DNA from: Gluconobacter morbifer G707
GTDB taxonomy: Bacteria > Pseudomonadota > Alphaproteobacteria > Acetobacterales > Acetobacteraceae
DNA: 64,000 nt
Direction of reading: 5' to 3'
Assembly: GCF_000234355.1 (NCBI RefSeq)
Contig: NZ_AGQV01000001.1
Location: 979,001 to 1,043,000 of the forward strand
The notes under the pieces were generated by a model. The model saw only the letters and a program-made list of their open reading frames with translations. It did no database searches and was not told where the DNA came from. Positions 1 through 64,000 of the stretch are shown piece after piece (the stretch's first letter is position 1; each line of letters begins with the position of its first letter). The position numbers and the translations under genes were made by a program.

Positions 1-312
1 TGCCGCGAGCAGGGTCTGGGTTTCAGTTGCATCGTCCAGCCGGGCTAAAATCTGCCCTTGCCGGACGGGATTTCCGGCCAGAACCGAACGTTCCACCATT
101 TTCCCCGGAACGCGGAATGACAGGGTGACCATCCGGTGTGCCGTGATCTGTCCTGTCAGACGCTCCCCGGATGTCTTGTCCAGTGGCTGAACCACCATGG
201 ATCGGACGGGTCTTATCTCTTCGACCGCCGGTTTTTTGTGATGACATCCGGCCAGGGTGACGAGCAGGCAGCTTCCCAGGCCGGTCATATATGGCGATCG
301 CCGTCGGTTCAT
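1..312 (-). CDS. RND efflux periplasmic adaptor lipoprotein, N-terminal part (cut by window edge)
   Basis: The frame reads 104 codons from ATG at 312 and leaves the window without a stop. The N-terminus is a lipoprotein signal with lipobox LAGC at about residues 20-23, followed by a positively charged His/Lys stretch. The start of the first beta-hairpin/biotinyl-lipoyl region follows (GKMVERSVLAGNPVRQGQIL), as in AcrA/MexA-type membrane fusion proteins. Such proteins bridge an RND pump in the inner membrane to an outer-membrane channel. The ATG overlaps the TGA of the upstream TetR gene (ATGA), so the two are translationally coupled. The pump gene should lie to the left of the window. An inner-membrane-anchored ABC adaptor (MacA-like) is the main alternative. 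Confidence 0.85.
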   Translation of the reverse strand, partial: MNRRRSPYMTGLGSCLLVTLAGCHHKKPAVEEIRPVRSMVVQPLDKTSGERLTGQITAHRMVTLSFRVPGKMVERSVLAGNPVRQGQILARLDDATETQTLLAA

Positions 313-977
313 TGGAAAGCACCTTTGAACTGGCCGGGGAGCGGGCTGGCCAGTATCCCGTTCATGAATGTGACCCACGCGCCGTTAAAATAATGGTCGC
401 GTTCTGTCTTCGTCTCGAACTTTCCCCGCCCGAAAAGCATCTTCTGATGCGGAATCCCGAGTGTCAGGCCACAAAGCATCTGGCCTGTTTCCTCCAGATG
501 ATAAGGCCCGTTCAGAAGCCCTGCTTCTTCAACGGACCCCAGAAACCTGGATGTCAGATTTTCGAGTGATTCGAAGATATGGGCGCCTGCATGGTTTACC
601 AGATCGGGAAAACGCCACCCTTCCGCAATGAAGGTCCTGCTCAGGGCGAGCGTTTCCGGAGCGAGGACCAGGTCAAGAAGCATTCTCAGGGTTCTGTACA
701 ACGCCAGCAGCGGATCGCTGGAGGCCAGTTCCTCCAGTGGTTCGGCGGTGGCAAGAAAACTGTTTCCCAGTTCGAAGATAACTCTCTTGAACAGGTTTTC
801 CTTAGAAGAGTGCCGTCGGTAGATGGTCTGTTTTCCGACTTGGGCCGCGGCGGCAATCTGTTCGACTGATGTGGCTGCGTAACCCTGCTCTCCGAACAGC
901 CGGCTGGCCGTTTCCAGAATGAGGGTATCCAGTTCTTCCGACATCCGGAGGTCCGGTCGTCCGGCAAATCTTTGCAT
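309..977 (-). CDS. TetR/AcrR family transcriptional repressor
   Basis: A 222-aa protein from ATG at 977. A longer frame opens at 1061, but it would run through the palindromic operator at 1034-1051, so the inner start is preferred; another ATG eleven codons further in is possible. A TetR-type helix-turn-helix lies at about residues 35-62 (TSVEQIAAAAQVGKQTIYRR), preceded by the usual amphipathic first helix. The C-terminal half is a helical ligand domain like the TetR_C regions of AcrR-like proteins. It is the first gene of an operon with the RND adaptor (4-nt ATGA overlap). The palindrome just upstream suggests that it represses its own operon and is released by a toxic ligand; the ligand is unknown. 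Confidence 0.9.
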   Translation of the reverse strand: MQRFAGRPDLRMSEELDTLILETASRLFGEQGYAATSVEQIAAAAQVGKQTIYRRHSSKENLFKRVIFELGNSFLATAEPLEELASSDPLLALYRTLRMLLDLVLAPETLALSRTFIAEGWRFPDLVNHAGAHIFESLENLTSRFLGSVEEAGLLNGPYHLEETGQMLCGLTLGIPHQKMLFGRGKFETKTERDHYFNGAWVTFMNGILASPLPGQFKGAFQ

Positions 978-1033
978 TGTCCTGCCAGTTCCTGTCCGGC
1001 TCAAACCAAAATCAACAGCATCCTTAAATAGAA

Positions 1034-1051
1034 CGAGACGGTATCGTCTCG
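1034..1051. promoter_or_regulatory. Palindromic TetR-type operator
   Basis: A perfect 7-bp inverted repeat CGAGACG-GTAT-CGTCTCG centred about 65 bp upstream of the TetR start codon. The size and symmetry fit dimer sites of AcrR/TetR repressors. Placement between the regulator and the + strand sequence at 1072 means that it could control both directions. Binding by the adjacent repressor is inferred, not shown. Confidence 0.75.
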
Positions 1052-1383
1052 CAAGAAACAAAATTACACAGAAAGGAGGAAATTTTGCATCTTTTGCGGA
1101 TTATGCTTTTCGGGTCGGGTGGTATGCAGGCCTTAGCTCCGGCTGCAACTTCTGAACGTCATCGGATCTGAAAAACAGTTTTCTCCATTGACCGTCAAAA
1201 TACTGTCCAGGCAGTGAAAAATTGGAAACAGCCCGGAAAGTACGGGCCTGTATTGAAAACATACTTGACCATCATGACAGGATTGCATCGTCTGTGATTT
1301 GCCATGACCAGCGGGTCTGTTCCGCAAGCTGACGGGTTTCCGGCAGTTCGTGAAGCAGGTCTTTTCAGGGGAAGAATACCGAC
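1052..1383. other. Intergenic region upstream of the TetR operon and the amidase gene
   Basis: No supported gene of ordinary size. The stretch begins beside the operator and ends at the amidase start, whose ribosome-binding site is AGGGGAAG near 1368. A strong Shine-Dalgarno-like AAAGGAGG at 1072-1079 precedes a 28-codon frame that opens with TTG at 1085 and stops at 1171. This could be a leader peptide or a gene remnant, but nothing else supports it. Confidence 0.4.
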
Positions 1384-2172
1384 ATGAAGGTTGCATTGGG
1401 ACAGTTCGCGGTTGCGCCGGACTGGGAGACAAATCTGCATCAATGTCAGAAACTGATCAGCGAAGCCAAAGCCGGTGGAGCGGATCTGCTTGTTCTGCCG
1501 GAAGGCATTCTGGCTCAGGACATCAACAATCCCGACCTACTGCCCCATACGGCTCAGCCGCTGGATGGTCCTTTCCTGGAGAAGCTGCGACAGGAGACAC
1601 AGGGCATTGCCGTAGCGGGATGCGTTAATGTTCCTGATGGGGCCGGGCGCTTTTTCAACACGCAGTTCGTGCTGCGGGATGGCGCATTCATTGCGCAGTA
1701 TCGCAAACTTCACCTGTATGACGCTTTCAGCATGAAGGAGTCCCGCCGGACCTCTCCGGGAACGGAACTCCCGCCGGTGGTGGAAATCGCCGGAATGCAG
1801 GTTGGCCTGATGACCTGTTATGATGTCCGCTTTCCGGAAATGGCGCGGTATCTCGCCCTGGCGGGAGCGGAAGTGCTGCTGCTGCCTGCAGCCTGGATCC
1901 GCGGTCCGGCAAAGGAGCGCCACTGGGAGGTTATGGCCGTGGCCCGGGCGCTTGAAAATACCTGTTATGTCGTGGCTGTTGGAGAATGTGGAGAACGGAA
2001 CATCGGCGCCAGCATGGTTGTGGATCCGCTGGGTGTAGTGACACTGGCTCTGGGAGAGTCTCCGGCGCTGGGCTTTGCGCCTCTCGACCGCGAGCGGATC
2101 GCTCATGCACGCCGTATTCTGCCCGTACTGGAAAACCGGCGTTTTGCACCTCCCGTTCTGGAAACCCCATAA
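1384..2172 (+). CDS. Carbon-nitrogen hydrolase (nitrilase superfamily), deaminated-glutathione-amidase-like
   Basis: A 262-aa cytosolic amidase. The catalytic triad of the family is visible: Glu40 in LPEG, Lys108 in YRKLHLYD and Cys145 in TCYDVRFPE. The length is typical of the Nit1/YbeM-like branch, which hydrolyses omega-amides such as deaminated glutathione as metabolite repair. The closing ALPLDRERIAHARR-like region (FAPLDRERIAHARRILPV) is also typical. It stands alone: the preceding 400 bp are non-coding and the next gene is on the other strand. The family call is firm. The exact substrate is an inference from branch similarity, because other members cleave carbamoyl-putrescine or aliphatic amides. 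Confidence 0.9.
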   Translation: MKVALGQFAVAPDWETNLHQCQKLISEAKAGGADLLVLPEGILAQDINNPDLLPHTAQPLDGPFLEKLRQETQGIAVAGCVNVPDGAGRFFNTQFVLRDGAFIAQYRKLHLYDAFSMKESRRTSPGTELPPVVEIAGMQVGLMTCYDVRFPEMARYLALAGAEVLLLPAAWIRGPAKERHWEVMAVARALENTCYVVAVGECGERNIGASMVVDPLGVVTLALGESPALGFAPLDRERIAHARRILPVLENRRFAPPVLETP

Positions 2173-2609
2173 CACATCACCATGGTATCGGGCCGGGCAG
2201 TGATTTTTAGCCAAGTAGTCTCTGTGTCATTCCGGGCATTCAGCGGAAAGGAAACCGGTGCGGGTTCCTGTCGGGAGGCATAGTTTCCCACGATGATTCT
2301 TCGGACTCGCATTTCCCGACAGGGAAGTCATCGTGACTTCGGATTATCCGTCTGGCCGCATGGGGCAGGGAGTTTGCCTGCCATAGCGGAAAAGTTGGAA
2401 AATCCGTGTCCCCGTCAAGGTAATCCAAAAAAGGATGCCTTGCATTGAACGATCTGCCTCTGACAGGTGCCGCCACATTACAGAGAACAGTGCAGGAGAA
2501 GAGGTTTCCGGAAGAATATCTTCCATCTGAAGCAACGAACATCTCTGCAAAAGTGGCTGCTATCTTTCGGGTCAGCGCCATGACGCCTGCCAGAGAGACA
2601 GTACTGCTA
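2173..2609. other. Convergent intergenic region with overlapping inverted repeats
   Basis: No supported protein gene. The stretch lies between the ends of the amidase (+) and moaB (-). It holds three perfect inverted repeats that compete for the same bases. A 10-bp pair (CCTGTCGGGA) joins 2267-2276 to 2314-2323. An 8-bp pair (CACGATGA) joins 2289-2296 to 2328-2335. A 7-bp pair (GAAGTCA) joins 2324-2330 to 2334-2340. It may be a terminator region or a structured RNA. No U-tract follows. Confidence 0.5.
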
Positions 2610-3134
2610 TCATTTTTCCTGAAGACGGGGGATCAGTTCAGCGAAATTGCAGGGGCGATGTCGATTGTCGAGCTGGTATTTCAGGACATCTTCCCAGGCA
2701 TCCCGCACCGCACCACGGGAGCCGGGCAGTGCGAACAGATACGTACTCTTTGCCAGCCCGGCCAGCGCCCGTGACTGAATGGTGGAGGTTCCAATCTTCT
2801 GATAGGACAGCATCCGAAACAGCTCACCGAAGCCGGGGATGGATTTTTCAATAACAGCGGAAAAGGCCTCAGGCGTGACATCCCGTCCCGTAACACCTGT
2901 TCCGCCAGTACTGATGACCACATCCGTCCCGGGATCTTCAATCCATTTTTCCAGATGGCTTTTGATGTCCGGAACATTGTCCCGCACCAGTGCCCGGTCT
3001 GACAGGACATGCCCGGCCCGGGTCAGATAATCCACCAGGCTGTTGCCGGAAAGATCATTCTCCATGTTCCGGGTATCGGAAACCGTCAGAACTGCGATGT
3101 GAAGGGGCAGGAAGGTCTTGATTTCGTCAATCAT
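2610..3134 (-). CDS. moaB: Molybdenum cofactor biosynthesis protein MoaB
   Basis: A 174-aa member of the MoaB/MogA fold that binds molybdopterin. The family signature GGTGVTGRDVTPEA is at residues 77-90, and the preceding VLTVSDTR strand (15-22) is typical. MoaB/MogA proteins adenylylate molybdopterin before metal insertion; bacterial MoaB forms vary in activity. It lies alone, 40 bp upstream of the ABC permease's stop codon and on the same strand. In acetic acid bacteria the molybdenum cofactor serves membrane aldehyde and other dehydrogenases (established knowledge). MogA is the alternative name, but the length and motif favour MoaB. Confidence 0.93.
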   Translation of the reverse strand: MIDEIKTFLPLHIAVLTVSDTRNMENDLSGNSLVDYLTRAGHVLSDRALVRDNVPDIKSHLEKWIEDPGTDVVISTGGTGVTGRDVTPEAFSAVIEKSIPGFGELFRMLSYQKIGTSTIQSRALAGLAKSTYLFALPGSRGAVRDAWEDVLKYQLDNRHRPCNFAELIPRLQEK

Positions 3135-3173
3135 GAAAGCAGTATCTCCAGAATTCTGAAAATCAGGTTTGTC

Positions 3174-3935
3174 TTATCGCTTCAGCTTGTACCCTGTCCG
3201 GAAGATCCATGAGACCACACCCAAGCACAGTCCCATGAAAAGCAGCGTCATGGTGAGACTGATGGTCGCCCCGACATCCGATGCGCCATAGAAGCTCCAG
3301 CGGAACCCGCTGATCAGATACAGGACAGGATTGAAAAGGGTCACATGCTGCCAGAAGGGTGGCAGGATCCGGATGGAGTAGAAGCTGCCGCCCAGAAAGG
3401 TCAGGGGGGTGATGATCAGCGTGGGTACCACGTTGAGCTTTTCGAACGTGTCCGCCCAGATACCAATGATAAAGCCGAAGAGGCTGAAGGTCAGTGCGGT
3501 CAGAACCAGAAATGCCACCATCCAGAAGGGATGAAGCACGCTGAACGGAACAAAAAGTCGCGCGGTCACGAGAATGATCGATCCCAGAAGCAGCGCCTTG
3601 GTCGCGGCTGCACCGACATAACCGAGCACGATCTCGAAAGGAGAAACTGGTGCGGACAGGATCTCGTAGATTGTGCCAAGATATTTCGGGAAATAGATCC
3701 CGAAGGAGGCCGTCGAAATGCTCTGGGTCAGCAGGGAGAGCATGACAAGGCCGGGGACAATGAACGCGCCATAGCTGACGCCATTGACTGGCCCCATATG
3801 GCTGCCCATCGCAGCGCCGAAGACAATGAAATACAGAGCTGTCGAGATGACGGGGGAGACAATGCTCTGTACAAGTGTCCGCAGGGTGCGTTGCATCTCG
3901 GCGGAGTAGATTGCTCGGACAGCATAGAAATTCAT
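3174..3935 (-). CDS. ABC-2 type transporter permease (YadH-like)
   Basis: A 253-aa inner-membrane protein with about six hydrophobic segments, and similarity by eye along its whole length to E. coli YadH. Shared features include an N-terminal region with [10 protein letters not shown], the motif [16 protein letters not shown], and the C-terminal run [20 protein letters not shown]. It is the membrane half of a drug/polysaccharide-type ABC exporter. Its start overlaps the end of the ATPase gene by 4 nt (ATGA), so the pair is translated together. The substrate of this family is not established. Confidence 0.9.
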
Positions 3936-4927
3936 GATGCGCTCCGCACGAGACTGACGAAAATGTCTTCAAGTGAACTCTGCCGCGACTGAAGGCCGCG
4001 CAGGGTGATCCCCAACAGGTCAAGCTGGCGCAGAAGACCTGCTATACCGGTATCGTCCGCCTGTGCGTCATAGGAGTATGTCAGTTCCGTCCCATCTTCG
4101 GAGAGTTCCAGATGCCAGGGGGCCAGCGCTTCAGGCAGGGCAGGCAGGGACGGGTGGATCCGGAGCAGAAGCTCCGTCCGTCCCAGTTTCCGCATCAGGA
4201 TCTGCTTGTCTTCGACAAGGGTGATGCGACCGCCATTGATGATACCGATGCGATCGGCCATCTCCTCGGCTTCCTCAATGTAATGTGTCGTGAGGATGAT
4301 CGTGACACCATCTGCCCGCAACTGGCGCACCATTTCCCACATGTCCCGCCTCAGATCGACATCTACGCCCGCCGTCGGTTCATCCAGAAAAAGGATGCGC
4401 GGTTCATGGGCCAGGGCCTTGGCGATCATGACCCGACGCTTCATACCCCCTGAAAGCGCGACAAGTTTGGTGTCCCGCTTTTCCCATAAGGACAGCGTCC
4501 GCAGGAGCTTTTCGATATAGGCCGGGTTGGCAGCTTTTCCGAACAGGCCACGGCTGAAACAGGTTGTGTTCCAGACGGTGTCGAAGCTCTCTGTTGTCAG
4601 TTCCTGCGGCACCAGTCCGATCTGCCGCCGCGCCGCGCGGTAATCCCGGATGGTATCGTACCCGTTCGCGGCGACCTGTCCGCCCGAAGCCGTAACGATC
4701 CCGCAGATGATGCTGATGAGTGTCGTCTTGCCGGCTCCGTTGGGACCAAGCAGCGCGAAGATTTCACCCGGCATGATGTCGAGAGTGATGCCGGACAGGG
4801 CTTCGAACCCCGAGGCATACCGTTTCGTCACGTTGCGGATGGCAATGGCTGGCACAGGATCGGTTGCAGCAGCCTGGGAAAAGGGTGCGTCCAGAAAAGG
4901 CTGGGTCATGGCTCTCACGACAGTCAT
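3932..4927 (-). CDS. ABC exporter ATP-binding protein (YadG-like)
   Basis: A 331-aa ATPase with Walker [10 protein letters not shown] at 61-69, signature LSGGM at 158-162 and Walker B ILFLDEP at 178-184. A C-terminal extension of about 90 residues follows, as in YadG/CcmA-type exporters. It powers the permease encoded directly downstream. The start at 4927 is the longest ATG; an inner ATG at 4909 (MTQPFLD) is equally possible. The gene is divergent from the radical SAM gene. The LexA-type box at 5013-5027 lies about 86 bp upstream of its start, so SOS influence on this exporter cannot be excluded. Confidence 0.92.
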
Positions 4928-5012
4928 CGGTCACGTTCCAGACTGGCACATAAACGTCCGCTGCGCGATCCGGCTTTCATGAGCGGTTAAATTTCTTGAA
5001 TGGAAATAATTT

Positions 5013-5027
5013 GTTCTCTATATGTTC
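5013..5027 (+). promoter_or_regulatory. LexA (SOS) box, alphaproteobacterial type
   Basis: GTTC-TCTATAT-GTTC matches exactly the direct-repeat GTTC-N7-GTTC that LexA recognises in many alphaproteobacteria. It lies 80 bp upstream of the radical SAM repair gene. A plausible promoter overlaps it: TTGAAT at 4996-5001, a 16-bp gap, and CTATAT at 5018-5023 inside the box, so LexA would block RNA polymerase. The function is inferred from position and consensus. Confidence 0.75.
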
Positions 5028-5107
5028 TGAATGAGAAGTCCAAGATACAGTCTCCGGAAATGTCACCTCCCGGTCGCGGCGTATCTTCATCATAATGGAA
5101 CGAAGCA

Positions 5108-6355
5108 ATGGCGCAGACAGGAATCGCCGAGAAACTGACGATCCTTGCCGATGCGGCGAAGTATGATGCGTCCTGTTCTTCTTCCGGCGGCAAAAAGCGG
5201 GATTCCCGTTCCGGCAAAGGCATTGGTTCGGTCACGGGAGGAGGGATCTGCCATGCTTATGCCCTGGACGGGCGATGCATCAGCCTGCTAAAAATTCTTC
5301 TGACCAACAGCTGTATCTTCGATTGCCATTACTGCATCAACCGGCGGTCGTCGAATGTTCGTCGGGCGCGGTTCACGGCTGCTGAAGTCGTGAAACTCAC
5401 GCTCGATTTCTATCGCCGCAACTATATTGAAGGACTGTTCCTGTCATCAGGCATTATTCATACGCCTGATTACACCATGGAACAGATCGTTGAGGTCGCA
5501 CGTGCCCTGCGGGAAGATCATGATTTCCGGGGATACATCCACCTGAAAACCATTCCTGATGCCGATCCGGATCTGGTGAGAAAAGCCGGAGCCTATGCAG
5601 ACCGGCTGTCCATCAACGTGGAGCTTCCTACGCTGGATGGCCTGCATCGTCTTGCACCGGAGAAATCGGAACAGCGGATTGAAGGCGCGATGGGCAGCCT
5701 GTCCTCAGCCATAGAAGACAGCAGGGATGCCCGCCGGCGGTACCGGTCTGCGCCACTCTTCGCGCCGGGCGGACAGTCCACGCAGATGATCGTCGGGGCG
5801 GATGCGGCAACGGACCGTGACATCGTCACCCGGGCCGCCACCCTTTACAACCGTTTCGACCTGCGTCGCGTCTATTACTCCGCGTTCAGCCCTATTCCTG
5901 ATGCGAGTGCGGTTCTTCCGCTCAAACGGCCGCCCCTCCTGCGGGAACATCGCCTCTATCAGTCGGACTGGATGATCCGGTTTTATGATTACAAGCCGCA
6001 TGAGGTCACGGCCGCAGCCGATCCGGTCACAGGGATGCTTCCGCTCGATATTGACCCGAAACTAGCCTGGGCCTTGCGGTTCCGCCAGAATTTTCCCGTG
6101 GACATCAATCGTGCCCCGCGTGAAATGCTGCTGCGTGTGCCTGGTCTGGGGCCCAAGGCCGTGAAATCCATCCTGACGGCCCGCCGCTGGCGAAGCCTGC
6201 GTCTCGCGGATGTGGCGCGTCTGACAGTTTCCGTCAGAAAGCTGCGCCCTTTCATCATTACCCAGGACTGGCGGCCAGTTCTGCTGGCGGAAAGTCAGGA
6301 TCTGCGCGCCATGCTGTTCCCGAAGTCCAGCCAGATGGAACTGTTTGGGGCCTGA
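5108..6355 (+). CDS. Putative DNA modification/repair radical SAM protein
   Basis: A 415-aa radical SAM protein. The cluster-binding cysteines are C69, C73 and C76 (CxxxCxxC in NSCIFDCHYC). A helix-hairpin-helix DNA-binding element is at about 335-362 (REMLLRVPGLGPKAVK). This arrangement matches the family named 'putative DNA modification/repair radical SAM protein' (rSAM_link_UDG type), which occurs beside a uracil-DNA-glycosylase-like partner. The next gene starts 2 nt after its stop and encodes the usual partner. A LexA box upstream supports a DNA-damage role. The reaction and lesion are not known; the family is recognised from its motif arrangement and neighbour. Confidence 0.9.
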   Translation: MAQTGIAEKLTILADAAKYDASCSSSGGKKRDSRSGKGIGSVTGGGICHAYALDGRCISLLKILLTNSCIFDCHYCINRRSSNVRRARFTAAEVVKLTLDFYRRNYIEGLFLSSGIIHTPDYTMEQIVEVARALREDHDFRGYIHLKTIPDADPDLVRKAGAYADRLSINVELPTLDGLHRLAPEKSEQRIEGAMGSLSSAIEDSRDARRRYRSAPLFAPGGQSTQMIVGADAATDRDIVTRAATLYNRFDLRRVYYSAFSPIPDASAVLPLKRPPLLREHRLYQSDWMIRFYDYKPHEVTAAADPVTGMLPLDIDPKLAWALRFRQNFPVDINRAPREMLLRVPGLGPKAVKSILTARRWRSLRLADVARLTVSVRKLRPFIITQDWRPVLLAESQDLRAMLFPKSSQMELFGA

Positions 6356-6357
6356 CG

Positions 6358-7140
6358 ATGACCGTGATCCGGCTGGAAAGGAATGATGATTTCGAAGGAT
6401 GGCGCGATGCTGCCCGCAGGCTGGCAGCGGCAGATATTCCCGCCGAAGCCGTCATCTGGCAGATCGGCGAAGAGCGGACCGATCTGTTCGGACAGGCCAT
6501 GTCCCTGCCGGAAGCAGGTTCATCCTTTCACGTTCCCCGCGGTTTCGTCCAGCTGGCGCGGTCCGTCCTGCTTCACAGCAATCCCGAGCGGTTTTCCGAG
6601 CTTTACAGCCTGTTGCTGCGTGTCCGGACGCAACCCCACCTCCTTCAGGATCGTGCGGACCGGCAGGTTCACAGACTCTCCCGCCTGTCCCGGGCGATAC
6701 GCGTCGAGCAGCACAAGATGCATGCCTTCCTGCGTTTCCGGGAAGTGGGAGAAGGCGAAGCGAGACGGTTTGTGGCCTGGTTCGAGCCGGAACATCATAT
6801 CCTTCGGTCCTGCGCCGCTTTCTTTGTAGATCGCTTTACCACCATGCAATGGTCCATTTTGACCCCGAAGGGATGCCTTCACTGGGACGGGAAAACCGTA
6901 CAGGAAAGCCCTGCGGCCAGCAGGCAGGATGTTCCGGATTCCGATCCGGTTGAGGCTGTCTGGAAAGACTACTATGCCGCCACCTTCAATCCCGCGCGCC
7001 TGAGGTCCAGGGCCATGATGAAGGAAATGCCCCGGAAATACTGGCACAATATGCCGGAGACAGCCCTCATTCCCACCCTGATTGCAGGTGCGCACAAAAG
7101 GACCTGTGACATGACGGATCCCGACAGGAAAAAGACCTGA
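6358..7140 (+). CDS. TIGR03915-type putative DNA repair protein, partner of the radical SAM enzyme
   Basis: A 260-aa protein in the second position of the SOS-linked unit, starting 2 nt after the radical SAM stop. Typical features are KMHAFLRFREV at about 120-130, FVAWFEPEHHILRSCAAFFVDRF at about 140-162, and the late YYAATFNPARLRSRAMMKEMPRKYW run. In many genomes this module is fused to a uracil-DNA-glycosylase domain. Here the protein ends soon after PRKYWHNMPET, so no glycosylase is attached. The lesion and chemistry are unknown. The paired order and LexA box make a joint repair function likely (inference). Confidence 0.85.
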   Translation: MTVIRLERNDDFEGWRDAARRLAAADIPAEAVIWQIGEERTDLFGQAMSLPEAGSSFHVPRGFVQLARSVLLHSNPERFSELYSLLLRVRTQPHLLQDRADRQVHRLSRLSRAIRVEQHKMHAFLRFREVGEGEARRFVAWFEPEHHILRSCAAFFVDRFTTMQWSILTPKGCLHWDGKTVQESPAASRQDVPDSDPVEAVWKDYYAATFNPARLRSRAMMKEMPRKYWHNMPETALIPTLIAGAHKRTCDMTDPDRKKT

Positions 7141-7164
7141 ACGCTCTGGACGGATCAGCCAGCC

Positions 7165-7863
7165 TCAGTGTGGACGCGACTGTCTCTGCTGATAAAGATG
7201 CCAGCTCAGAAGGCAATGCGCATTGGGTGTCAGTTCCGGCACAGCTGCAAGGGGAACTACCATCACCTGAGTGGATTCATGTTCGCTCGCCAGACCTGCA
7301 TGTCTGCCTTGAATCCTGTCCATGTCCTTCCGGTTCAGGATGATGTCCACGGCATAAAGCGTCATCTGTTCATCGCTGCCGCCGGGAGAGAGAAACACTG
7401 GCTCCTCCCTGAGCCGGTAAGGCACCCCATGTGTCAGATCGATCCCTGTTTCTTCCTGAAGTTCCCGCAGGGCGGCGGTATCCGCCGTCTCGTCATCTAC
7501 CATGCCTGCCGGCATGGCCGTGACCATCTGCCCTGCCGGCAGTCGCGCTTCATTTACCAGTACCACGTAGGCCTCTTCAGAATTTTCCCGGACTCTGATG
7601 ACAGGCATGATGGAAACAGTCGGACCGCGCAGCACGGCGTAGCATGGCATCCGGCGTCCCTCATGCCATGCATCCGCCTCCAGCACGACGAATCCGACCC
7701 ATCTGCCGAACATCATGACATCGCGCACATGGACCGAACGGAGATCAAAATGGGTCTGGGCCTTCCTGAACCATGTCGCGAAATGGCTGGCTTCAAGGAT
7801 AGGTTCATGAAGATCCTGTGGAATTGAAGGAGCGAACGTGACTGGGGGAGGCGGGCGATCCAT
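7165..7863 (-). CDS. Nudix hydrolase
   Basis: A 232-aa cytosolic pyrophosphohydrolase. The Nudix box runs from G120 (PAGMVDDE) to RELQEETG at 133-140, with the metal-binding glutamates E137 and E138. The first loop is one residue shorter than the canonical Gx5Ex7REUxEExGU (here Gx4E). The N-terminal part resembles ADP-ribose/nucleoside-sugar pyrophosphatases, which begin with about 80 residues of strand-rich dimerisation domain. It lies 6 nt downstream of the helicase gene on the same strand, so the two probably share a transcript. The substrate cannot be told from sequence alone. Confidence 0.9.
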   Translation of the reverse strand: MDRPPPPVTFAPSIPQDLHEPILEASHFATWFRKAQTHFDLRSVHVRDVMMFGRWVGFVVLEADAWHEGRRMPCYAVLRGPTVSIMPVIRVRENSEEAYVVLVNEARLPAGQMVTAMPAGMVDDETADTAALRELQEETGIDLTHGVPYRLREEPVFLSPGGSDEQMTLYAVDIILNRKDMDRIQGRHAGLASEHESTQVMVVPLAAVPELTPNAHCLLSWHLYQQRQSRPH

Positions 7864-7869
7864 TGGCTT

Positions 7870-9204
7870 TCAGTCCTTCATGCTGGCGTTGACCAGAAAC
7901 ACCATGTCCGTTGCGCGGGTCAGGGCAACGTAGCAGAGCTGCTGGGTCTCAAGAAGATTGGTGCGGGCCCGTCTGCGGATATCGCCCAGATCCACAAAAA
8001 CATTCCGGAACGTACTACCCTGTGATGTATGAATGGTCATGGCGTAGATGGGCTGAAGGTTGAGAAGAGCATTCTGGAAAGCAAAACGGTGCTTCCAGCG
8101 CTTGTGTTCCTGCTTCGCCTCCTGCACCAGACGTCTGTCCACGGCCTGAAGCGTTCGCGGATCCTGTGGCAGATGAGCCATGATTTCCTCACCATCCAGA
8201 GACAGGACCGTCAGTTCCCATGAAGGAAGATCGGCAGTCCATGCCGCCACGGATCCCACGGCTTCGAAACGGTGCTGAAAGCGGGATGGCCTGATGTCCA
8301 TAACCAGCACCTCTTCATTGGTGGCGATCTGCTGGCGGTTCTTTTCTTCGTCCATCCGCGAAAACGGCGCACGCGCCACGGCCCGTTCACCGGGTGTGAA
8401 GGGTTTCTCGGCATCGTCTTTATAACGCCAGAGACGCACCATGCGGTTGATCCGCTCCACCCGCTCATTGGTCCAGCACAGGTAGCGGAAGCTGTCATTG
8501 TCCGTTGCGAAATCCTCGGACAGGAAGGCTTTCCGAAGCCAGCCTTCCACGTCCTTGGGCAGGAAAATTCCAGAGCGGTCCTTGCGTGCATCCCGGACCC
8601 AGCTCCAGTCGGGCTCCTGTCCCTGGCTTTCCCGAATGTGAGTTGCTGCATCCAGAACAGGATTTCCGGCTGCCTGACGAACGATCGTTTCAAGATGGGA
8701 CGTGGACGCAATGGAGAAGGAGGGCGAGGCCTCCTCTCCAACAGGAGGAAGCTGGGCCGGATCACCCACAAACAGCACGAAACAGTATCGCAGGAGATCA
8801 CGGATCCACTGCATCAGCCCCCGGGAAACCATGGAGCATTCATCCACGATCACGACCCCGTCCGGAATCGTCTGCGGGCGTTTGGCGCGAACAAGCGTCG
8901 TCCGTCCGCCCTGTGAGGAGGGCTGAAGGCCGAGATGGCTCTGAATGGTCCGACATTCCACGTCTGTACCCACTTTGGAGCGCAGGACCGCCGTTGCCTT
9001 GTGGGTTGGAGCCGTAATGACCGTCACAACTTTCCGGTCCGCGAAATGGCGCGCTACCTCGCGCATGAGCGTGGTCTTGCCGCTGCCGGCATAGCCGGTG
9101 AGAAGGTGGGTCGGGCGACCGTCCGCATGGGCCTTGATGATTTCGTCGAGAGCGGTTTTCTGGGAAGGCGTAAGCGTGACCATTCCTCTTTTTCTCACAC
9201 TCAC
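7870..9204 (-). CDS. Superfamily 1 helicase, Dda/RecD-like
   Basis: A 444-aa ATP-dependent helicase. Walker A is GYAGSGKTT at 37-45, Walker B VVIVDECSM at 117-125, and motif III GDPAQLPPVG at 147-156. The C-terminal UvrD_C_2-like part ends with AMTIHTSQGSTF and CYVALTRA. The compact size without the RecD N-terminal domain fits T4 Dda-like 5'-3' helicases that act at stalled forks. GTG at 9204 gives the listed length. An ATG seven codons in (9183) has AGAGG directly before it, which is too close for a good start. Co-directional with the Nudix gene. Role in repair is inferred from family. Confidence 0.9.
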   Translation of the reverse strand: MSVRKRGMVTLTPSQKTALDEIIKAHADGRPTHLLTGYAGSGKTTLMREVARHFADRKVVTVITAPTHKATAVLRSKVGTDVECRTIQSHLGLQPSSQGGRTTLVRAKRPQTIPDGVVIVDECSMVSRGLMQWIRDLLRYCFVLFVGDPAQLPPVGEEASPSFSIASTSHLETIVRQAAGNPVLDAATHIRESQGQEPDWSWVRDARKDRSGIFLPKDVEGWLRKAFLSEDFATDNDSFRYLCWTNERVERINRMVRLWRYKDDAEKPFTPGERAVARAPFSRMDEEKNRQQIATNEEVLVMDIRPSRFQHRFEAVGSVAAWTADLPSWELTVLSLDGEEIMAHLPQDPRTLQAVDRRLVQEAKQEHKRWKHRFAFQNALLNLQPIYAMTIHTSQGSTFRNVFVDLGDIRRRARTNLLETQQLCYVALTRATDMVFLVNASMKD

Positions 9205-9281
9205 ATGCCTGTGCCTATTACCTGATCATGATTTTGCATCGAAAGATCACGATGGCCTTTCCTGATCGGAGCAGGGGACGT

Positions 9282-10283
9282 TCAGGGGGTCTCCATGGGA
9301 AGTCCCACCCGGATCTCGCGGGAATAATCCGGTCCGGGTGTGGCATGGTCTGGACGCCGGATCCGGCTCCGGCGTTTCAGCTCCGGAAATGGCATCTGCG
9401 TGTCCAGCAGTCCCAGATCGTAAGCCAGTGACGCCGTATAGCCGCTGAGAAGGACCCGCCAGTCCAGCCTGTATCGCAGGCGGGCCTGCGCGCGCGTCAG
9501 AATGCCCGTTGTACAGTTGTCCGTCAGGGTATTGTACCAGGCCGGATGCTGCTTCAGACGGTCGATTTCTGTCAGATAGCTGAGGAAAAGGCGTTCACGC
9601 GCCGCGGCTGACAGGCGCACGCGATACAGATAAACCCGCTCCTTACGGATATCCGTCCGTACGCCAATGAGATCCCGCTCATCCGCCGTGACGTAAAAGA
9701 CTTCGTAGTGATGGAAAAAGCCGGCGATGGTGGAATACCCAAACGCTTTCTGGCGACGCGTTTCGATGGAAATGGCCAGATGCCGTCCGTTCCGGAAACC
9801 GAAACTGAGAAAGACATGCGCGATGCTGTTTCCCGCCCAGTAGGATGTTACCAGATCCACCGCGTTCAGATCGTCCAGATTGTAATTCGCGTCATAGTAT
9901 CGTGGCGTGTAGAGGCTGGGTGTCTGATAGATGAAATTGCGGACATGACGGACGTGAACCAGCCGGTTCTCCATCGTGACGTCGGCAGGAACGGCATATT
10001 CGCCTGCCCAGTCCCGTTTGTTCCGGGGAGGGTCGGTGAGGTACCAGGTCAGCCACCCTCCTGTGAAAACCAGCAGTGCGATCTTTCCGGCGCGATACCG
10101 GCGCACACGCAGGAGGGCCACACCCAGAAGCGGGAAACAGACTGTCAGCCCATTACGCAGCCCTGCGGGCTCGATGGTGGAATAGTATAATGATGCTGTG
10201 CCAAACAGCACCAGGATGGCAAAGCATATGGATGCTATCCAGTTCGCTCTGAACCAGTGGAGAGCCGGATCGTCCCGCTTCAT
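9282..10283 (-). CDS. DUF4105 (Lnb N-terminal periplasmic-like) membrane protein
   Basis: A 333-aa protein with three N-terminal membrane segments (about 13-31, 42-58 and 66-84), followed by a DUF4105 domain. Visible family marks are NSIAHVFLSFGF at about 152-163, the ETRR motif, and TDNCTTGI at about 268-275, whose Asn-Cys pair is the most conserved point of the family. DUF4105 is thought to be a periplasmic papain-like fold; its chemistry is not established. The start overlaps the stop of the upstream hydrolase lipoprotein by 4 nt (ATGA), so the two are coupled. A joint envelope role (lipid or peptidoglycan) is an inference. Confidence 0.85.
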   Translation of the reverse strand: MKRDDPALHWFRANWIASICFAILVLFGTASLYYSTIEPAGLRNGLTVCFPLLGVALLRVRRYRAGKIALLVFTGGWLTWYLTDPPRNKRDWAGEYAVPADVTMENRLVHVRHVRNFIYQTPSLYTPRYYDANYNLDDLNAVDLVTSYWAGNSIAHVFLSFGFRNGRHLAISIETRRQKAFGYSTIAGFFHHYEVFYVTADERDLIGVRTDIRKERVYLYRVRLSAAARERLFLSYLTEIDRLKQHPAWYNTLTDNCTTGILTRAQARLRYRLDWRVLLSGYTASLAYDLGLLDTQMPFPELKRRSRIRRPDHATPGPDYSREIRVGLPMETP

Positions 10284-12214
10284 TGGATAGCCAGCCCCGG
10301 TTGACGGTCTTCCACTGCTGTGCGGCTGACTGGAATATACATACCCCCGATTTCCGTAATGTCGCGCTGCTGGGGAATATCGGGCAGCGACACCCCGTCA
10401 TCCTCAAGCTGTTCCAGCAGGATACGGCGGACTTCCGCTATCGTCACGGGATTGGACTGGGTGGAATGGCCGGAATGTCTGACCACCAATTCGGAATTGA
10501 CATCGGAAATATGGGCACTCTGATAGGCGACAACACCGTCATCGCTCTTTGTGAGCGGCCCGTTTCCCAAGACCGGGATGATCGAATGGGCCTTGATCCC
10601 GGGAGCCACAGGAATGGCGGCCAATGACTGAATGAATGAACTCCGGGGGGACATGCCATAGATGCTGCCAATGCGCCATGGGCGCATGTTCAGTTTCCGG
10701 CCGTTTGGTGTGCTTGTGAAAACAGCCTTCATGATTTCCTGAACCGTCAGGGGAAACGTCACCATCCGTCCAAGAAACTGTGCGGCGGAAAATCCTGCAA
10801 GATAGCTGCCATGCTGAGGCGTGGAGATGAAGATGACGCTTCTGGCTTCCGGCAGCGGAGCAGGAAACAGCGCTTCATAAAGCAGGGTCCTGTCAGCAGG
10901 TGAGAGTTTCAGCCTGTTCAGCGGCGTTGAAAGCATCCCGTCCCACAGGCGGTCTTCTGCCTGGATGGTCAGCATCTTGGCCAGAAGTCCACCCTGGCTA
11001 TGGCCAATCAGCGTCATATGCCCCAGCGCGGGATCGGCTTTGACGCCACCCAGTTGGGAGACTGCTTTTTCAAGGGATTTTCGAAGCTGAAGGGCGGAAT
11101 ACGGGATCGGATTTCCGGTTGCGTATGAGAAGAACCAGAATTCGTAGTGCTCACGGATCTTAGGATCTTCCAGCAGGTCATTCGCCATGTCCGCCCAGCG
11201 GGCCGCGCTTGACGCCGTACCATGGATCAGGACAACCGGACGATGCCCATATTGGTGAGGCTCGATCGCCAGAAGCTGGGGACGGGTTCCGTTGTCGAAC
11301 AGTCGCCCGTCCAGAAATCCCCTGTATTCTACAGACCAGTCCATAGCATCACCCAAGCTCAGGGCGCGGGCTGCCGTCGGATCGAATTGAAGCGGAAAAG
11401 CCCGGGATGAGGCGGCATCATCTACAGATGTCAGTCTGAAATGCCCTTCAACATGGCTGGAAAGAACGCTGTCTCGCGGATGGTTGACCGTCAGGAGAAG
11501 ATTCATTGGGACGCGCAGCTTGTCGAAAATCTGGAAAGAGCGGCTTTCCTGCGTCGTCAGGTGGGGCAGGGCGGCGACCGGTTCTCCCAGACCGGACTGG
11601 GTATAAACGTTTCGGAAGCCCCGGACATCAGAACGGCTCAGCGGGCGGAGATCAGTAATGGCATGACTGTGCCATGTGGGGTCCGGTTGAGCCGGTGTCA
11701 GGTCAACCATGGCAAAGGGAAGCTGCCAGCGCTGGGGAGACAGGCTGATGGGTGAGCCCAGGGCTTCGGTCAGCCCGAACATGTAGATATCACAGGCCTG
11801 CCGGAACTGTGGTGCGTAAGGGCTGGGGCGTTCCTGTGGGGGTGCGTCCGGGTTGAGATAGGCATAGGCATACAGGGCCGCTGCCATGAAGGCTGCGCGG
11901 TCCGCATGACGGCGGCCGGACTGATAACTGAGTTCCGCCAGTGCAAACAGGTGAGCGGGAAAATCGGGGGCGTTGACATGCCGCTGGGTCAGAAGGCGCA
12001 ACGTCACGACAGCCTGCGCCGGCTGATATCTCCAGACTGAAAGAAGGTTTTCATGCCGGAGCGTAATGCGGGTTGTATCGCTCAGGACGTCCCCACCCAG
12101 CGCACTGTGGCTGCGGGCGTTATAAGCATCCGTCAGAGAGAGCTGATGGACGGAGACGGGCGCAGCACACCCACTCAGAACCAGCATTGCCAGAAGGACG
12201 GGAAGCTTTTTCAT
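10280..12214 (-). CDS. Alpha/beta-hydrolase (lipase-like) lipoprotein
   Basis: A 644-aa lipoprotein starting at ATG 12214; the frame opens further upstream, but the first 22 codons lack signal character. Signal peptide MKKLPVLLAMLVLSGC has its lipobox Cys at residue 16. About 300 residues of unknown function precede the hydrolase core. The oxyanion HG is at 331-332 (VLIHG) and the nucleophile elbow GHSQGG at 404-409 (Ser406). FISTPQHGS follows, as in triacylglycerol lipase/PGAP1-like folds. It is coupled to the DUF4105 gene by a 4-nt overlap. The likely location is the outer-membrane inner leaflet. Substrate unknown; an ester or acyl lipid is probable. Confidence 0.85.
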   Translation of the reverse strand: MKKLPVLLAMLVLSGCAAPVSVHQLSLTDAYNARSHSALGGDVLSDTTRITLRHENLLSVWRYQPAQAVVTLRLLTQRHVNAPDFPAHLFALAELSYQSGRRHADRAAFMAAALYAYAYLNPDAPPQERPSPYAPQFRQACDIYMFGLTEALGSPISLSPQRWQLPFAMVDLTPAQPDPTWHSHAITDLRPLSRSDVRGFRNVYTQSGLGEPVAALPHLTTQESRSFQIFDKLRVPMNLLLTVNHPRDSVLSSHVEGHFRLTSVDDAASSRAFPLQFDPTAARALSLGDAMDWSVEYRGFLDGRLFDNGTRPQLLAIEPHQYGHRPVVLIHGTASSAARWADMANDLLEDPKIREHYEFWFFSYATGNPIPYSALQLRKSLEKAVSQLGGVKADPALGHMTLIGHSQGGLLAKMLTIQAEDRLWDGMLSTPLNRLKLSPADRTLLYEALFPAPLPEARSVIFISTPQHGSYLAGFSAAQFLGRMVTFPLTVQEIMKAVFTSTPNGRKLNMRPWRIGSIYGMSPRSSFIQSLAAIPVAPGIKAHSIIPVLGNGPLTKSDDGVVAYQSAHISDVNSELVVRHSGHSTQSNPVTIAEVRRILLEQLEDDGVSLPDIPQQRDITEIGGMYIPVSRTAVEDRQPGLAIQ

Positions 12215-12538
12215 GGCAATTCGCCCGCGGCATGTGTTCCGGCTCATGGATTGATTCATAACGAGGCCGGTGGATTTCACAAACCGGCATCTTTTCTTGG
12301 CGTGACGCTCAGGATCGGAGACATTGTGGGGAGCACGATGAGTGCTGGCCAGATCGGTCAGAAAGATCTGGATACGCCGGGTGTTCTGAGCGCCGATATT
12401 CCGTCAGCCAGCAGAAAGGGAGGCAAACAGTGTTCTGTCTGCCCCGATGGCTCCCCGACGTCACGGGAGGCTCGGACCAGATGTCCATACCTCCAGTGAA
12501 TGGACGCTGCGACCTGTCGGTCATTGGGGTAGGTCGTT

Positions 12539-13564
12539 TCAGGCTTTCTGTTCTGCTGCGTCGATTTCCAGAGCCAGGCGCGCCATGTCTATCGCGCCCT
12601 GACGGCTGCCTGCTCCGCAGATGAAACGTGCCGGATGAGCAAAAACAGCGTCCGGCACGCCTGAGATCTCGGCCAGCGCCTTTTTCTCAAGTCCGCCCCA
12701 TGCTTCAGGCAGGGAAACCCGCTGACCGAAATCCCCACGCACTGGAGGAACCGCTTTCACGTTCCACTGCTCCGGCCCGGCAGGAGACACGACATAAACC
12801 ACGGGAAGATCGTGCTCGAAAATCACTTTCTCCGTCGGCATTCCCGTCTCCATGACCAGAATGCGTTTGTCCTGCGCCTGTTCATAAGCCTGCAATACCC
12901 GGGATGCGGCCTTCAGGCTGGCGCGGACGCGATCAACGGTATTGGTCAGGTGCGAGGCAACGGCAAACGCGGCATTCGCGAAGCCCTGAGCCTCGCGTCG
13001 GGTGGCTTCTTGTCGGCCGTAAAGTTCAACCGTGTCCCAAGGGGGGCTGCAGGCCGAGACGATATCCGCCAGAGACAGCTTTCCCATTTTTGCAACACCG
13101 TTGTCGTCCTGATCAATCGGCAGGATGAGGGATTTGTCGATGGCTCGCCAGATGGCGGTGACTGTGGTGTCATCAACGGGTGTCGTCAGAAGATTGCGGA
13201 TGGCTGCCTGTCCATAATCTTTCCATAGCAGCCCCGCGGCACTGTACGGGGTTCCATCTTCGCGTAATGGTTTGTCTCGCATGTGATGGTCATACCGTCC
13301 CCTGACAGGTTCATGCACAGCCCCCACATCGAACACAAGGTCCGCAGCGGCAATACGCTCCGGCGCGCGTGTCCGCACGAATTCCAGCCTGTCGCCGTCT
13401 GCCTTCCCGTTCAGGACACGACCACGCAGGTCTCCCTCTGGCGAAAGAGCGTAGTGAAGAATGACGTAACCCATCGTTTCGTCGAGATGAAAATTCCCGG
13501 AATGAGTCAGACTGACGATCGGACGAGCATTCTGTTCAAAGCCAATCGGGGTGTAATCTGGCAT
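12539..13564 (-). CDS. MYG1 family protein (DHH-like phosphoesterase)
   Basis: A 341-aa protein of the MYG1/UPF0160 family. The metal-binding pattern is visible: HSGNFHLDET at 21-30, DVGAVHEPV at 79-87 and YDHH at 91-94. Eukaryotic MYG1 is a 3'-5' RNA exonuclease of organelles; the bacterial role is not defined. The start ATG at 13564 (MPDYTP) is preferred over the more upstream opening at 13597, which adds unrelated residues. It is monocistronic. An 8-bp inverted repeat at 13671-13701 lies in its 5' region. Confidence 0.88.
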   Translation of the reverse strand: MPDYTPIGFEQNARPIVSLTHSGNFHLDETMGYVILHYALSPEGDLRGRVLNGKADGDRLEFVRTRAPERIAAADLVFDVGAVHEPVRGRYDHHMRDKPLREDGTPYSAAGLLWKDYGQAAIRNLLTTPVDDTTVTAIWRAIDKSLILPIDQDDNGVAKMGKLSLADIVSACSPPWDTVELYGRQEATRREAQGFANAAFAVASHLTNTVDRVRASLKAASRVLQAYEQAQDKRILVMETGMPTEKVIFEHDLPVVYVVSPAGPEQWNVKAVPPVRGDFGQRVSLPEAWGGLEKKALAEISGVPDAVFAHPARFICGAGSRQGAIDMARLALEIDAAEQKA

Positions 13565-13917
13565 CTGTAAAACCTGCTGATGGACAAGAAGGGACAATGT
13601 GTGCGCCCTCTCATGCCTGACCCATCGTGCAGACGCAATCCGACGAACGCACGCACAGGATGTCAGGGCATATCCGGGAATAAAGACCTGGTCCCCGGAT
13701 ACACATGCTGGACTTTTCGCGGACGGGTATTTTACTTTTCAACGGCTATCTGGCTGTCAGACATAAACGCGGGTCAGGCATCCAGCACTGGAAAAGGCAG
13801 GTAGTCTGACCCATATCCACACTGGACAGTACGGGAATGTCTTGCTTCTTCACTGTGAAGATCAAGATTCCCGAAGGCTGTCACGCAGGGCAACCAGCAT
13901 CTGACAAGGAAACGGAT
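13565..13917. other. Divergent intergenic region with a short hairpin
   Basis: No gene is supported between the MYG1-family gene (-) and the small coiled-coil gene (+). A perfect 8-bp inverted repeat, TATCCGGG at 13671-13678 with CCCGGATA at 13694-13701 and a 15-nt loop, lies about 107 bp upstream of the MYG1 start. Several short open frames here show no coding character. Confidence 0.4.
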
Positions 13918-14076
13918 ATGACCGAGCATTCCCACACCCTCCCGTCCCAGCAGGCTCTGAAACATCGTCTGGAAGATGTTCAGCGTAAACTGGCTCGCGC
14001 GGAGAAAGAAAACTCTGAACATGCTCACGCCCTGCGGGCCGAAGTGAAGAAACTCGAAGCCCAGCTTCAGGACTGA
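13918..14076 (+). CDS. Small coiled-coil protein of unknown function
   Basis: A 52-aa protein starting at ATG 13918 with AAGGA eight bases upstream. A longer in-frame opening at 13837 lacks such a site. Almost the whole chain after residue 10 is helical, with heptad-like spacing and many Lys/Glu (HRLEDVQRKLARAEKENSEH), so a coiled coil is likely. No Cys, membrane segment or signal. It ends just before a strong hairpin terminator, which supports a real transcription unit. Function unknown. Confidence 0.7.
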   Translation: MTEHSHTLPSQQALKHRLEDVQRKLARAEKENSEHAHALRAEVKKLEAQLQD

Positions 14077-14085
14077 TCTGCGTCG

Positions 14086-14127
14086 GCACGGTCAGCGTCC
14101 TGTTGGTTACTCTGCTGGCCGTGCTTT
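14086..14127 (+). terminator. Rho-independent-type terminator after the coiled-coil gene
   Basis: GCACGGTCAGC at 14086-14096 pairs with GCTGGCCGTGC at 14114-14124 (11 pairs, one of them G-U), with a 17-nt loop and TTT behind it. It lies 10 bp after the stop of the small gene and before the convergent esterase stop. The U-tract is short. Confidence 0.55.
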
Positions 14128-14148
14128 CACAGAATGAAAATGGTTTGT

Positions 14149-15432
14149 TCAGGGTTGGTTTTTGTAACCCTGCCATGTCCAGACGAGCGCCTCGGGAAGG
14201 GTCTGTTCAATGGTCGGCCCGTCAACATGACCAGCGTTCCGGGAAAACACGAACTGGTAGTCATACCCTTTGGCGGCAAAAACGCGGGCCATGTCCTCAC
14301 TGGCCAGAACCCAGTCATGCATTCCGTCAGGCATGAGACCTCCCGGATAGAAGAGGTCCTGATCTCCTGCTTCAAACCAGAAACGGATCGGCTTGCGCGG
14401 CGCGTTGGGAACAAGCGCGGCTCCTGCCTCGTTCCCTGATGCCTTCGGGTTTCCCGCCCAGGCATCATGAAACTGCCAGGCCCCGCCGGGCAGACGCGGA
14501 TCATGCGGCCATTGCTGATTGGTCAGTGTCGGCGAATAAGCCAGAACCCGATGGTAAAGCTGTGGCCGGAACCATGCCATGCTGAAAGCCGCGGCTCCAC
14601 TGGAACTGACGCCCATGGTCGCTCGCCCATCCGGATCGTGTGTCAGCTTTACGCTGGCCTGACGTTCCACCCGGGGCAGGACTTCCTGCTCAACCCAGTC
14701 TGCATAGGTTCCGGAAGCCGTGTCATATTCACGCCCCCGTTCACTGCCCTGTGCATCCTGACCCCCCGCTCCGATCCCGATGGCAATGAGGGGTGGAAGG
14801 CGGTGCTGGCTGATCAGGACATCCAGAATGGCAAACAGATCGCGCCCCGGGTAAACGCCATCCGAACCGCCATCACCAAAGACAAGGAACGGTGCTGCCG
14901 CGCCCGCCCGGTACTGAACTGGCACATAAACATCAATCTGTCGGCTCCATGGGCCAGGATGGCTGTTATGAAGCTGAAGACTGGATGGATCATGCTGCAG
15001 TGCATACGGGGCAAAAGGAGAGCCATCCGGACAGCGCGCGCCGTCATCCCTGATGATCCCCGGACTGAAAAGAATGCTCTGATCCGAACGCAGGGTAAAA
15101 CTCGTGACCCTGCCATGAGGAACCGATGCTGCCTCGGTAAATTCAAAAGGCAGGTCATGTGTTGGCCCAAGGACAAAATTGCCGTTCCGGTCTACGGGAG
15201 GCAGAACACCATCAGCCAGATCCTGCGCAACGGGATAATTGGGGCTATGCGGGTCGCGGGTTGGGGGATGGGTGGCCCCGTTCAGATGGGTGGTGTCGAT
15301 AAAGAAGGGCTGGTTTGCATTGGAAAGATTGGGAGCCGGCTGTTCCCCCGGGCCGGGCGCACCACACCCTGCCTGAGCCTGAAATGCCATCAAAAGACTG
15401 GCTGTGACAGCAAGCAGGGGCAGAGTTCTCAT
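14149..15432 (-). CDS. Secreted esterase (enterochelin-esterase-like fold)
   Basis: A 427-aa protein with a clear signal peptide ending near AFQAQA (residue 21). A leading domain of about 130 residues precedes an esterase core. The core shows VYVPVQYR, the nucleophile region MGVSSSGAAAF at about 273-283, an acid region FWFEAGDQD, and a late histidine in NAGHVDG. This is the Esterase D/Fes-like fold found in enterochelin esterase and mycolyltransferase relatives. It is probably periplasmic and monocistronic. The substrate is not evident; a siderophore ester is only one possibility, since no siderophore genes adjoin. Confidence 0.8.
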   Translation of the reverse strand: MRTLPLLAVTASLLMAFQAQAGCGAPGPGEQPAPNLSNANQPFFIDTTHLNGATHPPTRDPHSPNYPVAQDLADGVLPPVDRNGNFVLGPTHDLPFEFTEAASVPHGRVTSFTLRSDQSILFSPGIIRDDGARCPDGSPFAPYALQHDPSSLQLHNSHPGPWSRQIDVYVPVQYRAGAAAPFLVFGDGGSDGVYPGRDLFAILDVLISQHRLPPLIAIGIGAGGQDAQGSERGREYDTASGTYADWVEQEVLPRVERQASVKLTHDPDGRATMGVSSSGAAAFSMAWFRPQLYHRVLAYSPTLTNQQWPHDPRLPGGAWQFHDAWAGNPKASGNEAGAALVPNAPRKPIRFWFEAGDQDLFYPGGLMPDGMHDWVLASEDMARVFAAKGYDYQFVFSRNAGHVDGPTIEQTLPEALVWTWQGYKNQP

Positions 15433-15561
15433 GGTCTATCCTGGATCCAGACGTAAGGATGGCTTCTCGGACGCAATGTTAACGTACTATGTCCATCCGG
15501 CAAAAGGGCAGGGCCGGTTGCTTAGTCTTATGCTTCCCGGCACCAATACCGCCTGACAGGT

Positions 15562-16548
15562 TCAGTCCTGGTATCCCTCAGGATGCGCTTCACGCCACTT
15601 CAGGGCGGTTTCAACGATACGATCCAGTTCCCCGAACCGGGGTGTCCAGCCCGTCTCCCTGCGCAAGGTCGTAGAATCGGCAACAAGCATGGCCGGGTCG
15701 CCCTGCCTGCGCGGGGCCGCTTCCCAAGGCACCTTTCGTCCGCTGACCCGTTCCACGCTCTGGATGACCTCCAGATTGGAGTACCCGTGTCCGTTGCCGA
15801 TGTTGTAGACGACGCTTCGGCTGTCTATCTGGGCCAGTGCCCTGATATGGGCGTCCGCCAGATCCGTAACATGGATATAATCCCGTACGCAGGAGCCATC
15901 AGGCGTGGGATAATCCGTGCCGAAAAGCCTGAGCGGAGGGCGACGTTCCAGTGCGGCATCAATTGTCAGAGGAATCAGATGTGTTTCCGGGCGGTGATCT
16001 TCCCCGGCGCGCCCCTGCGGGTCCGCGCCTGCGGCATTGAAATACCGGAGGCAGGCACTGCGAAGGCCATGGATTGCATCCGCCCAGTACAATACCCGTT
16101 CGATCATGAACTTGCTTTCACCGTAAGGCGAACCCGGCTGCACAGGGGCATTTTCCGGTATTGGTGCTGAGCGTTCCGGGCCTCCGAAAAGCGCCGCGGT
16201 AGATGAAAATACGATTTTTTTTACGCCACTCTCTGCACTGGCCTGAACCAGATTAAGGGCAGTCAGGTAATTCTGACGCAGATAATGGAACGGTTCGCGC
16301 ATGCTGTCGCCCACCAGGGAAAGTGCCGCAAAATGCAGAACTCCATCCCAAGGCCCCTGAGAAACAACATTGCGTGTTGCATCAAGATCGATCAGGTCAA
16401 CATGATGAAAGGGAATGCCGGGCGGCACGGCGGCACGGTGTCCGGTGCTGAGGTTATCCAGAACGACAACATCATGGCCTTGGTCCAGAAGCGCCAGAAC
16501 AACGTGGCTTCCGACAAAACCCGCTCCTCCGGTAACAAGATACCGCAT
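15562..16548 (-). CDS. galE: UDP-glucose 4-epimerase
   Basis: A 328-aa short-chain dehydrogenase of normal GalE length. The NAD-binding TGGAGFVGSH is at the N-terminus (residues 6-15), the catalytic Ser/Thr at 115-117 and the YxxxK pair at Tyr142 and Lys146 (PYGESK). The late DGSCVRDYIHVTDLADAH run is diagnostic. It interconverts UDP-glucose and UDP-galactose for polysaccharide and LPS synthesis. It stands alone, with no gal operon. It lies downstream of, and co-directional with, the IS and pstS; the pstS terminator separates them. Confidence 0.93.
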   Translation of the reverse strand: MRYLVTGGAGFVGSHVVLALLDQGHDVVVLDNLSTGHRAAVPPGIPFHHVDLIDLDATRNVVSQGPWDGVLHFAALSLVGDSMREPFHYLRQNYLTALNLVQASAESGVKKIVFSSTAALFGGPERSAPIPENAPVQPGSPYGESKFMIERVLYWADAIHGLRSACLRYFNAAGADPQGRAGEDHRPETHLIPLTIDAALERRPPLRLFGTDYPTPDGSCVRDYIHVTDLADAHIRALAQIDSRSVVYNIGNGHGYSNLEVIQSVERVSGRKVPWEAAPRRQGDPAMLVADSTTLRRETGWTPRFGELDRIVETALKWREAHPEGYQD

Positions 16549-16694
16549 TCAGACCTGACCTTTCAGAAACAATGACTTTAAAACAGCACAGTCTTTCTTA
16601 TCTCAGAAAAAATTTTGCTTCAAACAGGGCGTCTCCGGCAAATGGGCATATCGTATGTTCAGGAAAATTGAGCCGAGATTACGCATAAAATAAA

Positions 16695-16733
16695 GGCCTC
16701 TCTCCGGTCCTGATTGAGAGAACGGACAGAGGC
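16695..16733 (-). terminator. Terminator of the pstS transcript, now separated from it by an IS
   Basis: On the minus strand GCCTCTGTCCGTTC pairs with the complementary run ending GGAGAGAGGC. The stem has 6, then 4, then 2 pairs split by two mismatches, and CTTTATTTTAT follows. It precedes galE and points the same way as pstS. The IS inserted at the base of its stem. Confidence 0.6.
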
Positions 16734-16735
16734 TA

Positions 16736-17578
16736 GGGCCTGTTAGGCCTTGATATAGTCTGCTGTAGCCGCGATGAGGATGACAGAGAGAAAGGACGCG
16801 GCTTTCTTTTCGTATCGGGTCGCGACAGCCCGCCACTCCTTGAGCCTTGCCCACAGGTTTTCGACCAGGTGCCGGTGTCTGTAAGCCCATCTGGGACAGG
16901 CGACTTCTGGATCATTCCTCCTTGGCGGGACGACAGGACGAGATCCACGGTTCCAAAGATCTTCACGGAATTTATTTGAAGCATACCCACGATCGCAAAC
17001 GACATAGATTGGTGGGTGTGGCAGAGCGTCAAGCAGGGCGTAGGCACACGGCAGTTCGTGCGCCTGTCCGGGTGACAGCGTGAAGGACAGTGCCCTGCCA
17101 TGACTGTCCGCAGCTACACAGACCTTGGTGCCAAATCCTCCACGTGAGCGGCCAAGAGCCTCACGATCCTTTCGGCGTTCTCTGTGCCCCCTTTTTTAGC
17201 CGCTCCGGCTGCCTTGTGATGGGCACGGATCGTCGTGCCATCGAGAAAGACCATGCCGAGGGCCTGATCCCTGTCTTTGACCTTTTCAAAGAGGCGCTCC
17301 CACACCCCAAGCTTCGACCAGCGAATGAACAACTGTGCGGCAATCCACCAGGGACCAAACTCAGATGGCAGGGCGCGCCACTTCGCGCCGTTTTGATGGC
17401 GCCAGAAAATCGCGGATATCGTCCGTCGAAGATTCTTCGGCGGGGTCTTGCCCTTCGGGCGGACCTCCTCGATCAAAGGCTCCCAGACGGACCATGCGGT
17501 ATCGGAAAAAACAGACTGCATCATGCTCATCATAAACAGCTATGCAGTCCGTTCTGTCATTCAAGGTCTAACAGGCCC
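16736..17578 (-). mobile_element. Intact IS5-family insertion sequence
   Basis: An 843-bp element. The ends form an inverted repeat TAGGGCCTGTTAGRCCTTGA (left 16734-16753, right 17561-17580) with one mismatch in 20. TA flanks each side, and the element proper begins GGGCC, as expected for IS5/IS427-type insertion into TA or CTAG. The transposase is in two overlapping frames. The element lies between the pstS stop and its terminator. Perfect ends and an undamaged DDE set suggest that it is recent and possibly active. Confidence 0.9.
16743..17533 (-). CDS. IS5-family transposase, two frames joined by -1 slippage
   Basis: Frame A (17533 to 17114) carries the N-terminal part with the first catalytic Asp in FLDGTTIRAH. 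Frame B continues to the TAA at 16743-16745 and carries the second Asp in VVCDRGYAS and the third-acid region VENLWARLKEW with RYEKK, the Y-R-E-K signature. The -1 switch lies at a run of six A and five G (about 17190-17200), which suits programmed slippage. Frame A alone would end with an unrelated tail (VEDLAPRSV). No other damage is visible, so the fusion product is probably functional. Confidence 0.85.
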
Positions 17579-17610
17579 TAGGGTTTTGCATTCGGGCGTG
17601 AACGCCTGTT

Positions 17611-18618
17611 TTACTTCGGCCAGTGTGCCATTACGTCGGTTCGGACGCTCTGGGGCAGGCTGACATAATCAAGCCGGGTATTGTCCGCATCGCCGTGTGC
17701 AAAGCCCCATGCGAAGAAATCGTGAACCGCCTTTCCTCTTTCCGCGTTGGACGGATTGGTGGGAACCAGCACGAAGGTCGCCGTCACGATCGGCCAAGCT
17801 CCGGCGCCATCCGTATCTAGAAGATTGACGGCATAATGATCTGCATGCACCCAGTCAGCGGCCCGCGTTGCTTCGGAGAAGCTCTGCAGGCTGGGGAAGA
17901 CAAACGCTCCGGAATGATTTTTCAGCTGGGTCACGTTCAGGTGGTTCTGCCTAGCATAGGAATATTCCACATATCCCACAGCGCCTTCGGTTTGCTTCAC
18001 CATCGCTGCAACGCCATCGTTGCCGCGGGCACCTGCTCCTCCGATCCAGGAGACGGACGTTCCGCTTCCAAGCTTCTGTTTCCACGATGGCGAGACCTGC
18101 GCCAGATAGGACGTGAAGGCAAAGGTGGTTCCCGATCCGTCAGCACGATGAATGGGGGCCACATCCGTGTCAGGGAGCGTGATGCCAGGGTTGAGGGCCT
18201 TGATGCGGGCATCGTCCCATTCCGTGATTTCGCCTGAATACAGGGCTGCCAGCGTCGGGCCATCCAGACGCAGGCTTCCAGGCTTGATCCCGGGAACGTT
18301 GGCGACAACAACAATACCGCTCATGACCGTTGGGAACTGGTACAGGTGCTCGGAAGCAAGGCGTGTTCCGGCCATGGGCTTGTCTGACGCGCCAAAGTCG
18401 ACGGTGCGCGCGATGATCTGATCCTGGCCGCCGCTTGAGCCGACACTCTGGTAATTGACGGCGATGCCAGTCTGGCTTCTGGAGTCTGCACCCCATGCCC
18501 CATAGATGGGCGCCGCGAAGCTGGAACCGGCGCCTGTGATGTCAGCGGCCCGGCTGACGTTTATGGACAGACTGGACACTGCAAGGAGACCGAAAATCGC
18601 AATGCTGACCTTGCTCAT
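17611..18618 (-). CDS. pstS: Phosphate ABC transporter substrate-binding protein PstS
   Basis: A 335-aa periplasmic protein from ATG 18618, with AAGGG six bases upstream; a longer opening at 18651 is less likely. The signal peptide ends near VSRA (24). The phosphate-binding loop ITGAGSSFAAP follows at once. Typical later segments are QSVGSSGGQDQI, HRADGSGTTFAFT and GNDGVAAMVKQTEGAVGYVEYSYA. It binds phosphate for the PstCAB permease, but pstC, pstA and pstB are not next to it; the unit ends after this gene. A Pho box lies 80 bp upstream. Confidence 0.95.
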   Translation of the reverse strand: MSKVSIAIFGLLAVSSLSINVSRAADITGAGSSFAAPIYGAWGADSRSQTGIAVNYQSVGSSGGQDQIIARTVDFGASDKPMAGTRLASEHLYQFPTVMSGIVVVANVPGIKPGSLRLDGPTLAALYSGEITEWDDARIKALNPGITLPDTDVAPIHRADGSGTTFAFTSYLAQVSPSWKQKLGSGTSVSWIGGAGARGNDGVAAMVKQTEGAVGYVEYSYARQNHLNVTQLKNHSGAFVFPSLQSFSEATRAADWVHADHYAVNLLDTDGAGAWPIVTATFVLVPTNPSNAERGKAVHDFFAWGFAHGDADNTRLDYVSLPQSVRTDVMAHWPK

Positions 18619-18982
18619 GAAGAGACCCTTTATGGAACCGGTTGGAAACATCCTCTAGGTAACGGGACTGCCCGGGAGCGAACAGGCGAATATTCATGAT
18701 AGTTTTATGACAGACAGTCTCCGGGAGGATTGGCAAAGAAGGTGCCGCTTCTGTCTTCGGGACATTGTTTGTCATTTAGTGTCCCGGGGAAATATCCTTT
18801 TTCCTTCCTTTTGTAAAAACTGTTTTCTGCAGACGTATTTTACTTCCGACAGGCGGATGCCTGCATGACATACATCATCATGATCTGCACAAATTCCTGA
18901 GGATGTCCGGTTTTGCAGGGTTTCCGGTTTGGTCTGGAGAGAATTCAGGGTATTCTCGGAGCAGTTTCTGGGAGTTCCTAAC
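18619..18982. other. Divergent promoter region of pstS and gabD
   Basis: No gene is supported. It holds the Pho box of pstS (18696-18713). For gabD it holds a good ribosome-binding site, GGGAG near 18971. The stretch from 18780 to 18860 is richer in A and T and may carry the gabD promoter, but no clear pair of -35 and -10 elements is convincing. Confidence 0.5.
18696..18713 (-). promoter_or_regulatory. Pho box (PhoB site) upstream of pstS
   Basis: On the minus strand CTGTCAT-AAAA-CTATCAT: two 7-bp direct repeats, differing at one base, with a 4-bp A/T spacer. This is the PhoB consensus layout. It lies about 78 bp upstream of the pstS start codon, so phosphate starvation should induce pstS. 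Confidence 0.88.
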
Positions 18983-20440
18983 ATGACGTTTCATCTGAAT
19001 GATCCTGATCTTTTTCGTGAACAGGCTTTTCTTTCCGGAAACTGGGAACACTCTGCCAGTGGCCGGACGATGGGTGTTGATAACCCCGCCACGGGCAAGG
19101 TGATCGGCACCATTCCGGCCTGTACGGCAGAAGAGACCAGAAGCGCCATCGAAGCCGCGGCGGCTGCTCAGGTGAAATGGCGGCAGAGTTCCGCAGCGGA
19201 GCGGTCCGCCCTGTTGATGGGGTGGTACGGGCTGATGCAGGAACATGCTGACGATCTGGCGCATATCATGACGCTGGAGCAGGGCAAGCCGCTGGCGGAA
19301 GCGCGGGGGGAAGTCACTTATGCGGCGTCTTTCCTGAAATGGTTTGCGGCGGAGGCGGAGCGCCTTCAGGGAGAGACTTTGATCCCGGCACCGGATCGCA
19401 GGGTTCTTGTTCTCCGGGAGCCCGTTGGCGTGACGGCCTCCGTGACGCCCTGGAATTTCCCGCTCGCCATGATTACCCGCAAATGTGCCCCGGCTCTTGC
19501 TGCCGGATGCAGCATGGTCATCAAGCCATCCGAACTGACGCCGTTCTCCGCGCTGGCTCTGGCTGTGCTGGCTGAACGTGCCGGGCTGCCGAAGGGGCTT
19601 CTGTCTGTCGTGACGGGACATGCACGGGAGATCGGGCCGGAACTGACGGAAAATCCCACAGTCCGCAAGCTCTCCTTTACAGGATCGACGGCTGTTGGGG
19701 CCCTGCTCATGGAGCAGTCGGCCAGGACGATCAAGCGCCTGAGTCTGGAGCTTGGAGGTAATGCTCCGGTCATCGTGTTCGATGATGCGGATCTGGATGT
19801 TGCTGTTGCAGGCACGATGGTGAGCAAATTCCGCAATGCCGGGCAGACCTGCGTCTGTGCAAACCGTGTCTATGTTCAGGGTGGGATCTATGATGCTTTC
19901 CTTGAAAAAATTGCCCGGGATATCGGTACGCTGAAGACCGGAGATGGGTTTGAGCCTGCGAGCCAGATCGGGCCGCTGATCAATGACGCTGCGGTTGAAA
20001 AGGTCAGGAAGCAGGTGGAGGATGCCGTGTCCAAGGGGGCGCGGATTGTCGGTCGTCCGCTGACGGTTCGGGGGCGTTTCGTCGAGCCTGTGCTTCTGGC
20101 GGATGTAACGTCCGAGATGCTGATTGCACGCGAGGAGACCTTCGGACCTGTTCTGCCGCTGTTCAGGTTCGGGAAGGAAGAAGAGGCGGTCCGGCAGGCC
20201 AATGCCACGCCTTTCGGGCTGGCGGGCTATTTCTTTACGCAGGATGTTGATCGCGCGTGGCGTGTCGGGACGGCTCTGGATTTTGGCATAGTTGGCCTGA
20301 ATACGGGGTCTGTCTCGCTGGTGTCCGCGCCCTTTGGCGGTGTGAAGCATTCAGGACTGGGCCGGGAAGGGGGAACGCATGGCATCGAAGAATTTCTGAC
20401 GGTCAAAAGCTTTCATATGGCCGTGAAAAACCATGCTTGA
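18983..20440 (+). CDS. gabD: NAD(P)-dependent succinate-semialdehyde dehydrogenase
   Basis: A 485-aa aldehyde dehydrogenase, from ATG 18983 with GGGAG ten bases upstream. Catalytic residues are Glu256 in LELGGN and Cys290 in NAGQTCVCANR, with PWNFP at 156-160. The sequence resembles GabD along its length, including the double-Cys motif TCVC. It oxidises succinic semialdehyde to succinate in the GABA shunt. This matters in organisms with an incomplete citric acid cycle, as in Gluconobacter (established knowledge). No gabT adjoins. Other semialdehyde substrates are possible. Confidence 0.92.
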   Translation: MTFHLNDPDLFREQAFLSGNWEHSASGRTMGVDNPATGKVIGTIPACTAEETRSAIEAAAAAQVKWRQSSAAERSALLMGWYGLMQEHADDLAHIMTLEQGKPLAEARGEVTYAASFLKWFAAEAERLQGETLIPAPDRRVLVLREPVGVTASVTPWNFPLAMITRKCAPALAAGCSMVIKPSELTPFSALALAVLAERAGLPKGLLSVVTGHAREIGPELTENPTVRKLSFTGSTAVGALLMEQSARTIKRLSLELGGNAPVIVFDDADLDVAVAGTMVSKFRNAGQTCVCANRVYVQGGIYDAFLEKIARDIGTLKTGDGFEPASQIGPLINDAAVEKVRKQVEDAVSKGARIVGRPLTVRGRFVEPVLLADVTSEMLIAREETFGPVLPLFRFGKEEEAVRQANATPFGLAGYFFTQDVDRAWRVGTALDFGIVGLNTGSVSLVSAPFGGVKHSGLGREGGTHGIEEFLTVKSFHMAVKNHA

Positions 20441-20503
20441 GGTACTGAGGCGCGTAGTCTTTTGACCTGACCCGTCGGAGAGAACCGCCGGGCCTTTCGG
20501 GAC

Positions 20504-21082
20504 TCAGGGCGTCGGCTGGGTCTGCGCAAGGCGGCTGGCAAGTTGCTGGACCAGATTGCGTGTCAGATCCGCGTTTTCCATGTCAGATGACACGGCGCCA
20601 CGGACGGAAAAAATGCCCCGGTTTTTCAGGACGGGATGGTTCTCGTCCCTGGGAACGAAGGCCCAGTCTGCTTCCAGCGTGCCCTGACCCTGGCTGTCGA
20701 GGTCCAACCGTGTGATGTTGATGACCAGCCGGACATCCGGTGTGGTGATGCTCTGGCTCTGTGTTGTCACGAGGCATGATGGCCAGCTTTTTGCCAGATG
20801 GGCGGTGATCAGGTCCGTAATCCCCTGCGAAAGGCGGCTTCCCCAGCGTCCTGAAGCGCTGCGTTCCAGCTGGCTGCCGTCCCGGACAATCATGTCCTGC
20901 GTATCGAGATAATCCGGCAGATTGACCCGTGCGATCGCGATAACAGGCGCATTGGCGGGGAGTGTGCTGTCATCATGGGAGATGGCCGGTGCGCCAAGCG
21001 TGTAGAACCGCAGGGGCGGGGATGCGCAGCCACTGAGAGTAACGAGCATGAAGGCCGAGACCGTGAGGGGAAGAACTCTCAT
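20504..21082 (-). CDS. ABC-type transport auxiliary lipoprotein (PqiC/YmbA-like)
   Basis: A 192-aa lipoprotein; lipobox LSGC at 16-19 in MRVLPLTVSAFMLVTLSGC. The domain begins with the family hallmark LRFYTLGAP and continues with IARVNLPDYLDTQDMIVR and RWGSRLSQGITDLI, typical of the PqiC/YmbA family. It sits in the outer membrane or periplasm and helps MCE proteins carry lipids across. It is the last gene of a four-gene operon; its start overlaps the stop of the MCE gene. Confidence 0.88.
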   Translation of the reverse strand: MRVLPLTVSAFMLVTLSGCASPPLRFYTLGAPAISHDDSTLPANAPVIAIARVNLPDYLDTQDMIVRDGSQLERSASGRWGSRLSQGITDLITAHLAKSWPSCLVTTQSQSITTPDVRLVINITRLDLDSQGQGTLEADWAFVPRDENHPVLKNRGIFSVRGAVSSDMENADLTRNLVQQLASRLAQTQPTP

Positions 21083-22041
21083 TGACGACGTCCTGTCAGC
21101 AGCAGTTGTGGGTTGCGTTCCACGTCATTGGCGAAACCGCGCATGGCGGAGGCGGCGGCGGCAAGATCTCTCAGACTGGCTTCAAGATTGGCGCGGTCCG
21201 CGGAGCGGGGGGAGGTCATGGTCTGGATATTGTTCAGGGCCCGTCCGGCCTGCTGGATGCTTTCGTTGCTGTTCTGGAGCAGGGCATGAAGTTCACGTCC
21301 GCGCGCGTCCAGCTGGTTGCTGCCTGTTACGGCCAGATGGTCGATGGCGGCCAGGGCATGAGCCAGTTCGGGCTGAAGCTGGATGACCAGTTGCCGGGCG
21401 GAGTCCACCATGTCCCGGCTATGGTCGGAGGTCTGGCGGACGCTTGCGACCAGCGGCGGCAGGTCGTGATCCAGCTGATCTGAAAGGTGGCGCACGGCTG
21501 CCAGGGTGGCGGTCGCGTTGTCTGACAGTTGCTTCAGGGGCAGGTCCTGAAGGCTTTTGGTCATGGCTTCCAGCGTGGACTGACGCGTGGGAATTTCAGT
21601 GAAATGCGTGATCCCGGGATGGAAGACGGGTTTGATGTCCGGCACGAAATCCAGATCGATTTCCGACGTGCCGGTGACAAAGCTCTTGAGGTTCATCTCG
21701 CCCTGAAGGCCCTGTTTCACCAGTTCTTTCAGGCTGGGGAGATGCCCGTGGGCGCTGTTGGTCAGGGTAATGTTGTCAGGGCGGACGGTGACGTACACAG
21801 GGATATAGGCGTCGCGCGTGGCGGGATTGTATTCGATTACCACCCGGTCCACTGCGCCGACCTGAACGCCCCGGAAGGTGACGGGAGAGCCGACGGACAG
21901 CCCGGAAGATGCCCCGTGGAAGATCAGGACCGCTTTTTCCGTATGCGTAAAGGGATGGAAATTTCCGAACAGGACGAAGGCGCCGACCAGCAGGCCAATC
22001 CCTCCCAGAACGAACGCGCCGACAAGGGTCTGCCTGTTCAT
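21079..22041 (-). CDS. MlaD-like MCE-domain lipid transport protein
   Basis: A 320-aa protein with one N-terminal membrane anchor (about 8-28) and an MCE domain at about 40-120 (SGLSVGSPVTFRGVQVGAVDRV). A long helical C-terminal region follows (about 150-290), which in this family lines a lipid channel. It forms a ring in the periplasm on the inner membrane and takes lipid from the MlaEF-like complex. Its ATG overlaps the ATPase stop by one base, and the lipoprotein gene overlaps its own end by four. Confidence 0.9.
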   Translation of the reverse strand: MNRQTLVGAFVLGGIGLLVGAFVLFGNFHPFTHTEKAVLIFHGASSGLSVGSPVTFRGVQVGAVDRVVIEYNPATRDAYIPVYVTVRPDNITLTNSAHGHLPSLKELVKQGLQGEMNLKSFVTGTSEIDLDFVPDIKPVFHPGITHFTEIPTRQSTLEAMTKSLQDLPLKQLSDNATATLAAVRHLSDQLDHDLPPLVASVRQTSDHSRDMVDSARQLVIQLQPELAHALAAIDHLAVTGSNQLDARGRELHALLQNSNESIQQAGRALNNIQTMTSPRSADRANLEASLRDLAAAASAMRGFANDVERNPQLLLTGRRQ

Positions 22042-22808
22042 CAGTTATTTCCTTTTACGTCGCGCTCACGGTGCATGAAGGCATGAACCAGTGGGTTCTC
22101 GCAATGATCACGCAGGTCGCACGGGGAGCCATGGGCTATCGGGGTTTTGGTTATGGCATCAAGAAAGATGCCGTCATCGGCAATATGGAAGAGACTGGAG
22201 AGTTCGTGGCTGACAATGACAACCGTGGCGCCCAGTCCGTCACGCAGGTTCAGGATCAGGTCATCCAGCCGGGCTGACGTGATGGGATCGAGGCCAGCGG
22301 AAGGTTCATCAAAGAACAGGATGCTGGGATCAAGGGCCAGCGCCCGCGCGAGACCGGCCCGTTTGCACATGCCGCCACTGATTTCCGACGGGTACAGGTC
22401 GATGGCCTGCAACATGCCCACGAAACCCAGTTTCAGCTCCACCAGCCTGCGTATGACACCGGGTTTGAGGTCCGTGAACATCTGCAGGGGCAGGGCGACG
22501 TTCTCGCCAATGGTCATGGAGCTCCACAGCGCCCCGCTCTGGAACAGGACGCCGAAACGATGGTTGATCTCGGTGCGTAGGGCGCTCGATCCGCTCCAGT
22601 AGTCGGTGCCTTCCACCTTGTAATCGCCGGCGGAGGGTCGCAGAAGACCGATCATGCTTTTGAGAAGGGTGCTCTTGCCGCAGCCGGACCCGCCCATGAC
22701 CGCGAAAATGCTGCCTTTGCGAACATCCAGCGAAATGTTCTTCTGGATGACTTTCGGTCCGAAAGAGAGCGTTATGTCACGCAGGGAGAGAACAGGCTGC
22801 TCGCTCAT
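22041..22808 (-). CDS. MlaF-like ABC transporter ATP-binding protein
   Basis: A 255-aa ATPase with Walker A GGSGCGKST at about 35-43, signature ISGGMCKRAGLARAL at about 143-157 and Walker B ILFFDEPSAGLDP at about 165-177. The CKRAG variant after ISGGM is characteristic of MlaF/Mkl-type ATPases. It drives lipid movement between inner and outer membrane with the MlaE-like permease encoded 2 bp upstream. Lipid direction is not decided for the family. Confidence 0.93.
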   Translation of the reverse strand: MSEQPVLSLRDITLSFGPKVIQKNISLDVRKGSIFAVMGGSGCGKSTLLKSMIGLLRPSAGDYKVEGTDYWSGSSALRTEINHRFGVLFQSGALWSSMTIGENVALPLQMFTDLKPGVIRRLVELKLGFVGMLQAIDLYPSEISGGMCKRAGLARALALDPSILFFDEPSAGLDPITSARLDDLILNLRDGLGATVVIVSHELSSLFHIADDGIFLDAITKTPIAHGSPCDLRDHCENPLVHAFMHRERDVKGNN

Positions 22809-22810
22809 GA

Positions 22811-23959
22811 TCAGATGTCCAGTGCGTCAGCAATGACTGCGAAGATGGCGTCGATGGCAATGACGCCGACAATCCCCACAACCACGGCGCGTGTCGCGGC
22901 AATGCCGACATCTGCTGCGGAACGACCGGCCTTGAGGCCGATCCGGCAGCTCGTCAGGCCGATGAAGGCGCCGAAAACGATGCTTTTGACGAAACCGAAA
23001 ACGAACTGTCCGATACCGAAAGACGTCACGGTCTGATGGAAATATCCTGCCGGGGTAATGTCCAGCATGGAAACGGCGACGACGAACCCGCCGATCATCC
23101 CGATCAGACAGCCATACAGATACAGGAACGGCATTGTCAGGATGAGAGACAGGACGGCCGGAAGAATGAGGTATGTTGACGGGGAGATCCCGAAGACGTT
23201 CAGGGCATCAATTTCCTCATTGCCCTGCATGGTGGAGATCCGGGCGGCATAGGCGCCTCCTGTCCGGCCAGCCATGATGATGGCGGTCATGACGGCAGCC
23301 ATTTCACGCACCATGGCAATACCCACGAGGCTGGCGACGTAGATCCCGGCTGCGAATTTCTGGAGTTCGACAGCCCCGACAAAGGCCAGAATAGCGCCGA
23401 TCAGGAAATTCACGATGCCGACGATCAGCAGCGCATAGGGACCGGCATCGCTGGTATTGGCCATAAGGTCCGTCCAGCGCATCCGGCTGCGGCCTATCAG
23501 CGCCAGAAAGCCGCCTTTTGCCGTTCCTGCCGCCAGTTCCGCGACGACACCGACTTCGGTTACGCCGTTGATACTGCTCTGGCCCACCTGTTCGAGCAGG
23601 GAGGGACGTTTTGCATGCGGGTTGGGAGGCGTTTCCTCCGTTGCGGGCAGAAGCTGGAGAAGCTGATGCACGGGATTGGGCAAGCTGTCTTCATCCAGCG
23701 TCACCGCTGCCTGATGCCCGACGGTCCGGAGATCCCAGAGGAATCCGATCAGCCCGGTATCCCAGTCCTTCAGTCCGGAGGCGTCAAAGCTGAGGGTGCT
23801 TCTGGCGGGAAGATTTTTCAGGCCATCCGCAGGAAAGCGCGGGATGTTGCCTGTTCGCGCAAGCCATATGCCGTCCAGATGCAGAACCTGATGTCCATCC
23901 TGGGCCTCTATCTCCCACCGGGGAGACTGTTGGTCAGGCTCGGACAGGGAAGATTTCAT
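22811..23959 (-). CDS. MlaE-like ABC permease with N-terminal STAS-type domain
   Basis: A 382-aa permease, about 120 residues longer than E. coli MlaE. The first 130 residues hold a STAS-like region (STLSFDASGLKDWDTGLIGF), which in E. coli is a separate protein, MlaB. From about 150 the MlaE fold follows, with the hallmark REMAAVMTAIIMAGRTGGAY and TMQGNEEIDALNVFGI. It forms the inner-membrane core of a lipid transporter and is the first gene of the operon. Fusion of STAS and MlaE is known in proteobacteria. Confidence 0.92.
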   Translation of the reverse strand: MKSSLSEPDQQSPRWEIEAQDGHQVLHLDGIWLARTGNIPRFPADGLKNLPARSTLSFDASGLKDWDTGLIGFLWDLRTVGHQAAVTLDEDSLPNPVHQLLQLLPATEETPPNPHAKRPSLLEQVGQSSINGVTEVGVVAELAAGTAKGGFLALIGRSRMRWTDLMANTSDAGPYALLIVGIVNFLIGAILAFVGAVELQKFAAGIYVASLVGIAMVREMAAVMTAIIMAGRTGGAYAARISTMQGNEEIDALNVFGISPSTYLILPAVLSLILTMPFLYLYGCLIGMIGGFVVAVSMLDITPAGYFHQTVTSFGIGQFVFGFVKSIVFGAFIGLTSCRIGLKAGRSAADVGIAATRAVVVGIVGVIAIDAIFAVIADALDI

Positions 23960-24115
23960 CAGGATCGCAATCAGGACGCGGAACGAGGATCAAGGCAGGG
24001 GAATTGCCCCTTCTGTTTTCCTAGAAGTTCCGCGTTCTTTCCACAACCCCCGGCCCTTTTCATCTGGTTACAGACGGTTTTTAGGGAGGGTCGGGAGAAA
24101 TGGAGGGCTGCCGGT

Positions 24116-25762
24116 TCAGCTATGGGTCCGGCTGATGAAATTGACGACATTATCATGCAGTTCCGCCAGTGCCGGCGTGTGGGCATAGACCATATGGCCG
24201 GACTCGTACTGATGGATCTCGATATTGCTGGCCAGGCTACGCGGAATGGGGAGGTGGCGCATTTCATAGATGCCTTCAAAGAAAGGCGTTCCCAGATCAT
24301 AGTAGCCCTGATTGAGCATGACTTTCAGGTTAGGATTGAGTTTCATGGCTTCTGCCAGATCTGGCAGGACATTCGGGGCTCCACGTCCGAGCCGTGAAGA
24401 GCCTGGCTGTCTGTGTACGAACGCCCATTTTCCGATCGAATGAGCGCTGACCTTGTATTCCTCGTATCCGTTGTCGAAGGCGGGACTGTTTCCGTAATGG
24501 AGGACGTTGCGGGAGTAATCGTTGAAAGCCGCGACATAGGCGGACGACATGGCCGCAGATTGCGGGTCGTATCCGGGGCGCTGGGAAAGCGGGTCGAGGG
24601 ATGGGCCGGAGAAGCGGCTGTCCAGCCGGCCTGTGTCCATGTCTTCGTCGCCCAGCAGAGTCTTGGCGAATTCACCGCCATTGACGCGCAGATTGGCCTT
24701 TTTCAGGTAATCGACCGGGAGGCCCGTATATTGGTGAAGTTTCTGGGCGGTCTGCTCGAATTTTTCGGTTGTGATTGCCGTTCCGTCCTGAAGGGCGGAG
24801 GTATAATCCGTCAGTGCAAAATGTTCGACTTCCGCCAGGAATGCCTTCAGGTCCGGGTGCTGTTCCGGAAGCTTGTGATGATACCAAGCTGTTGCGGCAA
24901 AACTAGGGAGTGCGAGCACATAGGGCTGATCCATGCTGGGATTGGACTGCGCACTGTCGATGGAATTATCGTAGTCCAGGATCTGTGAGAGCAGCATGAC
25001 GCCATTCAGGTCGATGCCTTTTTCCGAGGCCAGCTGGTCTGCGATAATGGCAGAGCGGGTCGTGCCGTAGCTCTCGCCGAACAGGTATTTCGGAGAGTTG
25101 TAGCGTCCGAAGCGGGCAAGGAACTGGGTGATGAAATTCGTGAAGGCGCTGGCGTCAGGATCCGTGCCGTAAAAGGCTTTTTCCTTGTCCTTGCCGGTCA
25201 GGCGGCCAAAACCCGTGCCGGGGGCATCGATGAAGACCAGATCGGTAGCATCAAGCGGGCTGTCATTGTTATCGATCAGACGATAGGGCGCGGCTGGCGT
25301 GTGTGTGTCGTCGGCTGTCACGATCCGGTGTGGGCCGAAGGCGCCCATATGCATCCAGACACTCGAAGAACCCGGACCGCCATTATAGACAAAGGTGATG
25401 GGGCGGTTTGCGGGATGTTCCCCTTTCTTGAAATAGGCGACGTAGAAAATTGATGCTGCGGCGTCCAGGTTTTTCTTTCCGTCTTTCGCATCGCCCGTTT
25501 CCGTAGCGGCGTCATCCCAGCCGGTGGCGTGAACGATCAGGGTACCTGCCACGGCCTGATAGGCAATGTGCTGTCCGCGGATTGTCACGGTTCCGTCCGA
25601 GACTGCCTTCTGAGGTGTTGTCAGGACCTGTGTTGCCGTTTCCGGAGAATGCACCATTGGCGGTGCGGGTTCCGCCTGTGCCATCCCTGCTAGTGAAAGA
25701 CTGGTGGCGGTGAGGAAACAGGCAGCAAGACGGGTAGGGCGGAAAAATCGGGTCAGCGTCAT
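24116..25762 (-). CDS. S10 family peptidase (serine carboxypeptidase-like), secreted
   Basis: A 548-aa protein with signal peptide ending near GMAQA (30). The serine carboxypeptidase marks are NGGPGSSS at 127-134, the nucleophile GESYG at 229-233 (Ser231), and a late ESGHMVYAHTP containing the catalytic His. It is likely periplasmic and trims C-terminal residues of peptides at low pH, which suits an acid-making host (inference). Monocistronic; the gene before it on the same strand is far upstream. Confidence in family is high, in substrate low. Confidence 0.9.
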   Translation of the reverse strand: MTLTRFFRPTRLAACFLTATSLSLAGMAQAEPAPPMVHSPETATQVLTTPQKAVSDGTVTIRGQHIAYQAVAGTLIVHATGWDDAATETGDAKDGKKNLDAAASIFYVAYFKKGEHPANRPITFVYNGGPGSSSVWMHMGAFGPHRIVTADDTHTPAAPYRLIDNNDSPLDATDLVFIDAPGTGFGRLTGKDKEKAFYGTDPDASAFTNFITQFLARFGRYNSPKYLFGESYGTTRSAIIADQLASEKGIDLNGVMLLSQILDYDNSIDSAQSNPSMDQPYVLALPSFAATAWYHHKLPEQHPDLKAFLAEVEHFALTDYTSALQDGTAITTEKFEQTAQKLHQYTGLPVDYLKKANLRVNGGEFAKTLLGDEDMDTGRLDSRFSGPSLDPLSQRPGYDPQSAAMSSAYVAAFNDYSRNVLHYGNSPAFDNGYEEYKVSAHSIGKWAFVHRQPGSSRLGRGAPNVLPDLAEAMKLNPNLKVMLNQGYYDLGTPFFEGIYEMRHLPIPRSLASNIEIHQYESGHMVYAHTPALAELHDNVVNFISRTHS

Positions 25763-26223
25763 CGGGCAACTCCTTGCACAAGGAGAACAGTTTTTCAGGA
25801 AATTGGAACGGGTGGCAACACCTGCCCCGTCAGGGAATTTTAAAATCTTCTGCGAAACGATATTTTATAAAATGCTGACAGTGCCAGAAATTTTGCTGCT
25901 CAGGGGACGACGGAATGATGCTCTGTCTTGTCGGGGGCTGAATTATGAACTCAGGAAGTTTCCTAATGGAGCGGAAACAGAAGACGGACCGTTCACCGGA
26001 ATGTGAAATGGTAACCGGCAAATACTGCTGCTGCCAGAAGGGGAGCGTGTAGGGGCGAATATCCTTGGTATACCCGGGTTTTCAGGGGAATGCGGTCCGG
26101 ATTTCGCTGCCTGAACCTCTCGATGGCCGAGTCTTTATTCGGTATTGATTTTTGTCATCTTTTGTTGTTTTAATAAATGATTGTTGGGAGAAGAGCTCTA
26201 TTGAAGCAGCTCTGGGGGATAGG
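25763..26223. other. Divergent intergenic region, AT-rich in part
   Basis: No gene is supported between the S10 peptidase (-) and the DUF4393 gene (+). A perfect 12-bp palindrome ATTTTATAAAAT lies at 25862-25873, about 100 bp upstream of the peptidase start. The last 80 bp before the DUF4393 gene are T-rich and probably contain its promoter. Nothing else stands out. Confidence 0.4.
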
Positions 26224-26865
26224 ATGCTCCATCAACTCTTTGCAGGTGCCGTGGCCGGAGATGTTCATGAACTCTCCAAGGTCGTCTCACCGCTTGCAAA
26301 GATGGCAGGAAGCGCGGCATCCAACCTGCTCCAGACTAACGTCGTAGAACCACTCAAGGTCAAGTGGCAGACGCGCCAGAAAAATCTGGACGATATTCGC
26401 GAGAAAGTCGAAGAAAAAGTCGGCACACATCCTCTTCACGAGCCTTCCCGCAAGGAAGCGGAGCCTGTGCTGAATGCTGCTGCGGAAGAAGACAGAAGCG
26501 AACTTCAGGAAATATGGGCGTCCCTGATTGCCAATCTGGTGACGGGCAGGATTTCCTCTGTCAGGCCGGAAGTTATCAGGATCATACGTGGGTTTGTGCC
26601 CGTTGATGCTCTTGTTCTGAGAACCGTGCAGAAAAGTCAGACCGGGGATTCACTGTTCCCGCAGTTTGAAATCATTGCAGATCATGTTCTGCGTGAACTG
26701 CCCCACGGCTCGGTTGATGATATCCAGCTCTCTCTCGACGTTCTGACAGATCAGGGCGTCCTTCAGGCTCATGAAATTGCCCGTTCTTCCGGGAAAAGGG
26801 AATGCCGCTGGACTGTGCAGGCGATGGGACGGGTTATCCTTCGCTCGGTAGATCCGGATTTCTGA
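26224..26865 (+). CDS. DUF4393 (Abi-alpha-like) protein
   Basis: A 213-aa protein from ATG 26224 with GGGGG eight bases upstream; an opening at 26152 is also in frame. It carries the Abi-alpha/DUF4393 pattern: N-terminal hydrophobic patch, then EPVLNAAAEEDRSELQEIWA at 80-99 with LIANLVTG. A winged-helix-like end follows (LDVLTDQGVLQAHEI). The family is associated with abortive phage resistance in some genomes, but most members have no tested function. No other defence gene adjoins, so a defence role here is only an idea. Confidence 0.75.
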   Translation: MLHQLFAGAVAGDVHELSKVVSPLAKMAGSAASNLLQTNVVEPLKVKWQTRQKNLDDIREKVEEKVGTHPLHEPSRKEAEPVLNAAAEEDRSELQEIWASLIANLVTGRISSVRPEVIRIIRGFVPVDALVLRTVQKSQTGDSLFPQFEIIADHVLRELPHGSVDDIQLSLDVLTDQGVLQAHEIARSSGKRECRWTVQAMGRVILRSVDPDF

Positions 26866-27178
26866 GGGAATAGCCGGCTTTTAGAGCAGGTTATGTCGGG
26901 TAGTGCATGAAGGAAAACGATCTGGCGCGTTTTCCGGCTGCCATGGATCGTTCATCCATGAATATAGTATCATTTGAATAGGCGAAATACGTCTTACAGC
27001 GCTGCTGTTTTGAACGGAGTTTTACCCGTTCGGGTACTTATAAAGCAGTTATACTGAACTGCTCTGGAAGATGGGTTGGGAGCTGTTTGCCTGATTTCGT
27101 AAAAGCTGAAGCGTCATTGGACTACTCCGTCTGACCTTTATGCAGGCAGACGAAGCGGTTTGAAAAACATGAAGTGCT
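26866..27178. other. Convergent intergenic region with three perfect hairpins
   Basis: No gene is supported between the DUF4393 gene (+) and acs (-). Three perfect inverted repeats stand in 122 bp. They are CATGGAT/ATCCATG (26942-26960, 5-nt loop), GAACGG/CCGTTC (27012-27031, 8-nt loop) and AGCAGTT/AACTGCT (27044-27063, 6-nt loop). None has a U-tract. They could be bidirectional terminators or a structured RNA. Confidence 0.5.
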
Positions 27179-29080
27179 TTAGCCCTGGACAATCCGGACG
27201 AGCGTGGCGACAATTTCTGGATCGGCCAGTGTTGAGAGGTCGCCGAAGCCTTCGGTTTCTCCGCAGGCGATCTTTCGCATCAGACGACGGACGCTTTTTC
27301 CGGAACGGGTTTTTGGCAGGTCAGGAACGACATGCACACGCTCGGGCACGGCATAGCGACCGACACGGGACGTGATGGCGCGAATGGCCAGAGTCTCGAT
27401 TTCCGTTGTGTCTCCGGTTCTGGGCACGACATACACGACGATGCCCTGCCCCTTGAGATCATGCGGGATACCGATGGCAGCGCTTTCCGCGATCATCTTT
27501 TCGGCCCCGAGGGCATTTTCGATTTCTGCTGATCCGATCCGGTGGCCGGAGACGTTGATGACATCATCAACGCGACCCGTGATCCAGTAATAGTCGTCAT
27601 TATCCCGGCAGGCGCCATCTCCTGTGAAATAATGCCCGGGATAAGGGCGGAAATACGTAGTCTGGAAGAGGGCGTCATCATTCCAGATTGTAAGAGCACG
27701 CCCCGGCCAAGAGCCTTCGATGCAGAGAACGCCTTCTGTCGCGCCTTCCAGAATTTCGCCCCGGTCATTGAGAAGGACGGGCTGGACACCCGGGAGAGGG
27801 AGGGTGGCGGAGGAGGGTTTTTCCGCGACGGCACCGGGTACGGGAGAGATCATGATGCCTCCGCTTTCCGTCTGCCACCATGTATCCACGAATGCGCAGC
27901 GCCCGCCGCCGATTTCATCGTTGAACCAGTTCCAGGCTTCGTGGCTGATGGGCTCGCCCACCGTCCCCAGAACGCGCAGATATGGCAGATATGAGAGATT
28001 GTATTTCCGGGGGACGTCATTGCCTTCCCGCATGACGGCACGGATGGCCGTGGGAGAGGTGTAGAATGTTGTGACCCCGTGATCCTGGATGACCTGCCAC
28101 CAGCGGCCTGGCTCCGGATAGGACGGCATGCCCTCGAACATCAGGACTGTGCCGCCATTGGCCAGGGGGCCGTAAACGACATAGCTGTGGCCGGTGATCC
28201 ATCCGATATCGGCTGTGCACCAGAAAATATCACTCGGCTGATGATCGAAGACGAGTTGATGCGTATAGGCGGCCCAGAGAAGATAGCCGCCCGATCCGTG
28301 TACGATACCTTTGGGTTTTCCCGTGCTGCCGGATGTATAAAGCAGAAACAGCGCGTCCGTTGAGGACATGGTCTCGGCCGGACAGTCCGTCGCGCTCTTT
28401 TCCAGCAGGGGAGAAAGCATTGCGTCCCGTCCGTCCTGTATGGGGACGGCGTCATCCGTCACGCTGACGACCAGGACCCGCCGGACGGCGAGTGTTTCCG
28501 GGCGCAGGCTCAGGGCTGCGTCCATGGTGGTCTTGAACGGGATGCGCTTGGGACCACGGCGTCCGACATTGGCTGTAATAGCCAGAACGGCACCGCTGTC
28601 AGCCAGTCGGTCAGCGATGGCTTCGGGAGAAAATCCACCAAACAGGACGACATGCATCGCACCCAGCCGGGCACAGGCCAGCATGGCGATCATGCTTTCC
28701 GGCACGGTCGGGAGATGGATGGCGACCCGGTCTCCCTTCCGGACGCCTTCAGCCCGGAGCACATTGGCCATTTGGCAGACGCGGGCGTGCAGGTCACGAT
28801 AGGTCAGGCGCAGGACGTGATCGTTGTCTTCTGCCTGCCAGATCAGGGCTGTCTGCTCGCCCCGTTCCGGAAGATGGCGGTCGAGGCAATTGACCGAGAC
28901 ATTCAGGGTTCCGTCCCTGAACCATCCCTGACCCTCATCACGGGCATGGGCAGGTTGCGTCTCCCAGGTCAGGCGGCTGGCCTCGCGAAGCCAGTAGGCT
29001 TCCGGATCGTGCCGGGCTTCTTCCGTCAGCCGGCGATAGTCTTCAGGGGTGAGACGGAAAGAAGAGAGGGATGAGGGCAT
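27179..29080 (-). CDS. acs: Acetyl-CoA synthetase
   Basis: A 633-aa AMP-forming ligase of normal Acs length. The P-loop-like motif YTSGSTGKPKG is at 248-258. The C-terminal catalytic lysine region PKTRSGKSVRRLMRKI is near residue 595; that lysine is the acetylation control site in the family. It activates acetate to acetyl-CoA, which allows re-use of acetate made by membrane oxidation. An upstream inverted repeat at 29238-29255 may be regulatory. A propionyl-CoA synthetase is possible, but the signature fits Acs. Confidence 0.93.
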   Translation of the reverse strand: MPSSLSSFRLTPEDYRRLTEEARHDPEAYWLREASRLTWETQPAHARDEGQGWFRDGTLNVSVNCLDRHLPERGEQTALIWQAEDNDHVLRLTYRDLHARVCQMANVLRAEGVRKGDRVAIHLPTVPESMIAMLACARLGAMHVVLFGGFSPEAIADRLADSGAVLAITANVGRRGPKRIPFKTTMDAALSLRPETLAVRRVLVVSVTDDAVPIQDGRDAMLSPLLEKSATDCPAETMSSTDALFLLYTSGSTGKPKGIVHGSGGYLLWAAYTHQLVFDHQPSDIFWCTADIGWITGHSYVVYGPLANGGTVLMFEGMPSYPEPGRWWQVIQDHGVTTFYTSPTAIRAVMREGNDVPRKYNLSYLPYLRVLGTVGEPISHEAWNWFNDEIGGGRCAFVDTWWQTESGGIMISPVPGAVAEKPSSATLPLPGVQPVLLNDRGEILEGATEGVLCIEGSWPGRALTIWNDDALFQTTYFRPYPGHYFTGDGACRDNDDYYWITGRVDDVINVSGHRIGSAEIENALGAEKMIAESAAIGIPHDLKGQGIVVYVVPRTGDTTEIETLAIRAITSRVGRYAVPERVHVVPDLPKTRSGKSVRRLMRKIACGETEGFGDLSTLADPEIVATLVRIVQG

Positions 29081-29237
29081 CGATCAGAAAAACTCGGAAC
29101 AGTCAGATTATGGTAGGGTACCTATATCAGGCTCTGATGCGAGAGGCAGCAGGAATTCTTTCTGGTCTTTAAGTTTTGTCAAAGCGGGAATTTAGGGCAT
29201 AAAATTTCTTCTTTTTCGGGTTAAAAGAAAAATTGTT

Positions 29238-29255
29238 GCAGTAGGAATATACTGC
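29238..29255. promoter_or_regulatory. Inverted repeat upstream of acs
   Basis: GCAGTA-GGAATA-TACTGC, perfect 6-bp arms with a 6-bp gap, about 160 bp upstream of the acs start and 70 bp from the end of the MscS gene. It may be an operator or a terminator remnant; weak evidence. Confidence 0.3.
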
Positions 29256-29324
29256 CACTTTCTGGTTTTCGCTGAAATGTCTTTTCTCGGGAACCGGATT
29301 TAGGCTTCCTGTCGTGCTTTCGGT

Positions 29325-31874
29325 TCAGGCGCCTGTCTGGGGTTGGGGTGGCGGGTTTGGCATCATCTGGTGCAGGCCATCGATTTCAAGCCGCCGGATC
29401 GGGTAGGGAATGGTGATATTCCGTTCCTCGAAACATTTCTTCATGCGGCGGTTGAATTCGCGCTGTACGGGCCAGCGGCCCGCGGTTGTCGTGGGAAGGG
29501 TTCCGCTGATGGTGACGAAGAAATCACCAAGGGCGTCCACGCCCCAGAGCTGGAAGTCATCGGTTATGAGATCCTTGAAGGCTGGATCTTCCCTCATGCT
29601 TTTCGTGATGTCCCTGAGCGCCTGTACGACAGCGTCCGTATCCGCGTCGTAACCGACCCGGGCGACGATCAGGGCGCGGGCGAAGTCGCGGTTGAAGTTG
29701 GTGATCTGCCCCAGTGAACTGAAGGGGAAAATGTTCATCGAACCATCGCTTCCCCGCACATGGACCGTGCGGAGCGAAAGGCGTTCGATCGTTCCGCCGA
29801 TCCCGTTGAGGGTCACGGCATCTCCGACCGTCAGGGCATTTTCCAGCAGCAGGAAAATACCGTTGATGAAATCCTGCACCAGTTTCTGGGAGCCGAACCC
29901 GAGTGCCACGCCAAAGATGGACGCGCCTGCCAGCAGAGGGGCAGTGTTGATGCCGATCTGGCTCAGAATCGTCAGTCCCAGAATGACGCCCAGAATCACG
30001 AGCAGCAGGATCCGGAGCATCGGCTGGAGCGTGCGGATCCGGGCGACACGCGTATCACCGTCGGAAAGGCCGCTGATTTTACGGATGTGCCGCTCGATGG
30101 CGATGTTGGCCCATTCCCAGACCAGTGTCGCCACGGCAAGCGCTATGAGCGTGGTCATTGTCGAGGACAGGAGCCGGTTTCCGATGCCGCCCTGCTGGAA
30201 AAGGTCGCGTGTACGGACGCCCCAAGCAATCGCGAGGAATACGACCGTGAGAATGAAGAGGATGGCCCCGAGGAAACGGCGGGCAATCGGGTAATAGGAG
30301 CCCAGACGGGCGCAGGTATCGTCTGACAGGGAGGTCCATTTCGGAGCGTTTCGAAATGTCCGTTCCAGAAATCCGTAGCTTGCGATGCTGAGGAGGCGCA
30401 TCAGGCCGAGGACCAGGACGCTCCGCAGGAAAATGTCCCAGATGGCGGAATAGCCGTTCTCGATTTCCGCGGCCCAGACAAGCCAGAGACCAAGATCGAA
30501 GAAGAGCGCCGCCACCCACCAGACTCTTCCGAAAAGTAGCAGTATGTGGGAGGCGTATCCCATCTGCGTCGCATGTTCGCACAGGGCCATGACGTGTCCG
30601 CGGCTGCGCAGGATCATGATGGCCACCAGTCCGTGCAGAAGAAGTGCGAGAATCTTGGACAGCGCGACGACAAGAGTAGAGGGCAGGGAGCAGTCATCAA
30701 GCAGGCCGATGACTGCGGCTCCGATGGTCCCGATGGAGGCCAGAAGCACGATCCACTGTGTCAGGTATTCCGCCGCCCAGTTGTTGACGGTCAGCAGGCG
30801 CATCCAGGGGCGGGTCGGTGCAAACAGGTCACGGGCAAGGAAGATGGCCAGACCGCCGATCGTGCCGCAGGCTGCCATGTCCCTGACGGCCAGTGCCGTG
30901 GTGGCGTCTCCCGATGGATCGCAGACAATGACCAGAGTTGCGGCGAGGGGAAGCATCGCGACGGTGAAAAGATCAAGCAGGAGGGTTCCGATGGCAAATG
31001 GCGCGCGATGAATGGCCAGCATCAGCCGCGCCAACGCCCCCTGATGATGCAGGCGGACTTCCCGTTCGGCTTCCACATCATCGGGTGAGGGCAGGGAGCT
31101 GGCGGCCGTCTGCGGGGATGGCGTCGCGGCGGCCTGTGCGTCTGCTTTCTCCCGGACCATTTCCTGCGCCTGTGCATCGCGTGAGGCGGCGCGGTCAGCC
31201 TCGGCTTTTTCGGCTTTTGCGCGCTCAAGTTCCAGAAGGCCGCTCTGACGTGCTTTTTCCTCCAGACGTTTCTGGGGCAGGCGGATCAGGAGCCGGGCCA
31301 GCACAACCAGACCGGCAGCAACGCCCGCGAAAACCGTGGCCCGGAGCAGGGTCTTGAGAACCTCTTCCCGCGCCTGAAGATCATGAGAGATGTAACGGAC
31401 CCATGCGGGAACGGCGCGGAAGTCCAGAACGGTTCTGAACAGTGCCTGAAACCGGGCGCTGGACGCATTTGCAAAGACGGAGACATATCCGAGCAGTTCT
31501 GCTCCCAGACTGTTGGGGCGAAGCTGCTGTATGGGGGTGGGAGGCGTTTTGGGTGTTGTGGCGGTCGTAACGGCTTTCGTGCTGGTGGAAGGGGCAGGCG
31601 TGACGTGATTTTGCTGCGCCTGGGCCATATTCTGAAGCGTGGTCAGGAATTTCTGGCGCTCTTTATCGTTTTTAAGCACGCCGATCAGCTGCCGGGTCTG
31701 TTCGGGGGAAAGAGCAGAAGTGTCGGGCTGGGACGTTGAGGTTGCGTCAGAGGCGGCCCGGGCAGGCTGAATGGAAAGGGAAAGCAGGCCGAGCATCAGG
31801 AAGAGCAGAAGGAGAAATCCGCCTCGCAGACTGTGGAAACGGTTGTCAGAGGCGATGTGCGGTTCTGTCTGCAT
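29325..31874 (-). CDS. Large mechanosensitive ion channel (MscS family)
   Basis: An 849-aa channel, longer than E. coli MscS (286 aa) and closer to the extended MscS-like proteins. The signal peptide ends near PARA (41). A charged Ala/Glu/Lys coiled coil at about 215-255 and several membrane segments follow. The conserved pore and beta domain begins at about residue 654 (FGVALGFGSQKLVQDFINGI) and ends with PYPIRRLEID at about 824-833. It should gate under hypo-osmotic membrane tension. Start of the mature periplasmic part is uncertain. Monocistronic. Confidence 0.92.
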   Translation of the reverse strand: MQTEPHIASDNRFHSLRGGFLLLLFLMLGLLSLSIQPARAASDATSTSQPDTSALSPEQTRQLIGVLKNDKERQKFLTTLQNMAQAQQNHVTPAPSTSTKAVTTATTPKTPPTPIQQLRPNSLGAELLGYVSVFANASSARFQALFRTVLDFRAVPAWVRYISHDLQAREEVLKTLLRATVFAGVAAGLVVLARLLIRLPQKRLEEKARQSGLLELERAKAEKAEADRAASRDAQAQEMVREKADAQAAATPSPQTAASSLPSPDDVEAEREVRLHHQGALARLMLAIHRAPFAIGTLLLDLFTVAMLPLAATLVIVCDPSGDATTALAVRDMAACGTIGGLAIFLARDLFAPTRPWMRLLTVNNWAAEYLTQWIVLLASIGTIGAAVIGLLDDCSLPSTLVVALSKILALLLHGLVAIMILRSRGHVMALCEHATQMGYASHILLLFGRVWWVAALFFDLGLWLVWAAEIENGYSAIWDIFLRSVLVLGLMRLLSIASYGFLERTFRNAPKWTSLSDDTCARLGSYYPIARRFLGAILFILTVVFLAIAWGVRTRDLFQQGGIGNRLLSSTMTTLIALAVATLVWEWANIAIERHIRKISGLSDGDTRVARIRTLQPMLRILLLVILGVILGLTILSQIGINTAPLLAGASIFGVALGFGSQKLVQDFINGIFLLLENALTVGDAVTLNGIGGTIERLSLRTVHVRGSDGSMNIFPFSSLGQITNFNRDFARALIVARVGYDADTDAVVQALRDITKSMREDPAFKDLITDDFQLWGVDALGDFFVTISGTLPTTTAGRWPVQREFNRRMKKCFEERNITIPYPIRRLEIDGLHQMMPNPPPQPQTGA

Positions 31875-32182
31875 TCAGTGCTCCTCCCTTGAAGCCGGGG
31901 ACTGTCAGGGACAGAGAGTGCGAACACCTCGGTGACCCTGATCTGGCGCCAGAAGCGTTTTACGTATGATGTCTGGGAAGTGTTTCAGTCTGCTGGCATG
32001 GAAGTGATGTTTGTGGCTGCCAGACATACAGAAACCTGTCTTTCCGTTTTATGCAGAACCGGGGGCGGCATGGGCGCGCAGGCCGTTTTGTCCGGTCTGA
32101 AAGGCCGGTTGCCGTGAGACCATCAGGCTGTAAGATTGACGGTAACTTGTCTGTCCGGAAAAACCGTATGGGAGAATAAAGC
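31875..32182. other. Divergent intergenic region
   Basis: No gene is supported between the MscS channel (-) and mdaB (+). A fair ribosome-binding site (GGGAG near 32170) belongs to mdaB. Short open frames here lack coding character. No repeat or operator stands out. Confidence 0.4.
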
Positions 32183-32776
32183 ATGGTGAAGAACATTCTT
32201 CTCCTCAATGGGGCCAAACCATTCGCGCATTCGCATGGACGGCTGAACGCAACGCTGCATGAGGCTGCTGTCGAGTTGCTGGAGAAGAAGGGTTACGCCA
32301 TCCAGCAGACGATCATCGACAAGGGGTATGATGTCGAAGAGGAAGTCCGGAAAATCATTCAGGCCGATCTCGTGATTTACCAGTTCCCGGGCTGGTGGAT
32401 GGGCACGCCGTGGATCGTCAAGAAATACATGGACGAGGTGATGACGGCCGGGCACGGCGCCCTGTACGCAAATGACGGGCGGAGCCGGGCGCATCCTGAG
32501 CGGAAATATGGATCAGGTGGGCTGCTTCAGGGAAGGAAATTCATGCTGTCCACGACCTGGAATGCACCGCAGGAAGCCTTCGACGATCCGGCCCAGTTTT
32601 TTGAGGGTAAAGGCGTGGATGGTGTTTTCTTCCCATTCTACAAGGCGCATGAATTTCTGGGTATGAGCCGTCTGCCGACCTATCTGGCCACGAATGTCAT
32701 GAAGTCGCCGTATGTTGAGGAGACGCTTGAGGGCTATCGTGCGCATCTGAAGGCTGTGCTTGGTTTTGCCGGCTGA
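32183..32776 (+). CDS. mdaB: NADPH-quinone reductase MdaB-like (modulator of drug activity B)
   Basis: A 197-aa flavodoxin-fold protein near the usual MdaB length. Diagnostic segments are ILLLNGAKPFAHSHGRLN near the N-terminus, QFPGWWMGTPWIVKKYMDEV at about 67-86, and LQGRKFMLSTTWNAP. It uses FAD and NADPH for two-electron reduction of quinones. In this setting it protects against quinones and oxidative stress. A gap of about 106 bp precedes the acetyltransferase on the same strand; co-transcription is possible but unproven. Confidence 0.93.
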   Translation: MVKNILLLNGAKPFAHSHGRLNATLHEAAVELLEKKGYAIQQTIIDKGYDVEEEVRKIIQADLVIYQFPGWWMGTPWIVKKYMDEVMTAGHGALYANDGRSRAHPERKYGSGGLLQGRKFMLSTTWNAPQEAFDDPAQFFEGKGVDGVFFPFYKAHEFLGMSRLPTYLATNVMKSPYVEETLEGYRAHLKAVLGFAG

Positions 32777-32882
32777 AATCAGGTCTCTGCTGTGTTATGC
32801 AGAAGGAACTGGCAGCGGGAAATCTGACTGTCTTCCCGGAGAGACGGTACGTTGAATTGTTCCTGTCGGGAGAGAAACGGAA

Positions 32883-33524
32883 ATGAGCACAGAGGACAGG
32901 TTCTTTCCTGTACCCCCGTCCACATCGCGCCATGAGCTTCAGAAGCGCCGGACAGACATCCATCTGGACCTGACGTATGAAGATATCGCGGCATGGGCCA
33001 GCATCGGCCGCCATACCTACGGTCATCCGCAGGTACAGGAAGCGGGTTATGCCCCTCTTCGGATCGGCGCTTACTGTTCGATTGCCGATCAGGTCATGCT
33101 TATTCTGGGAAACCATGCCCTGGATACGGTGACGACCTATCCTTTCCAGACGCTAAACGGGATCTGGGATGGGGCATCGGAAGCGGGCGATGATCATGAC
33201 ATGAAAGGCATCACGATCGGCAATGATGTCTGGATCGGGTTTCGGGCCGTTGTGCTTCCGGGGGTGACAATCGGGGATGGTGCGGTCATCGGGGCGGGAT
33301 CCATCGTGACGAAGGACGTGCCGCCTTATGCGATCCACGCCGGAAATCCGGCCAAACTGATCCGCTATCGCTTTGCGCCGGATATTATCGAAGACCTGCT
33401 GAAAATCCGCTGGTGGGACTGGGATGACGAGAAGGTCAATGCCCTGGCGCCGGAGCTGCTCTCCCGGGATATTCGCAGCTTTGTCGCCCGGCACCGGGAG
33501 AAGGGCAGTCAGGAAAGCCGGTGA
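32883..33524 (+). CDS. Hexapeptide-repeat xenobiotic O-acetyltransferase (Vat/CatB-like)
   Basis: A 213-aa left-handed beta-helix acyltransferase. The catalytic histidine is in [15 protein letters not shown] (His78), the pattern of streptogramin A and CatB chloramphenicol acetyltransferases. Hexapeptide repeats run from about 111 to 150 ([20 protein letters not shown]), then [21 protein letters not shown]. It transfers acetyl from acetyl-CoA to a hydroxyl of a small molecule. It follows mdaB and overlaps the convergent membrane-protein gene by 16 bp at its end. Chromosomal homologues need not confer resistance. Confidence 0.85.
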
Positions 33525-34042
33525 CGCATATGCTCACGGAGGTCATTACAGCGCTTGGTGTAATGGGATGCCTTGAAAGCCGTGATGAAGTTGATGAGAA
33601 AGGCGGCGAGCAGGGACAGGAAGGAGCATGACGTCAGGATTTCTCCTGTCAGCGGCATGGTGTCATTGTAGTGGACGCCGGAATACCAGAGCAGGGTGAT
33701 GCTCAGGACGGCACCGATGAAACCGAAGACGCCGGTAAACCGGATCAGGGAGTCTTCCATGTTCTCGAAGTCCGACGTTTCTTTCCATAGATCGAAAAGT
33801 TGCCGGTCCACCCGGCCGACTTCCTCCGCATGGTTGTGTCTGTCGTCCTCACTGATCTTGTGGGGATTTTTGCGGTAGATCTCCAGTTCCTGCCGGGCTT
33901 TTGTGAAGACTTTCCGCCGCTCCTTGATGGCGGGGATGCTGATATCCACAAAGCTGAGAATGGCGACGTTCAGTCCGGCTGAAAGCTGGATGACGGCCTG
34001 AAAATCACCCCATGTAATACTCATCGCCCTGCCATGTTCCAT
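33509..34042 (-). CDS. Small membrane protein of unknown function
   Basis: A 177-aa protein with three probable membrane segments: about 18-36 ([13 protein letters not shown]), 101-122 ([16 protein letters not shown]) and 138-160 ([14 protein letters not shown]). A charged region between 40 and 90, rich in Arg/Lys/Glu, would face the cytoplasm. A start at ATG 34024, six codons in, is about as likely as the listed one. No known family recognised. The 3' end overlaps the convergent acetyltransferase by 16 bp. Confidence 0.65.
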
Positions 34043-34139
34043 TACAGACTATGTCAGGATTTCTACCCCCCTATGTCCCGGGACGCCAGAGGGCGGAGGC
34101 AATTTGGGACTGTGAAAATGTTCCGCTATATCGGGGAGC

Positions 34140-34337
34140 ATGAGCAGCGACACCGTGAAGACATCGTCTCCCGAGAAGAGTACCGGTTCCGGCTGGGCCT
34201 ATGACTGTGCGATCTGTGGCAAGGGGGCCGCTTTCGGGTTTTACCGGCCGGAAGGGACGACATTTTACTGTCGTGATCATCAGAACGAGGGCACGGCGAC
34301 GCCCTATCCGCCCATGAGCAGGACAAAAGGCGCGTGA
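34140..34337 (+). CDS. Small Cys-rich (zinc-finger-like) protein coupled to a nuclease
   Basis: A 65-aa protein with CAIC at about 23-26 and CRDH at about 44-47, together a C2CH-type zinc-binding pattern. No signal peptide. Ser/Thr-rich ends suggest flexible tails. Its TGA overlaps the GTG start of the secreted nuclease (GTGA), so translation of the two is coupled. A role as an inhibitor or regulator of the nuclease is only a guess; the protein has no signal peptide while its partner does. Confidence 0.65.
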   Translation: MSSDTVKTSSPEKSTGSGWAYDCAICGKGAAFGFYRPEGTTFYCRDHQNEGTATPYPPMSRTKGA

Positions 34338-35200
34338 GGAGCTGGTGGCTCTGTGTTCTTGCTGCTGCGGTCTTTCCTTCTTCCGCCCTGTCTGCATCCT
34401 GTAACGGTCTCTTTGCCAAGGCGTCTCCCCCCGCCGTTCTGTCAGAGACGGAGCGGAGCGGGACGGTCCTGCTTTGCAATTCAGGATATGCCGTCCTGGT
34501 GTCGGAAAAGACCCGAGGGCCGTCATGGTCCGCGGAGGACCTGACGGAAGAGCGGCTTGAAGTTGCTGAACGGACCCAGCGTAAAGGCAGTTTTCATGTC
34601 GATACGCGCCTGCCGCTTTCCATGCGTGCCGCGCTGGATGATTACCGTGACTCCGGATATGACCGCGGACATATGACACCAAGCGGTGACGAAGCTGGTC
34701 CTGCCGCGCAGAAACAGTCTTTTGCCCTGTCGAATATCGTCCCCCAGACGGCCGAACTGAACCGGGGGGCATGGGAAGGGGTCGAGAGTGCCGTCCGGGG
34801 CTGGGCACGTCAGGAAGGTGAGATTTTTGTCGTGACGGGTCCGGGGTACGATCCCGATCATACCCGCTACATCGGCGTGGACCATCTGCCTGTTCCCGCT
34901 GTGACTTGGAAAGCGATCTATGATCCCGCCGCTGAAGGGACGGGGGTTTATATCTGCCGGAACACGGCTGCGCCGACCTGCCGGATTACGACCGTGGCGC
35001 TGCTGACAAGCTTGGTGAACGTTGATCCTTTTCCGGCTCTGCCGGCCTCGGAAAAGGATCATGTGATGGCCATGCCTCCCATTCGGGAAAGCCCTTATGC
35101 ACTGTCCCATCGCCCAGGAAACAGCCGGTTGCTGAAGGAATGGAGTTCCGCCAGAGCCCAGAAAGTGCTCCGGGCTCTGGTCAGGGCGCTTGTGGACTGA
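34334..35200 (+). CDS. Secreted DNA/RNA non-specific endonuclease
   Basis: A 288-aa beta-beta-alpha-metal nuclease like the Serratia enzyme. It starts with GTG at 34334 inside the preceding stop (GTGA). The signal peptide runs to about SALSA (21). The active-site motif DRGHM is at 110-114 with His113 as base, and NIVPQTAELNRGAWE follows at 134-148 with the metal-binding Asn. The protein is probably periplasmic or exported and could supply nucleotides from environmental DNA. The end is convergent with the aquaporin gene, 12 bp away. Confidence 0.9.
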   Translation: MRSWWLCVLAAAVFPSSALSASCNGLFAKASPPAVLSETERSGTVLLCNSGYAVLVSEKTRGPSWSAEDLTEERLEVAERTQRKGSFHVDTRLPLSMRAALDDYRDSGYDRGHMTPSGDEAGPAAQKQSFALSNIVPQTAELNRGAWEGVESAVRGWARQEGEIFVVTGPGYDPDHTRYIGVDHLPVPAVTWKAIYDPAAEGTGVYICRNTAAPTCRITTVALLTSLVNVDPFPALPASEKDHVMAMPPIRESPYALSHRPGNSRLLKEWSSARAQKVLRALVRALVD

Positions 35201-35212
35201 GAAGAGAAGCAG

Positions 35213-36352
35213 TCACTCCGCTTCTGCTGATGGTCCTGAAGCCCGGTTCGTCACGATGCTCTCGAGATGCGCCTTGTATGCGTCATAATGCTCCGGAGGG
35301 GCATGTTTGAAATGAGGGTCATCCATATGGGGAACGCGCCCATGATGTCCGAAATTGACCAGCCGGGCTTCAAGCAGATGGATCTTGCCGAAAATGTCGC
35401 TCTGGATGGCCAGCACGGCCAGTGCCGATCCTGCGAATGGGCCCAGAAGGTAGACCCAGAGGTTAGTCCATTCGCCTGCAAAGAGGGCAGGCGCCAGGCT
35501 GCGGGCAAAATTCGCGCTGTTCCCGGAAAGCCAGGCCGTAACGGGATTCATGAGAAAAAAGAAAATGCCGCCAATCCATGGTGTGATGCGTTTGAAGCGG
35601 GGATGGGCGGCCAGCCAGTAAAGCACGATGATCAGCAGACCTGTGACGCCGGCCTCTGAGAGAAGTGCATAGATAATCGAGATATTGGTATCAGGGATGG
35701 TTGCTCCGTAATGGGCTTCCGTTGCCAGATGCCGCCAGGATGCAAAGCATGCACCGAGCTCGTAGACGACCAGAGTGCCTGTCAGGGCACCGATGATCTG
35801 GGCGACAGCATAGCCGAGCGCGTCAATCCATACGATCTTGCGGGACAGCATGAAGGCAAGTGTCACGGAAGGGTTCAGATGGGCGCCGCTGACCTTGCCA
35901 AAAGGCGTCATGGCAGCCGCAGTGCCAGCCAGTCCGAAACCGAGGCCGCAGAGACCTGTCTGAAGAATGGGATGTTGCGCCAGATAGGCGGCGACCATGG
36001 TTCCTGGTGCCGAGAGAAGGATGACACAGATAAGCCCGATAATCATCAGGACAGCCGTTGCAACGGCTTCACATCCATAAAGGCGCCAGTGGAAAGGGCG
36101 TTCAGGATGTGGCTCCCCTGCCAGAGGGCGGTCATGGAAATGAATATGGAAGTGAGGCCAGTGAATGTTAGGTATTCGGATATGCGGAAGATGAAAATGG
36201 GAATGATGATGGGAAGTAGACTGATCGTTTTGGAGATTTTCTGAGGCTTTTACATCATCTTTCTGCGGGGGGATATTTTCTGTCATGACTATCTCTGTCT
36301 GTACGTCATTGCCCGCCAGAGGAGAGAGGAGACGGACTTCCATGTCATTCAT
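35213..36352 (-). CDS. MIP-family aquaporin with histidine-rich N-terminus
   Basis: A 379-aa channel, over 100 residues longer than AqpZ or GlpF. ATG 36352 was chosen; a TTG at 36385 would add 11 codons, and inner ATGs at 36343 and 36286 are possible. There is no good ribosome-binding site at any of them. Residues 48-73 hold 11 histidines in 26 positions. Six membrane segments follow. The two NPA boxes read NPS (HLNPSVT, 160-162) and NFA (SANFARS, 281-283), so both are altered. It may conduct water, glycerol or another small solute; His cluster could bind metal. The start region lies next to a decayed IS. Confidence 0.85.
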   Translation of the reverse strand: MNDMEVRLLSPLAGNDVQTEIVMTENIPPQKDDVKASENLQNDQSTSHHHSHFHLPHIRIPNIHWPHFHIHFHDRPLAGEPHPERPFHWRLYGCEAVATAVLMIIGLICVILLSAPGTMVAAYLAQHPILQTGLCGLGFGLAGTAAAMTPFGKVSGAHLNPSVTLAFMLSRKIVWIDALGYAVAQIIGALTGTLVVYELGACFASWRHLATEAHYGATIPDTNISIIYALLSEAGVTGLLIIVLYWLAAHPRFKRITPWIGGIFFFLMNPVTAWLSGNSANFARSLAPALFAGEWTNLWVYLLGPFAGSALAVLAIQSDIFGKIHLLEARLVNFGHHGRVPHMDDPHFKHAPPEHYDAYKAHLESIVTNRASGPSAEAE

Positions 36353-36559
36353 TATATAAGGATTGGAGTCCGGTTTTGCGTTCAAGTTTTATTTATTTCG
36401 GTTTGTATTCAAATTTGGGTGTTATGTTGCTGTCTTTTTTCGGAAAGGCTTGGGGCTATTTACAGACCAGGGTGCAATCTGCTGGAGATCAGAAATTTGC
36501 ATCGTATTCTGACGCAGCTTTCTTCTGCATGGGGTTGGAGGTGTTATGCCTTGGATTGT

Positions 36560-37609
36560 TATGGGCTCGCGCTGATCTTCTCGAGGAAGAGAAAGCGGCG
36601 TATGTTGTAGACAATATTGGCCAGTCCGATCTTCATTGTGACGCGTTCTACCTCGACTATACGGATGAACAGTCCAGTCTGGAATTTCTGATCGGCAAAG
36701 ACATGCCTCCACCCGGGACCGGATGACAGACTTTCCTGCGTTCGATCTCTGGATGTGACGAGACATGGATTTGAAATGCGGCTTTTTGCGATGGACCTTC
36801 GAGACAAAAGCCTGCTTGTCTATGAAGGCCATGTTGGTTTTTGACCGGTCAGTTGTATCCGCCCGGACATCAGACGTCGTATTGTTTCGATCAAGCAGTC
36901 TTTCTCGCAGTCTCACGTTATCACTGGCGGCCCCATCGATCGTCTTCCACTGTCTAATCAGCCTGAATTTCTGGTCGATAGAGATATTGAACTTGTAGCC
37001 AAAGAACGGGATGGCGAGATCCGTTGACGGGATCATTCTGTCCTGCTGTCGTTTGGCCTTCGTGAACTTGAGTATCCAGCGCGCATGACGGCCCTTGTGG
37101 GAGAGCTTTGACGGCTTGTCCTGCCCGGAGATCCGCTGTTTCACCATTGGTATTGCGCTGCTCTGGAATTGTTACCAATGCGGCGTCCAGGGTCTGCCCT
37201 GACATCAGCAGATAGCCTGTATCACGCAGGTTCGCGTCAAACCGATCGAATAGGTTTTCAATCGCACAGGCTTGCGGCAGGTGTTCATGGAATAGCGAGG
37301 TCGTTTTTGTGTCCGGCACACGGTTCGACAGTCCCAGACTGAGAAAGTACATGAAAGACAGACGATCGTTGGTCAAATGCTCCGCCCATTCATCGGACAG
37401 ATTATTTAATGTCTGGATCAGCAGGAGCATGAGCACCGATCGGACGGCGGGCGTCCGCTTTTGCTCCCGCCTGAATAAGCAAGAGCCTTTTCCAGGTCAA
37501 GGCGGAACACATCAAAATCCATAGTCCGGAAAAAGACTTCGAGTTACTTACCAAGACCACTCAGGCCCGCCAGGCGCTCCTCAAAATCAAAGAAATCGGA
37601 CTGCTTCAT
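36560..37609 (-). pseudogene. Decayed IS5-family transposase, copy 1
   Basis: The N-terminal part MKQSDFFDFEERLAGLSGLG starts at ATG 37609, then an in-frame TAA breaks it. Frame changes follow. Further pieces are MLMLLLIQTLNNLSDE, FFGYKFNISIDQKFRLIRQW, then KVHRKKPHF, and finally MKIGLANIVYNIRRFLFLEK near 36600. Together they cover the whole transposase on the minus strand. The end near 37690 shares a repeat-like stretch with relic 3 (GGGnTTnAAAAGCC pattern), probably the IS end. Non-functional. Confidence 0.85.
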
Positions 37610-37751
37610 GATCCATTCTACCAACCACCACAGGAAAAATGGAATCATAGGAAATGCTCATAAACCAGAAGGCTTTTAAAGCCCTTTAGGGATCTGTCGC
37701 ATAAGGTTTCCTTGCATTCAGGTGAAAATAGCACACCATCTAACTATGAGA

Positions 37752-37770
37752 ACAAACACCGGGTGTTTGT
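37752..37770. promoter_or_regulatory. Perfect 9-bp inverted repeat upstream of the AT-rich gene
   Basis: ACAAACACC-G-GGTGTTTGT, about 112 bp upstream of the AT-rich gene's start. The core CAAACACC recurs once more in direct orientation at 37793-37800. A dimeric repressor site with an extra half site is a reasonable reading; the regulator is unknown. Confidence 0.55.
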
Positions 37771-37824
37771 CGAAATGATCTTAGTCGCAGCGCAAACACC
37801 ATTCCCCAGAGGGTTATTTGCACC

Positions 37825-37840
37825 TTACCTTGAAAGGTAA
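37825..37840. promoter_or_regulatory. Perfect 7-bp inverted repeat close to the AT-rich gene
   Basis: TTACCTT-GA-AAGGTAA, 42 bp upstream of the ATG. TTGAAA inside it followed 17 bp later by AAATAA could be a -35/-10 pair, so the repeat may be an operator over a promoter. It could instead form a small hairpin in the leader. Confidence 0.5.
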
Positions 37841-37881
37841 TATCACATTGAAAAATAAAAATTTAGATTCGAGGGATTTCA

Positions 37882-39354
37882 ATGATATTTCGTGTTAGCA
37901 ATCTCGGAAACCTAGGTAATCGGATGATGCAATATATGTCTGCATCATATTTTATAGATATTTTTCCTGAATCCCGCCTTGCAAATGTTTATCTCCCGGA
38001 ATGGGGGATAGAATATAAGGATCTGGATAGTAAAGAGTTAGAAAAATTAAATATTCTGGAAATAGATGATTCTTTTGAAAATGCTAACGAAGTTATTGAA
38101 AAAATAAAAGAAATAAATCCAGATATAGTATACTTCACAGATTTTTTGCAGAAAATTTTTCTTTTCGGAGATCCCAAATTCTGGAGCCAGAAATTTGTAA
38201 ATAAAGAAGAAACTGATATAGTTTTTTCCGAAAAAGAAATAGTAATAAATATTAGAAGTAAAGAATTGCTGCGTGGGTTGTGGCAGTATCCCATTTTGCC
38301 GATAGAATTTATTAAAAAAATTGTTAGAGAAACAAAATTAGAGCCTGTTTTTGTGGGGCAGATCGAAGATAATGCTTATTGTGATGAACTCAAAGAAAAT
38401 TTCCCTTATGCTCGTTATATTAACCATGTATCTCCTCTCTTTGATTTCGAGGTATTGAGACGTTCAAAGAATTCACTAGTAGCTATAAGTACGTTTTCAT
38501 TCCTTGCTAACTGGCTGTCTGATTCTTCAAAAATAATATTACCCGTGTATGGATTTTATAGCTTTGCAGCCTCTCATGGAGAAATAGACCTATTACCTAT
38601 CGGAGATGAAAGATTCGTATTTTATTTACTTCCTTTTATAGGGGGTATTTCCGAAGCAAAAATGCGATCGATCTCTGAAGAAATATCAATAAAATCTTTT
38701 AATGTTTCAGAAGAAGATTTGAAGGCTGTTAAGTCAAGATTTCTTTCTTTTAAAGAAAATGAGGATGATACCTATGTAAATCCTACATGGTACCTAAGTC
38801 GATATCTTGATGCTTCTATGGATATAGCGAGAGGATTTTATCGAGATGCCAAGGATCATTTTTTAAGACGAGGGATTTGGGAGGGGAAAATCCCAGATCA
38901 TCCGAAAAATGAAGATAAAAAAATTGTGTCATTAAATAAAATAGCAATAATTAGCTCCACTTCCGAATATGATATTAAATATGAAGAAGAAGGTTTTGCA
39001 AAAAATTCAGTCGATTCAAGTGCTGTGGAGAGATATTCATTCCATACCAGTAGAGAGATTTTCCCTTGGTTGGAAATTGATTTGGAGAAAGTCTGCAAGA
39101 TATGTAGAATTGATATTTATAATAGGGATTGTAATGATCTGGTAAGAGATAGATGTATACCTCTTTATGTTTATGGATCAGAAAAAAAAATTAGCTGGAA
39201 TTTGGTGCATGTAGAGGAAAAATCATTTGGTGGAAGCTATAATGATCATTTAACTATTTATTTGTACCCCAATATTTTTGCAAGATTTGTTAAAATTACA
39301 ACCCCCAATGATGACTGTCTTCATTTGAAAAAAGTTCATGTATATGGTGAATGA
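37882..39354 (+). CDS. AT-rich island protein: glycosyltransferase-like, linker and discoidin-like modules
   Basis: A 490-aa protein with GAGGGA before its ATG. Three parts are visible. Residues 1-290 resemble alpha-1,2-fucosyltransferase-type enzymes: NLGNLGNRMMQYM at 7-19, IVINIRSKELLRG at 120-132 in the place of the HxRRGDY-like strand, and STFSFLANWLS at 203-213. Residues 299-338 (NPTWYLSRYLDA...GIWEGKIP) match the NPDWYL...YGxxEGR.P-type linker seen in bacterial glycosyltransferases. Residues 350-488 look like an F5/8 type C (discoidin) sugar-binding domain. The gene is far poorer in G+C than its neighbours and lies between IS relics, so it was probably acquired. Activity unknown. Confidence 0.75.
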   Translation: MIFRVSNLGNLGNRMMQYMSASYFIDIFPESRLANVYLPEWGIEYKDLDSKELEKLNILEIDDSFENANEVIEKIKEINPDIVYFTDFLQKIFLFGDPKFWSQKFVNKEETDIVFSEKEIVINIRSKELLRGLWQYPILPIEFIKKIVRETKLEPVFVGQIEDNAYCDELKENFPYARYINHVSPLFDFEVLRRSKNSLVAISTFSFLANWLSDSSKIILPVYGFYSFAASHGEIDLLPIGDERFVFYLLPFIGGISEAKMRSISEEISIKSFNVSEEDLKAVKSRFLSFKENEDDTYVNPTWYLSRYLDASMDIARGFYRDAKDHFLRRGIWEGKIPDHPKNEDKKIVSLNKIAIISSTSEYDIKYEEEGFAKNSVDSSAVERYSFHTSREIFPWLEIDLEKVCKICRIDIYNRDCNDLVRDRCIPLYVYGSEKKISWNLVHVEEKSFGGSYNDHLTIYLYPNIFARFVKITTPNDDCLHLKKVHVYGE

Positions 39355-39416
39355 GCTACTTAAGTGCGACTGCAAAAACTGGAGAGCCTAAAGGCCGTTA
39401 ATTGATTTCCTATGCA

Positions 39417-39800
39417 TTTGGGCGCGCGTTGATGACTACTGCGTCCTGAATGGGATTATCTTTGTTAATCGAAACGGTCTGCTCTGGCGCGATATGCCCT
39501 GAAAGTATGAGCTATTGCTGGAGACACTGGGGCGACATAGGTGTTTTCATACGGATGATGGGTGACCTGTCTTCCAAGAAGGCAGAGCCACAGGTCGTTA
39601 TGATTGATGCGACCTAATCTCAAAGGCATGTCACGCGACTTCTAGCTTGCGGATAAAAAGGAGATCCAAGGCGACTGATCTAACGGACAAAAGGCAGCAT
39701 AAATATGAAATTACATGTCGTCACAGGCTGGAATGGACATTCGCTCAACTTCTTCCTGACAGCAGATCAGATCAGAAATTACACGGGGTGACTGCCTGAG
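39417..39800 (+). pseudogene. Decayed IS5-family transposase, copy 2 (different branch, + strand)
   Basis: Broken frames on the + strand spell VDDYCVLNGIIFVNRNGLLW, then FIRMMGDLSSKKAEPQVVMIDAT, then MKLHVVTGWNGHSLNFFLTA and DQIRNYTG. These match consecutive parts of IS5/IS427-type transposases (the MIDAT Asp is the first catalytic residue). Several stops and shifts; the 5' and 3' ends are missing. Confidence 0.8.
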
Positions 39801-39905
39801 CGTCTATAGGATGTACCTGTTTTTGTACGATAACTTTGACGGTTTGTTCTGCCAGTTTTTTTTGATGCGTCCTTTCTACAGGCCGGCCTTTTCAGCATTT
39901 GTATT

Positions 39906-40368
39906 GTGCTGCCTCAGGACTGCTATGAGTGCTGCGTTCAGGATCTGACTGAATGTCGGCAGATATTCGGCATTCCTCAGGGTTACGTCAAAGCGATTCA
40001 ACAGAACTTCAATTGCGCCAGCCTGGGTCAGGCGCCCGCAGAACAGCCAGATCGTTTTGGCGTCAGGCGCCCGATCCGAGAGGCCGAATCCCAGAAAGCA
40101 AAGGGCAGGGAATCGTTGATCGGGTATCCTTTCCGTTCAACTGAGAGATTGTTCAAAGTCTTCTGGATCATCAGGATCCTGAACATTGGTACCTGATCAA
40201 ACGGAGGACGACTGCCTTCTTCCATTCGCATGGGCCAGAGCCTCGTCCAGATCGGATCGGAACAGTTCAAGATCTACTGCCCGCGAAAACGCTTCGAGTT
40301 GATCATCAAGCCCGCTTAACCGAACAGGCCGGTCCTCAATAACATTCGAAGAAACCCGGCTGCTTCAT
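39906..40368 (-). pseudogene. Decayed IS5-family transposase, copy 3 (5' part only)
   Basis: On the minus strand, starting at ATG 40368: MKQPGFFE, then stops, SGLDDQLEAFSRAVDLELF, RSDLDEALAHANG, and MFRILMIQKTLNNLSVE. It is of the same type as copy 1, with many frame breaks. Only about the first third of the transposase is left. The end near 40445 (GGGTTCAAAAAGCCC on this strand) resembles the end of copy 1. It flanks the AT-rich gene on the other side. Confidence 0.8.
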
Positions 40369-40481
40369 GCTAGCTCCCTCCAATCAAGACAGAAAAAAAG
40401 AATTACAGAGAGCTATTCAAAAACCAAAGGGCTTTTTGAACCCTCCAAGCGGCTGAACGAAAGTGGGGGTGGTCAGATAGA

Positions 40482-40796
40482 TCAGAATTGACCCGCTGTG
40501 TTTCCTGTCCGCTTGGCGTCCTGTTCGCACATGTATTTTCCGTGTGCGGTGCTGCCGTACCAGAAGCTGCCGGAAAGGTGATAGACGTGCGTTGCGGTAT
40601 TGACCCAGACCTTGTTGCAGTTCTCCATCTCGTCCTCTGAGGTCACTGTTACCTTTTCAGCGACCGGACGGACGGAGTTGTTGTCTGTCCGTTGCTGGGA
40701 TGACCTGACAACGGCATCATCAATCTTGGGAGCGGCAGCCATTGCCGATCCTGTGAAAAGACCCATCATGAAAATTGAGTAGAGTACTTTTTTCAT
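40482..40796 (-). CDS. Small secreted protein of unknown function
   Basis: A 104-aa protein with signal peptide MKKVLYSIFMMGLFTGSAMA (20). The mature C-terminal half VWVNTATHVYHLSGSFWYG with KYMCEQDAKRTG resembles a small domain seen in other bacterial secreted proteins (VW-N-T-x-YH...WYG...GKYM-E-DA). Two cysteines (in ENCNKV and YMCEQ) may form a disulfide. It is divergent from the Fur-box region; a promoter in that gap could serve it. Function unknown. Confidence 0.75.
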   Translation of the reverse strand: MKKVLYSIFMMGLFTGSAMAAAPKIDDAVVRSSQQRTDNNSVRPVAEKVTVTSEDEMENCNKVWVNTATHVYHLSGSFWYGSTAHGKYMCEQDAKRTGNTAGQF

Positions 40797-41113
40797 GACT
40801 GTATGCTCCTTGCTGGAATAAAGTCTGGGTCAAATCATACAATCAACTGAAGTATATGAGGAAAGTCACGAGATATTTACTATACTATATAAAAATAAAA
40901 ATTCTGTTATTGAAGCCTATTTCAGAAGTTTACTAACGAAACTGTGAATTTTCATTCTTTTGATGTCGGAAAGCATTTTCTGGTTTTCTCTGAAGGCGCA
41001 AACGGACCGATGAAGCGAAAACTCGTGCAAAAGATTTTATTTGATATTGATAATCGTTCTCACTTATCATGAATCCGGATGGATTATGTCGTCATCAGGG
41101 AAGGTAAGCCGTC
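40797..41113. other. Divergent AT-rich intergenic region holding a Fur box
   Basis: No gene is supported here. The segment is AT-rich from 40850 to 40990 and holds the Fur-type box at 41048-41062. The ribosome-binding site of the 335-aa protein is GGAAGG near 41099. Confidence 0.5.
41048..41062. promoter_or_regulatory. Fur-type box
   Basis: TGATAAT-C-GTTCTCA follows the 7-1-7 inverted-repeat layout of Fur sites (TGATAATnATTATCA): the left arm is exact and the right arm agrees at 5 of 7 positions. It lies 52 bp upstream of the 335-aa gene's start and about 250 bp from the small secreted-protein gene. Iron repression of one or both is inferred. Confidence 0.65.
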
Positions 41114-42121
41114 ATGAGCGAGACGAGAGACAGCGTCGCAGGCTGGCACCTCAAGAAATCCAGGCCTTACCGGTGTCTGGATTATTTCAATCCCCGCGCA
41201 TCATTTGCCGGGCAGGCCAACACGCTTGTCACCCGCTTCCGGGCCGTACAGGCGCTTTGCGAGGCTGGTGACCGGACGATCGGTCTGACGCAGCTCCGGA
41301 ACGAACTGGCGTTTCATCTCGTCAAGATGTCGCGCTGGTGGCAGTTCGAGTTCTGTCCCAATACGGTGCTGGGTGTCATGCCCTGCCTGTTCATTGCCTA
41401 TGTTCAGGCTCATGTGGCGCGTGTCGTTGAGGACTGCTCCCTTTACGATCTCTTTACCCGCCAGAACTATCTTCATGCCAATGACAGCGGACATGTCATG
41501 CTGCTGGGCCATGAAACCGGCTGGAAAACCGGCAGACGGACTTTTTTCGGCGTGGATGGCAAAAAGGGGTTTCGCGTTGGTGTTCTGGGAGGAGACGGGC
41601 TGCTGCGCTGGACGGGAAAAGTCTTTCAGGATTTTCCCCATGCCTGGTTACAGGGACGTCTCATCAGGGCGCAGCAGGACCGTGATCCCGTTGTGACGGA
41701 AGAGACACTTCATGCCATGGAAGAACATGCCCGACTCAGACCGTGGATCCAGAAGTATTTTCACGGCTGGAGCGATGATGAAACCGTTCAGGATTATCGA
41801 GCGCTCCAGAAAGAACTTGAGGCCTGCAGAACGGTATTTGGCCGTGTCCAGTTTGAACCTCTGGAAAACAGCTTTGCATTCCGCATGACTGAAATTGCCT
41901 TCAGGAGACGCATGACGCTGGCCGATCTGGTGCATGAGATGGAGGGCACTGACCTGACGCACAGGGAGGCCAATGTCATCAAGCGTCAGGCCCGTGCCTA
42001 TGTGGCGACTGCTCTTGACCGGATGCTGCGTGAAGAAAAAACGCTCATGCTGGACCGGGTCATTTCCTATCTGCCCCGGCGTTGCAGTCGGGGCGGACAA
42101 TCGCCTGAAAATACGCCCTGA
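41114..42121 (+). CDS. Protein of unknown function behind a Fur box
   Basis: A 335-aa soluble-looking protein, not recognised. It has a Trp-rich segment MSRWWQFEFCPNTVLGVMPCL at about 75-95, HANDSGHVMLLGHETGWKTG at about 121-140, FQDFPHAWLQGRLI at about 171-184, and a basic C-terminal third rich in Arg. No signal peptide or membrane segment. Start chosen by GGAAGG ten bases upstream. A Fur box lies upstream and a terminator directly follows. Convergent with the TonB-dependent receptor, so an iron link is plausible but not shown. Confidence 0.7.
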   Translation: MSETRDSVAGWHLKKSRPYRCLDYFNPRASFAGQANTLVTRFRAVQALCEAGDRTIGLTQLRNELAFHLVKMSRWWQFEFCPNTVLGVMPCLFIAYVQAHVARVVEDCSLYDLFTRQNYLHANDSGHVMLLGHETGWKTGRRTFFGVDGKKGFRVGVLGGDGLLRWTGKVFQDFPHAWLQGRLIRAQQDRDPVVTEETLHAMEEHARLRPWIQKYFHGWSDDETVQDYRALQKELEACRTVFGRVQFEPLENSFAFRMTEIAFRRRMTLADLVHEMEGTDLTHREANVIKRQARAYVATALDRMLREEKTLMLDRVISYLPRRCSRGGQSPENTP

Positions 42122-42130
42122 CAGCGCAGG

Positions 42131-42163
42131 ACCTGCATCTTGTGGTGGATGCAGGTCTTTTTT
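42131..42163 (+). terminator. Rho-independent terminator after the 335-aa gene
   Basis: ACCTGCATC at 42131-42139 pairs perfectly with GATGCAGGT at 42148-42156; the loop is 8 nt and CTTTTTT follows at 42157-42163. It lies 10 bp after the stop codon. Confidence 0.9.
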
Positions 42164-42179
42164 GCAGAGCCTGACAGCG

Positions 42180-42346
42180 TCAGAACTGTTGCTGGATGCC
42201 GGTCAGGATCGTGCGCCGCAGTCCATATTGTGGGGCGCCCACGCCGATGCCGCTGCCGTCACGGATCAGATACGTGCGGTCAAAGAGGTTGGTTACGTCC
42301 AGACGGACCTGTGTGCCTTTCAGGTAAGGGACATGGAACAGGTTTT
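42180..42346 (-). pseudogene. Displaced C-terminal end of the TonB-dependent receptor
   Basis: After a run of four A (42343-42346 on this strand) the receptor continues in another frame: LFHVPYLKGTQVRLDVTNLF, DRTYLIRDGSGIGVGAPQYG and LRRTILTGIQQQF, then TGA at 42180. This supplies the last barrel strands and the terminal Phe that outer-membrane proteins need for assembly. One extra A would restore the frame. Confidence 0.85.
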
Positions 42347-44464
42347 GAAAGACTGAACGATCGCCAGATTGAAGGTGGCGTATTGCGGGACGGAATCTCC
42401 GTTCGGGACGAGGCCGTCAGCACGTAGGCCGCTTCCATAAACCATGGTGGCGGACAGCATCAGGGGGTGATCCGTCTTGTGGAAGATCGTGTAGCTGCCA
42501 CCAGCGGACGCCGTCCAGCGCTGGTCATGGTCCAGATGGATCCAGTGCTGGCGGATATAGGAGAGATCATCCGGATCGAAGTTCCACTGGGCCGTCGTGA
42601 TATCCTTGCCGATGGCACGGGACCAGGAAAAATTGCCGTACAGGGTGATGGGGCCACGGGTATAGTCGGTTGCAAATTCGTAACCGTTGACCTGACCGCG
42701 CCGATAGTTGAAGGCGGACAGGATGACAGGTGAGCCGAACTGGCCTTCATCAATCATGTTTTTGGCAAGTTTGACGTAGGCATCGAAGGATGCGTGCCAG
42801 CCAGGCAGAAGGGTCTGGGCGAAGCCGGCATCGAAGTAGTGATCCCGTTCGGCCTTGACCATGCTGTTCTGGAACGTCCCAGGGGCTGCCGATGTATTGG
42901 CGAATTTGTAGAACGATGTTCCACCGACGACTTCAAATGGCGGCGGGGTGAAGTAGCGGGAATAGCCGGCGTGGAGCGTCCCCCCCTTCCATGGGTGATA
43001 GACGATGTTCAGGCGTGGGCTGACCTGTTTGGCGTGTGTGTATTCATCCACGCCATCAAAGCGCAGGCCATAATTGATGGTCAGGTTCCGCAGAGGGCGC
43101 CATTCATCTTGGGCGTAGAGACCGTACATCCAGCCGGTGCGCCCGGAGCCGTCGTGAATGGTTTCGGGCGTGGCGGAATAGACGGGGTTGCCCTCGGCAT
43201 CCGTTCCACTCTCCGGGAAGACGGTTGAATCCGACTTGGAGACATTACGCTCGACATAGATCTGGTATCCGAAGCGGACCGTATGATCCGGAGCGGCGCG
43301 CCATGTTCCATCGGTCTGGTTGCCGCTGGAAAAAACGGACCGTGCGGCGCGCTGGGCGATCCCGTTATAAACCAGGTCACCGACAGGGTCCGGGGAATAG
43401 CGCAGGGAACTGTAGCGGACGACGGCGGAGGTCTGGAGGCTGACCTTGCCCATTTCCTTCTGCAACGACAGGATGCCGAAGTCCGTGATTTCCTTCTGGT
43501 GTTCGTTCAGTGCACTGCTGTCCGTGCTTCCGTCCAAGGACTGGGCCAGACCGCTTCCGGCAAAGGATGGATTGGCGAACTGTCTCTGCTGCCCGGGATT
43601 GTTGGGAAGCTGATATTCCGCATTGGAAACGCCGGCCGTAAGGCTGATCCGCGTGTTTTCGTCCGCGGTGTAGCGGGCGTGTCCGAGGAAATGGTACTGA
43701 TTAGTCAGATCATGCAATGCGTTGAATTTTGGTGTCGTATTCTCGATGCCGACGCGGTTGTGAACGAAATCTCCCGTTGCGAACCAGTCCCACTTTCCCT
43801 TGTGCCCGCCATACTGAAGGGAAGGAAAGAAGTAGTCGCGTGCGCCGCCGTAAATCGAGGCGGTACCCCCGGCATCCGAAAAACCGTTCTTGGTATTGAT
43901 GTCGATGACGCCGGCCTGGAGAAAGCCGTATTCACTGGGAAGCGCTCCGGTTGTCAGGGCCATCGAATGCGCGAAGCGCGTCATGAGGCTCTGGCCGAAA
44001 ACGCTCATGCCTTCCGGAAGCATGACGCCGTCCAGACGGAACTGGACTTCATTATGGTCGCCGCGGATATGGATCTGCCCGTAACTGTCCTGTGCAACAC
44101 CGGGAGCCTGAAGGAGCACCTGATTGAGGGCGGCATTGTCGCCACCAGGAATGGTTTCGATATTCTTGCGGGAGAAGCTGTACCGTGTTGCGCCGGTGGA
44201 AGACTGAAGTTCGTCCCGCGCGTCTTCGAGATGGGCATTCACGCGGATATCGTCTTCACCCTGACGACTGGCTTCCGTTACGGTTGTTTTACGGTTCGAT
44301 TTCTTCCGTTCGAAGTTGGAACGTGTTGAATCCGTATTGTCATCCGCTGTTGTTTTGTCAGCGGATGGCGAACCGGAGGCGGTCTGGGCCTGGAGGGAGC
44401 CAGACAGCGGAACAAGGGCAATCGTGCAGAGAAGAAAAAAACGCGTGGTGCCGTAAAAACGCAT
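42320..44464 (-). CDS. TonB-dependent outer-membrane receptor, frameshifted near its end
   Basis: A 714-aa chain from ATG 44464, with signal peptide MRFYGTTRFFLLCTIALVPL...LQAQ. The plug domain shows NQVLLQAPGVAQDSYGQIHI and RGDHNEVQFRLDGVMLPEG. Barrel strands follow to the end. The frame stops with KTCSMSLT because one A is missing from a homopolymer; the true end is in the next frame (42180-42346). TonB receptors take up iron chelates, cobalamin or sugars; the substrate is unclear. Either a real pseudogene, a phase-variable tract, or a sequencing error. It lies opposite the Fur-boxed gene. Confidence 0.88.
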   Translation of the reverse strand: MRFYGTTRFFLLCTIALVPLSGSLQAQTASGSPSADKTTADDNTDSTRSNFERKKSNRKTTVTEASRQGEDDIRVNAHLEDARDELQSSTGATRYSFSRKNIETIPGGDNAALNQVLLQAPGVAQDSYGQIHIRGDHNEVQFRLDGVMLPEGMSVFGQSLMTRFAHSMALTTGALPSEYGFLQAGVIDINTKNGFSDAGGTASIYGGARDYFFPSLQYGGHKGKWDWFATGDFVHNRVGIENTTPKFNALHDLTNQYHFLGHARYTADENTRISLTAGVSNAEYQLPNNPGQQRQFANPSFAGSGLAQSLDGSTDSSALNEHQKEITDFGILSLQKEMGKVSLQTSAVVRYSSLRYSPDPVGDLVYNGIAQRAARSVFSSGNQTDGTWRAAPDHTVRFGYQIYVERNVSKSDSTVFPESGTDAEGNPVYSATPETIHDGSGRTGWMYGLYAQDEWRPLRNLTINYGLRFDGVDEYTHAKQVSPRLNIVYHPWKGGTLHAGYSRYFTPPPFEVVGGTSFYKFANTSAAPGTFQNSMVKAERDHYFDAGFAQTLLPGWHASFDAYVKLAKNMIDEGQFGSPVILSAFNYRRGQVNGYEFATDYTRGPITLYGNFSWSRAIGKDITTAQWNFDPDDLSYIRQHWIHLDHDQRWTASAGGSYTIFHKTDHPLMLSATMVYGSGLRADGLVPNGDSVPQYATFNLAIVQSFKTCSMSLT

Positions 44465-44480
44465 GTCGGTGCTCGGAATT

Positions 44481-44506
44481 GATAGAGAGAACTGAGTCTT
44501 TCTATC
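44481..44506 (-). promoter_or_regulatory. Hairpin in the leader of the TonB-dependent receptor
   Basis: GATAGAGAGA and TCTTTCTATC flank a 6-nt loop (ACTGAG); 9 of 10 positions pair. It ends 17 bp upstream of the receptor's ATG. It could affect translation initiation. A second, perfect 6-bp inverted repeat TGTTAT-AAC-ATAACA lies at 44513-44527 and may be an operator. Confidence 0.4.
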
Positions 44507-44644
44507 TGTAAATGTTATAACATAACAACCTGAAAACGTGTCTGCTCTCGATGTCTGGAAACTGCGTGGCAGGAAGGACACAGTCCGGTTATCTCCATGG
44601 ACGTGGAATGTTATCGCGTGCGGGTGCTGGAGGAGAAGGAAAAG

Positions 44645-45547
44645 ATGCAGATATCGGTGATCGGAGCAGGCGCGGTCGGATGCCATGTCGGTGGTCTGCT
44701 CGCGCTGGCGGGGCATGATGTCGTTCTGCTGGGACGCAGCGCCCATGTTGATGCGATCAACAGTCGCGGTCTGCTGCTGGAAGGACAGGGTTTTCGAAAA
44801 ACCGTGCAGCTCCGTGCCGTGACGGAAGCTTCCCGGCTACCGCAGTCCGATCTCGTGCTGGTCTGTGTGAAATGCACCGATACGGCGGAGGCTGGCAGGA
44901 TGATCCGTCCTGCCCTGAAAGCGGATACGGTGATTGTCAGTCTTCAGAATGGCATGGGGAACAGTGCCCTTCTCGAAGACATCACCGGTCGGCCTGTTAT
45001 TCCCGCGATCGTTTATATCGCTGTGGAAATGACGGGGCCAGGGCATGTTCTGCATCGGGGTGGGAAAAGGCTGCTGATCGGCGCGTCTGACAGCAGTCCG
45101 GAGCTTGCGCGACGGTTGAGTGAGGTCGGGCTGCCAACCACCGTGACCGAAGACATCCAGGTGGCATTATGGAGCAAGCTGGTCATCAACTGCGCCTGCA
45201 ATGCGCTTTCGGCTGTCGGTCCGATGTCTTACGGGCCGTTGCTGGAGATTGTGGATGTGCGGGAGGTCATGGCAGATATCGTGCGGGAATGTCTGTGCGT
45301 TGCGGCAGCCTGTGGGATTTCACTTCCTGCGGACATGCTGGAGAAGGTTCTGGAGATTGGCAGGATCATGCCGAAGCAGAAATCATCCATGGCGCAGGAC
45401 ATGATTCGCCGCAGGCCGACTGAAATCGACTTCCTGAACGGCTATGTCGTGCGGATGGGGAAAGCGCTGGACGTGCCTACGCCGGTCAATCAGACGCTTG
45501 TGAGCGTCCTGAAGATCCTTGAAACCCGGCATCAGGATGCTGGCTGA
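44645..45547 (+). CDS. panE: 2-dehydropantoate 2-reductase (ketopantoate reductase)
   Basis: A 300-aa NADPH-dependent reductase from ATG 44645, with GGAGAAGG directly upstream; a longer opening at 44597 is less fitting. The nucleotide-binding loop is VIGAGAVGCHVGG at 5-17. The family features VCVKCTDT near 80, VSLQNGMGN near 100 and a Lys-bearing LWSKLVINCACNALSA region with KLVIN are present. The later SSMAQDM and EIDFLNGYVV are also typical. It makes pantoate for coenzyme A. Monocistronic, ending convergently with an RND outer-membrane gene. Confidence 0.9.
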   Translation: MQISVIGAGAVGCHVGGLLALAGHDVVLLGRSAHVDAINSRGLLLEGQGFRKTVQLRAVTEASRLPQSDLVLVCVKCTDTAEAGRMIRPALKADTVIVSLQNGMGNSALLEDITGRPVIPAIVYIAVEMTGPGHVLHRGGKRLLIGASDSSPELARRLSEVGLPTTVTEDIQVALWSKLVINCACNALSAVGPMSYGPLLEIVDVREVMADIVRECLCVAAACGISLPADMLEKVLEIGRIMPKQKSSMAQDMIRRRPTEIDFLNGYVVRMGKALDVPTPVNQTLVSVLKILETRHQDAG

Positions 45548-45621
45548 TCCGGGGATTCAGAGAGAAACCCGGAGGGACAGGGAGGCAGAGCTGAAACGTC
45601 AGCCTACCCCCTGTTGCCAGT

Positions 45622-47256
45622 TCAGGGTGTGTTGTTCTGAGGAGAATCCATGGGGAGGGATGGCAGCGCGTTGCTGCCTCCCCGTCCCGGGACAGCGGGG
45701 GCCGGAGAGGCAAGGTTTTCAAACCTTTCCGGATGCTGGGATGTCGTAACGTCTCCTGCCGGTTTCGGGTGATGAAGACCGTCATACTGCAGGGGCTGGA
45801 TGGATAGGGTCTGATCCATCGTCGGCAGGTTCCGGGTGGTCCAGCCGCCACCCAGGCTGCGGATCAGATCCACGTCGGCCCTGAAGAGCCGTGTGGCGAC
45901 TTCGACCTGATGGATACGGCTCTCAAGTGTATTTTCCTGACTGACAATGGCTTCCAGATACGTTCCGACCCCGCCCTGATAGAGGGTCATAGTCATGTTC
46001 TGGGTTGCGAGATTGGCTTTGACGGCGGCTTCCAGCGCCTCGTTTTCCCGCGCAAGACGATTGGTCAGGGACAGGCCGTCTTCCACTTCCCGGAAAGCGG
46101 ACAGGACCTTCATGCGATATTCGTCCCGTGTTTCGCGATAGGCGGACCAGCTTCTCTGAAGTTCCGCGCGGCGCAGACCTCCATCGAACAGCGGCATGTT
46201 CAGCGTGGCGCCGTAAGTCCAGAGGGAATTGGCCAGATTGGCGAGATCAAAGCCATTGGCCTGGAACCCGCCATCCAGTTTGAGGGCGATATGAGGATAG
46301 AATGCCGCGCGCGCGATGCCGATGTCACGGTTGGCCTGTGCCATTCTGCGTTCCGAGGCGGCAATATCAGGCCGTCTCTGAAGCAGGGCCGAGGGAACGC
46401 CGCTGGGAATTGACGGCGCGAAGAGGCTGAATGTCGGCATAGCAGGGATGTGGAAGCTGGAAGGCGATGAGTTTGTCAGGACGGCAATGGCGTGTTCCGT
46501 GACCTGCCGGGCGGCTTGGATGTCCAGTCTTGCGGCCTGCGTCGTGTAGAGCTGTGCCTGTGCGCGTGCCAGATCGAGACGTGGAGCGGCCTGGTTCTGC
46601 ACCTGATTTTCCGTGATGCGAATGGCGCGCTGATAATAGTTGATGGACTGTTCATAAACGGCATCCTGCGCGTCATATCCACGGATCTGAATATAATCGC
46701 GTGCCAGTTCGGCCTGTGTGCTCAGGCGGGCCATGGCGAAATTGGCTGCCCGTTCCTGCGCGAACTGCTTCTGGGCCCGGACGCGGTTTCGGATGGACGA
46801 CCAGAAGTCCGGCTCCCAGGAGGCCAGGCCGCCATAATCCTCATCCGTCTGGGTCAGGGTGGCACCGTTCCGGAAAAGACGGTCGGCCGACTGTTTGTTG
46901 TCGGAGGCTCCGGCGGCGAGGCTCGCATGTGGCAGCAGTTCGGACCGCGCCGCCACGACAAGCGCCCGCGCCTGTATGAAGCGTTCCGCCGCGGCCTGGA
47001 TGTCTCCGTTGTCGGAGGTTGCGCGGCTTTCGAGATCGTTCAGCAGGGGATCATGAAACATGGTCCACCAGTCTTCCGGCAAAGCCGTATCAGCCGGCGT
47101 GGCAATCGCGAAAGGAGCCTGCCCCTGCCAGTTGCCGGGGATGACGAAGTTTGGTTGGTGATAGGCGGGGGCGAGATCGCAGGCGGAAAGCCCCAGAAGG
47201 GACAGCGCCGATCCGCAGGCGAGACCCATGCGCCGGAACGTGGTCATCAGCATCAC
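45622..47256 (-). CDS. RND efflux outer-membrane lipoprotein (NodT/OprM family)
   Basis: A 544-aa outer-membrane factor with lipobox LSAC (residues 23-26) in GSALSLLGLSAC, then DLAPAYHQPN. Two OEP repeats of coiled helices follow, with RRPDIAASERRMAQANRDIG at about 293-312, the family motif. It forms the trimeric exit duct. Third gene of an RND operon; its ATG overlaps the adaptor stop (ATGA). A Pro/Gly-rich tail of about 50 residues at the C-terminus is unusual but without a clear function. Confidence 0.93.
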   Translation of the reverse strand: MMLMTTFRRMGLACGSALSLLGLSACDLAPAYHQPNFVIPGNWQGQAPFAIATPADTALPEDWWTMFHDPLLNDLESRATSDNGDIQAAAERFIQARALVVAARSELLPHASLAAGASDNKQSADRLFRNGATLTQTDEDYGGLASWEPDFWSSIRNRVRAQKQFAQERAANFAMARLSTQAELARDYIQIRGYDAQDAVYEQSINYYQRAIRITENQVQNQAAPRLDLARAQAQLYTTQAARLDIQAARQVTEHAIAVLTNSSPSSFHIPAMPTFSLFAPSIPSGVPSALLQRRPDIAASERRMAQANRDIGIARAAFYPHIALKLDGGFQANGFDLANLANSLWTYGATLNMPLFDGGLRRAELQRSWSAYRETRDEYRMKVLSAFREVEDGLSLTNRLARENEALEAAVKANLATQNMTMTLYQGGVGTYLEAIVSQENTLESRIHQVEVATRLFRADVDLIRSLGGGWTTRNLPTMDQTLSIQPLQYDGLHHPKPAGDVTTSQHPERFENLASPAPAVPGRGGSNALPSLPMDSPQNNTP

Positions 47257-48470
47257 TCACTCCCGTCGTCATCGGAGGAATCAGGGGTATCTTCCGACTG
47301 GAAACCGCTTTCGTTGTAGCCACGGGCGGGTGTGACGACGTGCACCGCGTCACCGTCCAGAAGATCCGCAGGCGGGTTGTTGATGATGCGGTCCGTTGGC
47401 TTGATGCCGCTCAGGACTTCCGTGGAGCTGTCCGCCATGCGTCCGACCTGGATCTTGACGTAATGGACATGGCTGCTCTGGTCCACGACCGCGACCTGCA
47501 TGCCCTTTTCCTCGAAGACGAGGCTTCCGCTTGGAATTTCATACAGATTGGCGTCCGTGTTGCGGGCCGTCAGTCCGACAGATGCGAACGTGCCCGGCCA
47601 GAGAGTATGGCCCGGATTGTCTAGTACAAACTCGGCAATGGCCGTGCGGGTGTTGGGGTCATAGCCGTGCGATGTCGTGAGATAGGTGGCGTTGAAACTG
47701 TGTCCCTGGAACTGCGGAACGGTAACCTTCGCTGTCAGGCCGTCCTGGAGGATGTATGAGAAGACCTCCGGTACGGATACGAACAGACGCAGCTTGTCCG
47801 TGTCCGCCACGGTGAAGAGTTCCGATGCGGTTCCGGTTGCGTTCAGGCCACCGCCGCCACTGCTGACGTAGTCTCCGACGTTGAGGGAGCGGGAGGTGAC
47901 GATGCCATCAAATGGCGCGACGATCTGTTTGAAACGCTCCAGCGCCTCGAAGTGATCGACATTGCGCTGTGCGGCCTGCACTTCGGCGTTGGCGGACTGC
48001 TCGTTTGCGTTTGCAACCGAGACGGACTGCCCGGAGACGGACTGTGAACGGCCCATGGCGCGCCAGCGGTTGGCGGTAACCGAAGCGAGATTGTACTTCG
48101 CCATGACCGAGGCGAGGCTCGCCTTTGCCTGTGCGTATTCCGCATCGAGGGCGGGAGCGTTGATCTCCGCCAGAACGTCGCCCTTGTGAACATGCGCGCC
48201 GTAATCGGCGTACCACATCTTCACGTAACCCGAGACCTGAGGATAGATCGGGGCCTGATACCAAGCGTCGATGTTTCCCGGCAGCGTCAGAGCCACCTTT
48301 GGCGCAACCCGGTGGGGGGAGACGACCGCCACGTCGGGGATGGCGGCGGCATCGGTCTCTGCCCGCAGTGCGCTGACCGCATGGACGTGTCCGGCGACGA
48401 GGAAGAGGACGTAGAGACCGAACGCGCTGGCCCCTGCGGCAAGGATGAATTTACGAGACGTGGAGGCCAT
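47253..48470 (-). CDS. RND efflux periplasmic adaptor
   Basis: A 405-aa membrane-fusion protein: an N-terminal anchor (about 8-28), a lipoyl half APIYPQVSGYVKMWYADYG near 73-91, a coiled coil with ANANEQSANAEVQ near 153-165, then the second lipoyl half VAPFDGIVTSRSLNVGDYV. It ends in an acidic Asp/Ser/Glu tail. It bridges pump and outer-membrane channel. Its start overlaps the pump stop by one base. Confidence 0.93.
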   Translation of the reverse strand: MASTSRKFILAAGASAFGLYVLFLVAGHVHAVSALRAETDAAAIPDVAVVSPHRVAPKVALTLPGNIDAWYQAPIYPQVSGYVKMWYADYGAHVHKGDVLAEINAPALDAEYAQAKASLASVMAKYNLASVTANRWRAMGRSQSVSGQSVSVANANEQSANAEVQAAQRNVDHFEALERFKQIVAPFDGIVTSRSLNVGDYVSSGGGGLNATGTASELFTVADTDKLRLFVSVPEVFSYILQDGLTAKVTVPQFQGHSFNATYLTTSHGYDPNTRTAIAEFVLDNPGHTLWPGTFASVGLTARNTDANLYEIPSGSLVFEEKGMQVAVVDQSSHVHYVKIQVGRMADSSTEVLSGIKPTDRIINNPPADLLDGDAVHVVTPARGYNESGFQSEDTPDSSDDDGSE

Positions 48471-51400
48471 CAGACTGTCTCCTTCTGGCGCGACGGACGG
48501 TTATGGAGGATGGCGTAGACACAGGGGACAAAGAGCAGGGTGGAGACGGTTGCCACGATGAGGCCTCCGATGACGGCCCGTCCGAGCGGGGCGTTGGTGG
48601 AATTGGAGATGGCCATCGGGATCATGCCGACCACCATGGCGAGGGCGGTCATGATGACGGGGCGGATACGTCCGTATCCCGCTTCCACGGCGGCTTTCAG
48701 GGCGTCGCCGTGTTCCTCGATGCGTTCACGGGCGAAGGAGACTACGAGGATGGAATTGGCCGTTGCCGTTCCCATGCACATGATCGCCCCTGTCAGGGCC
48801 GGGACGGAGAGGCGCGTTCCGGTCAGGAAGAGCGCCCAGGCAATGCCGGCCAGCGCGCCGGGAAGTGCCGTGATGATGATGAACGGGTCCAGCCAGGACT
48901 GAAAGTTCACCACGATCAGCAGGTAGATCAGCACTACGGAAACGGCGAGCCCGAAGACAAGCTGGTTATAGGCGCCGTGCATCGTCGTCGCCTGTCCACG
49001 TACATCCACGGCGGCGGAAGCGGGGACGGATGACGCTGTGTCCTTCAGGACCCGATGGACGCCGTCCAGCACGCCGCCAAGATCGGTTCCTTCCGCCGAG
49101 ACGTAGATGTCGATGTCCGGCATGGAGTTGTAATGCGAGACTTCACCCGGCGTGCCGGTGGCTTTCACGGTGCTGATGGCGCCCAGAAGCTGGGTCTGGG
49201 TGCCGCTGGGGTCACCGTCTCCCTTGTCCACGGGAATGGTCAGCAGATCCGACAGGTGGGTCAGCTGGTCCTGCGAGACATAGACGTTCAGCGGGAACGT
49301 CACGTTGTTGCTGGGGTCCAGCCAGTATTGCGGATCGACGGTTGAGCTGCCGGACAGGGCCATGAGCTCGTTATTGGCGAGATCGGCTTCCGTCAGGCCG
49401 GTGGCCTGGCTGAAGGTCCGGTTGCCTCTCACCATGAGCGTCGGAGTGGTCATGCTCTGCTGGATGACGACGTCTGCTGCGCCGGGAATATGCCGCAGCC
49501 TGCTGATGATCGAACGGGCATAGGCATAATTCTGACGGATATCCGGGCCGGAGATCTGGACATCAATCGGCGACGGGGCGCCGAAGTTCAGGATCTTGGC
49601 TGTCAGATCCGCAGGCTGGAACGTGAAGACCGTTCCCGGGAAGCGGGCCGAGAGGTCCTTGCGCAGCAGGCGGCGATAATCCCAGACCGGCGTTTCCTCG
49701 TTTTTCAGCGTGATGGTGAGGTCGCAGTCCTGCGTGCCGATGGTTGGTGTCGGAATAAATGCCTGGTTATGCGGGCCTTCCGGCAGGCCGCAGTTGCTGA
49801 TGATGTCCTCAACCTTGCCGGGGAAATCCTGATGGATGCGGTCGTCAACAAGGGCGGCAATGCGGCCTGCGACCTCGATGCGCGTTCCGATCGGGGTGCG
49901 CATGTGCATCTGCAGCATTCCGGATTTCGTTTCCGGGAAGAAATCGCGTCCGGCCGTGGCATAAAGCCCCAGCGAGAGGACGGACACGCCGAAGAAAACG
50001 CCGACGAAGACATTCCGCCGTTCCACGCAGCGCGCCAGAAAGGTTCCGTATCCTTCGCGGAAACGGGTGAAACGATGCTCGAAGCCCTGCTGGAAACGGC
50101 CGAGGATACCTTTCCGCGGACCGCCGGCGACCGTCTGGTCCATGTGAAAGGCTTCATGTTCTTCACCATGCAGGCCGCTGTGGACATGCCCGGCCATCAG
50201 GTACTTCGCCATGGTCGGAACCAGGGTCCGCGACAGGATGAAGGAGGCGATCATGGCGAACATGATGGCCATGGCCATTGGGCGGAACAGGAAGCCGGCC
50301 ACGCCATCCAGTTCGAACAGGGGCAGCCAGACAATGCAGATGCAGGTGGTCGAAACGAAGGTGGCGATCACAATCTGGTTGGCCGCGTCGATGATGGCGG
50401 CTTCGAGGTCCTTGCCCATCTCCAGATGGGTGTCGATGTTCTCGATCATGACTGTGGCGTCATCAACGAGGATGCCCACGGCCAGCGCCAGACCACCCAG
50501 CGTCATGACATTGATGGACTGCCCGGCCCATCCGAGGCCGATGATCGAGCACAGGATGGCCAGTGGGATAGAGGTGGCGATAATGACGGTCGAACGCCAC
50601 GACCCCAGGAACAGCAGGACGACAAGGCCGGTCAGCACGGCGGCCGTCACCATTTCACGGACCACGTCCTGGATGGAATCCTTCACGAACGTGGAGGCGT
50701 CCGTCAGAACCGATACCTTGACGTCCGGTGGCAGGATGCGCCGCAGGCGGGGGAGCAGGTTTTTCACGCCATTGACGACATCCAGCGTGGATGCTCCGCC
50801 ACCTTTCATGACGACGATTTCCACGCCCTGGCGTCCCTTGACCAGCACGACGTTCGTCTGTGGGTGGCCGCCGCGATAGACGTCGGCAACGTCATGGATG
50901 TAGATGACCGCATTGCCCACGCGTTTGACCGGGATGTCCCCGATGGCTTTCATGCTGGTGGGGGTGGCGTTGGTCTGGACCATCCAGTCGGTCGCATCGA
51001 TCTTCTGGTCGCCTGCAGGAAGGACGATGTTCTGGTCGCGCATGGCGGCCTGCACATCCATGGCGGACAGGTGATGCGCCCGGAGCTGCGCCTGGTTCAG
51101 GGCGACCATGACGAAGCTGTCCATGCCGCCATAGGGATGGGCGACCACGGAACCGGGGACCGTCACGAGCAGGGGACGGACCGAAATCACGCCCAGCTTG
51201 AACAGATCCGAAGGGGTCTGTTTATCAGAGGTGATCTGAAGGGAAATGACGGGAACGGACGAGGCTTCCAGCCGCATCACCATCGGAGCGGGAATGTGGG
51301 TGGGAAGCTGCTGGATGACAGTCTGGGAAATGGCCACGACATCTGCTTCCGCCGGGCCGATATCGGTTCCGGGCTGGAAGTAGATGTTGACGATGCCGCG

Positions 51401-51667
51401 ACCGTAATAGGAGTTGGACTCCATGTGCTCGATCCCTTCGACGGTCGAGGTCACATTGAGTTCGTAATTGTAGATGATGCGTCCCGCGAACTGCTCTGGA
51501 AGCATTCCGCCATAGGTCCAGACGACCGAAACGACAGGAATGTTGATGTTCGGGAAGACGTCTGTCGGCGTCTTGAAAATGGACATGACGCCCAGCATCA
51601 CGATCATGATCGACAGGACGACGAAGGTAAGGGGTCGCCTCAGCGCAGTGATGACTATGGCATTCAT
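48470..51667 (-). CDS. RND efflux pump, inner-membrane transporter (HAE-type)
   Basis: A 1065-aa transporter with the two-fold RND layout. It starts MNAIVITALRRPLTFVVLSI; the proton-relay Asp pair is in LAVGILVDDATVMIEN at about 400-415, and the porter domains lie between. A loop of about 50 residues after TM6 carries His residues (GHVHSGLHGEEHEAFHMDQ), which is uncommon. It exports hydrophobic drugs or solvents. First gene of the operon pump-adaptor-outer-membrane protein. The His-rich loop might hint at metal, but the porter sequence resembles HAE pumps and not CusA. Substrate unknown. Confidence 0.93.
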   Translation of the reverse strand: MNAIVITALRRPLTFVVLSIMIVMLGVMSIFKTPTDVFPNINIPVVSVVWTYGGMLPEQFAGRIIYNYELNVTSTVEGIEHMESNSYYGRGIVNIYFQPGTDIGPAEADVVAISQTVIQQLPTHIPAPMVMRLEASSVPVISLQITSDKQTPSDLFKLGVISVRPLLVTVPGSVVAHPYGGMDSFVMVALNQAQLRAHHLSAMDVQAAMRDQNIVLPAGDQKIDATDWMVQTNATPTSMKAIGDIPVKRVGNAVIYIHDVADVYRGGHPQTNVVLVKGRQGVEIVVMKGGGASTLDVVNGVKNLLPRLRRILPPDVKVSVLTDASTFVKDSIQDVVREMVTAAVLTGLVVLLFLGSWRSTVIIATSIPLAILCSIIGLGWAGQSINVMTLGGLALAVGILVDDATVMIENIDTHLEMGKDLEAAIIDAANQIVIATFVSTTCICIVWLPLFELDGVAGFLFRPMAMAIMFAMIASFILSRTLVPTMAKYLMAGHVHSGLHGEEHEAFHMDQTVAGGPRKGILGRFQQGFEHRFTRFREGYGTFLARCVERRNVFVGVFFGVSVLSLGLYATAGRDFFPETKSGMLQMHMRTPIGTRIEVAGRIAALVDDRIHQDFPGKVEDIISNCGLPEGPHNQAFIPTPTIGTQDCDLTITLKNEETPVWDYRRLLRKDLSARFPGTVFTFQPADLTAKILNFGAPSPIDVQISGPDIRQNYAYARSIISRLRHIPGAADVVIQQSMTTPTLMVRGNRTFSQATGLTEADLANNELMALSGSSTVDPQYWLDPSNNVTFPLNVYVSQDQLTHLSDLLTIPVDKGDGDPSGTQTQLLGAISTVKATGTPGEVSHYNSMPDIDIYVSAEGTDLGGVLDGVHRVLKDTASSVPASAAVDVRGQATTMHGAYNQLVFGLAVSVVLIYLLIVVNFQSWLDPFIIITALPGALAGIAWALFLTGTRLSVPALTGAIMCMGTATANSILVVSFARERIEEHGDALKAAVEAGYGRIRPVIMTALAMVVGMIPMAISNSTNAPLGRAVIGGLIVATVSTLLFVPCVYAILHNRPSRQKETV

Positions 51668-52106
51668 CAGGTTGGGTTCCCGAAGGGTTTCCGAAGAAAT
51701 GAAAGGAACCGGACGATATAATCTGAATTATTTTCGGTCTTTTAAATCATGATTCATTTCATAATATTTATAAAGCCAGCATTAATTTTAATATAAGTAA
51801 AATTATACAAATATAAATTTATTATTACTTATCTATCCCATGCGCGCTGGTGTGGCGTCCGCAAATCACCCTGACAGACAATTTTCCTATCTGGGTATCG
51901 GGCGGTAGCCGGTGCTTTCGGACCCAGATTCCGGTGGTTTTCCTGCACGATTTGTGGGGTAGGGCAGCGAGCGAACCGCTGCAGGAGGATATTCCTGAGT
52001 GATCAGTTTCAAAATTCTGTAACGGAAAGCCTGTTCAGCCGTTCAGGACAGGAACGGGCAGTTTTGGACTGCTGATGTCTTGTTGAAACGGACCAGAGGA
52101 GGCGGC
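51668..52106. other. Divergent intergenic region with an AT-rich tract
   Basis: No gene is supported between the RND operon (-) and the MFS gene (+). From 51735 to 51835 the sequence is almost only A and T, which contrasts with the G+C-rich surroundings. It probably holds the RND operon promoter and may bind a silencing protein. A good ribosome-binding site GAGGAGG lies just before the MFS start. Confidence 0.45.
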
Positions 52107-53324
52107 ATGCCCGAAAACAGAGCTCGGACCCATGAACGGCAGGATGATTTTTCGCTGGATGGTCTGAGTTTTCTGCTGGCGGACGTTCAGGATAATCTTG
52201 GCGCCTTCCTGACAGCTTTTCTGGCAAGTGGCGGATGGTCATCCAGCAATATCGGGCTTGCCGTGGCTTCGGGCGGAGCGGGGGCTGTCCTGTCCCGGCT
52301 TGTTGGCGGGTTTGTTCTCGATGTTTTCTCCGCGAGGCGTCTCCTGCTGGGCGGGTGCTGCGTGGTGACGCTTCTGGCCGTCATGACAATCGCATGGGTG
52401 CCGGTCTTCTGGCCGATCGTGCTGGCGCATTTCGTGGCAGGCGGGGCAGGGGCACTGTTTTCTCCCATTATCGCGGCTATCAGCCATCATACGGCGGGTG
52501 CGGACGGATATGTCGCCCGTATGGGCCGCAATGAATCCTTCAACCATCTCGGAAATGCCTCGGTCGGCTGCTCCATGAGCGTCCTTGGCAAAAGTCTTGG
52601 CCCGCTGGCTCCCCTGTGGGGCATTGGAGGGCTGGCCGGTATCAGCATGCTGCTGGTTTTTCTGCTGACGCCCAAGGCGGATGAACCCGAGCAGGAGGGG
52701 AAATCTTCTGCGCCGCAGGAAAAGATGGGGAAAACCATTCTCAGACTGTTGGCCGATCAGAGGCTGATTGTCTTTTTCCTCTGCTATCTTTTGTTTAATC
52801 TGTCGAATGGTGCCACGGTCCCTCTGATGATAGAGCGCCATGCCTTCTTCCACTTTGGAGATCCGTCTTCTCTGACGGCACTCTGTATCGTGGTGGCGCA
52901 GGTCACGATGGCGCCTGTTGCATATGTTGTTGGACGCTATGCAGGGCAGTGGCCCCGCAAGCCGCTGTTTTTTCTGGCCCTTGGCGTCCAGCCCCTCCGG
53001 GATGCTCTCATCGTGATCAGTGCGGACTGGCCGGTGCTGGTCATGGCGCAGATTCTCGACGGTCTGTCGTCCGGTATCATTCTCGTGCTGTTTTACGCCA
53101 TTCTTGCCGATCTTGCGGCCAATAGCGGCCGGCGGAACCTCCTGATCGGGCTGGGCCTCGGGCTGGGAACGATTGGGGCGCTCCTGTCGAATGTCGTCAG
53201 CGGTATGCTGACCTCTTCATACGGTTTCAACACGGCGTTCGTGGCTCTGGCGGTCACCGGGATTGCCGTTGCCCTGCTGTTCCTTTTCGCCATGCCGGAG
53301 ACGCATCGTTCCCAGGCAGCCTGA
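52107..53324 (+). CDS. Major facilitator superfamily transporter
   Basis: A 405-aa protein with about twelve membrane segments, from ATG 52107 behind GAGGAGG. The first loop contains a DNLGAFLTAFL-type segment; the cytoplasmic loop between TM2 and TM3 carries RLVGGFVLDVFSARRLLLGG, an MFS motif A variant. The central cytoplasmic loop is charged (DEPEQEGKSSAPQEK at about 204-218). The sequence resembles export-type MFS proteins of acidic environments, but the substrate is not evident. Monocistronic; 98 bp before arfB. Confidence 0.88.
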   Translation: MPENRARTHERQDDFSLDGLSFLLADVQDNLGAFLTAFLASGGWSSSNIGLAVASGGAGAVLSRLVGGFVLDVFSARRLLLGGCCVVTLLAVMTIAWVPVFWPIVLAHFVAGGAGALFSPIIAAISHHTAGADGYVARMGRNESFNHLGNASVGCSMSVLGKSLGPLAPLWGIGGLAGISMLLVFLLTPKADEPEQEGKSSAPQEKMGKTILRLLADQRLIVFFLCYLLFNLSNGATVPLMIERHAFFHFGDPSSLTALCIVVAQVTMAPVAYVVGRYAGQWPRKPLFFLALGVQPLRDALIVISADWPVLVMAQILDGLSSGIILVLFYAILADLAANSGRRNLLIGLGLGLGTIGALLSNVVSGMLTSSYGFNTAFVALAVTGIAVALLFLFAMPETHRSQAA

Positions 53325-53422
53325 AAAACCTGCCTGCTTCGATGCTGATGGTTTGATGGCAGTCAGATCGGGCAGGGTCATGACGGTAGCGGAGCCGTCA
53401 GGGGATTTGGTAGGGAGAGGGA

Positions 53423-53845
53423 ATGTCCCTGAATGTCCTTCCGGGTTTCTCTCTGCATGAGGAAGACCTGAAAATCACCTATATCCTTGCGTCTGGTCCC
53501 GGTGGCCAGAATGTCAACAAGGTTGCGACCGCAGCACAACTGCGGTTTGACAGTGCGGCCTGTACCCAGCTGCCTGACCGGGTCCGGACCCGGCTTCTTG
53601 AGCTTGCGGGCAGCAGGGCGACACGAAATGGCGAGATCGTCATGACGGGGCGCCGTTTCAGGACACGGCAGCGGAACCGGGAGGATGTGATCGAACGCCT
53701 CGTGGCGCTGATCCGGCAGGCTGCACACCGGCCTGCTTTCCGGGTGGCAACGCGTCCGGGGAAAAATGCCCGGCAGCGCCGACTGGACGGAAAGGCCCAT
53801 CGCGCAGGTGTCAAACGCAACCGGAAGGTCAGACTGGACGATTAA
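53423..53845 (+). CDS. arfB: Alternative ribosome-rescue factor ArfB (YaeJ)
   Basis: A 140-aa peptidyl-tRNA hydrolase. The catalytic GGQ is in GPGGQNVNKVATAAQL at about 27-42. A basic C-terminal tail follows (RPGKNARQRRLDGKAHRAGVK with KRNRKVR), which binds the empty mRNA channel of stalled ribosomes. The length matches YaeJ. The DsbA-like gene follows on the same strand 27 bp later, so the two may be co-transcribed. Confidence 0.94.
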   Translation: MSLNVLPGFSLHEEDLKITYILASGPGGQNVNKVATAAQLRFDSAACTQLPDRVRTRLLELAGSRATRNGEIVMTGRRFRTRQRNREDVIERLVALIRQAAHRPAFRVATRPGKNARQRRLDGKAHRAGVKRNRKVRLDD

Positions 53846-53872
53846 ACCGGGGAGAACGAAGGAGAAAAGATC

Positions 53873-54424
53873 ATGAGCCGACAGCCAGATGCCCTGTCAT
53901 GCGGACATGGACCCAAAATACTCGATGTTTTTCTGGAACCGACCTGTCCATTTTCCGTAAAGGCATTCCGCAAACTGCCCGTGCTTCTTGAAGCCGCCGG
54001 GGAAGACAGGCTGACAGTCAGGATAAGGCTGCAATCGCAACCCTGGCATCTGTTCTCGGGGATACTGGTCCGATGCATTCTTGCAGCGTCCATGCTGGAT
54101 GGAGGGCGGCAGACAGCCCGGACCGTCATGGCGGCCATTGCGGATCACCGCGAGGAATTCGAGTTCACGGATCACTGCGAAGGGCCCAACATGCAGGCCA
54201 CGCCGGCCGAGATCATCAGACGGCTGGAAGATTACAGCGGTGTCCAGCTTGCGGAAGCATTCACCTTTCCGGAAGCCACCCAGGCCATGAAATGGCAGGC
54301 GCGCTACAGTCGGCAGAACGGCATCCACGTTTCCCCCACGTTCATGGTGGATGGTCTGATTGATCCCGCCCTGAGTAGCGGAGACAGCGTCGAGCAATGG
54401 AAAGCCCACCTGTTCCCGGCGTGA
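53873..54424 (+). CDS. DsbA-like thioredoxin-fold protein lacking one active-site Cys
   Basis: A 183-aa protein. The active-site position reads CPFS in EPTCPFSVKAF (residues 22-32) instead of CPxC, so only the first Cys is kept. The cis-Pro segment HVSPTFMVDG is at about 152-161. No signal peptide, so it is probably cytosolic. A single-Cys thioredoxin-fold enzyme may act as glutathione-dependent reductase or isomerase, but this is an inference. Follows arfB. The hairpin at 54450-54477 comes after. Confidence 0.75.
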   Translation: MSRQPDALSCGHGPKILDVFLEPTCPFSVKAFRKLPVLLEAAGEDRLTVRIRLQSQPWHLFSGILVRCILAASMLDGGRQTARTVMAAIADHREEFEFTDHCEGPNMQATPAEIIRRLEDYSGVQLAEAFTFPEATQAMKWQARYSRQNGIHVSPTFMVDGLIDPALSSGDSVEQWKAHLFPA

Positions 54425-54449
54425 ATGACGGAAACAGGTGTCATCTGAT

Positions 54450-54477
54450 CCGGCTCACGACAGAGGGCGTGAGCCGG
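54450..54477. terminator. Bidirectional hairpin between convergent genes
   Basis: CCGGCTCACG at 54450-54459 pairs perfectly with CGTGAGCCGG at 54468-54477; the loop is 8 nt. It stands between the ends of the DsbA-like gene (54424) and dcp (54489). No U-tract, so the terminator role is likely but not sure. Confidence 0.6.
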
Positions 54478-54488
54478 AGCGGCCTGCA

Positions 54489-56618
54489 TCAGGGCTGGGC
54501 GTTTTCAGTTAGTCCACGATGGGCAAGCATGGGGCCGATTTCCGGGTCTTTTCCGTAGAAAGCCCGGAACATGGCGCCATAATCCATGGTGTGCCCGCGG
54601 GAGAGGATCATGTCACGGAAGCGCTGGCCGTTCTGGCGGGTCAGACCACCATGGCTCTGGAACCAGGCGAAAACATCCTGATCCAGCATTTCGGTCCAGA
54701 GATAGGCGTAATATCCGGCCGAATAGCCATTGGACCAGATATGCAGGAAGTAGCTGGACCGATAACGGGGCGGGACATGGGCAACGTCCAGTCCGGTCGC
54801 TTTCAGCGCGGCTGTCTCGAAGCTGTCAACGTCCTGACGGGGAGCATCTGCGGGCAGGTCATGCCACTTCATATCCAGCTGTGCTGCAGCCACGATTTCG
54901 CCGAGGGCATATCCCTGGTTGAAATGAGCGGCCTTGTGGATTTTGGCCACAAGTTTCTGAGGCATCGGAGCGCCGGTTTTGTAATGGCGGGCGTAGTGGG
55001 CCAGGACTTTTGGATCAAGGGCCCAGTTCTCATTGAACTGGGATGGAAATTCCACAAAGTCCCGGGCTACGCTGGTGCCTGACAGGGTGGGATAGGTCTG
55101 GCTGGCAAAAAGGCCATGCAGGGCGTGACCGAATTCATGGAACATCGTCGTCACGTCTTCGGACGTGATGAGCTGTGGCTGTCCGGGCGCTGCCTTCGTG
55201 AAGTTCGCGACATTGTAGATGACGGGTTTTGTCCCGAGGAGGGTGGACTGTCCAACGAAGTTGGACATCCATGCGCCGCCGGACTTGTTGTCGCGCTTGA
55301 AGTAATCGAAATACAGCAGACCAAGCGGAGAGCCGTCCTTGTCCGAGGCTTCATAGACCATGACGTCCGGATTATAGGTCGGGATGTCGGTGCGACGTTT
55401 GAAGCTCAGTCCGTACAGTTCATGGGCGGCGTAGAAGACGCCGTCTTCCAGGACTGTTCTCAGTTCGAAATACGGTTTGATCTCTTCCTGGTTCAGGGCG
55501 TATTTTTCGCGACGGACCTGTTCCGCATAACGGTTCCAGTCCCAGGGTTGCAGGCTGAAACTCTGTCCGTCCCTGTGAATGGCGTCCTGAAGGACCTGAA
55601 CTTCCCGTTTCTGCTCGGCCGCGGTGGCGGGAACGAGCTGCTGCATGAAATTCTCGACGGCCTGAGGCGTCTTGGCCATCTGGTCGTACAGGGTATAGGC
55701 CGCGTAGTTCGGGTAATGGAAGATCGCGGCTTTTTTGGCGCGAAGCTGCGCCAGTTCGGCGATGGTGGCCCGTGTGTCGTTGTCATCGCCGCGCTCGGCC
55801 CGGTTCCAGCTGTGATCGAACAGGGTCTGCCGGGTCTCGCGATCGGTCAGGGACGACAGAACCGGTTGCTGCGTCGTGTTCTGGAGGGGGAGAACCCATT
55901 TTCCGGCGAGGTGCCGGCTTTCGGCCTCTTTCTGGGCCGATGCGACTGTTCCATCATCCAGACCGGCAAGGGCGGATTTCTGGTCGACGACGAGGGCGCC
56001 CTTTTTCGCGCTGGCGATCAGCTTCTGCTCATAAGTGGTTTCCAGAGTGGAAATCCGCTTGTTGAGCGCCTTGAGTTCGGTCTTTTCGGCGGGAGAAAGC
56101 TGGGCGCCGGCATGGACAAACTGCTGGTAATAAACGTCGAGAAGCTGGGCCTGTTCCGGCGTCAGGGAGAGGCTGGACCGCCTGTCATAAAGGGTCTTGA
56201 TCCGGGCAAAGAGCCTGGAGTTGAGATAGATCTCGTCCTCATGGGCTGTCAGACGCGGGGATTCACGAGTCTGGGTCTGATCCATGGTGGGATTGGAGTT
56301 CGCCTGATAGACACCGTAAAATGTTTCCTGAACGCGATCGAGCAGACGGCCCGAACGTTCCATGGCGCCAATGGTATTGTCAAAATCGGGACGGGCGGGG
56401 TTGTTAGCAATCGCCTGGATTTCCCGCAGGTGGTCGGCCATTCCCTTGTCAAAAGCCGGCGCATAGTCAGCGTCCGTGATCAGATCGAAACGGGGGGCCT
56501 GATAGGGGAGCGTACTGGCGCTGAAGAAAGGATTGACCCGTGCGGCATCCGCTGTTCCGCCCAGAACAGTCAGCGCGAATATCGTAATGGTCGTCGCAGT
56601 CCTGCGATTGAAGCGCAT
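54489..56618 (-). CDS. dcp: M3 family metallopeptidase, Dcp-type peptidyl-dipeptidase, exported
   Basis: A 709-aa zinc peptidase from ATG 56618; the opening further up (56780) reads through unrelated residues. The signal peptide is MRFNRRTATTITIFALTVLG ending in ADAA (about 26). The zinc site HEFGHALHG is at about 500-508 with TMFHEFGH. PRYRSSYFLHIWSNGYSAGYY near 638-658 and the late HRGLTE end fit Dcp. It removes C-terminal dipeptides; unlike E. coli Dcp it carries an export signal and should act in the periplasm. Confidence 0.92.
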   Translation of the reverse strand: MRFNRRTATTITIFALTVLGGTADAARVNPFFSASTLPYQAPRFDLITDADYAPAFDKGMADHLREIQAIANNPARPDFDNTIGAMERSGRLLDRVQETFYGVYQANSNPTMDQTQTRESPRLTAHEDEIYLNSRLFARIKTLYDRRSSLSLTPEQAQLLDVYYQQFVHAGAQLSPAEKTELKALNKRISTLETTYEQKLIASAKKGALVVDQKSALAGLDDGTVASAQKEAESRHLAGKWVLPLQNTTQQPVLSSLTDRETRQTLFDHSWNRAERGDDNDTRATIAELAQLRAKKAAIFHYPNYAAYTLYDQMAKTPQAVENFMQQLVPATAAEQKREVQVLQDAIHRDGQSFSLQPWDWNRYAEQVRREKYALNQEEIKPYFELRTVLEDGVFYAAHELYGLSFKRRTDIPTYNPDVMVYEASDKDGSPLGLLYFDYFKRDNKSGGAWMSNFVGQSTLLGTKPVIYNVANFTKAAPGQPQLITSEDVTTMFHEFGHALHGLFASQTYPTLSGTSVARDFVEFPSQFNENWALDPKVLAHYARHYKTGAPMPQKLVAKIHKAAHFNQGYALGEIVAAAQLDMKWHDLPADAPRQDVDSFETAALKATGLDVAHVPPRYRSSYFLHIWSNGYSAGYYAYLWTEMLDQDVFAWFQSHGGLTRQNGQRFRDMILSRGHTMDYGAMFRAFYGKDPEIGPMLAHRGLTENAQP

Positions 56619-56818
56619 ATGGAAATCCAGTTTTGAAATTGAAATTCGTAACGTATTCGGTCCGGATGCGGCGGTCAAACGGATTGAATGCGACGGTTCT
56701 GCCCCGCTGGAGTGGGGTTTCGTTCTCTCCGTTCGGCGGTGGATCGGGAGCCCGGAGGGGGATTTTCCGGGCTCCTGCAAGAGAGGTGCAGACCTATTTC
56801 AGCGGTTTGCCGTGAGTG

Positions 56819-57208
56819 TTACTTTTCGTGCCCGGACCTGGAGGCCGCAGTGAAAACGAGGCCAGCCAGGGTAGCGAGAGCCATCTGCAGGAAGCCATCC
56901 CGGATGGCGTCCTTCCGGTCACCTGCCTGAAGCGCCCGGCGGCTGTGAACGCCCGCGAAACCATGCGCCGTGATCAGGGCCACGCCGAGCCACGGACGGC
57001 ATGTTTTCTTCCATCCGTCCCGGCGCATCCTCAGGAAACCGGAAATCCCCAGAAGGCCGGTGATGCTCATGGCCGCAAGGTGGACGTCACGTTCCTTGAC
57101 ATTCATTCCGCTCTGCCGGTCACGCCAGATCATGGTTGTCCAGAGGGTCGTGAGCGCAATAGCGGTGTAGCGTAATCCTTTGAGGGTACATTTTGAGGAA
57201 AGACCCAT
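56819..57208 (-). CDS. Small membrane protein of unknown function
   Basis: A 129-aa protein from ATG 57208 with AAGGAG nine bases upstream. Likely membrane segments are about 12-26, 45-60, 73-88 and 106-120, joined by basic loops (MRRDGWKKTCRPW). No known family recognised. It is divergent from shc and follows the Dcp promoter region. Function unknown. Confidence 0.65.
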   Translation of the reverse strand: MGLSSKCTLKGLRYTAIALTTLWTTMIWRDRQSGMNVKERDVHLAAMSITGLLGISGFLRMRRDGWKKTCRPWLGVALITAHGFAGVHSRRALQAGDRKDAIRDGFLQMALATLAGLVFTAASRSGHEK

Positions 57209-57511
57209 GATGTGCTGCTCCTTGATGATCGGGCCGCCATGCAGGCCTGCTGAATGCAGCCGCGATGTCTGGCTCCGGGGCACTGGGCATCATGCTAGAG
57301 GCACTTCCGCGTGTCATCCATGATGCATGTCATCGCCGGGGCAGATACACTCATGGAATGTGCTTCGCCGGCGACAGAAGCAGCGAGAAAAACCGTCCGG
57401 GTGCCAATGTGCCTTGGGAAGGGCAGAAATATGCGTTAAACGCCCTGTCCGTCTGCACCGGTACGGGCAGGCTGATTTGATTAAGATTCGGCAGGAATAG
57501 GAACTTTTTTC
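57209..57511. other. Divergent region upstream of squalene-hopene cyclase
   Basis: No gene is supported. The ribosome-binding sites of both flanking genes mark its ends: AAGGAG for the small membrane protein and AGGAAC near 57499 for shc. No convincing operator or repeat was seen. Confidence 0.4.
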
Positions 57512-59569
57512 TTGAGCCCCGCAGACATCTCGACAAAATCGTCCTCCTTCCAGAGACTGGACAACATGCTGCCGGAGGCCGTGTCCTCGGCGTGCGACTG
57601 GCTGATTGATCAGCAGAAGCCTGACGGGCACTGGGTCGGGCCGGTTGAATCCAATGCCTGCATGGAAGCGCAGTGGTGTCTGGCGCTGTGGTTTCTCGGA
57701 CAGGAGGACCATCCGCTTCGGCCGCGCCTGGCGCAGGCCCTGCTGGAGATGCAGCGGGAAGACGGTTCCTGGGGAATTTATGTCGGGGCGGATCACGGGG
57801 ACATCAACACGACGGTCGAGGCGTATGCCGCGCTGCGCTCAATGGGCTATGCCGCTGACATGCCGATTATGGCGAAGTCCGCGGCGTGGATCCAGCAGAA
57901 AGGCGGCCTGCGGAATGTCCGTGTCTTCACGCGGTACTGGCTGGCGCTGATCGGGGAGTGGCCGTGGGACAAGACACCGAACCTGCCGCCCGAGATCATC
58001 TGGCTGCCCGACAATTTTATTTTCTCGATCTATAATTTCGCACAATGGGCGCGGGCGACCATGATGCCGCTGACCATCCTGTCAGCCCGTCGGCCCAGCC
58101 GCCCCCTGCTTCCGGAAAACCGTCTGGACGGCCTGTTCCCCGAAGGGCGGGAGAATTTCGATTACGAACTGCCCGTAAAGGGCGAGGAAGATCTGTGGGG
58201 CAGGTTCTTCCGTGCGGCGGACAAGGGGCTGCATTCCCTTCAGTCCTTTCCTGTCCGGCGTTTTGTCCCGCGGGAAGCCGCCATCCGCCACGTAATTGAA
58301 TGGATCATCCGCCATCAGGACGCCGATGGCGGCTGGGGCGGGATTCAGCCGCCTTGGATCTATGGCCTCATGGCCCTGTCCGTGGAGGGATATCCGCTGC
58401 ATCATCCGGTCCTGGCGAAGGCGATGGATGCGCTCAATGATCCGGGCTGGCGCCGGGACAAGGGGGATGCAAGCTGGATCCAGGCAACGAACAGCCCGGT
58501 CTGGGATACGATGCTGGCCGTTCTGGCGCTGCATGATGCCGGGGCGGAAGACCGGTATTCGCCCCAGATGGACAAGGCGATCGGCTGGCTTCTAGACCGG
58601 CAGGTGCGGGTCAAGGGGGACTGGTCCATCAAGCTGCCCGACACGGAGCCTGGGGGATGGGCCTTCGAATACGCCAACGACAAGTATCCCGATACGGACG
58701 ATACAGCGGTTGCGCTGATTGCCTTGGCAGGATGCCGTCATCGGCCGGAATGGCGCGAGCGCGACATTGAAGGCGCGATTTCGCGCGGGGTAAACTGGCT
58801 GCTGGCCATGCAGAGTTCCAGCGGCGGCTGGGGCGCTTTCGACAAGGACAACAACCGGAGCATCCTGACGAAAATTCCGTTCTGCGACTTCGGGGAGGCA
58901 CTTGATCCGCCCTCCGTGGACGTGACGGCCCATGTGCTGGAGGCGTTCGGCCTGCTTGGCATCTCCCGCAATCATCCGTCCGTTCAGAAGGCGCTGGCCT
59001 ATATCCGCAGCGAACAGGAACGGAATGGTGCCTGGTTCGGGCGGTGGGGCGTGAATTACGTTTATGGGACGGGTGCGGTTCTGCCGGCGCTGGCCGCCAT
59101 TGGCGAGGACATGACGCAGCCCTACATCGTCCGGGCCTGTGATTGGCTGATGTCCGTCCAGCAGGAGAACGGGGGCTGGGGCGAGAGCTGTGCGTCCTAT
59201 ATGGATATCAATGCGGTCGGGCACGGGGTGGCGACGGCCTCCCAGACGGCATGGGCGCTCATCGGGCTTCTGGCGGCGAAACGGCCTAAGGACAGGGAGG
59301 CCATCGCCCGTGGCTGTCAGTTTCTGATCGAGCGGCAGGAAGACGGAAGCTGGACGGAAGAGGAATATACCGGGACCGGGTTCCCTGGTTATGGCGTGGG
59401 GCAGGCCATCAAGCTGGATGATCCGTCCCTGCCTGACCGCCTGCTTCAGGGAGCGGAACTCTCACGGGCCTTCATGCTGCGTTATGACCTGTACCGGCAG
59501 TATTTCCCGGTCATGGCGCTCAGCCGGGCGCGGCGCATGATGAAAGAGGATGCTTCGGCCGCTGCCTGA
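57512..59569 (+). CDS. shc: Squalene-hopene cyclase
   Basis: A 685-aa triterpene cyclase near the usual length. The protonating motif DTDDTA is at about 392-397 (YPDTDDTAVALIAL). At least six QW repeats stud the chain (QKPDGHW, QREDGSW, QDADGGW, QSSSGGW, QENGGW, QEDGSW). It starts with TTG at 57512 behind AGGAAC. The enzyme converts squalene to hopene and diplopterol at the inner membrane; hopanoids strengthen membranes of acetic acid bacteria. No squalene synthase genes (hpnCDE) adjoin, so they lie elsewhere. Confidence 0.95.
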   Translation: MSPADISTKSSSFQRLDNMLPEAVSSACDWLIDQQKPDGHWVGPVESNACMEAQWCLALWFLGQEDHPLRPRLAQALLEMQREDGSWGIYVGADHGDINTTVEAYAALRSMGYAADMPIMAKSAAWIQQKGGLRNVRVFTRYWLALIGEWPWDKTPNLPPEIIWLPDNFIFSIYNFAQWARATMMPLTILSARRPSRPLLPENRLDGLFPEGRENFDYELPVKGEEDLWGRFFRAADKGLHSLQSFPVRRFVPREAAIRHVIEWIIRHQDADGGWGGIQPPWIYGLMALSVEGYPLHHPVLAKAMDALNDPGWRRDKGDASWIQATNSPVWDTMLAVLALHDAGAEDRYSPQMDKAIGWLLDRQVRVKGDWSIKLPDTEPGGWAFEYANDKYPDTDDTAVALIALAGCRHRPEWRERDIEGAISRGVNWLLAMQSSSGGWGAFDKDNNRSILTKIPFCDFGEALDPPSVDVTAHVLEAFGLLGISRNHPSVQKALAYIRSEQERNGAWFGRWGVNYVYGTGAVLPALAAIGEDMTQPYIVRACDWLMSVQQENGGWGESCASYMDINAVGHGVATASQTAWALIGLLAAKRPKDREAIARGCQFLIERQEDGSWTEEEYTGTGFPGYGVGQAIKLDDPSLPDRLLQGAELSRAFMLRYDLYRQYFPVMALSRARRMMKEDASAAA

Positions 59570-59955
59570 GGCGCGGTTCCAGAGAACCATGGTTCTGTAT
59601 CCGTCCGGTTTGGCACACTGCTCTGTGAGCAGGTGTCAGGCTGGGTGGAATCAGGGCCACTGCTTTCCGATCCGGGCGTTCACGAAGCTGGGTATCTGAC
59701 GGGTGGGTCAGCCCTGCTGTCGGACTGTAATGTGACTTCGGCCAATGTCGCGGACCGAAAAGGTTCGTCCGATTTGTTGTTCCGGACCTGAGATGGTGTT
59801 CAGCCTTTCTGCGGTCAGCGGAAGGGGCCCCGGAAGCCACGGGGTTTCCGGGGCCGTATCTCTGAACTGTCTGATGATCCCGTATGGATAACGGAGGCCC
59901 GTTTCACGATAGTGGCTTCGGATCGGTCAGCGTGAATGGGCCGGAGCGGACCGGC
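59570..59955. other. Convergent intergenic region
   Basis: No gene is supported between shc (+) and the NodT-type gene (-). It contains one strong hairpin, described separately. Short open frames here have no coding character. Confidence 0.45.
59826..59855. terminator. Strong hairpin between convergent genes
   Basis: GGCCCCGGAA at 59826-59835 pairs perfectly with TTCCGGGGCC at 59846-59855; the loop is 10 nt. It is G+C-rich but has no U-tract, so it is a probable bidirectional terminator. Confidence 0.6.
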
Positions 59956-61485
59956 TCAGGCATGGGGCGGTCTGGTGTCACTGGCTGTTGCAGGGTACCA
60001 TCCGCCGCCGAGGGCGCGGTAGAGATGGGCCATGGAGACTGAAACGCCTGCGCTGGCTTCGGAGAGGGCGCTCCGGCTGGAGAGAAGGGCGTTCTGGGTG
60101 GTCAGGACGTTCAGGAAGTCTCCTGCGCCCTGTGCATATTGCAACTGGGCGATATGAACGGCGGTGTCGTCCTCGGTCACGGTTTCCGCCAAGCTGGCAC
60201 GGCGGTCCTGTGCGGCGCTGAGATCCGCCATGGCGTTGTCGATTTCCTCCCAGGCATGGAGGATCGTGCGCTGGAGGGTGATGGCGGCTTCCTTCTGCTG
60301 GGCGCGGCGGAGGTGAAGCTGGCCTGTCAAACGGCCGCCCTCGAACAGGGGAAGGGTCATGGTCGGGCCGAAGCCGTACTGGCGGGAGGCCCATGAACCC
60401 AGTCCGCTGAACTGGAGGGCCTGGATGTCCAGGCTTCCGGACAGGGTAACGCGGGGGAAGAAATCCGCAATGGCCACGCCGATGCTGGCTGTTGCGGCGT
60501 GAAGCCGATCTTCGGCGGCGCGGATGTCGGGGCGCCGTTCCGCGAGTTGGGATGGTAGGCCGACGGGGATGCTGACCGGGACGGGCGGAATGTCCCGCGT
60601 GGTTCCCAGGCGGGAGGTCAGGGCTCCAGGCTCGCGGGCGATCATGAAGCTCAGGGCATTGATCAGATGGACCTGCTGGCTTTTCAGAACGGGAAGGCGG
60701 GCCTCGAAGTTATGGAGTTGTCCCCGTGAATAGGCGACATCGAGTTTTGTGGCCGTACCCTGCGTGAAGCGCATGACGGTCAAGTCAACGCTGTGGCGGG
60801 CGATGTCGATGCTTTGCAGGATGATGGCCATCTGGGCCTGAACGTTGCGCAGGCTGATGTAATCCTGTGCGGTTTCCGCCATGAGGGAGACCAGCACATT
60901 ACGACGCAGTTCCTCCGTCTCATGCATGGCTGCAGTAGCGGCTTCCACCTGCCGACGGACATGTCCCCAGAAATCCACTTCCCATGACGCGCTGATGCCG
61001 TATTGCGGCAGGTTGAAGGACGGGTTTCCCTTTGCGCCATCCGCAGCGGCAGGGCCAAAGCCCTGTTCACCACTGGCGATTTCTCCCGGTCCGGCCTGTT
61101 CGGTCGTGCCCAGGAGGCCGAGGATACCATTCGTACTGGCCCGTTCACGGGCGTAGGATGCGGCGGCCTCGGAATGCGGCATCTGGGCTGCAGCGGCGAT
61201 GCGGCGTTCGGCGCGGCTTTCATCGAAATGCAGGGCCGCGGTTCGGAGATCGAGATTGGTGCGAGCGACGTCCGCTTCCAGTTCCGTCAGGATGGGGTCG
61301 TTGTAGAGTTTCCACCACTGCGGATCGATGGCCAGTGTCTCTTCCGGGTGGCTTTGAGCGGGGGGAAGGCTCTCGTGCCAGTGTGCTGCGGTCTGGAGAT
61401 CCGGCCGGTGATAGTCCGGGCCGACATTGCAGGCGTTCAGGACCAGCAGGCTCAGCAGCGGCAGGGTTTTTAGGGGGGAACGCAT
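59956..61485 (-). CDS. Efflux outer-membrane lipoprotein (NodT family)
   Basis: A 509-aa outer-membrane factor. Lipobox LNAC at 16-19 in PLLSLLVLNACNVGPDYHRPD. The family motif ERRPDIRAAEDRLHAATASIGVAIAD is at about 312-337, and repeats of coiled helices fill the rest. It is the last gene of a three-gene operon, 8 bp after the HlyD-type adaptor gene, and would form the exit duct of the EmrAB-like pump. Confidence 0.93.
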   Translation of the reverse strand: MRSPLKTLPLLSLLVLNACNVGPDYHRPDLQTAAHWHESLPPAQSHPEETLAIDPQWWKLYNDPILTELEADVARTNLDLRTAALHFDESRAERRIAAAAQMPHSEAAASYARERASTNGILGLLGTTEQAGPGEIASGEQGFGPAAADGAKGNPSFNLPQYGISASWEVDFWGHVRRQVEAATAAMHETEELRRNVLVSLMAETAQDYISLRNVQAQMAIILQSIDIARHSVDLTVMRFTQGTATKLDVAYSRGQLHNFEARLPVLKSQQVHLINALSFMIAREPGALTSRLGTTRDIPPVPVSIPVGLPSQLAERRPDIRAAEDRLHAATASIGVAIADFFPRVTLSGSLDIQALQFSGLGSWASRQYGFGPTMTLPLFEGGRLTGQLHLRRAQQKEAAITLQRTILHAWEEIDNAMADLSAAQDRRASLAETVTEDDTAVHIAQLQYAQGAGDFLNVLTTQNALLSSRSALSEASAGVSVSMAHLYRALGGGWYPATASDTRPPHA

Positions 61486-61493
61486 GGCTGTCC

Positions 61494-62570
61494 TTACCGC
61501 CAGATGTAACGGTTGTCGTGGGAGTGCGAGCCATCAGGGGTGGAGGAAGTGTCGATCTCCGCTTCCACCGACATGCCGACACGGACACGCTCGGCCAGGG
61601 GCTGGCCGGGATCGAACGTCAGCTTGACGGGAACGCGCTGGACAACTTTCGTGAAGTTTCCGGTGGCATTGTCCGGCTGGATGGCGGCGAAGGCAACGCC
61701 GGTTGCGGGGGCGAGACTGTCCACATGGGCCCTGAGGGGATGGCCGGGAAAGGTATCGACCCAGATTTTCGCGGTCTGGCCTGTCTGGACCTTTGTGAGC
61801 TGGGTTTCCTGGAAATTGGCTAGGACATAGGCCTTGTGGACGGGCACGACGGCCAACAGGCCGGTACCGGGATGCACATACGCACCCACGCGTACGCCAC
61901 GTTCACCCACCACGCCCTCAACGGGGGCGGGGATAGTGCAGTAGGACAGGTTGAGTTCAGCCTGACGTTCGGCGCTCTGGGCGCGGAGAAGGGCGCCCTG
62001 CGCCTTTTCAAGCTGGGCTTTCAGGACGTCAACTTCCCGGGTAGCGGCATCGACGCTGGCTTTGTCTCGGGAAAGCTGGGCCACGGCTTCACGCTGCCGG
62101 GCATCTGCGCCCTGCTGCTGTTCGAGTGTGCTGGCGCCGCCCGCGGAGAGATTGCGGTACCGCGCGGCGTTCTGCCGGGCGAAGACGAGGGCGGCCTCGT
62201 CTGCCTCCACTGTGCTGTTTGCCGCGGAAATCAGGGAGGACTGGCGATTCAGGGCGGCCTGAAGGTTGCTGACGTCACCCTGTGCGGCGGCGACGTCACC
62301 TTTCGCGACGCCGAGGGAGGCGCGGTAATCGTCATCCTCGATATGGGCGAGTTCTTCACCGGCGCGGACATATTCGTTGTCCTCAGCCAGAACCTGATCG
62401 ATACGGCCAGAGACCTTGGGTGCGACGGTCGTGAAGTCGGCCGTGACGTAGGCGTCGTTTGTTTCCTGGTGGATGCCGTCTCCCACAACGAAACGGTCGG
62501 CGGTCCAGGCGAGGGCGGTCAGGACGATAACCGTGCAGCCAGCCAGCAGGAGAGGTTTGGTGGAAATCAT
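61494..62570 (-). CDS. HlyD-family secretion adaptor (EmrA-like)
   Basis: A 358-aa adaptor from ATG 62570; the opening further upstream overlaps the permease gene. The N-terminal anchor is at about 6-22 (LLLAGCTVIVLTALAWTA). The lipoyl half TVAPKVSGRIDQVLAEDNEYV is followed by a coiled coil of about 100 residues (AAQGDVSNLQAALNRQSS) and the beta domain with TIPAPVEGVVGERGVRVGAYV. It links the DHA2 pump to the NodT protein. Second gene of the operon. Confidence 0.92.
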   Translation of the reverse strand: MISTKPLLLAGCTVIVLTALAWTADRFVVGDGIHQETNDAYVTADFTTVAPKVSGRIDQVLAEDNEYVRAGEELAHIEDDDYRASLGVAKGDVAAAQGDVSNLQAALNRQSSLISAANSTVEADEAALVFARQNAARYRNLSAGGASTLEQQQGADARQREAVAQLSRDKASVDAATREVDVLKAQLEKAQGALLRAQSAERQAELNLSYCTIPAPVEGVVGERGVRVGAYVHPGTGLLAVVPVHKAYVLANFQETQLTKVQTGQTAKIWVDTFPGHPLRAHVDSLAPATGVAFAAIQPDNATGNFTKVVQRVPVKLTFDPGQPLAERVRVGMSVEAEIDTSSTPDGSHSHDNRYIWR

Positions 62571-62587
62571 GGGAAGCGGGTCCGGTA

Positions 62588-64000
62588 TCAGTGGGCGAGA
62601 GCGGGGGATGTCGCAGGAGGCACGGAAACGGGTGCTGGAGCTGACGCTTTGGGGAAGGGACCTTTGCCGGGGGGATAGACCCGCTTTGGCAGAATGGCTG
62701 TCAGGGCGATGTAGAAAATGCAGATCCACATCACGACGAAATAGATGTCCACCAGTGCAAGGACGGTGGACTGCTCGCGGATGTAGGTATGGAAGATCTG
62801 AAGGGTATTGCGGGCGACATGTCCGGGATCGGGGGACGTGTTGCCGATGACGTTTTCGATGGGGTTGCCCATGCCGGAAAGGGCGGTGGCATTGTTGCCC
62901 GATCTGTCCAGCAGCATGGTGGAATGATACTGCTCGCGGCGGCGGAGCATTACTTCGAAAATGGCTGTGGCAAAGGCATTGGCCATCCCCTTGAGCATGT
63001 TGACCATACCGGAAATGAATGGTCCGTCCGCGGGTCCGAGGGACATGGTGGCGAGCATCAGGGTCGGGATCACGACCATGGGCTGGCCGAAGATCTGGAG
63101 ACCTTGCAGGAGATAGAAGTTGTCACGCACCCAGTCCGGGGTAAGCCACAGGCCCAGCCCGGCCGAGAGGGCCAGGCAGGTCATGCCGATGGCAAGAACA
63201 TAGCGGCAGTCCACGACGCGGGTGTTGCAGATGGCGGCGGTCAGGGGGAGCATGATGAGCTGTGGCAGGGCGACTGTCAGGGCGACGGGCATGGCCTGGA
63301 TGGGTCGGTATCCGCGGATTTCCTCAAGGTAGGTCATCGGGACCTCGTTCATGAGGGCGCAGATGATGAGCACTGCGACGAGGGTGAGGAGCGCCATCGT
63401 GATGTTGCGGTTCTTCCAGTACTGAAGGCGGAAGAAGGGGCTGTGATGGTGCCATTCGTGGAATAGGAAGCCGACGAAGAAGGCGCCGCCCCAGAAGGTC
63501 AGATGTGAGATCATCGGGGAGCGGAACCAGTCCAGACGATCGCCCTGATAGAGAACCGTGACGACGCAGAGAATGGAGGGCGCGCCGATGAAGAAGCCGC
63601 GCCAGTTGAACTTCTCGAAACGTTCCAGATGGACCGGGTCTTTGGGCAGTCCATAGGCCATCATGATGATGGCGATGATGCTGAGGGGAATGACCTCCCA
63701 GTAGAGCCAACGCCAGCCGACATGCTCGAACCAGAGGGCTTCGAGCGGGCCGCCGAGATTGGGGCCGAACGTCGCGCTCATGGCGTAACCGCCAATGCCG
63801 AAGACCTTGATGGGGGGAGGCAGGTATTTGAGCATGACGGTCATGAGGACAGGGGGCAGGCAGCCCGCGCTCATGCCCTGCACGGCGCGGAGGAAGCACA
63901 GGGAGAACATGTCCGGCATGAAGGGCAGCGGAATGGAGAGAAGCGCCAGAACCGCCGTCATGAAGATGGAGAAGCGGTAGATCGAGAACGTCATGTAGAA
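62588..64000 (-). CDS. DHA2-type MFS multidrug transporter (EmrB-like), 5' end beyond the window
   Basis: The frame reads at least 470 codons and reaches the right window edge. The first visible residues MTFSIYRFSIFMTAVLALLSI already lie in a membrane segment, and the usual first helix of EmrB-type proteins (with a GxLDxTIVNVALP motif) is missing, so the true start lies to the right. Many membrane segments; the conserved FLRAVQGMSAGCLPPVLMTV and ATFGPNLGGPL (motif C) are visible. It is the first gene of an EmrB-EmrA-NodT operon; 17 bp separate it from the adaptor. Substrate unknown. Confidence 0.9.
   Translation of the reverse strand, partial: FYMTFSIYRFSIFMTAVLALLSIPLPFMPDMFSLCFLRAVQGMSAGCLPPVLMTVMLKYLPPPIKVFGIGGYAMSATFGPNLGGPLEALWFEHVGWRWLYWEVIPLSIIAIIMMAYGLPKDPVHLERFEKFNWRGFFIGAPSILCVVTVLYQGDRLDWFRSPMISHLTFWGGAFFVGFLFHEWHHHSPFFRLQYWKNRNITMALLTLVAVLIICALMNEVPMTYLEEIRGYRPIQAMPVALTVALPQLIMLPLTAAICNTRVVDCRYVLAIGMTCLALSAGLGLWLTPDWVRDNFYLLQGLQIFGQPMVVIPTLMLATMSLGPADGPFISGMVNMLKGMANAFATAIFEVMLRRREQYHSTMLLDRSGNNATALSGMGNPIENVIGNTSPDPGHVARNTLQIFHTYIREQSTVLALVDIYFVVMWICIFYIALTAILPKRVYPPGKGPFPKASAPAPVSVPPATSPALAH

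Follow-up and report, generated by a model that had tools for sequence, protein, structure and literature searches.

What does a lone, AT-rich gene encode in a genome of very different composition, and how might its product act? The gene in question lies in a 64,000-nucleotide stretch of the Gluconobacter morbifer G707 genome, which is the whole stretch of DNA that we analyzed (here called the window) and corresponds to positions 979001-1043000 of one contig in a genome of 2.89 Mb. A preliminary description had read the product as a fucosyltransferase-like domain, a linker, and a discoidin-like domain encoded by a foreign gene. The gene and these three parts are as follows.

37882..39354, + strand: gene for a 490-aa GT11-like glycosyltransferase with a C-terminal F-type-lectin-like (discoidin) domain, from the ORF and its composition
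37882..38751, + strand: GT-B catalytic-type domain, residues 1-290, from the predicted fold
38767..38904, + strand: helical linker module WYxxxYxDA...HYxxxG, residues about 296-341, conserved in homologues
38911..39351, + strand: F-type-lectin-like/discoidin domain, residues 344-490, from the predicted fold

The reading frame opens with ATG and runs for 490 codons with zero internal stops. Its GC content (0.323) and GC3 (0.242) lie far from those of 36 comparison ORFs, hand-picked from the window as probable genes (0.590 +/- 0.021 and 0.676 +/- 0.049), and its relative synonymous codon usage correlates negatively with theirs (r = -0.33). The gene is thus A+T-rich and foreign-looking, as had been supposed, in both base composition and codon use. 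That it stands out by A+T richness from every neighbor is true of the genes but does not extend to the flanking relic DNA, which has a GC content of 0.42-0.48 in 1-kb blocks. An Rfam scan of 36000-41200 gave zero matches at gathering scores, and promoter and terminator patterns were no more frequent in 37600-39500 than in shuffles. The motifs quoted in the preliminary description are all present in the protein (GNLGNRM at residues 9-15, VINIRSKELL at 121-130, STFSFLANWLS at 203-213, and NPTWYL at 300-305). The start methionine encoded at 37882 is identical in homologues P0004, P0005, and P0006. The annotation of two database copies, P0002 (the window's own) and P0003, begins 18 codons downstream, at Met19, and these entries therefore omit the conserved GNLGNRM (window 37882-37935).

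Whether the N-terminal part is a glycosyltransferase was approached through its predicted fold and its homologues. Because the matches listed by Foldseek and VIA for the full-length model covered almost only the lectin half, save for a few long, weak alignments, residues 1-290 were folded alone. The best 25 matches by Z score were AtFUT1, POFUT1/2, FUT8, and NodZ, all of them distant (3.6-5.6 A over 203-235 residues), and GT9/heptosyltransferase structures came next (Z 7.9-9.1), only about 2 Z units below the fucosyltransferases. By Foldseek alone, two tetrahydrobiopterin glucosyltransferase entries ranked above AtFUT1. The prediction thus places the N-terminal part inside the GT-B fucosyltransferase folds, as the preliminary description had anticipated. 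Profile searches touch the GT11 family through the relatives and not through the window protein itself, which had no match to PF01531 (GT11) at E <= 1 and no Pfam or NCBIfam match in its N-terminal half. In a 29-row homologue alignment, 20 members match PF01531 at E <= 0.1 (best, 1.8e-06). Of 150 genomes searched from the taxonomic family with this model, three gave a match at E <= 0.001, one of them over the cut-off, and the genome of G707 gave none. PF01531 is a poor detector for this GT11-like branch, a family which comprises at least 311 proteins at E <= 0.001.

Two short segments of this domain are of particular interest.

38242..38271, + strand: VINIRSKELL, residues 121-130, counterpart of the HxRRxD motif, with R125 invariant in the family
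38488..38520, + strand: STFSFLANWLS, residues 203-213, with S203, F205, S206, A209, W211, L212, and S213 invariant

We take STFSFLANWLS to be the counterpart of the C-terminal GT11 motif (STFSW-type), and the G-N-x-G-N-[RQ]-M start presumably corresponds to the first GT11 motif. The GT-B fold, here as predicted, is common to the window protein, the GT11 alpha-1,2-fucosyltransferases (WbsJ, WbwK, and FutC; PF01531), and the wider fold group. Where GT11 enzymes have H-x-R-R-x-D, the homologue family usually has N-x-R-x-x-[DE], with R125 in 29/29 rows and N123 in at least 90%. In the window protein the segment reads NIRSKE, so that the first arginine and the acidic residue at the D position are kept, whereas the histidine and the second arginine are absent. 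This altered strand had led to the proposal that the protein may bind rather than transfer, that is, that it is a catalytically dead glycosyltransferase fold retained as a binding scaffold. The two missing residues are what speaks for such a scaffold, but the change is family-wide and occurs also in transferase-only proteins that have no lectin; the alignment has 18 invariant columns, R125 among them; and the first arginine is the residue reported to be critical in an alpha-1,2-fucosyltransferase (PMC4202792). The proposal is thus not upheld, and we consider a dead scaffold decidedly unlikely.

The C-terminal part was assigned more directly. PF00754 (F5/8 type C) matches residues 359-476 with 34.4 bits against a gathering score of 28.2, and the discoidin-like fold claimed for it is supported in this way. 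The predicted structure has the F-type beta-sandwich, and the best 10 structural matches found by VIA for the tail are all fucose-binding lectins, at 21-24% identity. Candidate sugar-binding residues are as follows.

39043..39045, + strand: H388, first residue of the putative sugar-binding basic triad, invariant in 16/16 rows
39124..39126, + strand: R415, second residue of the putative triad, invariant in 16/16 rows
39145..39153, + strand: R422 and R424, candidates for the third basic residue (R424 invariant in 16/16 rows, R422 by eel spacing)

The fucose motif of F-type lectins is given as HX24RXDX4(R/K) and their cation motif as hhDGx (both as stated in PMC5712786). Among the structures that we compared (eel AAA, 1k12; striped bass FBP32, 3cqo; and the pneumococcal fucose-binding module, 2j1r/2j1t/2j22), the eel lectin has the spacing found in the window tail, H388-x26-R415-x6-R422 (His52, Arg79, and Arg86 in eel). 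The family-invariant residue is R424, not R422, which makes the third basic residue ambiguous. Unlike these lectins, the window tail has its acidic residue displaced, at +1 instead of +2 after R415, with C417 at the position of the motif D; its SVDSS is only a partial hhDGx, to which relatives L006 (AVDGT) and L047 (ALDGN) come closer; and it is fused to a glycosyltransferase.

As for the linker, stretches resembling it (39-47% identical) are also found in short ORFs without the remaining domains. An assignment to a named module was tried and dropped: when residues 295-341 were used as a profile, the WY...HY repeats of a polysaccharide glycosyltransferase of the same genome matched only weakly (best i-E 0.008), and no homology is therefore claimed.

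A rival reading would be a true GDP-L-fucose-dependent fucosyltransferase whose lectin recognizes the fucosylated glycan that the enzyme itself makes, so that fucosylation becomes processive or clustered. The fold neighbors of the catalytic domain are fucosyltransferases, the nearest folds of the tail bind fucose, and PF01531 is touched by the 20 alignment members mentioned above. Against it stand the NIRSKE segment and the donor pathway. We searched 15 genomes, the G707 genome and 14 others with the GT11-like domain, which were chosen rather than random (Gluconobacter sp. Dm-62, six with full-length matches, and seven more with the domain; 12/14 at least 90% complete). None of the 15 passed the cut-off of 500 for the GDP-L-fucose synthase model (Fcl, NCBIfam; 49 bits in G707 and 132 at best), and none passed that of the Fkp salvage model; these cut-offs are strict, and a diverged synthase would escape them. 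Control genomes did pass, 4/14 for Fcl and 1/14 for Fkp. At least in the genomes examined, the donor of the GT11-like family is probably not L-fucose, and we regard a genuine fucosyltransferase as unlikely here.

A different GDP-sugar could be made by this bacterium. Its genome encodes a Gmd over the cut-off (TIGR01472, 419.6 versus 415). Beside it lie genes for a reductase/epimerase-type protein, for an HddA-like kinase, and for a fusion of a nucleotidyltransferase with a GmhB-like phosphatase; the kinase and the fusion both score below cut-off. From this gene set, a GDP-heptose or GDP-6-deoxy-sugar route appears plausible. The Gmd, kinase, and fusion genes lie in a polysaccharide-type locus (L038; C19:216000-235000), which also holds a glycosyltransferase ORF of 1250 aa that combines GT2 and GT1-type domains with WY...HY repeats. 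Inspection by eye alone also pointed to a dTDP-rhamnose-type cluster on contig C14.

The acceptor was considered through the neighborhoods of relatives. A related-locus search returned 0 loci with the single protein as query and 47 with alignment A1 as query; 12/47 have a separate GT92-type (8) or GT61-type (4) ORF on the same stretch. Transferase genes cluster with one another in any case, and this count is only suggestive. Three individual loci are more specific. An alphaproteobacterial metagenome-assembled genome encodes a 974-aa protein (L054:6813-9737) that joins a GT92 domain (residues 94-387), the tail (397-538), and a GT11-like domain (584-925). On a Gluconobacter oxydans plasmid (NZ_MZ127818.1, an "unverified" record), the GT11-like CDS, which stops inside the lectin part, adjoins a GT61 gene and another glycosyltransferase gene. 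In a polysaccharide locus on an Enterobacter plasmid, a GT11-like gene without the tail accompanies GT2, GT92, and transporter genes. This fusion and the two plasmid neighborhoods suggest that the GT11-like, GT92, and GT61 transferase types serve one polymer, and they make the earlier idea that the protein could modify a surface glycan a plausible one.

The tail itself is not confined to this gene. In the G707 genome, the window gene is one of four lectin-tagged AT-rich genes. The others are a GT92/GT2-type gene with the tail (L039:6670-8034; PF01697, PF13704, and PF00754; GC 0.308) and a GT61 gene (L040:5988-7613; PF04577, with PF00754 at 28.1 versus 28.2 bits; GC 0.290), which lie on two contigs, and a gene on contig C9 (L138:506-1814) in a stretch of 29-33% GC, whose N-terminal part is related to L124, L132, and L113 and whose reading frame looks interrupted. 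Dm-62 likewise has GT11-like, GT92, and GT61 lectin-tagged versions, each of 32-33% GC, and its GT92-type (75%) and GT61-type (26%) genes share a contig, with about 4.3 kb between them. Among 26 genomes of the genus, a tail profile gave 36 matches in 18, of which 33 were examined (30 as loci, 2 from G707 via L040 and L138, and 1 from Dm-62 via L137). Many of these ORFs, though not all, are strongly AT-rich: for 30 distinct lectin-tagged ORFs, those of G707 included, the median GC is 0.39 (range, 0.29-0.50), with 15 below 0.40. The combination of tail and transferase that the preliminary description had singled out as unusual is therefore real, but the gene is not alone in having it.

The different N-terminal domains joined to one kind of tail are the more interesting part of the finding. 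Pfam searches of 20 of these ORFs gave 9 GT92/GT2_4, 10 without an N-terminal family, and 1 GT11-like, the last being the Dm-62 copy (L109), assigned by homology only. When 30 lectin-tagged proteins, chosen by us from the genus and beyond, were compared in their N-terminal parts by blastp (E 1e-3), these parts fell into five unlinked groups (10 GT11-like, 10 GT92, 5, 3, and 2 GT61), between which remote kinship is possible. Two groups have no Pfam match (L107, L122, L129, L130, and L131; and L113, L124, and L132) and possibly represent undescribed transferase families. In a tree of the tails, the window copy groups with the GT11-type tails of Dm-62 and G327 (100/100), and the deep forks are not resolved. 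Tails mostly go with N-terminal type, and the domain combinations therefore seem old.

How the gene reached its present site was examined through its flanks, where the following relics were found.

36552..37685, - strand: degenerate IS5-family relic, upstream, 74% to the IS5 of pGOX4; its ORF 36954-37436 matches PF05598 and NF033581
39425..39796, no strand assigned: relic of another IS, in two pieces, 71-72% to a stretch of L141
39816..40447, - strand: degenerate, partial IS5-family relic, downstream, 72% to the IS5 of pGOX4

The description of the gene as IS-bounded stands in a weak sense, as IS5-family relics lie on both sides, but not in the sense of a composite transposon. Over 564 bp the two agree at just 65%, and both are degenerate, one of them partial; a fresh composite transposon is ruled out since the copies are not near-identical, and the relics are old. 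An undisturbed empty site was sought through the flanking genes, and none was obtained. The aquaporin gene at 35213-36385 has orthologues 71-74% identical in four other genomes of the genus, and that gene alone is common to the loci compared, besides weak, short matches and IS pieces. On the other side, a 335-aa ORF at 41114-42121 has only a weak DUF455 match (21.7 versus 34.3 bits) and matched nothing in the other 25 genomes searched from the genus. The window protein had no match in 50,697 phage records and two in 72,556 plasmid records (30-31% identity).

Such surroundings raise the question of whether the gene is selfish or decaying cargo caught between IS relics, with no role in the host. 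Consistent with this are the relics on both sides, the composition far from that of the host, the absence of cluster partners next to the gene, and the interrupted appearance of the similar gene on contig C9. The reading frame is intact, however, and copies exist in OJB (87%), Dm-62 (70%), and metagenomic relatives. The Dm-62 copy (GC 0.33) is surrounded by DNA of about 60% GC, and the stretches compared have only the gene and the 30 bases before it in common with the window. Identity between the two genes at codon positions 1, 2, and 3 is 0.75, 0.85, and 0.53, a pattern which is as expected of a maintained protein under purifying selection. The GT11-like, GT92, and GT61 lectin-tagged types also recur in Dm-62, and we think mere cargo very improbable.

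Taken together, these observations are best explained, in our view, by a soluble GT-B transferase that uses a non-fucose GDP-sugar, docks by its lectin on a surface polysaccharide, and entered the genome by horizontal transfer, like a few other solitary AT-rich genes with a similar tail; we consider this explanation, as a whole, fairly probable. It builds on the two predicted folds, the conserved motifs, the composition, the common tail, and the absence of GDP-L-fucose genes at full score, from which we infer transferase activity, donor, acceptor, and docking role. Weighing against it are the distance of the structural matches, the N-terminal half without a Pfam or NCBIfam match, the displaced acidic residue and ambiguous third basic residue of the tail, and the fact that no polysaccharide locus lies next to the gene in the window. 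In the model, no segment precedes the first strand of the GT fold, and the enzyme, a member of an uncharacterized GT11-like clade, would therefore probably be cytoplasmic. Judging by fold and conservation, it may bind via R125 a donor such as a GDP-6-deoxyhexose, GDP-mannose, or a GDP-heptose type. The tail would recognize a sugar already present on the lipid-linked surface polysaccharide and dock the catalytic domain there, a side-chain sugar would be transferred to the polymer, and the decorated polymer would be exported.

The docking role is suggested by the fold of the tail and by two enzyme groups. GnT-IVa (MGAT4A) resembles the window protein in being a glycosyltransferase with a C-terminal beta-sandwich lectin; this CBM32-like lectin recognizes the glycan that the enzyme produces, and activity is described as impaired when the lectin carries a point mutation (PMC9296478). 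Unlike the window protein, GnT-IVa is an animal Golgi enzyme of another GT family with a different, GlcNAc-binding site. The polypeptide GalNAc-transferases (GT27) are described as a catalytic domain, a linker, and a lectin by which the enzyme is directed to substrate that already carries glycans (PMC5716993); they differ in their GT-A fold, protein acceptor, and ricin-type beta-trefoil lectin (lectin type as given in PMC9296478). A bacterial parallel for reading such a polymer on the cytoplasmic side is Wzt, the O-antigen ABC transporter subunit, whose carbohydrate-binding domain is reported to read lipid-linked polysaccharide, although Wzt is a transporter and not a glycosyltransferase (PMC9445017).

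A broader reading, which we offer tentatively and would not yet expect to hold in full, is that acetic acid bacteria have a scattered, exchangeable set of single, mostly AT-rich glycan-decorating genes, of three unrelated families or more, possibly as many as five, in which one cytoplasmic F-type-lectin-like tail would address the same surface polysaccharide, and that the GT11-like branch, along with the replacement of H by N in HxRRxD, exchanged L-fucose for another GDP-sugar. Animal enzymes already provide examples of glycosyltransferases steered by a lectin domain; the present set is bacterial, with one lectin-like tail on several N-terminal domains, at least two of which belong to other glycosyltransferase families. 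A search of the literature, mostly open-access, found no title or abstract start on discoidin or F-type-lectin tails in glycosyltransferases of bacteria. The resulting model is testable: lone, horizontally moved genes could alter the bacterial coat without rewriting a polysaccharide locus. The arrangement of the tail also varies, as two Gluconobacter genomes have ORFs of at least 640 aa in which the lectin-like domain is N-terminal (L043:16599-18608 and L134:1018-2934).
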